Assembly: GCA_963930775.1 (NCBI GenBank) | Contig: OZ005693.1 | Span: forward strand, 930,001 to 994,000 | Direction of reading: 5' to 3' | Source: Cliona cf. orientalis | Taxonomy: Eukaryota; Porifera; Demospongiae; Clionaida; Clionaidae | DNA length: 64,000 nucleotides | Part shown: positions 1 to 64,000 of the stretch, piece by piece | Numbering within the stretch: the stretch's first letter is position 1 | How the letters are laid out: the number at the start of each line of letters is the position of its first letter | Position numbers and translations under genes: made by a program | The notes under the pieces: model-generated | Told to the model about the DNA's origin: nothing | What the model saw: the letters and a program-made list of their open reading frames with translations, nothing else | Database searches by the model: none

Positions 1-3000
1 CTGCTCGAGCACTGTCTCCTTGACAACAACGACGAAGTGAGAGATAGGGCGCTACTCTACCTCGAGGTGCTCAGGCAGAAACAGAAGGCACTCTTCTCGG
101 CTTATATACTCAACCGTAAGCTCTGTCCCTTGGTACCTACATGTATTTTTTTGTTGATTTCTAGTACCGTATTTCTTCTAAAAATTCGGCATGAAAATAA
201 TAATATTGCTTTAGCTTCGCCGAATTTTTAGAGGTTAATATTCAACATTCTGTCTGCGTGCGCATTCCATTCCCGTTTATAGCATATACACGTGACAACC
301 TTTACCGAAAATAAGAGACTATTTTCAATCATTCGGTAAAGGGTGCCAAATAATTAGAAGGGCCGAATTTTTAGAAGAAATACGGTATTGGAATTCTTAG
401 CTCAATTACATATAGTGTTCGAATTATGGGCAGTGGTGTGTTTCTGTCAAAGCGTATCTTGTACCGTTATACTATATACAACAAAAAAATATTTTTTAGA
501 CGATCATTTTTCTTACATACAGCACCAAATTATCTCTGCCGTGACAAGGGTAATGTTGGTAAAATATTGGTAAAATTGGTGAAGTTAGTAATGTTAGTGC
601 CATAGGCGACAGCAGCGACAAGGGTAATGTTGGTAAAGTTGGTAATGTTGGTGCCATAGGCGACGGCAGCAATAAGGGTAAAGTTGGTAAAGTTAGTAAT
701 TTTGGTGCCGTAGGCAACGGCAGTGACAAGGGTAGTGTTGGTAAAATTAGTAATTTTGGTGCCATAGGCGACAAGGGTGATGTTGGTAAAGTTGGTAAAA
801 TTAATAAGTTTGGTGCCGTAGGATGGCAGTGACAATGGTAATGTTGGTAAAATTGGTAAATTAGTGATTTTGGTGCCGTAGGCGACGGCAGCGACAATGG
901 TAATGTTGGTAAAGTTAGTAATATTGGTGCTGTACCTTAAGGACACTTTTGTTTGTGGGTATTAAATTTAGCGAAATTAGCAATTTGCCTAATTTTCGCT
1001 AAAAATTTTACCCGCGAATATTAAATTTTCAAATAAATAGAATGTTATTATTTTGAAAAAAAAATGCCAAAATGAGTACCTGCTAAATGCGCTATTTCCG
1101 AAATCCGCTACAATTTGTATCCGCAAATAATTACTATCTTGGTAGTATGGTAGAATATTTTATGGGTGAAATTTTTGTTATATATCACTTCTAACTGTAT
1201 TGTAATTATTTTTTTTTTTTTCCCCGCTCAGCTCTGAGTGTGTCAGTGGTGGGTCTGGAGAGAGCTCTGGTTCAGTACTGCAGTCAGCCAAATGATCAGC
1301 CGTTCGATATCAAGACTGTTCCCATCGAGACCGCGCCATCCCTGGCACAGGGACCAAGATGTAAGGGAAACAATTATTAATTATCTGGACAGGGATTTAT
1401 TCCCAATTTTTGAAGGGAATGGTAGTGAAGTATCAAGTCTTGATTTCTCCTCCTGTAGAACCAAAAAATTGATAATCTTGCATTAATCCATCTTCTGTGC
1501 TTTATTCCTTTCCTGTAGCTATCGGTGAGACGACTCCTGGTGCGTCTGTGCAGAAAGCCACCCCAGCTGCTTCTAGGCAGGACATCTTTGCTGGTAAATT
1601 TAACCTCCTTGATTACTTTATTGCTTACTTACTATCACGTTTTACAATTGAACTTGTATTCTTCTTTCAGAGCAACTTGGATCTATTCCAGAGTTTTCTA
1701 CACTTGGTCCTTTGTTCAAGTCTGCTGACAAGCCTGTCGAGCTGACTGAAAGTGAGACAGAGTACGTCGTGCGCTGCATCAAGCACACTTTTGCCGACCA
1801 TATTGTATTCCAGGTGAGATTTTTATTGGTCGGTTTTGGTAATGTTGGTCACATGATCATTTGTGGACTATACATCAGCACTGCAGGGCCCTCTTCAGAA
1901 AGTTGAGGAATATTTCACTCAGCTTTCCCTCATTTACCCTGCTAGAGAAATATTTCTAGCTACTGAGCGCCCCTTCTGCATACAAATTGAAGGGGTTTGA
2001 GTAGTTAGAAGACACTATAATAATATTACAGTCTCCCACCCCACACACACATAAAATTAATGAAAAGTGCTAATCAGGTTATATATACCTGTGCATGTCA
2101 TGTCTGTTATCGAGAATGTATCAGTGGTGGATGTATTATCACTGCCTTGTCTTCATCATCGTGCAGTTTGATGTGACCAACACTCTCAACGATCAGCTCC
2201 TTGAGAATGTCCGCGTTGAGATGGAGGAGGCCGAGGGGTTCTCCGTCGTGTCCTACGTCCCCATCCCCAGTCTCCCGTACGACAAGCCAGGCACTACATA
2301 CACGTTGGTCAGGATGAATGACCCCAACTCTGTCACCGGGACGTTCTTGAACACGCTCAAGTTTGTGGTGAAGGACTGTGATCCCAATACTGGGGAGCCG
2401 GACGATGATGTCGGATATGAGGATGAATATGTGGTGAGTACCATATTAATTATCGGATCTAAAAAAAGTTTGTTGAAATTTATAGTCAATACTAATATAC
2501 ACAACTTCTATGACATTGTGTATATAGTGGCCTTGCATAAATCAGTAAAGGATGTTGAATATTATAATTTTAGAGGTGCTGAATTTTAGTGAACCTTTGA
2601 TACAATACAGCTGGAGAATGTTGATGTGGTCGTGGCGGACCACGTCCAGCGTGTGATGAAGCCGAACTTTGCCGCCTCCTGGGAGGAGATTGGAGACGAG
2701 AACCAGGTCGAGGAGACCTTTGCACTCAGCTCCATGAAAGATATTCAAGGTTGGTGGTAGTACCGTAAAGGTACATTTTTCTGCGCTCGAAAAAATTATG
2801 CGAATTGGTCAAAACGGGCCTCTTGAAGAATTTACGCGATTTTCATTTATGCGTTTAAATGTTGCATGCATTACAAACATATGGCGCAATAATATTAATT
2901 TTATGCGATACAAATTTATGCGACCGCTGCTGACTCGCATTTAATACAACTTGCGCAGAAAAATGTCGCTTTACGGTAGTATAGCTAGCTAACTACTGTT

Positions 3001-3306
3001 GTTTGAACGGGTGATATGATACGTAGTCTCTCTCTCTTTTCCCCCTCCATCTCCCCTCTCTTTCTCTCTCCACCAGACGCTGTAGGTCAGATCATCAACT
3101 TCATGGGTATGCAGCCTTGTGAGCGTTCTGACAAGGTTGACCTCAATAAGCCTGCCCACACCCTACTCCTGGCAGGTGTGTATCGTGGTGGCCATGATGT
3201 CTTGGTTCGCGCCCGGCTAGCTCAGTCTCAAGCCGTCACCATGAAGATCACTGTCCGTGGTGATGACATCATCGCCTGTGAGACCATTGCAGCTGCTGTG
3301 GGGTGA
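1..3306 (+). CDS. COPG1: Coatomer subunit gamma (gamma-COP), 3' part of gene
   Basis: Encodes the C-terminal 365 residues of gamma-COP, a core subunit of the COPI coat on Golgi and ER vesicles. The 5' end lies outside the window. Exons read as 1-115, 1232-1360, 1519-1593, 1671-1813, 2167-2433, 2611-2749 and 3077-3306, all with GT-AG borders and consistent phase. The first exon carries the end of the helical adaptin-type trunk ([17 protein letters not shown]). A linker follows, then the appendage: its immunoglobulin-like part ([31 protein letters not shown]) and platform part ([39 protein letters not shown]). These strings match the conserved animal gamma-COP appendage, and the stop is TGA at 3304. 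Introns hold two short inverted-repeat elements and a minisatellite. Vertebrates have two paralogues; which one this corresponds to cannot be told from this fragment. Confidence 0.95.
165..387. mobile_element. MITE-like element, TACCGTATTTC termini
   Basis: A 223-bp segment in a gamma-COP intron. Its ends are near-perfect inverted repeats of about 26 bp, beginning TACCGTATTTCTTCTAAAAA at the left and read in reverse complement at the right. It has no coding capacity. The outer TA could be a target duplication. It looks like a non-autonomous DNA transposon; no transposase was seen. Confidence 0.75.
546..945. repeat. Minisatellite in gamma-COP intron
   Basis: Imperfect tandem repeat of roughly 55-65 bp built from blocks such as GGTAATGTTGGTAAAGTTGG and GTGCCATAGGCGACGGCAGC, about seven copies. 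The composition keeps long reading frames open on the minus strand (Thr/Asn/Leu-rich), but these are repeat artefacts inside an intron. Confidence 0.8.
2761..2978. mobile_element. MITE-like element, TACCGTAAAG termini
   Basis: A 218-bp segment in the last gamma-COP intron, bounded by inverted repeats: TACCGTAAAG then ACATTTTTCTGCG at the left, the complement ending CTTTACGGTA at the right. The interior carries scattered TTTATGCG-like words. No reading frame. The outer bases match those of the element at 165-387, although the interior is unrelated. Confidence 0.75.
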
Positions 3307-4129
3307 AACTGTGTGGACTAGACTAGGAGTCTGAAAATTGAAAGAACTGTAACTTTTTTTTGTAGATTGGTTATTAATTTTATGAAATAAAAAAATTTTT
3401 CAGACGATTTTTTCTTATAATAATCATCCAACCTGGGTATGAGGTTATTGGTAGATTCGACATTCGTGCAGAGCGAGAACATCACCATTGCAGTGGTAAG
3501 TTCGAGCAGCTGCCGCATCAATCAAGGGGTGTGGTCTACAAAGTAAGTTCAAAATTCATTCTCTGAAGGGGCTGGCACCCAGACTAGAGTACGAGTTTAC
3601 TGTAAGCAACTTGTGCATATTAGCCACATTATCCCATGATTGTGAGATCAAATTAGACGTACTCGTCTTTGTATTGTAGAAGGATATTATCGTGCATGTT
3701 ATATATTATGCTAATAGAACACAAGGTAAAAAATAGTTAATTTTTTTAACTTTTGCGCAATTTATGGTAAAGGTCGTCACAAAATCGTAGAACGCGAATT
3801 TTCTTCCGCTAATTAGATCTTGAGATAGTGGGAAGATTCTGCGGTAGAAACTCCCTAGCACAAGGCTAGACAGACGAGGCACCACAAACAAGTCAGTGGT
3901 ATTTGTCCTCCAAATGGAGCACATCAACAACTCCTCACCAACACCTTCCATGGAGTGCTGCGTCTTGAATAGTCCCTGTCTAAACAACATCACACTCGAG
4001 CTTAGCCTTAGGCATTTAAGTAGACACCTTCAGAATCAACAGCGAGAACACATCGCCATTTCTTATGTAATTATGCATAGCGTATGTCACGTGGCACTGC
4101 ACGTTATGACGTGATATCTGATAGATTGA
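3307..4129. other. Intergenic DNA after gamma-COP
   Basis: Holds the presumed 3' untranslated region of gamma-COP and AT-rich DNA. One copy of the recurring motif GGTAAAGGTCGTCA lies at 3766-3779. Short reading frames here have no recognisable similarity. Nothing else seen. Confidence 0.5.
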
Positions 4130-4353
4130 TACCGTATAGCCGGAAATATTGGCGGAAATTAAATTTGGCGGTTGAGCCCAAAAGCGCTATTGCAAGAATA
4201 TTGGCGGGTTTAAATTTGGCGGATCAGTACGGGATCGCCATACGTATATATGCGAGTAGAAAATTTTGGCGGATTTTAATTTGGCGGTTGTGATGTACGC
4301 ATATACGTATACACAGCCAAACCGCCAAATTTAATTCCCCGCCAATATTTCTA
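4130..4353. mobile_element. MITE-like element, family shared with 61576-61779
   Basis: Starts TACCGTATAGCCGGAAATAT and has inverted arms built on AAATATTGGCGG and AATTAAATTTGGCGG, with the complement at 4322-4352. The same sequence, including GTTGAGCCCAAAA and ATATATGCGAGTAG, recurs at 61576-61779, so this is a dispersed family. The right terminus here has lost the outer bases. Confidence 0.75.
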
Positions 4354-4502
4354 GATCGATCCGATTGGTCACGTGGTACTGCACACGCGATGCATGACGT
4401 AATTAATACGCGCGATCGTTATGACGTCAAGGCTCCTCGACTGCGCGTGCGCTGCATGCATGCACTGCATGCTAGCTATAGCCACACCCTTCCACCTCGG
4501 AT

Positions 4503-4529
4503 GGGGGGGGGGGGGGGGGGGGGGGGGGG
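4503..4529 (+). repeat. Poly-G run (27 G)
   Basis: Uninterrupted G tract. A second run of 20 lies at 5367-5386. Both are in intergenic DNA between gamma-COP and the single-exon gene. Such runs can form G-quadruplexes and are prone to length error in sequencing. Confidence 0.9.
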
Positions 4530-4796
4530 TGGCGCGCCGACAAGGCTATGCAAAGCTTGGTTCTGATTGCTCGCTATGGCTGTATTTGTATGTGATTGCA
4601 ACCGGCGATAAAGCAAACCTTGAACCTGATTGGTCAGCGAAATTATACAGTTAGCTATACGGCGATGTTGCCTTCCGGATTTCTGCGGTAAGTTTGTTAA
4701 CGTCACAATGACGTAATTATTCCTTCCAAAAATAGATTGGAAGTGCCGAGACCCATATCCATGTACATTAATACCTATTATAATGGGGTCTAGGGA

Positions 4797-5019
4797 CTCA
4801 CTTCTTTCACTCGATCCGAAGAACGGAAGTGCAAGACTTCATTGGCAACCCATCCCCCAACCCCCCAGCCCCTCCCATCCGTAGATCGCAACGGGCCACG
4901 CCCCAATAACACAATATTCATTATTATCATTAATTAATAATAATATTATATATACGCGTATATACGTCAAAATACGTAGCCTTATACTTCCGTTCTTCGG
5001 ATCGAGTGAAAAAAGTGAG
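4797..5019. mobile_element. Inverted-repeat element with 34-bp arms
   Basis: Left arm CTCACTTCTTTCACTCGATC continuing through CGAAGAACGGAAGT (4797-4831) is matched in reverse complement by ACTTCCGTTCTTCGGATCGA continuing to GTGAG (4986-5019), with one or two mismatches. The spacer is AT-rich with alternating TA and CG words. No coding capacity. Consistent with a foldback or MITE-type element. Confidence 0.7.
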
Positions 5020-5551
5020 CCCCCTATTATAATGTATAATAAGAACCATCACGTACAGACTTCATTGAATCTAAAATTGAAGCGATCGCTGTCTCTTTCA
5101 TCTATCGAGAAATTGCTGACAGCCTAGCCACCTTCGCTTGTTGACGAACTCTTGATAACGTCACCGAAACGAAGCGTTTTCAACTCATATCCGAAAACAG
5201 CCTACACATGCACTGACATGGAACGGCAAATCATTAAAACAGGCTCGCTCTGACAAGACTATTTATCAATCAACGGTTGTAGTTCGCGGTGGAAAAACGC
5301 GATCATGTCCAAGAAAGGCGCATAAGTCGGAGCTGGCAGAAGGTAAGAGATTTAGCGATCTGGAGCGGGGGGGGGGGGGGGGGGGGAGTCAGCCTCACCG
5401 TAGACTGATTATCGTTCGGCGCTTCGCGATCCCGCGCCGCTCGAGGAACACTGACGTCATAATAACGTAACTTTTTCCAAAAATAGACACCCGGACTCTT
5501 CCTGGTTAACAGGAAATAATTATGTTCTAGCCCACTTCCTGATTCTAGGTC
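5020..5551. other. Intergenic DNA with poly-G run
   Basis: Contains the G20 tract at 5367-5386 and no supported gene. Short reading frames show no family similarity. The stretch ends at a TATA-like box. Confidence 0.4.
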
Positions 5552-5559
5552 TATATAAG
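5552..5559 (+). promoter_or_regulatory. TATA-like box upstream of tandem array
   Basis: TATATAAG about 60 bp before a short open stretch (from 5616) that runs into the repeat array at 5765-6520. Similar boxes follow at 6735 and 7203. Whether this one drives a transcript is not shown. Confidence 0.35.
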
Positions 5560-5764
5560 AGCACATCCCGCGCTCAATATCTCATTTCCAGTCGAGTCAA
5601 GTAGAGTATTACGAAGTGGTCCAGTCACCCTGTGAATGCCGTCTGAAACGAATAATAATCAGATATTATGTGGTGAAGACAAATTTGGCTTTCGTGAATA
5701 CCTTCAGTTCTGCCACGTTTGCCCATTTCAACAACGTATCCTTACAATGCATGACATATAAACA

Positions 5765-6520
5765 TCTCCGAAGAAGTCGATACTTTGTGATAAACATCTC
5801 TGAAGAAGTCGATACTTCGTTGAGATGTGTGCATGAGATAAACATCTCCGATACTTTGTTGAGATGTGTGCATGAGATTAACATCTCCCAAGTTGAGGAG
5901 ATGTGTTGAGATGTGTGCATGAGATGAACATGTCCCAAGTTGAGGTGTGTGTGTGTGTGTGTGTGTGACATAAACATCTCCGAAGAGGTCAATACTTCAT
6001 TGAGATGTGTGATAAATGTCTCCGAAGAGGTTGATACCTTGTTGAGATGTGTGCATGAGATGAACATCTCCCAAGTTGAGATGTGTGTGTGTGTGTGTGT
6101 GTGTGACATAAACATCTCCGAAGAGGTCGATACTTCATTGAGATGTGTGATAAACGTCTCCGAAGAGGTTGATACTTTGTTGAGATGTGTGCATGAGATG
6201 AACATCTCCCAAGTTGAGGTGTGTGTGTGTGACATAAACATCTCCGAAGAGGTCGATACTTCATTGAGATGTGTGATAAACGTCTCCGAAGAGGTTGATA
6301 CTTTGTTGAGATGTGTGCATGAGATGAACATCTCCCAAGTTGAGATGTGTGTGTGTGTGACATAAACATCTCCGAAGAGGTCGATACTTCATTGAGATGT
6401 GTGATAAACGTCTCCAAAGAGGTCGATACTTTGTTGAGATGTGTGCATGAGATGAACATCTCCAAAGAGGTTGATACTTTGTTGAGATGTGTGTGTGTGT
6501 GTCAGATAAACATCGCCAAA
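5765..6520. repeat. Tandem array of about 120-140 bp units with GT runs
   Basis: Each unit contains sub-repeats of the type ATAAACATCTCCGAAGAGGT then CGATACTTCATTGAGATGTG, a GCATGAGATGAACATCTCCC segment and a (GT)n run of variable length. Full units begin near 5968, 6109, 6231 and 6359, with degenerate copies before and after. The unit leaves long open frames on both strands. On the plus strand it reads SEEVDTLLRCVHEMNIS-like repeats, with one frame continuing into unique sequence to a stop at 6715. I treat this as a minisatellite; translation is possible but unsupported. Confidence 0.8.
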
Positions 6521-6734
6521 GGGGTTGATACTACGGAAACTATGGCTCCGTGTTGCACCCAGAGATGTGTTACAGGTCGAGTCAAAAACACAACGGTCGA
6601 TCCACAGATGTGTTGCAGGTCAGGTCACCACATAAACCATGTTGCGGTGGAAATTGATTCAGTCAATCAGTGGATCCGTGCTGCAGTCGAAGATTATCGC
6701 ATGAATACAGGGTAAAATGACATGACATTATGAG

Positions 6735-6742
6735 TATAAAAG
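6735..6742 (+). promoter_or_regulatory. TATA-like box
   Basis: TATAAAAG between the two tandem arrays. It matches the box at 7203 in core sequence. No supported start codon follows closely, so its role is unproven. Confidence 0.35.
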
Positions 6743-6837
6743 AAGAGCACTTAATTAGATACAATTAGTTATGCCAAAGTTGGGATCTAGCAAGTATCAA
6801 ACTTTTGTTCAGTTATATATACGTAAGCGTTAGCGTT

Positions 6838-7175
6838 TCAGGCTCTGTGGAACAGTACTTGTGCAAAGCTGATTCAGGATCACAAAGACAGTAGAAAACG
6901 GATTCACAATACTCGTACAAAACGGATTCACAAAGAAAGTGGGACCAGTGGAACAGTACTCGTACAAAACGAATTCACAAATACTCGTACGAAACTGATT
7001 CACGAAGACAGTAGGACTAGTGGAACAGTATTCATACAAACGAATTCACGACCAGTGGAACAATATTCATACAAAATAGATTCACAAATACTCGTACGAA
7101 ACGGATTCATAAAGACAGTAGGATCAGTGGAACACTACTCGTACAAAACGGATTCACAAAGACAGTAGGACAAAT
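6838..7175. repeat. Tandem array upstream of the 7271 gene
   Basis: Imperfect copies of a unit of about 40-60 bp made from AGTGGAACAGTACTCGTACA, AAACGGATTCACAAAGACAG and TAGGACC. Six or more partial copies end about 30 bp before the TATA box of the next gene. The position suggests a promoter-proximal repeat that might hold repeated regulator sites (inference). Confidence 0.75.
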
Positions 7176-7202
7176 AGCACTCGCACAGGAAGGGGGGGGG
7201 GG

Positions 7203-7210
7203 TATAAAAG
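7203..7210 (+). promoter_or_regulatory. TATA box of the single-exon gene
   Basis: TATAAAAG directly after an 11-base G run (7192-7202). A start of transcription about 30 bp downstream would give a leader of about 40 bases before the ATG at 7271, which sits in a near-ideal context (GCCACCACCATGG). Confidence 0.7.
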
Positions 7211-7270
7211 CAGAGGATCCAGCTTGACCTCGTCAGTTAATCTGGTAATCATCTGAAAGGGGCCACCACC

Positions 7271-8458
7271 ATGGACTTGGAAAAAAACAGTACAAGCCAA
7301 CTAAAAGGTGGGCACCACAGTGGACATCCACACAAGGAAGAAATTATCATCAAACAATTGACCGATCTGGACAACGATCATCAAACACTACTGACACCGC
7401 CACAACCACGTAATTATAAGCGACAGATAAGCTGTGATAGTGAGGATGAGCTATATGTACCTGCACCAAAGAAATTCAAAGCTGATAATACTCATCATCA
7501 AGTAGCAATCGTAATTCCCATTATGGCAAAACGACTACGACATAACATTGGTACCTACAATCGTTGGAGAGGAAACGGTTTCGATGTAGTACTTGTATTC
7601 TATAAGGATGAAGAAGGAGCAGTTACCAACATACTTGATCATTATACTCCAGATATTGCAATGCACCCCTATACCACAAGCATTCCTCCAAATGCTGGAA
7701 TAGCAAAACGCAAAGCTTACCATATTGTTCAGAAATACCTCAATCGACCCGACTTCCAGTATGCTCTGTTGCTTGATGATACAGTGAATGACATTGTCAA
7801 CACACACACGGCGAAATCCTTCATGACCACTCCAACTGAATTCCACCGTGCAGTGATGCAATTTGCTGAAGAGTCCCCCATCTTTGGAGGTACAGTGGCA
7901 TACAAGAGACATCCAGAAGAGTGCAAGCAAGAAGGGATCGCAACAGTTAATGGATGTTTCTTGCAGCAAGCACTTATCTTCTCGTGTAGAGGAACTCCGA
8001 CTCTGAAAAAACACTTCAAAAATGTAGATGACTATGTAGCAAAGATGAGGAGATTGAGCTACAGGAAAGTGCCATTTGGGGAGGATGTTGCATTTCAAGT
8101 TGCTCTATATGAGCATGAACTACTTTCAACAAAGAAGCTCCCAGGGCCTCAGTTCTGGGGGATTGGAATTTCACGTATTCATCATGATTCTTCAACAAAG
8201 CCATCATTTGATCAGCTGGGAGCTGCAACTAAAGAGGCGTTGAAAGACATGCTGATCTACCTGGATAAGCAAAATGCACTCAGCATCAACCCCCAAACCA
8301 ACGAATTGAGGGGAGTGAGGGTCATTCCAGGAGGACATATACGCATTCCCATCACAGGCAGCGAAAGAGAACGACCGTGGAAGGAGGCTTTCGATTATAC
8401 TTTCCAATACAGCAAAGAGAACAAAATTAATATACTATCTTGTATTAATGTCATATAA
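7271..8458 (+). CDS. Single-exon protein, possible glycosyltransferase-like fold, nuclear signal
   Basis: Encodes 395 residues without introns, unlike most neighbouring genes. The first 75 residues are hydrophilic and acidic, ending in a basic patch (PAPKKFK, residues 64-70) that resembles a nuclear localisation signal. No signal peptide or membrane segment is seen. From residue 77 the pattern suggests a GT-A-like nucleotide-sugar fold. There is a beta strand VAIVIPIMAKR, then GFDVVLVFYKDEEG, then an acidic pair in YALLLDDTVNDI (DD at 169-170), then GED at 270-272 followed by a histidine-containing C-terminal part (SRIHHDSS). This is reminiscent of the TAGT-type glycosyltransferase domain described in GREB1 proteins and base-J enzymes, but I cannot confirm homology. 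The start is well supported by the Kozak context and TATA box. Confidence 0.75.
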   Translation: MDLEKNSTSQLKGGHHSGHPHKEEIIIKQLTDLDNDHQTLLTPPQPRNYKRQISCDSEDELYVPAPKKFKADNTHHQVAIVIPIMAKRLRHNIGTYNRWRGNGFDVVLVFYKDEEGAVTNILDHYTPDIAMHPYTTSIPPNAGIAKRKAYHIVQKYLNRPDFQYALLLDDTVNDIVNTHTAKSFMTTPTEFHRAVMQFAEESPIFGGTVAYKRHPEECKQEGIATVNGCFLQQALIFSCRGTPTLKKHFKNVDDYVAKMRRLSYRKVPFGEDVAFQVALYEHELLSTKKLPGPQFWGIGISRIHHDSSTKPSFDQLGAATKEALKDMLIYLDKQNALSINPQTNELRGVRVIPGGHIRIPITGSERERPWKEAFDYTFQYSKENKINILSCINVI

Positions 8459-8848
8459 ATAATTAATAGGAATTGAGATTATGAGTTATTACAAAAAGTA
8501 CTGATATGCAGTGTACTCCTTCATAGAGCCATGCTGGGTATATTATAATTTCACGTGACAGATGTACCATTATAATATTATTAGCTGTACCGTTTTTTCG
8601 GAGCCTTTTTCTTCACATGTTCCTTCCAGCAATACAGACATAAATGCAAAATATTCTATTGGGCATTCTCATGCCTGGGCGTATGTACGCTGTTCTAATT
8701 AATTTTAGCGAATTACAGATTTACACTCGTACACGAACGTTAATTAAAATTAATTTTATCGCCATCGTGGTAGGAACGTTGAACCAAGTGTAAACCAGAG
8801 AAAAGTAAGGAAGACAGACCTCGTTGTCAGTCACAATCAGCTCATTAA
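8459..8848. other. Intergenic DNA after the single-exon gene
   Basis: AT-rich; presumably contains the 3' end of the upstream transcript. No gene, tRNA or clear repeat seen. Confidence 0.4.
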
Positions 8849-9199
8849 ACGATTTAAGGCGTGAATGTTTATCTCTTTAAAAGGTGTGAATCGCACTATA
8901 TCACACGTATGCATATGCCCACTGGTGGTCAAAAATACACTATGGGTATGGGAAGAAATGCTCTAAAGAAATAGCAAGGACTCTTGCCATTCATCTATCG
9001 CCACAATTATGGATACTTTAGTGGCTGATCTTACTGCACTCATGCTCTAGGCTCGATTTTTATCGTGTCGTAGCAACTGAGTGTATTTCTATTCCCATAT
9101 ACAACTAATACATTTGAGGCAGCAGCAAAGGTGCGAGTCGCGCCTGGTCACACCTCCTGGTGCTCATCTAATCGGCTAAATGTTCACGCCTTAAGTCGT
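8849..9199. mobile_element. Inverted-repeat element, ACGATTTAAGGCGTGAA termini
   Basis: Left end ACGATTTAAGGCGTGAATG (8849) is mirrored at the right by TTCACGCCTTAAGTCGT (9183-9199). About 350 bp, no coding capacity. A candidate MITE of a family not otherwise seen in this window. Confidence 0.55.
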
Positions 9200-9546
9200 C
9201 TATAGCACCAGGAGTGGCTAAGAAGGCGATCGACTTGCTGCTCACTGAGCGACTCGTAAATACAACGTATCCGTCAATATCGCCAAAAAACTGGCTTCAC
9301 TTCGTCGTAAATACTGCGTTTTGTTGGCCACACCTAGCTATGGACACTACCCACTATGTGCTTTCTGCTCATGCGCACAACCTGGCACACGACATAGGTA
9401 AAGGTCGTCAACTGGCTGCTTGCATCATTGAGCTCTTTGACCACAGATATGCTCCGACATCGACTCTGCAGCGCGTGCGGGGTATGTGCTCTATAGAGCT
9501 CTAGTTGGGGTTGTGATTAATCTTGGGGAGGATACTAGTATTCTGG
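9200..9546. other. Intergenic DNA before the vezatin 3' end
   Basis: Contains one copy of GGTAAAGGTCGTCA (9397-9410). A 96-codon open frame here starts from GTG and has no recognised similarity. I do not call it a gene. Confidence 0.4.
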
Positions 9547-12500
9547 CTAGGGTTGGTCAGTTTCTGCCTCGCTGGTGGAAGAGCTAGAAGAGTCTTGATC
9601 ATCGTGAAAGAGTTCTTCCTTGTTAGCCCTCCCTGCTCTGAGTGCAATTGCAGCTACAGCCTGGGCGATGGCTGATGAGTCCAATGCTGCAAGGTTACCC
9701 CCCAACTGCTCTTCTCTATCTCTAGAAGCAATGTCTTTTGGCAGGTCAAATCTGTGATATTTATTATCAAATCCTTCCATGGAGTTCTCTGGGGACAGTT
9801 TACCCTCTATGAGTGCAGGATGATCTCTATTCTCAAGGTCACCCTCTACAATTTTGGTCTCTCTTGCCACCTCTTCAAGGATACCATGAGCTCGACTGCT
9901 AGGGTTCATAGCTATAGATTTTTCTTGAATATTGCATCCTGTTGCTGACAGCAATCCACCTTGCTTCTTTCTTTCTCTCAACTCCCTCTTTCGTTGCTTT
10001 TCAACGTTTCTCACCGCCAGGACTGAGTTCAGCTCCTTCAGCACAGAGATGGAGTTCTCCTTAGATTCCCTCTGACTCTGCAACAAACATCACTAAATGT
10101 AACTAGAGCTCTCTCGAGCACAAAACCCTCGGCGCGCTGCATGGCATTAGCTAAATGCTTCAACAGTTGCATGCAGAAAGGAGGTAGCTAAAGGGCTGGG
10201 GCTGGGGCGAGACAGCGATGAGGCTAATGTTATACTTGCACAGCAGTGTTATTTAAGGGCAACAGCTCAGCAACAACCCTAGTGTGTTGTATCGAACTCC
10301 ACACTGTGGTGTAGTCGTGTGCGGAGATTGAAGGGTCTGGCTTGCGAGACTAACTGTGGTGTAGAGATCAACTCAACATCCCTCACTGTAGCCTAACCTC
10401 CAATTGTTGGGGACTAAGCTAGAAGACTCAAGTACGTGACTGAGCAATATTGCATGTCCAATATTATCGCAACTCACTTACCAGGTTCAAGCACTGTAAT
10501 CCAATGCATGCATACAAGCCAGAGAGTCAAAGTAAGAATACAGGAAGCTTACCGTGGGATGACGGTGGGCTTCTTTTCAACTCTAAGGCTTAGGGAGTAG
10601 GTAAAGGTCGTCGGGAGAAAAGCTAGATGTACTAGCCGTATTAGTGGAGGGATTGATACAGCCGCGCATGCGCTGAGGGTTAATAGACGTACATACCGTA
10701 TATAGCGCGCAACCTATTTATACGTTAAGTCATGCTATCGCTAGCTTGGGCAAAGTCAAGAAGCTTAGAATCGGCAAATGACGCCAAAACTGGCGAACAA
10801 AGCGTTTTCGGAAAATTCCACACAAATCATGGGTTTGGAACGCCATAAGAAACCTTACAACACCGCAAATTGGACTCGCAAACGAGGTATGTAGCAGTTA
10901 GCGTGGTAACAGACAGACAGACACACAAAACAACTACAGTAACCCTCGCGCATGCGCCGAGGGTTAATAAGCTGTACACCAGACCACTGTAATATATACC
11001 AGCAAATTAACTTACTTTCACGTCTTCATCATCGAGGGGAAGGTCATCCAGATCTTCAATGACATCAGAGGGAGAGACGTAAGCTTCAAAAACCATCTCA
11101 TCATCCGAGCCACACTCTTCTTCTGCTCCATGGGCTACTTGTGTCATGGCTTCTTCTCCCTCGGTGAAATCAGTAGGTGCTCCTTTTGATTCTGGTGAGT
11201 CTTTCAGAGTAGCTACAATATCACCTAGAAAATCATGAATTTCAAACCTTCAAGATAGAAGATGACAAGTAGAAGATGAAATACTTCGTACCTGGTTTAG
11301 TATCTACATTGTCTAGATTCTGATAGCACACTGCAATGTGGTCCACTATTCCATGGAGATCATGTTCAATGGTTGACAGCTGCTGCCTCAAAGACTCAAC
11401 AGATTCTGACACTGTGACAGTCTCTCTTGCCTGTTCTGCCCTAGGTGGTGTAGCACACTGCTCACCCAGCCAGGATCCCAACGCCCTTACTCTATTTCAG
11501 ATGGATTTTGTGAGGTGGGAGGGGTCAAAGAGAGGAGGTGAAAGAATAACTAGAGCACTAAAGTGCAGAACGCTCGGCGTAAATGCAGCGTTTAACAGTA
11601 AACGTTGATGATAGATATGTCACTAAGATTACAAGTCAGGATAATTTGGTGGTAAATATACTACTAGTAGTAGTTTTGTGATGACTTTGGCTATTGTTGT
11701 AGTGCTACAATAATTGCACATGCTGATGCAGTGCGTGGCTCTGAAATACTAACCAGCTAACACAATAATTTAAAACAAATACTGGCCAGGCTGCTAGACT
11801 CATGTAGACTGCACTGGATAGCTACTGTCACATAAAGATACACGTACAACCAAGATTGGCCTCATGCACTATAAAGCTATGACAGGATGGTGACTATATG
11901 TATGCAACTCACTCAATTCTAAGATGAGACCATAAGCTATGAACGGTGAGCATTTATATGCAGGAGCACTGCCACGTGGCAGGTATGGATTGCGCAATTG
12001 AGTTAGCCCTATAGATATAGAGCCTGGCCTATGAACTGTATCCTGTAGCCATATATGGTTATAGACATTACCACAAGTAGTATACGGAGGGGATTTAACC
12101 CTAGTTTACAGTACTGGGAATGAAAAATGGCTGACTTCGCTATGCTAAAAATGAAGAATAAGCTATAACTCGTGAGAGAACGCTTTTTAGCGAAATCCCT
12201 TAGTTGAAAACCTTTGGAGTTCGGCGAAAAATTGGCTGGTATGTTCATTTTGTTGCATAAATGTCTTAAGCAGGCAGTAGACTGGTAACAAACAAACAAA
12301 TAAACAAACAGACAAACAAACAGACTACCGTAACCCTCGTGCGCATGCGCGCCGAGCGTTAATAAGTATTAATTTTTTGTACCTCTGTAAGGCTACTTGT
12401 GTCTTGAGGTCCATACAGTGCACCTCATGGACTGTGGACTCCAGTGGGTGGGCAGTGCTGGTAGGGGATCCACCCTCACTCTCAACGACTACCCTCTTAT

Positions 12501-14273
12501 GAGCTGGAGGTTCACCTAGTGTACATGTAGTTAAAAATATTAATGGAGCAGTTATTAAAAGCCTCGTCTCTCTAGCTACGTCTTTCTTCGATGTTTTTTA
12601 CCAAAGAGGTAATTCTTGTGGAAGTCGATACTCCATCTTAAGCTATCACTGGCTTCATGGAGGAATGAGTGTAGAGGAGAGATGGTTTCCATGGCAGCCA
12701 CCAACGTTGTCGGTATGGAGCTCTCATTTTGACTGTTCTCAGCTGCAAAGCTGATGACCATGGCAAGTCTTTTCAACAGCTCAGAGTTTTGAACAGCCAA
12801 AAGATTACTCGCATCCTATAAGTGTAACATTCAAAACCCCATAATATAATATAGCAGAATGTCATTATCAGTACCTTTAGTGATTCCAAAGTCTCAAATG
12901 AGGGGGCATCCTTCGTTTCCCCCCGTGCGCTCACACCTTCCACCGTCATGAATTGATGCAAGGAGCTGAGTTCCCTGAAAGACAGGTAGCCATCATGGCT
13001 GTCAAACTCCTCCCTGGTCGAAAACTCGGTGCACAGCTGTCGAGTGACTCTTCTTAGAGAGCAGACGCCATCTTGACACACACCGAATAGCTTCTTTCTC
13101 AACAGTGGACACTGTAGCTCTGTAGAGCCTTGCAGCTCGAGCTTACTGATCGGTACAGCACCAGATGGCCTGTCGGGATCAGAAATTTTAATTTAGCAGA
13201 TACTATGTGGTTTTAACATAAATTTGACCTATTTGAACATATTTCAAGGAATATTAAATTTTTTGTCATACCTGCTAAATCCATGGGCGATAATCTCAGT
13301 CTCGCGAATCAGCCTGGTAGTCTGGGTGACCAGCGACAGCAATGTTTCAAAATCGCTAAGATAACTTGACAAACTGTCCACAGATCTCTCTAGCCTTTGA
13401 TTGAGAGCTAGCTTCATCCTCCACCTTAGAGTGAGTGGTGCTCCTGTTAGAACAGCCAGCATGCTCAGCACAAGAAGAATGTACTGAGTTGGTAAGAGTG
13501 CAGTAGCTATAGCAACGAGAGAAGCTATGAGTGCAGTCAAGAAAAGGATAATGTGTCTGATCTTGAGATAATGGAGGTGGCTGTTTTTATGTGGTGGTGA
13601 GTGGTGCTTAGCTGTCAAGGGATGTGTCTGATTTGAGACGATGAATTGAACTAGTTGGAAGTCGTCTTCAGTGAGTAGCGGTGAGTTGGCAATGCAGTCC
13701 AATATCTTCTCCCTATACCCCACCTAATCATAAGCCAATAAAAAACATAATAATATATCACCCATGCACATAATATAATATTATGACTTTGTAAGTATAT
13801 TATCTGTATACTGCTGCTCACATTTAGGTCAGCTGGATGCAGCCATCTCTTTCCTATCGCCCACATGTCGCTAAAAAGTTTCAGAAAGGCATCTCCCTTT
13901 CTCCATACCATGGCTGCACCGTGAGCATGAGATGCACTGGAGGGGGAGGGGCTTGTTGCACCGTCGAAGTGATCGCCATGCCCATGAGCATGTCTCCTAT
14001 CATCCTCACCACTTGCAGGTGCAGAGCTACCATTATCCCACTCTTCTCTGTACACCAGCTCTTCATTTTCATGCAGATCGCCTGGAAATCGTTAATATTA
14101 TATTAAAGTCAAGTCTGCCGAGCACCTATATAGCTATAGAGTTGATCTTGGGTACATCCTTCAACTCACAGATAGGTGATGTCTAGATACGAAGTAAATA
14201 AAAGTATATCATCAATCTAAAATCCATATGTGTATTTCACCTTGAAGTACACTACAGTTCCCTCTTCCTCCAT
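9547..14273 (-). CDS. VEZT: Vezatin-like adherens-junction membrane protein
   Basis: Vezatin links cadherin junctions to myosin VIIa in animals. Ten exons on the minus strand read 14273-14241, 14182-14170, 14081-13822, 13723-13272, 13169-12875, 12815-12602, 12515-12383, 11491-11292, 11224-11016 and 10077-9547. They keep phase throughout and give 779 residues, close to the vertebrate length. Family hallmarks: an acidic start (MEEEGTVVYFK); two adjacent hydrophobic segments near residues 140-185 followed by TTRLIRETEIIAHGFSR; the acidic patch MVFEAYVSPSDVIEDLDDL; the coiled segment SVLKELNSVLAVRNVEKQR; and a C-terminal alanine-rich helix (IAQAVAAIALRAG). The second exon is only 13 bp. Introns contain GCATGCGC palindromes. 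The gene is divergent from DPM3, with 60 bp between start codons. Homology is strong over several blocks, though overall divergence is high. Confidence 0.9.
10600..10613 (+). repeat. Copy of recurring GGTAAAGGTCGTC motif
   Basis: GGTAAAGGTCGTCG in a vezatin intron, one base different from the 14-mer found at 3766, 9397 and 35158. It is preceded by GGAGTA, as at 35152. Confidence 0.6.
10661..10683. repeat. Palindrome with GCATGCGC core, copy 1
   Basis: GCCGCGCATGCGCTGAGGGT followed by TAA. It shares the GCGCATGCGC core and GAGGGTTAATA end with sites at 10940 and 12331. All three are in vezatin introns. Confidence 0.55.
10940..10966. repeat. Palindrome with GCATGCGC core, copy 2
   Basis: Near-perfect inverted repeat: TAACCCTCG, GCGCATGCGC, CGAGGGTTA. 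It is preceded by a run of ACAGACAGACACACAAAA, and a similar A/C-rich lead-in precedes the copy at 12331. The core resembles an NRF1-type site, but the repeat context suggests an element end. Confidence 0.6.
12331..12361. repeat. Palindrome with GCATGCGC core, copy 3
   Basis: TAACCCTCGTGCGCATGCGC continuing GCCGAGCGTTAA. It is preceded by an AAAC/AGAC-rich simple repeat (about 12289-12325). Confidence 0.55.
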
Positions 14274-14333
14274 CCCCAGATCCTAAACTCCAAATGATGC
14301 GCACCTACAGTATCAGGTAAGGGTCGTCACACA
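14274..14333. promoter_or_regulatory. Compact bidirectional promoter, VEZT / DPM3
   Basis: Only 60 bp separate the two divergent start codons. The segment carries GGTAAGGGTCGTCA (14316-14329), one mismatch from a 14-mer found elsewhere in the window, ending four bases before the DPM3 ATG. No TATA box. Transcription starts may overlap. Confidence 0.6.
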
Positions 14334-14822
14334 ATGGCGTTGTGCACGAAGCTAGTGCAGTGGTTGAGCATCGTAGGACTGTTGGTAGGTGTCTGGGCGG
14401 CTCTGCTGACTGAGCTCTTACCCGTGACACTCACGCCACAGCTCTATGAAGTTATTCTCCCAGTAAGTTGCCAAGGAAAAGCCAAATAAATCTCTAAAAA
14501 TTTGTATTTTAATAATATCTCTATCTCACAGCTTCCAGTCTACTTTCTCATATGTTTTGGGGTAAGATATTGATAATTTTGCATACATGTATATGTGTGA
14601 CCTTACGTGCATCGTTTTGTGACAGTGTTACTCCCTGGCTGTGATTGGCTACCGACTGATGATCTTCAACGATTGTGAAACGGCAGCAGAGGAGCTGAAG
14701 GAGGTATTAAAATCCATGCATTTTCTGAGCTGTATTTATAGCTACGATACGTGTATCATTACTATATATAGGAGATAAAGCAAGCCAGGAAGGATTTGAC
14801 ATCAAAAGGGATGAAACTTTAG
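14334..14822 (+). CDS. DPM3: Dolichol-phosphate mannosyltransferase subunit 3
   Basis: DPM3 anchors the catalytic DPM1 subunit to the ER membrane in the complex that makes dolichol-phosphate mannose for N-glycans, GPI anchors and O- and C-mannosylation. Four exons (14334-14462, 14532-14561, 14626-14703, 14772-14822) encode 95 residues; the human protein has 92. The N-terminal half has two hydrophobic segments (WLSIVGLLVGVWAALL, and YEVILPLPVYFLICFGCYSL). The C-terminal helix contains VIGYRLMIFNDCETAAEEL and ends RKDLTSKGMKL, aligning throughout with vertebrate DPM3. The second exon is only 30 bp. The gene ends 94 bp before the stop of the convergent rhamnosidase-like gene. The whole locus fits in under 500 bp. 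Confidence 0.95.
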
Positions 14823-14915
14823 CTGTTAAAAACCATTAATTTTTATTTTTACAATTCTATTTCAACACAAAACTTGAACTCAATTTTTCATAATTATTAA
14901 GAATTACACAAGTTA

Positions 14916-17900
14916 CTAGTAGTACTTGCGGGGGTTACAAGTGTACTCAACAATGAGGTGCCCCTGTTCGTTAGACCCCAAGCAGCTTAGCTTGCCGAAA
15001 AACGATTCTCCAACTTCAAGAGTGCACTTGTTCTTTCCGAGGCATTCTCTTTCCATGGCAAACTTGGAGCTGCCAGCGTGGCACTCTCCCAGCGTGTGAG
15101 TGGAGCAGGCATCCTTGGCCGTCAGCTCAGGGGTTCCATATGATGCCCACTGGATGGTGCTGATAACATCTGTCGAGTTGGTGCACTCAAGAAGAAGGCT
15201 GTTGTCTTTGGTGGCTGAGATTCTGGAATCAAGGCATCTAACTTGAGGAGCTTCACCCTTCCAAGTGAAATTATAATTCCCAGAATCCAATTCCAGTACC
15301 AGTGAATCGGAATCAGATTTCCATTCTGCAGATGTGATGCCAAGTGCTGGACTCTGGGTCAGCGGGCTGTTCTCGGAAAAGATGATCTTCTCTCCGTCCC
15401 AAAGTTTCATGTTGTGTTGACCATGAGCTGGAAGGTGAAGAACACCTCGGCTGCCCATTGGAACACTCACATTCACTCGGATTGAACTGAAAACAAAGTC
15501 TTCTTCGATCTTTGATTTACACTGGATAGATACAGATAGCCATTTGATCTCATAAGGACAGGGGTTCCCCCAGAAATTAGCACCAGTTGGAATAGTACAG
15601 CTCCTCTTTCCGAGACACAATTCTTCAACGATTTTTCGTGAATTTGGAACGTGACAGTTTCCCAGCTTGTGGTAGCCTCCACAGTGACCTGTTGGATTAC
15701 CATAGGAAGCAAACGAGACCTTTTCAATAGTTCCCCCATCTTCCTCCCCACATGAAATGGTCAGGTCATTGTGCTTGGGTAGGTTAGGATTGAGAGGGGA
15801 CTGGTTCTCGGCTTGCTTGGCACACTGAATCCCTCCGTTCCTCTGCCACGAGAGGTGGACAGGTTTAGGGTGCTCTAGGCTCACAGAGACGTGGGACAGC
15901 CCCAGAGCACGAGCAGGGTGAAAGTGAATCTCCTTGAATCCATTTCTCAGTGATAATCCAGCCATATCTGTCACCATCCAGCTGCTGATGCACGAAAACA
16001 TGTGGTGATTTCTCGAGTCCATCCCTGCAGATCCACTGAGAGAGTTCCATAGCTCCCACAGTGCAGTGGCTGGCTCAAGGTTGTTGTGTATCATGAGACC
16101 ATAGCTAGGGTAGTCCATCTGCTGGGCTATCTTTAGAGCTATGTCGTGTTGTTTGAGCTGAGTCAGGACGGGAAGCAGCTGGCGATTGGTAAGTATCCCA
16201 CCAGTCAGATGGCCGTTGTCTTGTTTAGGATCCTCTAGGCGATTCAAGAAGGCTTTTACAAATGCGTCCATTTTATTCTCAGGTACAGCTTGAAGTGCCA
16301 AAGGCAGTACGTATGTGGCCTGGATCCCATTGAGGTACTGTGTATCACTGGTCATGAATGCTTTGTTGAACTGGCCGACGAGACTGACGTAGGTTTGGTC
16401 AAGCTTCTGAGCATCGTCTCCCTCTCCTATCATCTCTGCCACCTCCTTTATTTTTTTGATATTCATCAGGAGAGTGAATGCACCGGTGAAGGTGTTTTCC
16501 ACTTTTGGATTTGGTGGAGGGGGCACCCAGTCACCATAGCGACAGTTCGGCATTTTGCTCATACCCTCTGTTGGAATCGTACTGATCGTAGCATAGATGT
16601 ATTGCAAAACTGAGGGATAAAAACGTTTAGCAGTCACCATATTCTTTTCAATGGTCGCAATCCTGTAAAATACCTCCGGAAAAGCTGCACTCCACGAGGG
16701 GTCACCAGGTCGACCTCCGTAGCGATAAAACGGCACAACGTCTGGTATCGTTCCATTGATCTCCTCATACTCCATCAATAGTAGCCAGTTGGTGTGCAAA
16801 GCTTGAATATCGACGTTGAGTTGCATGGATTCTGCTGACAGTGCAGCATCCCCCATCCAGCCGCATCGCTCGTCCCTCTGGGTGCAGCCTGTCACCACGC
16901 TCAGCAGATTCGACACTTGTGCACGTAGGCAGTTCTCCTGGATGTTGTTCAGGAGAGGAATCGACGATTGAAATTTGCTGTTCATTTGTACGTTTGCATG
17001 AACGACGATCTTCTGAATGTTGTCCTCCGATAAAGTCGTTTGTGTGAGACCTTTAACTTCGGCATAGCGAAAACCATGATAGGTGAAGTCAGGCTTGTAT
17101 GCCATTTTTGTGTCCCCGTTGTAAATATCAGTCGCCTTTGCTCCCCTCAGATTTCCGTAGTAAAGGGATCCATTCATATCACCGTATGGAGCATGCAGGG
17201 GCACTTCTGCATGCCGAATGGTGAAATTACACGATGAGTCATCTTCGCAGTACACCTGGCAATAGCCAGCAGAGTTGTTTGCGAAATCGGCTACTTGGCT
17301 CATCACTGTTCCATTGCTGTCCTTAAGAGGGTATACTTTAACTGGTTTCTCTATTGCGACTTCGGCAATATATGGCATCTCAGACAAATGCATTTGACCT
17401 AAGGGGCCTGGGACCGCCTTTACGCTAGCACCTAACACTCGTTTGTTGCTTGATGTGGAATCGTAGGTTATTCCGTTGTAGATCGTATCGGAGGTTATAT
17501 TTGAGTCGTCCGCCTTCCAAGTTTCATCGCTGACCAGAGTGACGCTCGTTTTATCACTGTAGGTGATGTACAAGAGCATCTTTAGGATTCGTTCTGTTGA
17601 ATCACTTGCCGGAAGGCCACCTGGGTCCTTCGGAGGAAAATCTACCGTATTTCTGCGCCCCAGTCCGAGTATCACTCCAACGGAGAGGCTGTCGCACTTT
17701 TTAGCTTGCATTGTCACATCGTAGACGGCGTAGGGAACGAGTTTCTCATAGTTGGTCCAGCCTGGAGTCAATGCTATGGGTGGGTCGTACTGGGCATTGA
17801 GATCAGTACCGTTGACAAAGGGTTTACTATATCCCAGCCCCGACAGGCATAGGGTGGCGTTAGTGACTTGAGAAGACTTGATCGTGAAGGTTTTGTAGAG

Positions 17901-18398
17901 GTATGGCGCTGTTTTTATCTCGTCCCCTGCAGCAATCCACTTTGCAGAGTCCCAGTCTTTGGGGTCCAGCACAGCTGCCAAGAAATGTCCAGTCTCTTCA
18001 CTAACTGCCACCTCACCTTTGTGGTCCCACCACATCACTCGCCAGAAATACGTTTTAGCCGTTTGGAGGGGTGGTCCGGCATATTTTAGACTTGTTTCAT
18101 CGCTACTGAGCACTTTACCCGAGTCCCAGGTGACGTTTTTCAGGGACATATCCTCTGCGACTATCACCCTGAAGGCGGACTGTCTCGCAGCTCGTTCGGT
18201 GTGCGCTATCGTCCACGAAAGGAGAGGGTTGGGCTCGTCCGTTCCGAGCAGTCTGTGTGTGTGGAGTCGTTGCAGCCGATCTTCGCGCAAACCGACAGGG
18301 TTTCCCTCGCACTTTAGATTGTGAGGCGGCAGCGGGCCTCCATGCGCAAAGGCAAAAATCAGCAGAAAAATCGAGAAACTGATCATGTTGGATGCCAT
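14916..18398 (-). CDS. Secreted GH78 alpha-L-rhamnosidase-like enzyme with two SUEL lectin domains, copy A
   Basis: Single exon. The chosen start (MASNMISFSIFLLIFAFAHG, a signal peptide) gives 1160 residues. The open frame continues 102 codons further upstream, but that stretch overlaps the 3' end of copy B and precedes the signal peptide. Domain order matches copies B and C: an Fn3-like N-terminal domain; a rhamnosidase beta-sandwich (DPKDWDSAKWIAAGDEIKTA); the GH78 (alpha/alpha)6 barrel with TGCTQRDERCGWMGDA, PATALWELW and SRNHHMF; a C-terminal sandwich interrupted by a cysteine-rich SUEL domain (SFASYGNPTGHCGG ... GNPCPYEIKWLSVSIQC); and a terminal SUEL domain (QWASYGTPELTAKDACS). Many N-glycosylation sequons are present. 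Copy A alone has a cysteine in place of leucine in the DERLGW motif. Family role: removal of terminal alpha-L-rhamnose; the natural substrate is unknown. Confidence 0.9.
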   Translation of the reverse strand: MASNMISFSIFLLIFAFAHGGPLPPHNLKCEGNPVGLREDRLQRLHTHRLLGTDEPNPLLSWTIAHTERAARQSAFRVIVAEDMSLKNVTWDSGKVLSSDETSLKYAGPPLQTAKTYFWRVMWWDHKGEVAVSEETGHFLAAVLDPKDWDSAKWIAAGDEIKTAPYLYKTFTIKSSQVTNATLCLSGLGYSKPFVNGTDLNAQYDPPIALTPGWTNYEKLVPYAVYDVTMQAKKCDSLSVGVILGLGRRNTVDFPPKDPGGLPASDSTERILKMLLYITYSDKTSVTLVSDETWKADDSNITSDTIYNGITYDSTSSNKRVLGASVKAVPGPLGQMHLSEMPYIAEVAIEKPVKVYPLKDSNGTVMSQVADFANNSAGYCQVYCEDDSSCNFTIRHAEVPLHAPYGDMNGSLYYGNLRGAKATDIYNGDTKMAYKPDFTYHGFRYAEVKGLTQTTLSEDNIQKIVVHANVQMNSKFQSSIPLLNNIQENCLRAQVSNLLSVVTGCTQRDERCGWMGDAALSAESMQLNVDIQALHTNWLLLMEYEEINGTIPDVVPFYRYGGRPGDPSWSAAFPEVFYRIATIEKNMVTAKRFYPSVLQYIYATISTIPTEGMSKMPNCRYGDWVPPPPNPKVENTFTGAFTLLMNIKKIKEVAEMIGEGDDAQKLDQTYVSLVGQFNKAFMTSDTQYLNGIQATYVLPLALQAVPENKMDAFVKAFLNRLEDPKQDNGHLTGGILTNRQLLPVLTQLKQHDIALKIAQQMDYPSYGLMIHNNLEPATALWELWNSLSGSAGMDSRNHHMFSCISSWMVTDMAGLSLRNGFKEIHFHPARALGLSHVSVSLEHPKPVHLSWQRNGGIQCAKQAENQSPLNPNLPKHNDLTISCGEEDGGTIEKVSFASYGNPTGHCGGYHKLGNCHVPNSRKIVEELCLGKRSCTIPTGANFWGNPCPYEIKWLSVSIQCKSKIEEDFVFSSIRVNVSVPMGSRGVLHLPAHGQHNMKLWDGEKIIFSENSPLTQSPALGITSAEWKSDSDSLVLELDSGNYNFTWKGEAPQVRCLDSRISATKDNSLLLECTNSTDVISTIQWASYGTPELTAKDACSTHTLGECHAGSSKFAMERECLGKNKCTLEVGESFFGKLSCLGSNEQGHLIVEYTCNPRKYY

Positions 18399-18507
18399 GT
18401 TTTCAGCCCCACCCCCTAGTCCGCAGCGCGGGTCATGAGCATGCGCAGTAGAGCAGTTTGCAAAACACAACACAAACTTTATAATTATGCAGCATAAGAT
18501 TATGGGA

Positions 18508-21500
18508 TCAGTTGTAAAAACGGGGATTACACGTGTACTCAACAATGAGATGTCCTTTATTCTTATCTGCAAGACAAGACAGCTTCCCAAAGAACGATTC
18601 CCCAACATGTATCGCACACTTGTTCTTTCCGAGGCATTCTCTTTCCATGGCAAACTTGGAGCTGCCAGCGTGGCACTCTCCCAGCATGTGAGTGGAGCAG
18701 GCATCCTTGGCCGTCAGCTCAGGGGTTCCATATGATGCCCACTGGATGGTGCTGATAACATCTGTCGAGTTGGTGCACTCAAGCAGAAGGCTGTTGTCCT
18801 TGGTGGCTGAGATTCTGGAATCAAGGCATTTTGGTGTAGGATTATCTCCCTTCCAAACAAAGTTGTAATGTCCAGAATCCAATTCCATCACCAGAGAATC
18901 GGAATCAGACTCCCACTTAGCCGACCCAATTCCAAGTGTTGGGTTTAGCCTACTACTTTCAGAGAAGATGATCTTGTCTCCATCCCACAGTTTCATGTTG
19001 TGTTTTCCATGAGCTGGGAGGTGAAGAAGACCTCGGCTGCCCATTGGAACACTCACATTCACTCGGATTGAGCTGTAGATAAAGTCAGTTTTACATTGAA
19101 CAGATACTGAGAGCCATTTGATAATATCAGGACAAGGATTCCCCCAGAAATCAGCGCCTGTCGGAATGACACAGCTCCTCTTTCCTAGGCATAATTTTTC
19201 GACCACTTCTTGTGAATTCATAGCATGACAGTTTCCCAGCTTGTGGTAGCCACCACAGTGACCTGTTGGATTACCATAGGAAGCAAACAAGACCTTTTCA
19301 ATAGTTCCCCCATCTTCCTCCCCACATGAAACGATCAAGTCATCGTATTTGGGTAGGTTAGGATTGAGAGGGGACTGGTTTTCGGCTTGCTTGGCACACT
19401 GAATCCCTCCGTTCCTCTGCCACGAGAGGTGGACAGGTTTAGGGTGCTCTAGGCTCACAGAGACATGGGACAGCCCCAGAGCACGAGCGGGGTGAGAGTG
19501 AATCTCCTTGAATCCCTTTGTCGGAATCAGTCCACTCATATAAGTCACCATCCAGCCACTGACACTAGAGTACATATGATGATTTCGAGAGTCCATCCCT
19601 GCAGATCCTGTTGGAGAATTCCACAGTTCCCAAATTGCTGTGGCCGGTTCGAGGTCATTGTGGATCATATAGCCATAGCTAGGATAAGTTGTTTCCTGAA
19701 CTATCTTCAGTGCTATATCGTGCTGTTTGAGTTGGCTCAACACTGGGAAGAAGTGTCTGGTTGTCGTAATTCCACCTGTGATGTAACTATTATCTTGTTT
19801 GGGATCCTCAAGGCGATTCAAGAAAGCTTTCGCGAAAGCATCCATTTTGTCGCTCGGAACAGCCCCCACTGCTAACGGTAGTACGTAAGTTGCTTGTATC
19901 CCATTCAGGTACTGTGTATCACTGGTCATGAATCCCTTGTTGAAGTCACTTATAAGTTTTTCTAAGGTCTGCTCTAGCATAGTAGAATCGTCCTTCTTCC
20001 CAAGCTTATCTGCCATTTCTTTCGTTTGCTTCACACTCATCATAAAACTAAATGCACCAGTGAAAGTATTATCCACTTTAGGATTCGGAGGAGGGGGTAC
20101 CCAGTCACCATAATGGCAGTTTGGCAGCTTACTGATACCTTGCGCTGGAATTGTGCCGAGTGTGGTCTTAATGTACTCCATTACTGCAGGGTAGTACCTT
20201 TCAGTGATATTACTGTCTTGGTCATGCATTGCTATTTGGTACAAAATCTCAGGAAATGCTGCACTCCAGGAGGGATCGGCAGGTCGACCACCATATCGGT
20301 AGAAAGGCACAACGTCTGGGATAGTTCCATTGATCATTTCGGTCTGAATCTGCTCCAAAAAGTTGGTATGAAATGCTTTCATGTCGAAATTTAGAGTCAT
20401 GGTTTCTGCAGACAGTGTAGCATCTCCCATCCACCCAAGCCTCTCGTCCCTCTGGTTGCAGTCCGTGACTACGCTCATGAGATTTGACAGCTGTCCTCGC
20501 ACGCAGTTCTCTTGAATGGAATTCAGTAGCGGAATAGAAGATTTGAAATTGCTATTCATCGTCAAATTTGAGTGCACGACTATCTTTTGAATGTCTGTAG
20601 TAGTCACTGTCATGCCTCTAACTTCGGCGTATCGGAATCCATGGTAAGTGAATGACGGTTTAAATGTGCTGTTTGCTTCAATGCTGAATGTATCCATTGC
20701 TTTTGCTCCCCTCAGATTTCCATAGTACAGTGACCCGTCCATGTCCCCGTATGGTTTGTGCATGGGCACTTCAGCATGGTGGATAGTGACACCGTTCACC
20801 TCCTTCTCACTGTGCACCTGGCAGTACCCTGCTGAGTTCATTCCAAAGTCCACCACCTGGTAGTCACTCATGGCATGAATATTCACTGGGTTTTCTATTC
20901 CAACTTCAGCCATGTAGGGCATCTCTGAAAGATACATTTTGCCACTTGGCCCCGTAACAACTTTAGCACTTGAGCCCACAATCAGTTTACGTCCCAGCAA
21001 TTGCGTAGCTGCACCGTAAGTACATCCGTTGTATATTGAGTCAGAAGTGATGTTTGTTTCATCCACACTCCAACTCTCATCACTGATCAGATATTTTGAT
21101 GAGTTCTGGGAATAGTCAAAGTAGTACATGAGCACTTTAAGTACACGCTCGGTCGAATCATTTGCTGGAATTCCACCAGGGTCTTTGAGTTTGTAGTCTC
21201 CGGTGTTCCTCCAGCCTCTCCCTAGCATCACACCAATTTTGAGTGAGCTAGTGTTACCAAACGGCAAGCGGATATTATAAGTGTTATAGGGAACGAGCTT
21301 CTCATAGTTGGTCCATTCTGGAGTCAGTGCCATTGGTGGGTTGTACTGGGCACTAATATCGACATCATTGAGAAACAGTTTGTGAAAACCAAGTCCAGCC
21401 ACCATGAGGGTTGCATTCTGAGTGCCAGCACCACTAATACCGAGCTCGAAAGTTTTATGGATATATGGTGCCGTTTTTATGTCATCTCCTGCAGCGATCC

Positions 21501-21957
21501 ACTTTGCATCTTCCCACTGCTCGGGCTCTAGGACACCGACCAGAAAATGTCCAGTCTCCTCACTCACTGCCACCTCACCTTTGTGGTCCCACCACATCAC
21601 TCGCCAGAAATAAGTCCTTCCAGTCTGGAGGGGTGGTCCGGCATATTTTAGACTGGTTTCATCTTGGTTAAGCACGTTTCCCGAATCCCAGATAATGTTC
21701 TTCAAATTTTGATCTGTTGCCACTATCACTTGGAAAGCTGTCTGTCTTGCTGCTCTTTCTGTGTGAGCTACAGTCCACGAAAGAGTGGGATTAGGATTGT
21801 CGGTGCTGAACAGCTTGTGTTTGTTGAGATTTTGAAGTTTTTCCTCACTCAAACCGACATGGTTCCCTTGGCACTTTAGGTTGTAGGGTGGTAGAGGTCC
21901 ACCTAACACATACGAAACAGTAGCAAACAGGAATAGTGTTGAGCTCAGAGCAGCCAT
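18508..21957 (-). CDS. Secreted GH78 alpha-L-rhamnosidase-like enzyme with two SUEL lectin domains, copy B
   Basis: Single exon, 1149 residues from the ATG that begins the signal peptide (MAALSSTLFLFATVSYVLGG). An upstream in-frame ATG at 22008 would add 17 polar residues and is less likely. Same architecture as copies A and C: GPLPPYNLKC start, rhamnosidase sandwich (EPEQWEDAKWIAAGDDIKTA), GH78 barrel with TDCNQRDERLGWMGDA, the DPSWSAAFP segment, PATAIWELW and SRNHHMYSSVSGWM, then nested and terminal SUEL domains. The stop lies 109 bp upstream of the copy A start and the start lies 191 bp from the copy C stop, so the three sit nearly end to end. The conserved carboxylates of the GH78 DERxGWxGD and WE motifs are present, so activity is likely. 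Confidence 0.9.
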   Translation of the reverse strand: MAALSSTLFLFATVSYVLGGPLPPYNLKCQGNHVGLSEEKLQNLNKHKLFSTDNPNPTLSWTVAHTERAARQTAFQVIVATDQNLKNIIWDSGNVLNQDETSLKYAGPPLQTGRTYFWRVMWWDHKGEVAVSEETGHFLVGVLEPEQWEDAKWIAAGDDIKTAPYIHKTFELGISGAGTQNATLMVAGLGFHKLFLNDVDISAQYNPPMALTPEWTNYEKLVPYNTYNIRLPFGNTSSLKIGVMLGRGWRNTGDYKLKDPGGIPANDSTERVLKVLMYYFDYSQNSSKYLISDESWSVDETNITSDSIYNGCTYGAATQLLGRKLIVGSSAKVVTGPSGKMYLSEMPYMAEVGIENPVNIHAMSDYQVVDFGMNSAGYCQVHSEKEVNGVTIHHAEVPMHKPYGDMDGSLYYGNLRGAKAMDTFSIEANSTFKPSFTYHGFRYAEVRGMTVTTTDIQKIVVHSNLTMNSNFKSSIPLLNSIQENCVRGQLSNLMSVVTDCNQRDERLGWMGDATLSAETMTLNFDMKAFHTNFLEQIQTEMINGTIPDVVPFYRYGGRPADPSWSAAFPEILYQIAMHDQDSNITERYYPAVMEYIKTTLGTIPAQGISKLPNCHYGDWVPPPPNPKVDNTFTGAFSFMMSVKQTKEMADKLGKKDDSTMLEQTLEKLISDFNKGFMTSDTQYLNGIQATYVLPLAVGAVPSDKMDAFAKAFLNRLEDPKQDNSYITGGITTTRHFFPVLSQLKQHDIALKIVQETTYPSYGYMIHNDLEPATAIWELWNSPTGSAGMDSRNHHMYSSVSGWMVTYMSGLIPTKGFKEIHSHPARALGLSHVSVSLEHPKPVHLSWQRNGGIQCAKQAENQSPLNPNLPKYDDLIVSCGEEDGGTIEKVLFASYGNPTGHCGGYHKLGNCHAMNSQEVVEKLCLGKRSCVIPTGADFWGNPCPDIIKWLSVSVQCKTDFIYSSIRVNVSVPMGSRGLLHLPAHGKHNMKLWDGDKIIFSESSRLNPTLGIGSAKWESDSDSLVMELDSGHYNFVWKGDNPTPKCLDSRISATKDNSLLLECTNSTDVISTIQWASYGTPELTAKDACSTHMLGECHAGSSKFAMERECLGKNKCAIHVGESFFGKLSCLADKNKGHLIVEYTCNPRFYN

Positions 21958-22148
21958 TGTTGTTGCAATATGAGCCCCACCTCCTTTGTTGGAGTTGATA
22001 TTCATCAAGTGTTGATCTTTGTCTGTGGGTGTCTAAATAGAATGAATATCAGCAGGATACTGATTAAGTTCAATGGAAATATTATATTTAAATGATATTC
22101 ATAATCAAGTAGCAGAATATTAGTACACAAGAAGCGCTTAGAATACTT

Positions 22149-25100
22149 TCAATAGTAGTTAAGAGCACGGCGGTTACAAATGTATTCAACAATGAGGTGC
22201 CCCTGTTCATTATGTTTAAGACAGTGTATGTTACCGAAAAATGATTCCCCAACATGTATCACACACTTGTTCTTTCCGAGGCATTCTCTTTCCATGGCAA
22301 ACTTGGAGCTGCCAGCGTGGCACTCTCCCAGCGTGTGAATGGAGCAGGCATCCTTGGCCGTCAGCTCAGGGGTTCCATATGATGCCCACTGGATGGTGCT
22401 GATAATATCTGTCGAGTTGGTGCACTCAAGCAGAAGGCTGTCGTCTTTGGTGGCTGAGGTTCTGGAATCAAGGCATTTTGGTGTAGGATTGTCTCCCTTC
22501 CAAACAAAGTTGTAATGTCCAGAATCCAATTCCATCACCAGTGAATCGGAATCAGACTCCCACTTAGCCGACCCAATTCCAAGTGTTGGATTTAGCCTAC
22601 TGCTTTCAGAGAAGATCATCTTGTCTCCATCCCACAGTTTCATATTGTGTTTACCATGAGCTGGGAGGTGAAGAAGACCTCGGCTGCCCATTGGAACACT
22701 CACATTCACTCGGATTGAGCTGTAGATGAAGTCAATTTTGCATTGAACAGATACTGAGAGCCATTTCATAATATCAGGACAGGGGTTCCCCCAGAAATCA
22801 GCTCCTGTTGGAACAACACAGCTCCTCTTTCCTAGGCATAATTTCTCAACCACTTCTACAGAATTTGTAGCATGACAGCTTCCCAGCTTGTGGTAGCCTC
22901 CACAGTGACCTGTTGGATTACCATAGGAAGCAAACAAGACCTTTTCAATAGTTCCCCCATCTTCCTCCCCACATGAAACGGTCAGGTCATCGTATTTGGG
23001 TAGGTTAGGATTGAGAGGGGACTGATTCTCGGCTTGCTTGGCACACTGAATTCCTCCGTTCCTCCGCCAGGAGAGGTGGACAGGTTTGGGGTGCTCCAGG
23101 CTCACAGAGACGTGAGACAGCCCCAGAGCACGAGCGGGGTGAAAGTGAATCTCTTTGAATCCCTTTGTCGGAGACAGTCCAGCCATGTCAGTCACCATCC
23201 AGCCGCTGACACTAGTAAATGCATGATGGTTTCGAGAGTCCATACTTTCCGATCCATTATGAGAGTTCCACAGCTCCCATAGAGTAGTGGCCGGCTCGAG
23301 GTTGTTGTGGATCATAAAGCCATAGCTGGGGTACTGTAACTGCTGAACTATTTTCAATGCTATGTCATGCTGCTTGATTTGAGTGAGGACTGGAAAGAGA
23401 TATCGAGTTGTTACAATTCCACCAGTCACGTAGTAGTTATCTTGTTCAAGGCGATTCAAGAATGCTTTTATAAATGTGTCCAGCTCATTGTCTTGTATAG
23501 CCCCCAGAGCTAGCGGCATCACATATGTCGCCTGGATCCCGTTTAAGTATTGGGTATCGTTGGTCCTGAATCCTTTGTTGAAATCAGCTACTAGCTTCTT
23601 GAATGTTTGCTCCAGCATGTTTGCATCATCAGTCTTGCCTAGTAAGTCTGCTATAACTTTCATTCGTTTGATGTTCATCAAGAAACTGAAAGCACCAGTG
23701 AAAATATTATCTACTTTAGGATTTGATGGAGGGGGTACCCAGTCACCATAGCGACAATAGGGCATTTTGGTAATGTCCTGTTCAGGTAATGAGTTGAGTG
23801 TAGTCTTAATGTACTCCATCACGTCAGGATAAAACTGCTTGGTGATTGTAATATTTTTCACGTAAGTTGCGATTTGGTGGAAAATTATGGGAAAAGCTGC
23901 ACTCCACGAGGGGTCACCAGGTCGACCTCCGTAGCGGTAGAGCGGTACAACATCCGGGATCGTTCCATTGATCATTTCAGACGCCATCAAAAAGAGAAAG
24001 TTGGAATGAAACGCCAGCATATCAAAGTTAAGTTCCATGGACTCTGCCGTAAGTGAAGCGTCTCCCATCCAGCCGAGTCTCTCGTCCCTCTGATCGCAAT
24101 CCGTGACCACACTCATGAGATTTGAGAGCTGTCCTCGGATGCAGTTCTCCTGGAGTTTGTTCAGTAGGGGGATAGAGGATGTAAATTTGCTGTTTCTTTC
24201 CACATTTGCATGGACTACTATCTTTTGAATGTTGTTCTCTGTCAAGGACATGCGATCGAAGCCCGTAGCTTCAATATAACGGAATCCATGATACGTGAAT
24301 GATGGTTTGTATGTAGTTTCAACGTCACCGTCGTAGTTTTCCGTGGCATTAGCTCCTCTTAGATTTGCATAATAAAGGGAGCCATCTGCCTCCCCATAGG
24401 GCTGGTGCAAGGGCACCTCTGCATACTGAATGGAATAGTTAGGTTCATCGTCACACCACACTTGACAGTATCCTGCAGAATTGTTTCCAAAGTCGGCAAT
24501 TTGACTTATAAATTCTCCACGTTTGTCTAAACGAGGGTATATCTTAACTGGCTTCTCTATCGCTGCCTCCACAATATATGGCATTTCTGGATAATACAAT
24601 CTCCCACTTGGTCCAGTTACAACTTTAACACGTGCATCCATAACTGAATCATAGAACCCATAGCTTTCTCCATTGAAAATTGAATCTGAGGTGATGTTTG
24701 AATCATCCACATGCCAACTTTCATCGCTGACTAGGGGACTTGCTGGTGTGTGTTCATTATTATAGGCTACGTACAAAAGTATTTTCAGTACTCTTTCTGT
24801 AGAGTCTGTGGGTGGTATGCCCCCAGGGTCTCGTAGGGGGTAGTCTGCACTATTCCTCCAGCCTAGTCCTAGCATGACACCTATACTGAGGTGGTTCTCA
24901 CATCTCTTAGCTTGTGTTGATATATCGTAGGCTGTGTATGGAATCAGTTTCTCGTAGTTGGCCCAACCTGGCGTCAGTGCTATGGGTGGCTCATAGTGAG
25001 CGTTAAGATCCGTGCCGTTTGCAAACGGTTTACTGAATCCAAGTCCAGCAACAAAAAGAGTTGCAGATACAACTTTGGATGAGTTTATAGCGAACTTTTT

Positions 25101-25610
25101 GTGGAGATACGGTGCTGTTTTTATCTCGTCCCCTGCAGCAATCCACTTTGCAGTGTCCCAGTCTTTTGGATCCAGCACAGCTGCCAAGAAATGTCCCATC
25201 TCCTCACTCACTGCCACCTCACCTTTGTGGTCCCACCACATCACTCGCCAGAAATAAGTCCTTCCAGTCTGGAGGGGTGGTCCGATGTACGTTAGACTTG
25301 TTTCATCTTGGCTAAGCACTTTCCCCGAATCCCAGATAATGTTTTTCAAATTTTTATCTTCTGCCACTATCACTTGGAAAGCTGTCTGTCTTGCTGCTCT
25401 TTCTGTGTGAGCTACTGTCCATGAAAGCAAAGGGTTTGGACTGTCTGTGAAGAATACTTTGTGTTTATCCAACTGTCGGAGTCTTTGTGCAGTCAATCCC
25501 ACATGGTTACCTTCGCATTTCAGGTGGTGCGGTGGCAAGGGTCCCCCTCTTGAATAGAAAATAAGAGCCAAAAGTACCAAAAGTGTACTGTGTTGTAATT
25601 GTGCAGCCAT
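22149..25610 (-). CDS. Secreted GH78 alpha-L-rhamnosidase-like enzyme with two SUEL lectin domains, copy C
   Basis: Single exon, 1153 residues from MAAQLQHSTLLVLLALIFYS (signal peptide to about residue 21). An in-frame GTG/ATG-type start four codons upstream is possible. Approximate map: Fn3-like domain 24-145; rhamnosidase N-terminal sandwich 146-340; GH78 barrel about 460-810 with CDQRDERLGWMGDA (505-518), GDPSWSAAF (565-573), NLEPATTLWELW (770-781, candidate catalytic Glu) and SRNHHAFTSVSGWM (792-805); C-terminal sandwich from about 815, interrupted by SUEL domain 1 (about 878-957) and resuming SSIRVNVSVPMGSRG; SUEL domain 2 about 1046-1145. SUEL lectins typically bind L-rhamnose or galactose, so binding and cleavage specificities may match (inference). 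This is the 5'-most copy of the cluster and is divergent from CPT1. Confidence 0.9.
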   Translation of the reverse strand: MAAQLQHSTLLVLLALIFYSRGGPLPPHHLKCEGNHVGLTAQRLRQLDKHKVFFTDSPNPLLSWTVAHTERAARQTAFQVIVAEDKNLKNIIWDSGKVLSQDETSLTYIGPPLQTGRTYFWRVMWWDHKGEVAVSEEMGHFLAAVLDPKDWDTAKWIAAGDEIKTAPYLHKKFAINSSKVVSATLFVAGLGFSKPFANGTDLNAHYEPPIALTPGWANYEKLIPYTAYDISTQAKRCENHLSIGVMLGLGWRNSADYPLRDPGGIPPTDSTERVLKILLYVAYNNEHTPASPLVSDESWHVDDSNITSDSIFNGESYGFYDSVMDARVKVVTGPSGRLYYPEMPYIVEAAIEKPVKIYPRLDKRGEFISQIADFGNNSAGYCQVWCDDEPNYSIQYAEVPLHQPYGEADGSLYYANLRGANATENYDGDVETTYKPSFTYHGFRYIEATGFDRMSLTENNIQKIVVHANVERNSKFTSSIPLLNKLQENCIRGQLSNLMSVVTDCDQRDERLGWMGDASLTAESMELNFDMLAFHSNFLFLMASEMINGTIPDVVPLYRYGGRPGDPSWSAAFPIIFHQIATYVKNITITKQFYPDVMEYIKTTLNSLPEQDITKMPYCRYGDWVPPPSNPKVDNIFTGAFSFLMNIKRMKVIADLLGKTDDANMLEQTFKKLVADFNKGFRTNDTQYLNGIQATYVMPLALGAIQDNELDTFIKAFLNRLEQDNYYVTGGIVTTRYLFPVLTQIKQHDIALKIVQQLQYPSYGFMIHNNLEPATTLWELWNSHNGSESMDSRNHHAFTSVSGWMVTDMAGLSPTKGFKEIHFHPARALGLSHVSVSLEHPKPVHLSWRRNGGIQCAKQAENQSPLNPNLPKYDDLTVSCGEEDGGTIEKVLFASYGNPTGHCGGYHKLGSCHATNSVEVVEKLCLGKRSCVVPTGADFWGNPCPDIMKWLSVSVQCKIDFIYSSIRVNVSVPMGSRGLLHLPAHGKHNMKLWDGDKMIFSESSRLNPTLGIGSAKWESDSDSLVMELDSGHYNFVWKGDNPTPKCLDSRTSATKDDSLLLECTNSTDIISTIQWASYGTPELTAKDACSIHTLGECHAGSSKFAMERECLGKNKCVIHVGESFFGNIHCLKHNEQGHLIVEYICNRRALNYY

Positions 25611-26006
25611 TATCACGTGCACAAGGTAAATGTAGAACGTAGCTAGCTAGCTAGCTGCATGTACATGTACCGCAGTATGCAAAATGGGGGTGGGGCTCGT
25701 GACCTTTCTGCATGTTGACTTTAATAATTATTGCGAATTGCGAATTCGCTATTAATTCACCACCCACGCAAATAATAGTGTGCGGTATGCACCCACTCCA
25801 CACCTTGACACACCCTTCAATAAAAGGTCACCTTTTGGGACGCTGGTACTGTACTACGCGTACGGTAGATAAACAAACACAGTCTGGTATCGACTGTACA
25901 GGGCAGGTATATAGCAGAGAAGTGCTGCAGAGACAAATCTGCCTTGCTAGCAATCTCGATCTCTCCTCGTACTGACACGGTCGCAAAAATCATCAACGTG
26001 GCAACC
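25611..26006. promoter_or_regulatory. Divergent spacer between rhamnosidase copy C and CPT1
   Basis: About 400 bp separating two start codons in opposite directions. It contains a GC-box-like GGGGGTGGGGCT (about 25685) and a TAGC/GTAC-rich stretch near copy C. No clear TATA box. A non-annotated 5' exon of CPT1 could lie here. The open frame continues upstream of the chosen CPT1 ATG to 25944. Confidence 0.45.
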
Positions 26007-27544
26007 ATGACCAGCTTTATCGTTGCCGGCGGGATGGGCGCTGTCGTCTCGCACTACCTACACTCCACGGCGGCGTCTCTCTCGACCCTCGACCGAGCGA
26101 TCGCGGAGATAGGCATGGTGATGCAGCCTTTCAACGGCCTGCGCATGCTACTGCCCGCGCTGTTCGGGTTCTTCGGCGGCACGCTACTGCTGCTCGTCTG
26201 GAACTTAGTCAAGGTGCGCATGGTGAGATATCTTCTCGAGTGCAACCTGTGGTTCCTGAAGCCGAAACACCCAATAAACCAGGTACGTTGTTAAAAGCTT
26301 TCGGTACCTTATTTTGTTACAAATTTTACGAACTTTACATGCAAAAAAGGTCACCTCAACTTAATGTGTACGTATCATGATGTATAGGTAACAAGATTAT
26401 GCCACTTGAAAGTAAATATAACCACTAAAATTATATTGTTATTATTATAAATTGAATCTGTGGGCGTCAGTGATATCTTGGATGCTGGGCCATTGAATTG
26501 GTATTTCATAGATTGTTCTATTATGGCAAAATTATGTCCTAAAATGCCTTGGTACATTCTTGCAAGGGCACCCCCTCACACACACACACACACACACACT
26601 CACACACTGATAGTTGTGGTACATTCTGATGATTGGACTGCTTGGAAAGAAGCAGCGAGGTGCCGGCAAGTATCAAGAGTTTCTCCCCTCTCTCCCCGTC
26701 CCAAATCTGAGGGACACCTGCAGAAAGTAAGAAGAAGCCCTTACAATAGCCTCAGCCTCCTTTGCACTATCATCTAGTGAATCCTAACTAATGTGTATAG
26801 GTATTTGAAGAGTGTGCGACCTCTGCTTAGTGAAGACGAGTACAAGACGACTGAGGCTGTAAGTGAAGTGACCTTTAGCGAGCGGAACCCTGTGCATGTG
26901 TGTGTGTTTGTCAGTGTGCTAATTTATGCGTACATCCTCACATACATGTATGTAAGCGGTGCCCCTACCTATATTATGATATAATATTATGTGATCGCTG
27001 ATAAGAGTGTAAGGACGTGTGTGAGCATTTGTGACCATATGGGGGAAAGCTGTCCTCCACCATTCACATTGTAAAAGGGCACAGAACCGCACGTTTGTGC
27101 AAACAATTCAATTTGGGCAGAGTGAAAGGTCACGAGGTCCATACTATACATTCATGTCCATTCTTGGCCAACTCATAAGGCGCCATATACACGGAAGGTA
27201 AACAAGTCGATTTTGGAGAGCAGCAAAGGTCACGCACTCCATTCAAGCGGGCAGCTGTACTATATATAATGGTGTTTTTGACTATACTGATATATCACGT
27301 GCTCCATTCAAGTGGCTATACCATCCACCTATACTGGTGTATCAACTTACAGTTAGGGGAAGCACTGCTTATTGTGTTTTACTACTCTGGAGTAAGTACA
27401 TAAAATGTGGTTAAATAATTTTTTTTTGTTTTTAAGGTGGGTGTATTAATGCCATTGTTGTATGTTGTTATTATTATTACAGGCTGTGAAGGAATTTCAA
27501 CAGAAGGATGGGAAGAAGATACAATGGTTCTTGAAGTTTAGGTA

Positions 27545-27575
<31 letters not shown>

Positions 27576-30500
27576 TTGATAAAGTAATGAATATCCTTAG
27601 GTCTTGTGTCTCTGTTTGTAAACAATGTCCTAATGAGTGAATTATGTGCACCCTGTGAATATTCCTCATATTACATAAATTCATGAAAGATTCTATAATA
27701 TTATAGCCAGACTTCAGGTCACCAGCAAAGCCTTATTTTAGCTCATACAAAAGGTCAGCCGGAATTGGCATGGCGACATAACCTTGTAATTGGCGTAAAC
27801 GAGTGGTCAGAAAAGGTCACTGTCGGCCAATTTGTATAGCAGGGGCACAAACAAGGAATGTCTAGGCATTTGTCCATAATACAATAGTGGTAGGGCATTA
27901 TAATAGTATAACATAATAAATGTTTCCTGGTAGTATGATAAGGTAGTACTATGCTTAGGGGTCTATGACAGCCACTTGTTGGGCTTACCAAATTTTTTTA
28001 CGACACAGGTCATGGCGTATGCGCAACTGGATAGCAAAATGGTGGGTTGACTTCATCTATCTTCGCCAGAGGACTCCCATAAGCTGTAAGCCATGCATCT
28101 GCTGGGGAAAAATCTATAGTATTATACTTTTGAAGTTGTTTACATCAGTGTGTGTGTGTGTATGTGAGTGTTTGCTATGGTTGTGCCTGTTGTTTTGGTT
28201 TCTTTGCTCCCTAGAGCTGCAAAGGTCACCTTTTCTTGGCCAGAAATTGAATATTAAGGACCATAATTTCATCAACTTTGCCTTATTATACTTCCTCAGT
28301 GGGAGTGCCCACAGCCTACTATATACAGTACTGTGTGTGTAATAGTGTGCAACAGTGACCTTCCAGCTACCTATTTACTATGCTGGGGGAGGGATTTGGC
28401 TAATAAAATTACATTTTTGGCATTCCATTGGGGGACATAGGGTTATTGTGGGCCTACAATACAGTGCAGGCACTTTGTGGTATCCAGTGCTGACCTTTAT
28501 GGTGTGTGTATTGTGTATATAGGGAGTATACAATGCCAACATTGAATGCTCCATTAAGGTGCAGTATTGGCTTTTAGCACGTGCTATTGACAGTGCTATT
28601 TATGCTATTTCAAAACCATGCTATTAGCATAAATAGCAAGGAAAGATTTAGGGATGCTATTTGTGCTAATTCTGCTATTTTGCTTCATCGCTGGATTGTC
28701 ATGCTATTTTCCCATCATTTCTGGTTTACCATGGACAGCATGCTATTTTTGCTATTTTGCTATTTTCCATCATTTCTGGTTTACCATGGACAGGATGCTA
28801 TTTTTGCTATTATGCTATTTTGCTATTTTCCATCATTACTGGTTTACCCATGGACAGCATGCTATTTTGCTATTTTCCATCATTACTGGTTTACTTATGG
28901 ACAGCATGCTATTTTTGCTATTTTGCTATTTTGCTATTTTCCATCATTACTGGTTTACTCATGGACAGCATGCTATTTTTGCTATTTTGCTATTTTCCAC
29001 TATTATTCCTATAGTTAAAATTAATTTTGCCATCAACCAAGAAGTCAGATCAGAGCTAGAGCTAGGGAAGGTTGTGTCTGTCTGTTTGTGCCATGGCCTG
29101 AAGAAGAGGTACATGTAGTAGTACAGCAGGGACATCGATGCTCACGCCTGGAGGAGCTTGGATTGTTCCCATGTAGCAGACCTACTGCAAGCATAGGGTA
29201 CGTGCACTCATTAGCCTCGTACCCAGGCTCAAGAGCTGAGTCATCTTTATTAAAATTAATAGTGAAGGTACTTGTAGAGGTGCAGATTCTACAGTAGCAG
29301 CTTGCTCTCTTAGTCAGTTGATCATAAATCAATGGTGAAAGTTACTAATAACTTAATTAGCTTTGTAGTCCACAAAGTTTATTGTACTGATTGGTTTGAC
29401 TGGTAGTTAGGCCAGACCAATTTAATTTGTTGTTGCTCCGATATTGTGAGGTAAAAATTGGACCGAGCGACCGAAAAAAAGCAATCAATTGGGTTGTGGT
29501 TATTTGAAGGATGGGATACCTTGATGAGCTGCTCTCATCACATGCAAAGGCAACGTGACTAGCTATGGTACACACGTACGGTAGACCATCAAAATCCAGG
29601 TCTGGAATAGCCTTGTACCCAGGTCAATTCACAAGGCTAGGTCTGGAAATACATTGTCGGTGGAAAAAAATTATTATCAGTACAGACACACAAATTAAAA
29701 TAATATAAAAACACAGTATAAACAGAATAGCAAAATAGCATAAATAGCAAAATAGCAAGCGTCCCGAGGTACACCACAAAATAGCAAAATAGCATGCATA
29801 AAATTAATAGCAAAATAGCAAGCGTCCCAGTGCCAGGTAAACCATGGAATAGCAAAATAGCATAAATAGCAAAATAGCAAGTGACCCAGTGGTAATCACA
29901 GAATAGCAAAATAGCATAAATAGCAAAATAGCAAGCGTCCCAGTGGTAATAATCACAGAATAGCAAAATAGCATAAATAGCAAAATAGCAAGCGTCCCAG
30001 TGGTAATAATCACAGAATAGCAAAATAGCATAAATAGCAAAATAGCAAGTGACCCAGTGGTAATCACAGAATAGCAAAATAGCATAAATAGCAAAATAGC
30101 AAGCGTCCCAGTGGTAATAATCACAGAATAGCAAAATAGCATAAATAGCAAAATAGCAAGCGTCCCAGTGGTAGTTACAGAATAGCAAAATAGCATAATA
30201 GCAAAATAGCAAGCGTCCCAGTGCCAGGTAAACCACGGAATAGCAAAATAGCATAAATAGCAAAATAGCAAGCGTCCCAGTGCCAGGTAAACCACGGAAT
30301 AGCAAAATAGCATAAATAGCAAAATAGCAAGCGTCCCAGTGGTAATCCACAGAATTGTTTTTATAGCAAAATAGCAAAACTATGGTGTGCAATAGCATAA
30401 ATAGCACTTAAGTGCTAATAGCATAAATTAGCATGGAAACATATAGTAATAGCAAGGTGCTATTATTATAGTGCTATTATGCTAAAAGCCAATACTGCAC

Positions 30501-33500
30501 CTAACTCGAATACTCACTATATAATAGTTATCTGCCAGTAATTGGGATGCATGAGATGCATGGTCGAATGCACCCCAATTACTGGCAGATAACTATTTTG
30601 TTGGTAGTTGACCTCTGTTCATCATTGGCCTACTTTATGATGACCCACCCCCTTCCCATAGCCGGCAAAATGCCTATAAAAACTTTGGTTGCTAAGCAAC
30701 TACCAACAATGACTATTGCTGACACACACACACTTCATTTGCTGGCACAGACAACTCTAACTATTACGTATGCGACAATGACCTTGAGCTGACTAAATAC
30801 GGAGTGGATCGTGGTGCTACCATCCTTCATTTGCTCTTGGAGTAAGTCTCACCCTCCCCCTCACACACACACACACACGCACACACTCACCTTATTCATT
30901 TTTCTCCAGTTTTGCAGATAAGGTTCGAAGGTCAAAGGTTGAGAATGTGATGGGAGGGAAGCTTGCTCCTTTCTGCATGGACAGCTGCAAAAATCTCTAC
31001 TGGACCACCAGAGTGCCAGGGAAGGAGATTGACAGGACTGCCTGCTACACCAGCAGCAAGCCACCAAAGCATGCCATCATTTACAGGTAAGGAGAGAGAG
31101 AGGGAGAAGGAGAGGGAGGGAGAGGGAGAGGGAAAAGGAGAGAGAGGGAGAGACAAGAGATGAGAGTGAGAGAGAAAAGAACATAATATGCTATTCTATT
31201 TATCTGCTAAAGGAAAGGCAAATACTACATGATCGAAGGATTTGACAAAAATGGATACGCCTATCCACCCAAGGTGCTGAAGAAGCAGCTGGAACGAGTC
31301 ATTGAGATGGCAGGAGGTAACAATCTGATGTAATAATTTTGCAATGATGACGTAATAATTGTGTAATGGTGATGTAATTGCCAGATGTGACAGATGAGAC
31401 TGGAGTGGGTGCATTCACGGCTCTTCCAAGGACAAAGTGGGCGGAGATTCGTGAACGCATGAAGCGGAGTCAAGTAAACAAGAACTCTCTGCGATTGATA
31501 GACTCGAGTGCTGTGATCCTGGTACTGGAAGACAAAACTATTGACAAGAATGTAAGCTATATACTCTAGTGAGGTAAAAATTTTATCAGTAAGACATTCA
31601 TTCTTGCTTAGGGTGTTAGTCAGGCACTCCTAGCCTGCATTAATTAACCTGTAGCCTTTTCTGTCGTCTTACAGAATAAGACTGAGCACGCAAGGCTGGT
31701 TTTCCATGGCGATGGCATCAACCGATGGTTCGACAAGTCATTCCAGGTCATCGTAACTGAGAATGCTCGTATTGGGGGCAACGTGGAACACTCCAACCTC
31801 GACGCCACCGTCTGCGGGCAGATGTGGGAGTATGTTCTATCGGGAGAGAAGTACGACGAAAATGGCTGTGTTCTAGACTTCGGAGAGATGCCTAGTTCAC
31901 TGCCGACTCCAACTGTGTAAGTTATCAAGATATTAATTTCCTACAGGACATACCTAGTAAGGTATGAATTATAGCCCAGATTGAATTATTATGAAATTCT
32001 AATCAGTCAGACCTTTTATATTTCGATTATGTACCAAAAACAGTAAGATAGCAGTAATATCTGAAAAATATGCAACTTGAAAGTGGAACCGATTTTACAT
32101 CAGGAGTCTATCTAAGAAGTGTTCTCCCTAGCATACCTGAGGCATGTTGGCCCAACAAGCCTTCAGTTTAGAATTCCCTTTGATGTGGGATCGAGTAGTG
32201 CTAATTCATAAGCTTTGGTGAGGCCACCCAACTATGCCTACTATCATGCCTTAAGTTTTGCCTGGGGAAAGTAAGAGTACATAATACTTGAATGTTTTAC
32301 TCGTGCATTTGCTGTTCAGCTTGAGATGGGAGCTCGATGACTTCACTGATGAACTGTCGGCGGCCAAGGCCAGCGTTGCCAAGATGATCGAGGACTCTGA
32401 CCTCCAAGTGGTTACGCCCAGCTACAGCAAGGGGTTTCCCAAGAAATGCAAGCTGAGCCCTGACGGATGGTTCCAGGTACGAGGAATGGTTAGGACAAGT
32501 TTGTACGTAGCTATAGGTACAAGTTGTTAGTAGTATGCATGCAATAATAATAATTTTTTTAATGCCACATGATAGTCGGAGTAACGTAGAGTTAATCATT
32601 TCTTCTGACCTAACCTTTGAATTGTAGGAAATGTTTGAATCATGTGTATAATACCGTAGATCGGGATATTTTCGCCGGCAAAATATTTTGCTTGTAAATT
32701 TTTCGCGTAGTCTAAATTTCATCGCCAGACTTTAGCAATCAAAATAGGTATAGGTTGACGTATGTTACACAAAATATTTCGTGTGTTTAATTTTCATCGG
32801 AAAAGGTCATCGACAAAAAATTTTTAAGAGCAAAAATTTCATGATCCACAGTATTATATGGATACATACATACATACATATATACATACATACACAACAG
32901 ATGTCACTGCAGCTTGCCTATTTCCGCCTCCATCACAAGTTTGTCCTGACGTACGAGTCAGCGACGACTCGGCTCTACTACCAGGGACGAACGGAGACCA
33001 TCCGCCCTGTCTCGGAGCACTCCATCGCTTTCGTCAAATCGATTGATGACCCTTCGGTGCCCAGGGAGGAGGTGAAGAAAGAACTCAGGAAGGCCATCGA
33101 GTGAGTATAGAAATACACCCCCCCCCCCACCCAAAAAAAAAAAAAAAAAACTTCTCTGGGCCATAAAAATGGGCATTATTGATATTGTAGTATTGATACT
33201 CGTATCACGTCATGTTATGACTGTATATTGTGCAGGTATCAGTGCAACTATAAGATGGAGGCAATGCGAGGAATGGGTGTCGACAGACACCTCTTTGGCC
33301 TCTACGTCGTTGCCAAGGGGATGAACCTTGACCCTTTACCGAAGATGTTTTCAGATAAGGTATATATGCTATAAGAATATCATTCGATAAGATGTAAATT
33401 CATTTTTGCAATATTTGTATCATAGGGATTTAATCTTTCATTTGAGCTGTCAACCTCTCAAACACCAGTAAGGACCACGGACAGGTTTATTCCCGAGCGC

Positions 33501-33627
33501 TGCGCTAGGGTCGGGGGATTTGGAACTGTCACTGACACTGGATATGGAGTCTCTTATCTTGTCAATTCGGATGACCTGGGTGAGTATTCTTCATTTGGAA
33601 AGGTTGCTACTATCCATTATTCCTTTA

Positions 33628-33663
<36 letters not shown>

Positions 33664-33888
33664 CCCCCTCTCCCCCCACCTGTCTCTCCCTCTACCTCTC
33701 TTTCCCTCTCTTTCTCTCTCTCCCTCCCTCCCTCTCTCTCTGTGTCCCCTCTTTCTCTTCATATACATTATAAATTAGTTTACTTCAGCATTCACTGCAA
33801 GCGTTCGTGTCCTGACACTGACTCCACGAAGCTTGGTGATGCTGTTTGCAAGGCATTTGAAGACATGCGTGCTCTCTTCGAAGTCTAA
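26007..33888 (+). CDS. CPT1: Carnitine O-palmitoyltransferase 1
   Basis: Transfers long-chain acyl groups from CoA to carnitine at the mitochondrial outer membrane, the gate step of fatty-acid oxidation. Fifteen exons read: 26007-26282, 26614-26726, 26801-26858, 27483-27541, 28009-28085, 30751-30841, 30910-31086, 31213-31316, 31385-31551, 31675-31916, 32320-32476, 32901-33100, 33236-33359, 33426-33579, 33779-33888. Phases agree, giving 702 residues. Two membrane segments lie in exon 1. Family blocks: LPSLPVPNLRDTCRKYLKSV, WWVDFIYLRQRTPIS, SNYYVCDNDLELTKYGVDRG, GDGINRWFDKSF, the catalytic-histidine block GGNVEHSNLDATV, LTYESATTRLYYQGRTET, MGVDRHLFGLYVVAKG and LSTSQTP. Relative to vertebrate CPT1 it lacks the roughly 45-residue segment before the first membrane helix, unless an upstream exon was missed. 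The fifth intron holds a 1.9-kb foldback element. Confidence 0.93.
26577..26605 (+). repeat. (CA)n microsatellite in CPT1 intron
   Basis: CA repeat just upstream of the acceptor of CPT1 exon 2. Similar short CA, GA or CT tracts lie at several other introns in the window. Confidence 0.85.
28557..30502. mobile_element. 1.95-kb foldback element in CPT1 intron 5
   Basis: Bounded by perfect 23-bp inverted termini: AGGTGCAGTATTGGCTTTTA then GCA at 28557-28579, complemented at 30480-30502. The left arm (to about 29000) repeats TGCTATTTTGCTATTTTCCA with CATGGACAGCA in about 55-60 bp units. The right arm (29740-30380) carries about ten units of 60-64 bp rich in AGCAAAATAGCATAAATAGC with AAGCGTCCCAGTGGTAAT. 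The left GCTATTTT words are complementary to the right AAATAGC words, so an intron transcript could fold into a long imperfect stem. The roughly 700-bp middle has no recognised gene. No transposase is present, and target duplication is unclear. Confidence 0.75.
30524..30596. repeat. Perfect 23-bp hairpin in CPT1 intron 5
   Basis: ATAGTTATCTGCCAGTAATT plus GGG at 30524-30546 is exactly complementary to the segment ending at 30596, with a loop of about 27 bases that can pair further (TGCAT). It lies directly beyond the foldback element. It could be a short inverted-repeat element end pair or a small-RNA hairpin. Confidence 0.7.
32652..32853. mobile_element. MITE-like element, TACCGTAGATCGGG family, copy 1
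   Basis: A 202-bp element in a CPT1 intron. Its sequence is the inverse of the 202-bp element at 53553-53754: both carry TACCGTAGATCGGGATATTT-type ends, GTCTAAATTTCATCGCCAGA and AAATATTTCGTGTGTTTAAT. Two copies in opposite orientation show it is dispersed. Confidence 0.8.
33632..33660 (+). repeat. CT-rich tract in the last CPT1 intron
   Basis: Pure (TC)n followed by a long CT/CCCT-rich stretch to about 33760, acting as an extended polypyrimidine tract before the last exon. Confidence 0.8.
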
Positions 33889-34448
33889 TTAATTTATTAA
33901 TTTTCACAACAACATTTCACACGTGCGCACAAGTACTGTTGACAATACATTAATTTGAACAAACTTCACGCATAAAACACTTGACAGAACCATAATAGTA
34001 TATTTGTTTTCTCATCATCAAAAATTTTCCAGCACATTTACTATCTCATTATTGAGACTTTCACATACACCAATTTCGTGTGCTGAACTTGTATTTATTT
34101 CTGGCAGCAGACTGATTGAGGTGTGTGCATTTGTAGTGAGGCTTACTGACGTTATTATAGCTTGTACAGCTGAATATAAATGTATACTTTCATCTTGTTA
34201 CATTTTTGTGACTATTTTTTAAAATCATGCGATGTTTAACTACATTGCAATCATAATAAATCTTACCTTTTGCAGAGAAGCTGTCAAATTCTAGCTTGCA
34301 CAAGTGTTGCGTATATTTGTACATCCTCCACTGGCACATGCACGTGCGAAGCGCGCGCGGGAAATTGAAGGGAAAGGTTAAAATCTCTAATTATCCGTGA
34401 AAGAAAATATGAAATTATGTCCACTTGGCACGTTTGAAAGAGTTGAAA
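33889..34448. other. Spacer between CPT1 and FAM50
   Basis: AT-rich 3' flank of CPT1 with a polyadenylation-like AATAAA near 34255, then a short GC-richer segment with GCGCGCG (about 34355) that probably serves as the FAM50 promoter. No gene seen. Confidence 0.45.
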
Positions 34449-36421
34449 ATGGCGCACTATAAGGGAGCTGCTTCTGAGGGCAACAGAGCTGCCCAGCTGA
34501 TGAAGAAGAGAGAGAAAGCTAAGGAGGAGTTGGAGAGACTAAAGCAGAAAATCTCAGAGGTCTGTGCAACTGAAAGAGGGAGAGAGAGTGAGAGAGGGAG
34601 GGAGGGAAAGAGCGTGGGGGGTGGGGTGACACAGGTGCCAGTACTTTTGTCACCTACAGGACCATGCATTGAAAGGCAGCAAATTTGAATCGATTGATGA
34701 CAAGTTTGCTGTGACCTTTGACGCCGTGGAGGAAGAGCTGAAGTCGTCGACCGTTGGGCTGGTCACTCTGGAGGAGATGAGGGAAAAGAGAGAGAATCTA
34801 GTGAGGGAGAGAGAGAAACAGATCGCAGCACAAATGGCCGCCAAAGATGGGTAAATGTGCTCTGATTTATAGCTATAATAATATAGGTCTATAAATGGCA
34901 ATCCTAATATTCATAAAAATCTGGCTGACTCGCGTAACTTTTTTTCAGTTTTTACCCTTTGACTTTTGATCTTGCAGCAATAAGAAACAGAAGAATAAGC
35001 GTAAGAAGGGTGGAGGGGGAGGGACCCTCTCGTTCAACATGGATGATGAAGAAGAGGAAGATGGAGACAGTGAAGATGATGATGATTGTAAGTACATGAT
35101 GCCCATTTGCAGCTCAACGATCTTTACCTAATCCTTACACAATGTCGTCAAGGAGTAGGTAAAGGTCGTCAGGATGCAACTTTAATAATAATTGCGCATA
35201 CTTTAAAGGTATTGTTCCTTGAATATTATAGCACCACCTCCTGTTATCAAGAAGAGAAAACTGGGCAAAAACCCAACCGTGGACACCTCATTTCTTCCCG
35301 ATCGAGATAGAGAGGTCAGATCGAATAACCATTACTTTTGAATTGCATGATCAGACAGACAGATTTATATAGCATGGCCGTGTTGTATTGTGTCATGTGA
35401 TTTGTTTCTGTAAGCTGATTGGGCGATTTTGCCAGGCCCTCTGCAGGAAGCGGAACGACAAGAGAGGGAAAGGCTTCGTCAGGAGTGGGTGGAGCAACAG
35501 GAGAAGATTAAGAGTAAGTCCCCCCCCTCAATTACAACCCCTATCACCTAGATACAAAATAGTAATGATATATACACCTTTAATTCGGTAATGTATAGAT
35601 GAAGACATTGAGATAACGTACAGCTACTGGGATGGCTCTGGTCACAGAAAACATCTCACTGTGAGTGAAAAAATTAATTTTTGCAAAAAATCAGATTTTT
35701 TTCAATTTTTATCCTGGGTTGTATGCCTCTCTTTTAGATGAAGAAGGGTCATACGATTCATCAATTTCTCTACAAGAGTCTCGAAAATTTACGAAAGGAT
35801 TTCTCTGAGCTTCGCGCTGTTAGTGTGGAGGGTCTGATGTACATCAAGGAAGATCTGATCATACCTCATGTAAACTTCTCTCTCCCTCCCTTCTCTCTCT
35901 CTTTCTCTCACTCCCTCTCTTCCTCCTCCCGTACCTGTCTATCAATCCATTTTTTTTGTCTTACCTCTGCTTCTCCCTCCCCCACTGCACACAGCATCAC
36001 TCTTTCTATGACTTCATCATCAACAAGGCCCGGGGCAAGTCTGGTCCTCTGTTCAGTTTTGACGTTCACGATGACGTGAGACTCATAGGAGATGCTAGCG
36101 TGGAAAAGGATGAGGTATGTAAAATCAAATGTATCGTATATAGCGCTTTTTAATTGCATGAAAGGGACAGGACTGGCCTATTATCCAAAAATTCACTTCT
36201 GCACACTCAGTCTCATGCTGGCAAGGTGGTGCTTCGCAGCTGGTACGAGAGAAACAAGCACATCTTTCCAGCCAGTCGGTGGGAACCCTACGACCCTGAG
36301 AAAAACTGGGGGACATACTCTGTGAGTTCAGTCATGTATTGGTATTAAATTTTTGCGGAATATTAAAAAATTTAATTTATGTTTCTAGATTGCTGATAAT
36401 AAGAAGGAAGACAAGAAATGA
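34449..36421 (+). CDS. FAM50A: FAM50/XAP5 family nuclear protein
   Basis: FAM50 proteins are nuclear and linked to spliceosome function. Ten exons (34449-34559, 34660-34850, 34978-35087, 35232-35314, 35447-35513, 35599-35660, 35738-35869, 35995-36114, 36211-36321, 36389-36421) give 339 residues, the same length as human FAM50A. The start is [20 protein letters not shown]. The N-terminal coiled region includes [15 protein letters not shown]-like sequence ([17 protein letters not shown]). A lysine-rich then acidic stretch and [20 protein letters not shown] follow. The XAP5 domain has [60 protein letters not shown] and [18 protein letters not shown]. Conservation across the XAP5 domain is very high. 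Vertebrates have FAM50A and a retro-copy FAM50B; an intron-containing single gene fits the FAM50A type. Confidence 0.96.
35117..35169. repeat. Hairpin containing the GGTAAAGGTCGTCA motif
   Basis: In a FAM50 intron. ACGATCTTTACCTAATCCTT (35117-35136) pairs with AAGGAGTAGGTAAAGGTCGT (35150-35169), with 18 of 20 positions complementary and a 13-base loop. The right arm contains the 14-mer repeated elsewhere in the window. Confidence 0.7.
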
Positions 36422-36758
36422 ACGATATCTCATTCAAACTCTTGATTTATCATTATGCTACCTATCTAGATCCCTGTAACTATAATAAGTTTTTTATCGT
36501 GACGACCTCTACCAAACTCTATATTGCAATAATGGGGCATGGTCGTCACAGGTTTTCGAAGCATCACAATGCAGCGCAGTGCCGCATGCCACAGCTTCCG
36601 CCAATGTGATTGGTTAATGCAGACACGTGACACTATAATAATCCATCACATCGCATACGGTACACCGATTAGCCAATTTCGAGTGGTCAACTGCAGAAGA
36701 AACCGTAGCGTGATCGATCGCCGGCTGCTGCACTGTCTGATTACCAGTTGCTGCTGCC
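36422..36758. other. Spacer between FAM50 and the sorting nexin
   Basis: Contains a small inverted repeat: TGACGACCTCTACC (about 36500) against GGTCGTCA (about 36541), related to the recurring GGTAAAGGTCGTCA motif. The rest is the presumed promoter of the downstream gene. No gene seen. Confidence 0.45.
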
Positions 36759-48370
<11,612 letters not shown>

Positions 48371-48887
48371 GAATCAGATCACTAATATTAATATTATTAT
48401 TTTGCTTCAACATTCAATTATCATTATTAATACTAATTTTTGATGTCTTGTTTGAGCACTGTGTATTGCAAGCAGTCAATCTGTGCACTTGATATCGTTT
48501 ATATCACTGTTGTCTTGTTAGTGTCGGTGTACTGATTGTATTCGATGTGTTTGTGTGTGTTTGATCAATGCCTGTACATAGAATGATCAGTGTATTATTG
48601 TGTGCAACCACTTTCAAATTAATCACAGGAGCTTATAATAACTATTATAATAATATTATTATTCATTAAAATCATGTTGACTGTTAGCTACAATGTCAAA
48701 TTACAAGGGAGTGATTGTACGTTTGGAAAATGAATAATATTATTATAACGATCAAGGTTAACATTATAGAATTGGCAGGGGGAGCTGACTTGCATGATTG
48801 TGGTATGTGTATATAATAATATTATTATGTGATACAGACAAAAAATTAATCCAAATTATAGCTAGACATGAAAATTTTAACAATTGT
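48371..48887. other. Convergent spacer, sorting nexin / small coiled-coil gene
   Basis: AT-rich with several AATAATATTATT words; holds the two facing 3' untranslated regions. Nothing else seen. Confidence 0.45.
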
Positions 48888-49966
48888 CTACCAGAGGCTG
48901 TGGCTCCAGTTGATGGGATTGTGCTGAAGCAGCTGTTTCTCATCACTGATTTCCGCCTTTCTTTCCACTTTCCGCTGCTTGGCGTGCAATTCAATCATCT
49001 GTATAATAATAATTACAATTTTACTTGTGTTAAATTATAAGCATGATAGATGAGGATCGACTCAGTCCAATTGGTGCATTTCCAAAAACAATTACATGCA
49101 TGGTCATTAATGATCTAGCCCCCCAATGGTCCCCCCTTGGGGTTGTGATACAGTAGCCTATAACAACAATGAGATTAATTTGTCCTATAGTCTCAGCGCT
49201 GATAATAATATTTGCCCATTAAATTTTGCTGTAAATCATGCGACTGCTAACAGCACTGTTATAATTACTATTACTAACCCTCCAATCTTCTTCCTAATCA
49301 TGGTCACGCCATTGTGCATTAATTTTGAGGATGAAATGTTTTAATTGGTGCAAATGATGTGTAAAGAGCAGGTGAGAACTGTAATCAATTGCACGACTTA
49401 CGATACCCCAGCTGGTTTTTTTATGTGTTCCTTACCATTTTATTGTTGTCTCTATATCTCATCATGTGACCGCGTTGCTGTAGTTGCTTTTCCTTATCAA
49501 GCTCCGCCCCCTTCCGGTCTTCCTCGGCCAGTTGTCGACTTTCTTCCACGTTCTTTACAAATTTCTGATAAGGTCTCTCAATGGAGTCAACCTGTTCTTT
49601 TAGATAACTCCTAGTTTCATCCCTGCAATAATGATCATTATGAGATTAAGACTGCGTAACCAGTCTTAATTATCTATGACATTGTTTATACAGGACTGCA
49701 TCAATTTTCAAGTAGCAATTTACGCACATTTTATGTTGCTTTTGCGAATGCGATCCGTAGTAGTACACTTGGTAGTCCCTGTACCGTCTCATCTTGGCTT
49801 CGCGTTTATTTCTCAGCCTCTCTTCCTGCATGCGGAACGTCTCCTCGGTCGTCTCCGTCTGCGCAGTACGGCGCTTGTGGTCCCACGGCATCGGTTCCCA
49901 TTCTTTCTGCCAGACCCGCGCTCTGCTTGTACGAGGAGTTGAAAGTGAAGATGCGTCCTCGGACAT
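48888..49966 (-). CDS. Small coiled-coil protein, family not recognised
   Basis: Three exons (49966-49728, 49622-49436, 48998-48888) with GT-AG borders and consistent phase encode 178 residues. The protein is highly charged and probably helical: the start MSEDASSLSTPRTSRARVWQ is followed by KEWEPMPWDHKRR, an Arg/Glu-rich helix (RMQEERLRNKREAKMRRYRD), YQVYYYGSHSQKQHKM, a second helix (VKNVEESRQLAEEDRKGAEL) and the terminus QLLQHNPINWSHSLW. No signal peptide or membrane segment. The first donor is GTGCGT. Spliced small coiled-coil proteins of this style are common among ciliary or microtubule-inner proteins, but I have no firm match. It is divergent from GTF3C6 with 177 bp between starts. Confidence 0.75.
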
Positions 49967-50143
49967 ATTATCTCAGTCTCCCCTCCACTGTCCACGCTTA
50001 TCGTGGGTGCTCTTCACGCCTGCGAAACCTCCTAAATCTGGATCCAAAAGGTTACCGCCCATTCTGAGCGCTAAGCACGTACGTACGTATATAAATACCC
50101 GCGGGGGATTCGAACTTTGACCTCTTAATCTCGCGCATGTGAA
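49967..50143. promoter_or_regulatory. Bidirectional promoter, coiled-coil gene / GTF3C6
   Basis: 177 bp between divergent start codons, GC-richer than its surroundings, with alternating ACGTACGTACG and a TATAAATA-like word near 50089. No further elements identified. Confidence 0.5.
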
Positions 50144-51030
50144 ATGGAGAGTGAGGAAGAAGAAGAGGAAGAGGTTGATTTACAGTAGTTGGCACAAAAT
50201 GTCGTAGGATTTGAATTTTGGCCCCCCCCCCCATGCCTCTCTCTGGTTAGGTTTATGTTCTAGTTGAATTGAGTGGTCTGCCATCGGCTGACACCATCAA
50301 GAGCTGTCAGGACACGTGTGCCATTCTAGTGAGTGGGTGTGTGTCAATAATTATGGCATACAACGTGTGTCTTTGTTATTTAGTATGCTTATAATTAATG
50401 TTTTGTGCCGTATATAGGGTATTGATAGCGAGGAGCCAATGCTGCAGCTGGACAACTATGTGTTCAAGGGGAGGTACGAGGACGTGCTGGGAACGGCCAT
50501 GATATTCCAGCACGATAAAGGTACAAAAATTAATTATTTTAGAATGCCCAGTATAATAATTATAAGTAATTATTGATAGCTACGAGCTAGATATTGTTAC
50601 ACCAATCCGGCATTATTTCTCTCAATGAAAAATAATAATTCGTCATAAGTAAGTTTATAATATTATGATACAGGAAGGAGATTAAAGTACATTTGTAAGA
50701 CAGGGAAAAAGCTGACAATGCAGCGTGTCTTCCTCAAGAAGAAAGGTGAAGTGATTCCTCCTCAAATATTCAAAGCTTTGCATGCAGCGGCAGAAGGCAA
50801 AGAAACATCCATCAGTCCAGACACATCTGCAGAACTGGAACCAGGTACTGTATAGGCATAGTGTAGTCCCATTCCTATACCATGTATATACTTAATAAAT
50901 TTTAGGTGATGTATCAGGAGTAGGGCCAGATCCCATTCCTATGATAGTAGCTGGAGAGGATCAAAGTCCCAGTCCCATTCCCATGCTAACATCCTCCACA
51001 GTACTGGATGATGGATCCAAAAATGACTAA
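50144..51030 (+). CDS. GTF3C6: General transcription factor 3C subunit 6 (TFIIIC)
   Basis: GTF3C6 (TFIIIC35) is a small TFIIIC subunit needed for tRNA-gene promoter binding. Five exons (50144-50173, 50251-50328, 50418-50520, 50674-50844, 50906-51030) give 168 residues. The acidic start MESEEEEEEE leads into the conserved beta-barrel: VYVLVELSGLPSADTIKSCQ, CAILGIDSEEPMLQLDNYVF, KGRYEDVLGTAMIFQH and KYICKTGKKLTMQRVFLKKK, aligning with the human protein block for block. The C-terminal tail is short, Pro/Ser-rich and not conserved. The donor of exon 1 (GAG before gttgat) is weak. An alternative donor (A before gtgagg) would change the first residues and skip the VYVL strand, so I prefer the former. 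Confidence 0.9.
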
Positions 51031-51468
51031 ACTTCCCATTCCAATAGAAGTAGTATAATTGTAAATTTTTTATCACGAAAGTTTGATCAAACAATGAAAT
51101 TTACAGAAACGTATTATAACACCTTTTATTAGATCCAGCAAATAATTTCATAAATGTTGTGAGTGAAACTATAGGAGATAAAAAGACAAAAAAAAAGTGC
51201 AGGAGAGAATTTCTAAAGATGAAAGAACAATGTCAGACAGGGAGGGTCATGAAAAAGTGAATATTTATACACAGATTACAGACGACATAAGATTACAATA
51301 ATAATATTATTAATGTGATACACATGTAGGATGCAGTACATACAGGAGATACGACATTGGCAGTGAGTCTTGGTGATAGTGTAACGGACAGAGACAATAA
51401 TTTCAAGAAAGAGGGCACAAAGTTTGTATTCAGATGAAGGGAGGGTGTTTGGTATATTGTAGTCATGA

Positions 51469-51511
<43 letters not shown>

Positions 51512-51600
51512 GAGAGAGAGGGACACACTTAGATGAGATTTCAAGCAAGCTCAGGGTCACAAACACACAAAGATTCAACAAAAAGAAAAAAAAGTAAAGG
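51031..51600. other. Convergent spacer, GTF3C6 / BRPF
   Basis: AT-rich 3' flanks of two convergent genes, with a (GA)n tract at 51474-51512. No gene seen. Confidence 0.45.
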
Positions 51601-54600
51601 CTATGAATCGCTGTTACTCGAGTCACTTGTACTCTCCTTGTCTTCTGAGTCAGAATCACCGTTGTCCGATACAATACTACTCAGTTTGGAAGATGATTTT
51701 GATTTTCTAGCTAGGTACTTCTTCGCCCTCTGGTAAGCTTCTTTGACAGAGCGTTTGCTGTTTCCACTCTGAGAGACCTTGAGCATGTCGTAATCCGAGT
51801 CCACTCCCAGCGGCTCAATCTTATCAGGAGGTAACCATTGCCTGAAAACAGGAAAAAAAAATAAAAAAAACCACTGATGTTTCACTACCTCACTCTGCCA
51901 GTATAAGAATATTATAGCTTACCATGTTCTTCTTCCATCAAAGAACCTGACTAGGTAGATAGCCGTGGCGTTCTTGTCTCTCAGCTCCATGACCTCGTCC
52001 GAGGGCGCCTGGATCCTCTCCCCGTTGATGTTCAGGCCCTTCGGAGGGATATCGGGGTCGATGACCTATGGTAGGATAAAAAAAACCAGTCATAGTTTAG
52101 ATGAACAAGGTTCCACTGTAGTTAGCTATACTATTGTGACAAATTCTTTTTTTTTCTGCTCACCAGTGCTGGGTATGGTGGGTAGCCCCTGCACTTTGCC
52201 CAGACGAGGTCCAGCGGTTTTACGTCCGTCCCACTAGCCCCCGCCCCCGATCCATTCACCAGACCATTGATAGTCTTCGATTTCGACACGGTTCCTCCGT
52301 CCGCAGATGAACCAGACTCCAAACGACCCTTTTTCTTACTTTTCTCCGAAGAAGCAGCAGGAGTACCCGTTGAACTTCTCTTACGCTTCTTGCCTCGGGC
52401 CTGCTGCCCTCCTTGGCCTCCCTGTTTCTGCTGAGCAGAGAGATTTCTTGCTGTTAGGTCCTCGATGCTGGTAGCTTTGGGGATTCCCCCTGTTGGGGTG
52501 TCCGAAAGCGGCGATGTCATTTGTTTCTCCTCGATGCTCATGTAGCCCTCGTTCGCTGTCTCATAGACTGATGAACATTTGCTGACTTCTCGAGATATTC
52601 TCCCCATCTCTCTATTTCCAACACCAAGCATACTACTATTTGTACCATTGACGGGAAATTCAGCCTCAGAGGTGCTACTGTATGCTGCGCTGTCTAGTCT
52701 CATTCTGGGCGGAGGCTTGATCTTCCGTTTCGAGCGAGACGCTTGTTGTGACCTCGATCCCCCTGACGGCTGCCTTCTTTTCGACTTAAACTGCTGCCTT
52801 GGTCGACGATTTGATCTATTCCTAGAGGAGGAGGGGGCCAAGGTGGCCAAGTTTTCTTTGTGTCGCCCACGGGCTCTCTTTTGTGGTGAGGTGCTCACTC
52901 TCGAGTTTGTCTCGTTGTCTCTTCTTCTCTCCTCCTCTTCATCGCTACTGCTGCTGGAGCTCTCGCTCGAATTCTCATCATCGGAATCAGTGTTAGAATC
53001 AGCATCTAGTGGGAGATAGATAGATCTAGAATCAATTCTAGAAAATTTCAATGGATACGGCAGACAAAGTGTGCCAGATTCACTCAAGAGGGGGCAAATA
53101 ATTAGTGCCAAATTCCAGGGGGAGGGATCCAAATACAGTCTAAGGGGGAAGCACCCTTACCCCCTAAAATATATCCTTGGTAACAGCTTAAACAGTTAAA
53201 AAAAAAGGTCACAGGTGGATGAAAATTTCCTTACCTTCCACGCTGATTCTAATCCCATGGGGAGACTTGATGTTTGTTGCTGACTCAGCATTACTAGTGG
53301 CAGCAGCTGCTGTGTGGCTGAGCAGTAGCCCCGACTCTCCCGCTGGTCCCGCTCCTCCGGGGTGATGGGTGTGGTGGGCCGTCTGGAGGGGGTGGGACAA
53401 TCCCTATCAATAATAGATAGATAGGTAGATAAAAAATAACTCAAGTATAATAATTATATACACATGTAACTTAACAAAGTCCCAGACAGCTCATTAAAAT
53501 TAATTCTACTGGGAGTGGCCTGGGAATGACACTATTACTATGTACATGCAGATACCGTAGATTGCGAAATTTTTGCCGTTAGAAAATTTTCATCGATGAC
53601 CTTTTCCGACGAAAATTAAACACACGAAATATTTTGTATAATGAATGTCAACTGATACCTATTTTGATCGCTAAAGTCTGGCGACGAAATTTAGACTAAG
53701 TGAAAAATTTACAAACGAAATATTTTACCAGCGAAAATATCCCGATCTACGGTAACTGATTCTCTCCAAAAAAAAAAAAAAGAAGATTTTCTTGATCCAC
53801 TCACACCACTGCTCAAGCATTACCTGTACCTGTGTGTTTGTCTGTTGCATCTCTTGTTGTGAGGCTGCCCTCTCCTCCAGCCTTATCCCAGAGTGAGACA
53901 GGATCTGCTGTCTGCTCGGCGTTAGACGGAGGCTCCCGTGAAGAACGTGGCACGCCAGCTCCTCCGCGTTCCTTGGGATACTGGCTGCTCGTTGTCTCCG
54001 TGGGGGTGGGGTACCATGCTCGTCTGATTCTGTGTGTGCATGATGGTGTATGACAATGTTCGTGTGTGCATGATATGAGTTGGAGGGGGGGGGGGTTTAA
54101 ATCACTTAAGCCAGTGCATGTTAAGCAGTGAAATTAATATATCTTGATTGAAGGTGGAGCTTAGATACGTAAGATTTTCCAAAATAGCTGCCTTGGGGGT
54201 TAGGGGTGGGGGGATGCTACACTGCTTTGGCCAAAAGTATGAAAACGTCAATGTCTCATCTGTCAGTGACTGACCAGATATCTTTCTCTCCAGCTTCATC
54301 TGTCTCTTGAGAGCCTGGATCTCTCTCTTCAGGTTCTTCTCCCTCCTCTTCTTAGCAAACCCAGAGTACTGAACTGGAACCATCTCCAGCTTCTCCTGAA
54401 GAATCTCAACCTGGGACAAAAAAATCATGTTTTCAAAATTTTCCTACTGTTAGTGATAGACTGAGCAAAACTTTCTGCCAGTATTGATAAGTTATTATAG
54501 TCAAGGCCAGAATAAAGATATTGTATGAGGACACACCATGTTTACTAAGCCTATTGATGGTTCGTGTCAAAGGGTATACAGATGAAACGATTTGAAAGTG

Positions 54601-56325
54601 AAAGGCCATGACAACGAGTATAAACAATCAAAATGTCATAATATGTGCATAGTGAGATTTTTTTTGGTATTGAAATATTGAAGGGGGGAGATGATCACTG
54701 AACTGACATACACGTAACACTGTTGCTCACCTGTTCATCGAGAGAGAGGCTGGCTGTGCTGCTCAGTCGCCTGTTACGAGGACCAGAGGACGACAAAAAC
54801 ACTTTATCATCTGAAACAAGAATACGAAAATTTAATATTATTATAATGACAAGGATTTTTCAGCCTAACTGTCTCTATTGGGGGGGGGGGGGGGGGGGGG
54901 GGGGAACATATTCCCTATCTAAAATACTTACAGTACATTTGATATGTACTTAATGGTGTATCTACCCCAAATGACACCCCTAACTTAGCCACACCCACCA
55001 TTGTCTCCGTTTTCGTCAAAGAGTATCGGCTCCTTGAGTAGCACCTCCTCCAGTGACGATGGAGTGAGGGGAGGGGGCTCCTGAACCTCGGGGTTGTGCA
55101 TACCAGTCGCCAGGTCAACTAGAGCACTCTCCATCAATCGCTCAACATCATCAATCATCTTATGACCTAGAATTATTAGTAGGAATAAGATTTTAATATA
55201 GATATGAAGGGGAGGGAGAGAGAGAGAGACAAACAGAGGGGGAGGAGAGAGAGAGATAAAGAGAGAGAGTATGCATACCTGCTTCCTTGATCCTGAGAGC
55301 AGCCCTGTAGTAGATCGTGTCCTTCTGGTTGTAGATGGTAGCGTTGTGCCAGACGAGGTAGAAGTCTTTCTTGAAGTCGTGAAGAGTGTGGTACTCGTTT
55401 GCCTCCAGTTTCTTCTTCATGGTCGTAAAATCCATCGGGTTCTTGATGACATCAAGGTAGTCAGGCACCTGGAGGAGGGAGAAAGTGTGGATTCACCCAA
55501 CAATACCTCACTAGTAGGTATCAAGTTTACTTGCCCAAACCACAGCCATCTGTCAGTGTCACTAGCTGACTACCACAACTCTCCAATGGCTGCCTCATTC
55601 GTCAACACAACTAACTACCTACAGAAGTCTACCATATTAGGTTTTTTTTGCAGTGAGTAGCCATCTCTCTCTTCCTCTATGCCAGCATCAGAGCTGATAG
55701 TATCTATCTCTGAATAATTTCAGATCAGGGCTGTGCATGCTATCAGAAATGTCACTATAGTACTCCATGTACATATACATGTACAAACATGACCCCAAAT
55801 CTTTGATTAGATAGAGTACAACAGTGATCTGCTAAAAACTCCTTTTTTCTTCTAAACAACAACTAACCTCATCCACAGACACTGGTTCGGCAAAGATGTC
55901 CGCAGGGTCCTTTCTCCTCAGTCTCTCGATCATCCTCCGAATGAGCGTGTTGAGCGGCTTCATCTGCAGCTCCTTGATGCTCTGCACCATCTTGAGGTGC
56001 TCTCTCTTCAGCTTCTCTCTCTTCCTGATCAGCTCAATGAGCATCCGTGCTCTCTCTAGATCGTGGCGTAAGTTCTTCCAGTGGGTCAGCTGCTCAGCCA
56101 GCACCTCTCTCTCCTCTTCTGTCAAATTCTGAAGGTTTTTTTTTTGGTGTGTATGCAAGATTGTATGTGTGGAGGGAGATGTTTGTAAAATTTAACTAAG
56201 GAGAACAACTCTTTTTTAAGGGACGGAATCTTAAGGAAGGCTGGTTGGATCACTGAGTTTCTACTACACTGATGGTAATGATACATTCTTGTGGTGGTGG
56301 GGGTATTCCCTCAGGAATTTCTTCC

Positions 56326-56373
<48 letters not shown>

Positions 56374-59300
56374 ACTTACAGCTGTGGGTCTCTGTCCTTT
56401 CGAGGATGCCTGTAGCCTGCGCAGGAGAGGCACTCCGTTGCGAGACTGTCTCTTCAACTTCCAGTAGCTGACCAGTTTGGGAATGAACTGAGACTTCTTG
56501 AGAAGGCTCACTCGACTGATAATCCTCTCCAATCTGTATATACAGGCGAAAAGAAGCAGGGGCAGAGTTCATAAAGGGCACAGTTGAGAACAAGAAAAAA
56601 AATCATGGGAATTGAGTATTCACAAAATTTAATTAAAGACAGCAGATGTATATTGAGTGGAAGGTAGAAAAATTCGATATCACATTTATAGGTAGATTCG
56701 TTGACCTTAAACCATTTATACCTATTAGTCATAAAAGGGTAACACAGTTCATGGTGTGATTGCCAGCTATAAGCAAGGTTAGGTTATAAGTAGCTATAGG
56801 TATTGCTACATAACAGAACATCTCCTAAGCTGCTAAAGTGAGGTATTTATCACATTCCTAGGGTCAGATTTTTATCATCACGTTTGAGTAACTCCATCAA
56901 TATCCATCCACTGCCCCCACATACACATACACACACACGAAATTCAATTATCAGAGTTTTATATTTTAGTTTTAATAATAATTCTTATTTGTATCCAAAA
57001 CAGTCGCCTAAAATCATAACAATAGTACTCACGATATTGACTGTACTCTCAGCTACTAAAAACATAAAGATTAAAAATTACTCTCTCTTCCCTCCCTCCC
57101 TCTCTCTCTCTCTCTCTCCCTCTCATACTACTCTGATGTGCATTTCCTGCTATATACCCAACATGTTTAATTTTTGTGTAATTTAATTGCACTTTTCCTT
57201 CTTCCCATTGCTCAACACCCAGCATCACCAATGAAACCTCACCTTAACACAAACACCATACCACACCTGAACAACCCCAACACACTGCATATTATAATAT
57301 TATAGTTACCCACAGCTGTGGTATGCTATATGTGTGTACTATGAGTGTGTGCATCCAGTGAAAGAAAAAAAAAAGCTGAAAGATGTAAAAATCAATGTTA
57401 TTTTTACCAACTTTGGGGCAACCATTTCCACCTGGCCACACTATAATAATATCATCATTATTACCAAGGACTTATGAACTAAGTGAACAGTGCAAAAAAG
57501 TTGAGCTACCCACATACAATCTAGGTAGGCATCTAAGCCTTAAGATTTAGGCGTGGTAATTTTTCTATGCTCTCTGCTTTGTTTTATTGTTTCCTCTCAC
57601 CTGTGCTGTGGTACATAGGGGATATTGACGACAGGCTGGTTGGCGGTGGGCTTCTTCACTACTGATGAACTCTGAACCTTCCCGATGACATCATCGCTGC
57701 CCTCCCTGTCCTGACGAGCAGGGGTCTCCCCTTCACCACCACCAGCTTCACTCCCCTCCCCAGCGTCCCCCTTCACAGCATCACCAGCCTCCTCTCCTTC
57801 TCCCTCGTTGTCACTAGCCGTCTCTTTCTCCTCGTTCCCCTCACCGCTGCCTTGCTTGCCTAAAAAAATTATTGACGAAAAATTAATGTCAATCCAAAAA
57901 ATTTTTATGTATATAGAAACAGAAATACAGTGGAACCTATCTATTTATACATGGGCTGAAAATCAGTGGTTGTAATAGAGTGGTGGCTGCTTTAAAATGA
58001 TGTGTATTGTATGGAGCTTCAGCACAGTGACCAACCCACTGTTAAAGAATCGAATAACTGCTAAATCTTATGTGCTATTATGCATAAATGCTGTACAAAT
58101 GATGTACATGTACACTACCTGTACGAGAGAGATAGCAAGAAGCCTTTTTTTACACGCACAAAGGAACAATGTATACAAAACAAGTCTTTGATGTGTACAC
58201 TATGAGCTAAAATACAGTCAACCCGATGATTAAACAAAGATAATGAACTCTACAGTTCACTTGAATGCTTATCCATTATGAAATATTATTGTAAATGATC
58301 ACATTTTTTCAGTAACCAATACCAGTCTACCTTATCCACTATGCATACACTAGTACTAGAAACCACTCTAAGAACCACTCTATTATGTACAAGATTTTGT
58401 TTTGCAATTTCATCTTAATGATGATAAAACTATAAAATTAATACAACATTATAGCACTAATAGTATTGTCTTACCTTTGGCTGCAGCGGCCGCCGCCGCC
58501 TTCTCTCTCGCTAGTCTCTCCTTCTTCCTCTTGACGGAGGGAGGGGTGTGGGTATCGCAGTATGCCGTCTTCCTCACCTCTCCGCCCTTAATCAGCTCCA
58601 CCTTCATGTGCAGGCCAGCCAGTTGAGCACACGTCACGTGGAACGCCACGTAACAATTTGCCTTGGTGCACTGGATACAAGCACCCATCCGCTTGTGGCA
58701 GATGTAGCAGGTGAGTTTCCAGCGGGCTGGGGGGATGTCGCTGATTCCGTCGATTGGCTCAAGAAAGACCGGATTTGCGAATTGCACTTCAGGGATCCAG
58801 ATCGCACAGATGACGTGGGCCCATTTTGAGTCGATGGTCTGCTTGAAGGCTCCGCCCTTGTTGGGACACAGGACGCAGTCCACGCCCCTCGAGGGGGACT
58901 GGAGACATCTGCGACAGAGCCACTGACCCTCGGGAATGTACGGAACACCGTAGCACTCTTGGTGGACTGCCAAATTGCACATATCGCAGAAAAGGATGGC
59001 ATTGGTATTGTGGCATTCGCCGTCGTTGCAGATGCAGCACACGGCATTTTCGTCGATGTTGTACATGTTATTCGATTCCACACCAGGCCCGGTCATGTGA
59101 CTCTCGAAGAAGCACTCCTTTTCGAGTCGATCCATGAGAATTTCGAAGACTTCCTGAGGTACAGCCGTGAGCCCGAGACTTTTTCGATCTTCGTTGACGA
59201 GTGAAAGCCACTGGTAGTCTTCCTCGTCCATGTCGTATTCGATGGTTTCGTCGAGATCTTCAGCACTCTGCTCCACGAATCGGTAGTAGGATGACTCACG

Positions 59301-59939
59301 AGGTGGGGCATCAGTGAATTCCAAATTCTCCAAAACGGTGACTTCGATTTTCGGCAAGGTCGACGATTCTTCTCCCTCCTTTCCAGGTGCCTTCAGCTGC
59401 TTCGATTTCCGCTTGCCTTTGTTTTTCGATTTCGATGACCACTTTCCTCGGTTCTGTTGGCTCTCGCCCTTTGACCCCTTTGCGGCCGCCGCCTTCCCTC
59501 GTCTCTGCGGCGTCCTCGGACCAGTTCCCGTCGACCCACGCTGGTCGTTAGTGCTACCCCCTAAATCAACAGACTCCGCCCCCTCTTCGTCGTCGCTATG
59601 CAACGACACGTCGAGGTTGTGATCAATCTCCACCCGTTTGTAGCAATGTTCGAACTCCATTTCAACCAGACGTTGAGCTTCTGCCCATGTTAGATCCCGA
59701 CGTGGTCCCTTGCGCCGAATCAACGAACTTCCAGGTGATCCAGGGGGCTTGGGGCTTCCTTGGGGCGTGTCCTCACCAGTTAGACACCGTGGGCCTTTAC
59801 ACGCAGGCCCTGTCTTTCCCATGTGGTAGAGGATCCCTGTCACACTGCGGTACTCCTTTTGACAGACTGGGCAAGGGTAGGGAGGTTTTCTACCTCTCAG
59901 GGCCTGGGCTAGTTCAGATTGTGGATCAAGACTCTCCAT
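51601..59939 (-). CDS. BRPF1: BRPF-type PHD-bromodomain-PWWP chromatin protein
   Basis: BRPF proteins are scaffolds of MYST histone acetyltransferase complexes. Thirteen exons on the minus strand: 59939-58475, 57859-57601, 56533-56380, 56128-55868, 55468-55279, 55166-54999, 54810-54731, 54410-54275, 54029-53830, 53403-53235, 53005-52164, 52065-51923, 51841-51601, giving about 1435 residues. Domains in order: N-terminal zinc finger ([18 protein letters not shown], 23-40); EPL1-like region about 190-290; PHD1 300-347 ([20 protein letters not shown]); zinc knuckle 355-390; PHD2 411-464; helical [20 protein letters not shown]; bromodomain ([20 protein letters not shown], with [13 protein letters not shown] carrying the acetyl-lysine Asn); basic Ser-rich linker; and PWWP at the C-terminus ([40 protein letters not shown]). 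It is longer than human BRPF1 because of extended linkers. It could equally be the single ancestor of BRPF1, BRPF2 (BRD1) and BRPF3. Confidence 0.94.
53553..53754. mobile_element. MITE-like element, TACCGTAGATCGGG family, copy 2
   Basis: A 202-bp element in a BRPF intron, in opposite orientation to the copy at 32652-32853 and the same length. It ends CCCGATCTACGGTA, with inverted termini. No coding capacity. Confidence 0.8.
54880..54904 (+). repeat. Poly-G run (25 G) in BRPF intron
   Basis: Uninterrupted G tract on the plus strand, read as C25 in the BRPF pre-mRNA. Length probably unreliable. Confidence 0.9.
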
Positions 59940-60501
59940 GATTTTTTCGTTCTTTCCGATGATTCACTGCTTTGTATGCTCACATTGGACGGCTATTTGC
60001 CTCCAGGCACTTATCAATGGGCCATAGGTGAGTGGAAAATGGGCCCTCAGGAGCTAAGAAGCTTATCTGTCACCTTTTGTTGCCTTACGTGTTCTTTGGA
60101 CGATTTTGCTTACGATATCGAGTGCTGTCGAAATTTTCGCGGTGCTTACTGTTCGAGAAGGGTAGTCCCTTTACGAGATGAACGGTAGGATCCAGGAATT
60201 TCGCAAAACAACAAGGTTACTCCTCAAAATTCAAATTGGCGGCCATTTTCCACCTACAAAGTGATGTCATATGACAGACACGTGCAATCAATAATAATAA
60301 TAATTATTTTTCCAGTGTAGACCACACCCACACTTCCGGTACCTAAATCCCGCAAAAGGTCAAAAAGTGCAGTCACGGCCCTGACCATGATGGTTCCTTG
60401 ATGAACGGAAGTGGTTCGATACTTCGCATCCTCCTCGCTCGAAAAGGCTCTTTACAACTCTAGTATTTCTTCAATCACAACACGAAGGAAGGTTACAAGC
60501 G
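59940..60501. promoter_or_regulatory. Divergent spacer, BRPF / ALAS
   Basis: 560 bp between the two start codons, including untranslated leaders of both genes. A short AATAATAATAAT tract lies near 60295. No TATA box in a convincing position. No gene seen. Confidence 0.5.
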
Positions 60502-63500
60502 ATGAGTTTGTCTGTCGCTGCGAAGTGTCCGTTTCTTGGTCGCGTATCGTCGAATTTTCTCCAACACTCCGGCAGCTCGCTGGGGATGTACGGGCAGACA
60601 TGCCCCGTGATGTCCAAGCTGTTTCACACAGCCATCAATAGCGCTAAGGGGACCGTGGGAGCTAGTGGCAAGAAGGCCCTCAATCTCGGTAAGTAGTTTT
60701 TCAAAATCAAGTGTTTGTGGTCAAATTAGTAGTAGTACAGTGGTATATCAGCTCCTCCCATTATAAATTTTGATAATATAATTTTCTCCCTTTTCCCTCT
60801 GGTTGTATTTTCCACGATAAGAAACTCGAATTAATTTTTTTTTTTCTTTTCTTCAACAGAACGTTTCTATCATGCCGCCCACCCTAATGGTCACAAGAGC
60901 TCTAGTGCCGCTGTGTCTGGTGGCGTGACCAAGTGCCCATTTCGTGCCGCGCTCCAAGCGAAGAAATCCCTGCACACTTCGAGCGCTACCTCTGTACCCC
61001 CGGCCGTTCAGACCAGGACCCAAGGAGAGGAGGAGACCAAGAGGATGGAAAGAAGAAACGAGACCAATATCAATGACGAAGGCCATCGATGCAAGTGTGT
61101 GGTGGATGGGCTGGCACCCAAAGGTACGTGCATGTATGTGTATGCATATTAGTTACTCTAAGATGTTTGGAACACGGTCAAGAAGATGTGCAAACAATGT
61201 GATAAATACGTGTGCTTTGCGGGAAATTAATGAGGAACGTCATGCATATTAACTCCATCATGTCTCAGAGAGTACAGCGAGTTTGATGATCATATTGAAA
61301 TTTGTTGAGGCATCTACATAATATTCTATCTCACGTTTATGATGTTTCATTAGGCAAATATTGACACCTGCTGACACATGTACATACACATACATGTACA
61401 TTTTGTATACTCACACAGGGAAGTGTCCCTTCCGTTGGAGTGACTTTATTGCCGGCAGCGTGAAGGAATCGGTGATGAAGGCTTTCGGCCCTTATACCCC
61501 AGCCCAATCATTACAGGAGGTCCCCCTTGATGGTACGTACACGTTCATTGTTATCACGTGACTACATGAGCATAATACCATATAGCCGGAAATATTGGTG
61601 GGAATTAAATTTGGTGGTTGAGCCCAAAATCGCTATTGCAAGAATATTAGCAGATTTAAATTTGGCAGTTCGGTACAGGAATGCCATACATATATATGCG
61701 AGTAGGAAATTTTGGCGGATTTTAATTTGGTGATTGTAACATAGACCGCCAAATCGCCAAATTTTCCGGCTATACAGTAATATTATTTCAGTGCCTCCAT
61801 GCATTAAAATCTCTATGCCATTGATAGCCCTATCACATATACGTTTGCATGAGTGACTGACTTGCATTCCTGTATGATGCCCATGGGGGCAGTAATTAGC
61901 AGTGTAACCTTACTCTATTCAATGCTCATTCCAAAGGGCCATACTGATAGGTGTGGCCCTGCTAAGGAATTACCCTGCTATGATTTGTGTCTAGGGAGGG
62001 GAGCAGAATCTGAATACTGTGCTTTGTAGCAATGGAAGAATTGGTATCAAAATTTAGGCATTAAACTAGGTGACTGTTATTTATCTGCAAGAAATAGTAA
62101 ACAAATTCTGCCAGTTTTGACCGTACAACTTGAAAAATGGTTCTAATCTCTCCTCCTTTCTCTCTCTCTGTCTGCATTCCTTGCTGAGATCAATCGTGTC
62201 TCGTAAAAGAGCAAACCACACTTCAAATGGGGGCACCTCTGTGTGCTGATTTGGCGTAAAATGGTGGTCATGTCCATGTTGCTCAGTGTCTGTGGGGAGA
62301 AAGAATTAGCTGTTCTTTGTGTGAACGTGGTGCCGTATCTCATATTTACACTATCAATCAACAGGTTTTGGGTTTTGGGTGGCTACAAGCGTCTAGCGTG
62401 TGCAAAATAGGGTCCCCCCTGAGATCTCTCATACTGCTCCACAGTTGCCAACTTACAGAAAAATAGAAAAAAAAATACCCCGGTATCGTGGTCATGTTTA
62501 TTTTATGCCACTGCCATCCTAATATCCTCAAACAGCCGTCCTTGTATAGAAGAGTGTTTGGTTTCACTATAGTAGATGTGCATGTAGATCCTTCATGCAT
62601 ATTATGAGTAAACTGCGACTCACTTTGAAGATACTGATCCATATTAAGAACATTTTATATTTTTGTCTTTCTAGTACGTGTATCCCTTGGCTCTTTGTGT
62701 GTCATAAATATTATTCAAGTTAGCCAGTGAGCACTTGAAATAAGGAATACTATAGGATGAGAGTGGTTGCAAACACTGAGTGCCCCTTAGCCAAGTAGGA
62801 AGCCATCTTCTCCATATCTCACAGAAGCCAAAGCCAGACATATGCTCATGAATCTCTGCGCATACATCCTGTGCTGTGACCATATCTGGACCCCATGAAT
62901 ATGAGTCCTGCACTAGTAGAGTTTTAGATGGATAGAGAGGAAAGAGGGAAGAGGGGAGGGAGGTGGTAGGGAAAGGATGTCACTTTATTTTGTTTAAGGG
63001 CTGCTGTGTGGTGTAAATAGAGTGAGGGATGGCCCATAATGGATGTGCCTATTATAGCCGGCCGCTTCAGCCTTGGTCATGTGCTAAGCACACGCTATCA
63101 ACACTACCTAGGTAGCTCTATTGTGTGTGGTTTGTTTAGGTGAGAGAGGTAGAGGAAGAAAGACAATGGCCTTATTAGTAGGCTACTCCTAGCTCCTTAG
63201 CATTGCCATTGTTGTCCCAATTGACTTGCTTCATGCACATAACCGTGCTTAATCTTCCTCTTGTCTACCTTAGAAATTGCTCTAAAATTAGTAACATGCA
63301 TGATACACATGCTGCATAGTATTTATAAAGATACCAAAATTATGCTAAAATTCTGCATAAAGTTCAGTTGTGTGATATAAAATAAATCTGGATTCATTAT
63401 TACTCTCTCTCTCACTCCTTTCTTAAGGTGATGGTAATCTTGACTATGACACCTTCTTCAAGAGCAAGATCAAGGCAAAGATGGAGGACAACTCTTACCG

Positions 63501-63659
63501 TCGGTTCCGTATCCTGGCCCGATCCTCTGACCGCACCCCCACGGCCAAGCAGTTCAATGATACGTCAATTAGGGTGAAAGATGGCAGGGACATCACTGTC
63601 TGGTGCAGTAACGACTACCTGGGCATGAGCAAGCACCCTGAAGTCATCAAGGCAACACT
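60502..63659 (+). CDS. ALAS1: 5-aminolevulinate synthase, 5' part of gene
   Basis: Catalyses glycine plus succinyl-CoA to 5-aminolevulinate in mitochondria, the first step of heme synthesis. Exons 60502-60688, 60860-61123, 61419-61532 and 63428-63659 are in phase and encode the first 265 or so residues; the gene continues past the window. The N-terminal part is a mitochondrial presequence with four heme-regulatory-type Cys-Pro motifs: AAKCPFLG, GQTCPVMS, VTKCPFRA and GKCPFRWS. The catalytic domain begins with YDTFFKSKIKAKMEDNSYRR, followed by VWCSNDYLGMSKHPEVIKAT, the classic start of the PLP-dependent alpha-oxoamine synthase fold. The third intron is 1.9 kb and carries a MITE. Animals outside vertebrates usually have a single ALAS gene; the symbol is by similarity only. 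Confidence 0.95.
61576..61779. mobile_element. MITE-like element, second copy of the 4130-4353 family
   Basis: Starts TACCATATAGCCGGAAATAT and ends TTTTCCGGCTATACAGTA, so both termini are kept. The interior matches 4130-4353 over GTTGAGCCCAAAA, CGCTATTGCAAGAATATT and ATATATGCGAGTAG. It lies in the third ALAS intron. Confidence 0.8.
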
Positions 63660-64000
63660 GTGAGTAAAGGAATCAGTTTTGTTGATTTCAGGGGGGAAAT
63701 GGATTTTCATGTGTAATTGCCCATGCCGCTATATGTTGATGTTTATCCCATTTGAAGTAATTCCTACTACTACATTACATTTCACATTCAGTTGTAGTAC
63801 TACAGACATTGTTGATCACATGTTAGTCTTCGGTCCCCTTTAAGTTAAGCAATAGTAGAGCTGTGTATTTGGGATGGTGAAATAATAAATATTATTATTG
63901 TGCAAATAAAGTCATGTGTCAGGCAGCTTTCAGTGTTGCAAACTAGCTATTGTATGACCACTCTGCTTATCTTTGGCCAAATCTATTTACCCTGCATGAT
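63660..64000 (+). other. Start of an ALAS intron
   Basis: Begins with donor gtgagt (from 63660) and runs to the window end without an acceptor that continues the reading frame. Nothing else seen. Confidence 0.6.

Follow-up and report, generated by a model that had tools for sequence, protein, structure and literature searches.

Alpha-L-rhamnosidases have been studied as microbial enzymes, so three neighboring genes for proteins of this kind in the DNA of a sponge raise the question of whether the genes belong to the animal, whether their products can still cleave, and what the lectin domains fused to them contribute. In this study, we analyzed these genes (RhaC, RhaB and RhaA) in a window of 64,000 nucleotides, which is the whole stretch of DNA under consideration, together with the surrounding genome, prokaryotic homologues and solved or predicted structures. 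The reading that we favor, and hold to be moderately probable, is that they would code for secreted, active inverting exo-alpha-L-rhamnosidases anchored by lectins, with one SUEL domain inserted in an ancestor and a second one at the C-terminus. With such a conserved, expanded and probably secreted family, a sponge could be used to examine the way in which an animal lineage that branched early deals with glycans of microbes or algae.

The tandem locus and its genomic residence

The three genes are arranged head to tail on the minus strand (14916-25610), are intronless and consist of one uninterrupted ORF each (Table 1). ORFs and Pfam matches agree with the coordinates and domain assignments of a preliminary description of the locus, to which we add a fourth copy (RhaD, on contig C7) and the finding that the first lectin domain is nested. 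Identity to RhaC is 74% for RhaB, 72% for RhaA and 51% for RhaD. Each tandem protein starts with a hydrophobic segment, signal-like as judged by eye, followed by a common GPLPP..LKC word. Together with 9-12 sequons per protein and the cysteine-rich lectin domains, this suggests that the Rha proteins are secreted glycoproteins. The dN/dS ratios among the tandem copies (Nei-Gojobori) were 0.205 (RhaC-RhaB), 0.167 (RhaC-RhaA) and 0.159 (RhaB-RhaA), which identifies them as constrained genes and not chance frames; synonymous sites in comparisons with RhaD were saturated. The window also carries an EPL1/PHD gene, which is BRPF-like.

Table 1. Rha genes and their domains (positions within the window)
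Feature	Position	Strand	Description
RhaA	14916..18398	-	1160 aa, single exon, GH78 and two SUEL domains; Gly for Asp at SaRha78A position 630
RhaA SUEL1	15516..15782	-	nested
RhaA SUEL2	14931..15239	-	C-terminal
RhaB	18508..21957	-	1149 aa, single exon, GH78 and two SUEL domains
RhaB SUEL1	19090..19356	-	nested
RhaB SUEL2	18523..18831	-	C-terminal
RhaC	22149..25610	-	1153 aa, single exon, GH78 and two SUEL domains, signal-like N-terminus
RhaC catalytic (alpha/alpha)6 domain, Bac_rhamnosid6H	23190..24197	-	genome profile match (C5:953190-954197); contains E510 and E779
RhaC SUEL1	22737..23003	-	residues 870-958, nested in the GH78 C-terminal beta-sandwich
RhaC SUEL2	22170..22478	-	residues 1045-1147, after the GH78 body

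Across the whole genome, which comprises 149 contigs and 217 Mb, each of two GH78 profiles matched at no fewer than four places, which correspond to the same four genes. RhaD has the same catalytic domain and two SUEL domains, and its long frame is preceded by an 83-bp phase 1 intron with GT-AG ends. Splicing would connect ...QHT with DRSV..., a point at which the three tandem genes read through. GH78 being mostly microbial and the tandem copies lacking introns, an origin of the genes from a bacterial symbiont or contaminant had to be considered. Against it, the tandem locus is located inside an 11.5-Mb contig with the EPL1/PHD gene in the same window, RhaD with its intron is located on a contig of 10.0 Mb, and the top prokaryotic identities among the matches listed are 33-36%. 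We consider the probability of such an origin negligible; contig context, the RhaD intron and the low identity to prokaryotes among the listed matches rule out bacterial contamination and also a recent transfer.

The genome is an animal's, as had been assumed from the window, and most likely that of a siliceous sponge. Besides the EPL1/PHD gene and the Mb-scale contigs, Wnt profiles matched at three places (contigs C4, C8 and C19), and two cysteine-protease-like exons read CGASYAF, with Ser replacing the catalytic Cys (L128 and L132). We take this replacement to be the silicatein signature.

GH78 fold and the nested lectin domain

The preliminary description had read GH78 motifs and two SUEL-type domains from each of the three proteins, and profile searches bore this out. 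All Pfam matches of RhaA, RhaB and RhaC exceeded the curated cut-offs, namely four GH78 families (Bac_rhamnosid6H, E 9e-63 to 2e-71; Ig_Rha78A_N, E 2e-20 to 2e-23; Bac_rhamnosid_N, E 6e-17 to 4e-21; Bac_rhamnosid, the concanavalin-like domain, E 2e-11 to 1e-13) and SUEL_Lectin in two stretches per protein (whole-protein E 1e-25 to 8e-28). In RhaD, both of the two GH78 families searched were above cut-off. Two NCBIfam alpha-L-rhamnosidase models matched with E 2e-60 to 4e-97, scores far below their equivalog cut-offs, as for distant homologues.

The solved chain nearest to RhaC is the alpha-rhamnosidase 6i60 (E 6.9e-104), and an AlphaFold model of RhaC, computed from an alignment that included 35 of 80 prokaryotic ORFs, predicts a GH78 fold with an (alpha/alpha)6 barrel. 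The overall fold and domain order are shared with DtRha of Dictyoglomus thermophilum (PDB 6i60) and SaRha78A (3w5m/3w5n), in which the acid, the second catalytic Glu and the pocket residues are identical to those of the Rha copies; unlike Rha, both are without a SUEL match. The fold match to GH78 structures extends to residue 1039 of RhaC and thus spans the nested lectin. Residues 137-285 of SaRha78A, the stretch that corresponds to its CBM67, are unmatched when it is aligned with RhaC. By this alignment, RhaC has no CBM67 of the SaRha78A type inserted after the N-terminal domain.

Where the first lectin domain is located, a hairpin of the C-terminal beta-sandwich has 117-123 residues in the sponge copies versus 6 in 77 of 80 prokaryotic homologues. 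These 80 ORFs, which also served for the residue counts and the tree, were derived from the best 80 of 584 confirmed loci, chosen by motifs shared with the sponge proteins and hence not a random GH78 sample; they represent 78 of the 80 loci. L088 and L090 gave two ORFs each, while L053, L063 and an additional short frame of L064 fell below the limit of 800 aa and were excluded. The corresponding lengths in DtRha and SaRha78A (5 and 6) did not enter the comparison, since the compared pieces end there. The AlphaFold model agrees with SUEL1 being nested in this beta-hairpin, with its SUEL regions predicted at low confidence (many residues with pLDDT <50). GH78 and other barrel enzymes filled the table of PDB matches of the full model; SUEL chains were not shown, and SUEL1 was therefore folded alone.

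Both components, GH78 and SUEL, are of known kinds. What is new, as read from alignment and profiles, is that one lectin domain is built into the enzyme body and the second is attached at its tail, and because of this nesting the architecture is structurally more unusual than first described. The nested lectin provides a clean marker, and its presence in other sponge or animal genomes would date the insertion.

A bacterial source of the fused architecture was searched for and set aside. When the eight sponge domains were combined into a SUEL profile, it matched none of 5809 frames with a length of 60 aa or more at the best 80 of the 584 prokaryotic loci (best E 0.39). The Pfam SUEL profile matched in 5 of 395 genomes from the phylum of a Draconibacterium (Bacteroidota), in none of 396 from the phylum of an Acidobacteria genome, none of 387 from that of a Verrucomicrobiales genome and none of 20 picked from the hosts of the 80 GH78 loci, with the control genomes of the last three sets being without a match as well, so that these negatives do not prove absence. 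The five bacterial SUEL frames contained no GH78 domain in the scanned sequence, which was the whole frame for L102, L103 and L104 and part of a larger frame for L101 and L105 (in the scanned part of L105, SUEL was below cut-off). Bacterial SUEL proteins (RemA, 8gl6; proteins with SprB repeats and Por_Secre tail) resemble Rha in carrying SUEL in a surface or secreted protein; the five frames differ from it in being without GH78 in the scanned parts. A viral source was rejected as well, with no relative among 57 pattern matches. A scan of a genome collection with the sponge-only alignment gave no relative among 46 pattern matches, for which the patterns were perhaps too special. Literature searches for the fused architecture and for GH78 in animals showed no protein combining GH78 and SUEL among the papers listed, judged by titles and the openings of abstracts, and PMC5792627 describes a beetle genome as lacking GH78.

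In a tree of 87 rows, the four sponge proteins grouped together (SH-aLRT 100), and their stem, 1.9 changes per column long, adjoined 20 rows of Acidobacteriota/Aminicenantes type (SH-aLRT 91). This tree was a quick one; it had no bootstrap, its root is uncertain and it contained a single other eukaryotic (fungal) row. Given these limits and the long stem, we do not claim that group as donor.

Catalytic centre

According to PMC4690510, the catalytic acid of GH78 is Glu 636 in SaRha78A, acting with a second catalytic Glu, and rhamnose is held by two sandwiching Trp residues, one Asp and one His. These roles, given there in KoRha numbers, were mapped by motif spacing to E636, E895, W640, W747, D643 and H916 of SaRha78A, and W695 was matched to a further residue that the same text calls Trp in SaRha78A. 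The equivalents of all seven residues are unchanged in the four sponge copies, E895 presumably being the general base. Among the 80 ORFs from the best 80 of 584 loci, E636, W640, D643, E895 and H916 are invariant (80/80 each), and W747 and W695 are kept in 79 and 76, respectively. Loss of the catalytic carboxylates, named in the preliminary description as a point that would speak against it, was not seen; by alignment, the acid and the second Glu (E510 and E779 in RhaC) are retained in all four copies.

Around these residues the copies differ. Columns with the same residue in at least 68 of the 80 prokaryotic ORFs numbered 81 in the catalytic and following region, and 33 of them are altered in one or more sponge copies, including D630, D635 and N912; the last column holds Asp or Ala in the sponge copies. 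With the acid, base and pocket kept, this describes a family divergent around a preserved core. RhaB and RhaC additionally keep D630, R634 and D635, have the most complete predicted active site among the copies and stand out as the strongest candidates for fully active enzymes. Asp 630, found in all 80 of the ORFs from the best 80 of 584 loci, is Gly in RhaA, and Asp 635, found in 68 of them, is Ser in RhaD.

These two losses, together with a genome in which rhamnose mutarotase was unmatched, would suit an explanation in which some or all copies are pseudo-enzymes that recognize microbial rhamnose, either as opsonins or as lectin receptors, and whose barrel binds the sugar without cleaving it. 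We consider this quite improbable in view of the acid, the base and five further pocket residues being intact in every copy. Judged by the aligned residues, RhaB and RhaC are likely active alpha-L-rhamnosidases and RhaD is probably active, while activity of RhaA is doubtful and may be weakened or altered.

Lectin ligand, possible role and divergence of the copies

Rhamnose-binding lectins have ANYGR and DPC....KYL as ligand motifs. At these places, SUEL1 of the three tandem proteins has ASYGN and NPC....KWL, so that the positions noted in the preliminary description stand, with R and D each replaced by N; SUEL1 of RhaD has ASFGN and DPC....KWM and thus the D of the motif. SUEL2 has ASYGT or ASFGS (ASFG in RhaD) and lacks both DPC and the K that comes after it. 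The sponge domains agree with SUEL by profile and fold, and neither SUEL1 nor SUEL2 has the ligand motifs intact. SUL-I (5h4s), CSL3 (2zx0) and the latrophilin lectin domain share the SUEL fold and the ASYG and KWL positions with the sponge domains, which differ from them in the changed R and D (RhaA, RhaB and RhaC) and in SUEL2 without DPC..K. To our knowledge, neither these animal rhamnose-binding lectins (SUL-I, CSL3) nor latrophilin carry GH78.

Among solved single domains, that of a plant beta-galactosidase, the C-terminus of rice beta-galactosidase 1, is nearest by sequence to both SUEL1 (63 bits, with 34 for the highest-scoring SUL-I domain from sea urchin) and SUEL2 (41 versus 16 bits). 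It was also the top fold match of SUEL1 folded alone, tied with SUL-I, according to the model. Rice BGal1 (plant GH35, PDB 5iaz) is, like Rha, a glycosidase bearing a SUEL domain, which by the entry title forms a C-terminal tail in contrast to the nested SUEL1. We take this tail not to be nested and its enzyme family to be other than GH78.

We consider it somewhat less likely than not that rhamnose is no ligand of the SUEL domains and that these are stabilizing, protein-binding or otherwise specific, the sugar match being coincidental; the plant similarity and the missing DPC..K of SUEL2 point that way. On the other side, the top match of SUEL1 is the complete SUL-I chain with its three domains (81 bits), SUEL1 retains ASYG, PC and K (in RhaD also D), and the lectin half is alike across the tandem copies. 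Of the rhamnose-targeting lectin first proposed, the SUEL domains and a partial SUEL1 motif remain; with partial motifs and the nearest single domain coming from a plant beta-galactosidase, rhamnose binding is a guess.

In the mechanism that we propose for lectin-anchored rhamnosidases, SUEL would have been inserted once into the GH78 C-terminal beta-sandwich hairpin, in the common ancestor of the four genes, and the second SUEL would have been gained at the C-terminus. Through its lectin domains, the enzyme would be anchored to surfaces rich in glycans (cell walls or capsules of bacteria, cyanobacteria or algae, or the sponge's own matrix), where the catalytic barrel would take off terminal alpha-L-rhamnose. 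We infer the lectin ligand and the biological target here. Profile searches of the genome exon by exon gave no match for rhamnose mutarotase (PF05336; controls matched in 5 of 14 genomes) or GH88/105 (PF07470; controls matched in 3 of 14), so that a function in removing or detecting rhamnose agrees better with the genome than its use as food by the bacterial route. The same two results, the signal-bearing proteins and the tandem expansion would also suit a remodelling of matrix or glycoproteins that contain rhamnose and belong to the sponge itself, instead of dietary or defensive digestion, a role we regard as unlikely.

The lectin half of the tandem copies is homogenized, and the catalytic half has diverged under purifying selection. 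For residues 1-810, 110 of 237 fourfold sites differ between RhaC and RhaB, 145 of 244 between RhaC and RhaA and 143 of 243 between RhaB and RhaA. In the part that begins at residue 811, the corresponding counts are only 17 of 145, 28 of 134 and 29 of 135 (Fisher p 6e-13, 2.4e-13 and 1.3e-12). The boundary was set after viewing windows, which makes these p values somewhat flattering; the drop is still abrupt. The control pair RhaC-RhaD had no such contrast (108 of 160 versus 59 of 84; p 0.77). The homogenization is most simply read as gene conversion between the tandem genes, which would keep their lectin halves alike and let the catalytic halves drift apart. One may tentatively picture an animal-specific class in which the inserted lectin couples binding to rhamnose removal, conversion keeps a shared lectin address while the cuts diverge, and food bacteria and symbionts are stripped or read; we find this picture doubtful as a whole. 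The homogenized lectin and diverged catalytic halves predict the same address with different cuts. A dip similar to that of the lectin half was seen in the RhaC-RhaB pair at residues 76-150.

Similarity and spacing of the tandem rhamnosidase genes

At synonymous sites, the 3′ lectin-carrying parts of the three tandem rhamnosidase genes RhaA, RhaB and RhaC are much more similar to each other than the 5′ parts, a likeness resembling that which would be left by gene conversion. The genes are separated by 109 bp (RhaA-RhaB, 18399-18507) and 191 bp (RhaB-RhaC, 21958-22148). Within 500 bp downstream, both AATAAA and ATTAAA are present for RhaA, and neither was found for RhaB or RhaC. Together with the short gaps, the lack of these motifs behind RhaB and RhaC could reflect a single transcript common to the tandem genes, or merely a compact genome.

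Features of the window (3′ parts approximate, from synonymous-site comparison)
Feature	Position	Strand
Similar 3′ part, RhaA	14916-15959	-
Similar 3′ part, RhaB	18508-19533	-
Similar 3′ part, RhaC	22149-23180	-
Open frame, 405 aa	7241-8458	+
tRNA-Arg (CCT)	42777-42849	-

Other open frames

The 405-aa frame had no Pfam match at E 0.001; judged by eye, LLLDD and neighbouring words appear glycosyltransferase-like. Long open frames within 5666-6501 and within 29637-30407 consist of word repeats and are unlikely to be genes.

Protease-like loci on other contigs

Contig C16 of the same assembly carries cathepsin-type protease domains (L106-L115 and L117) in two clusters, each domain being readable within a single frame; silicatein-like exons (L128, L132) are located on contig C12.
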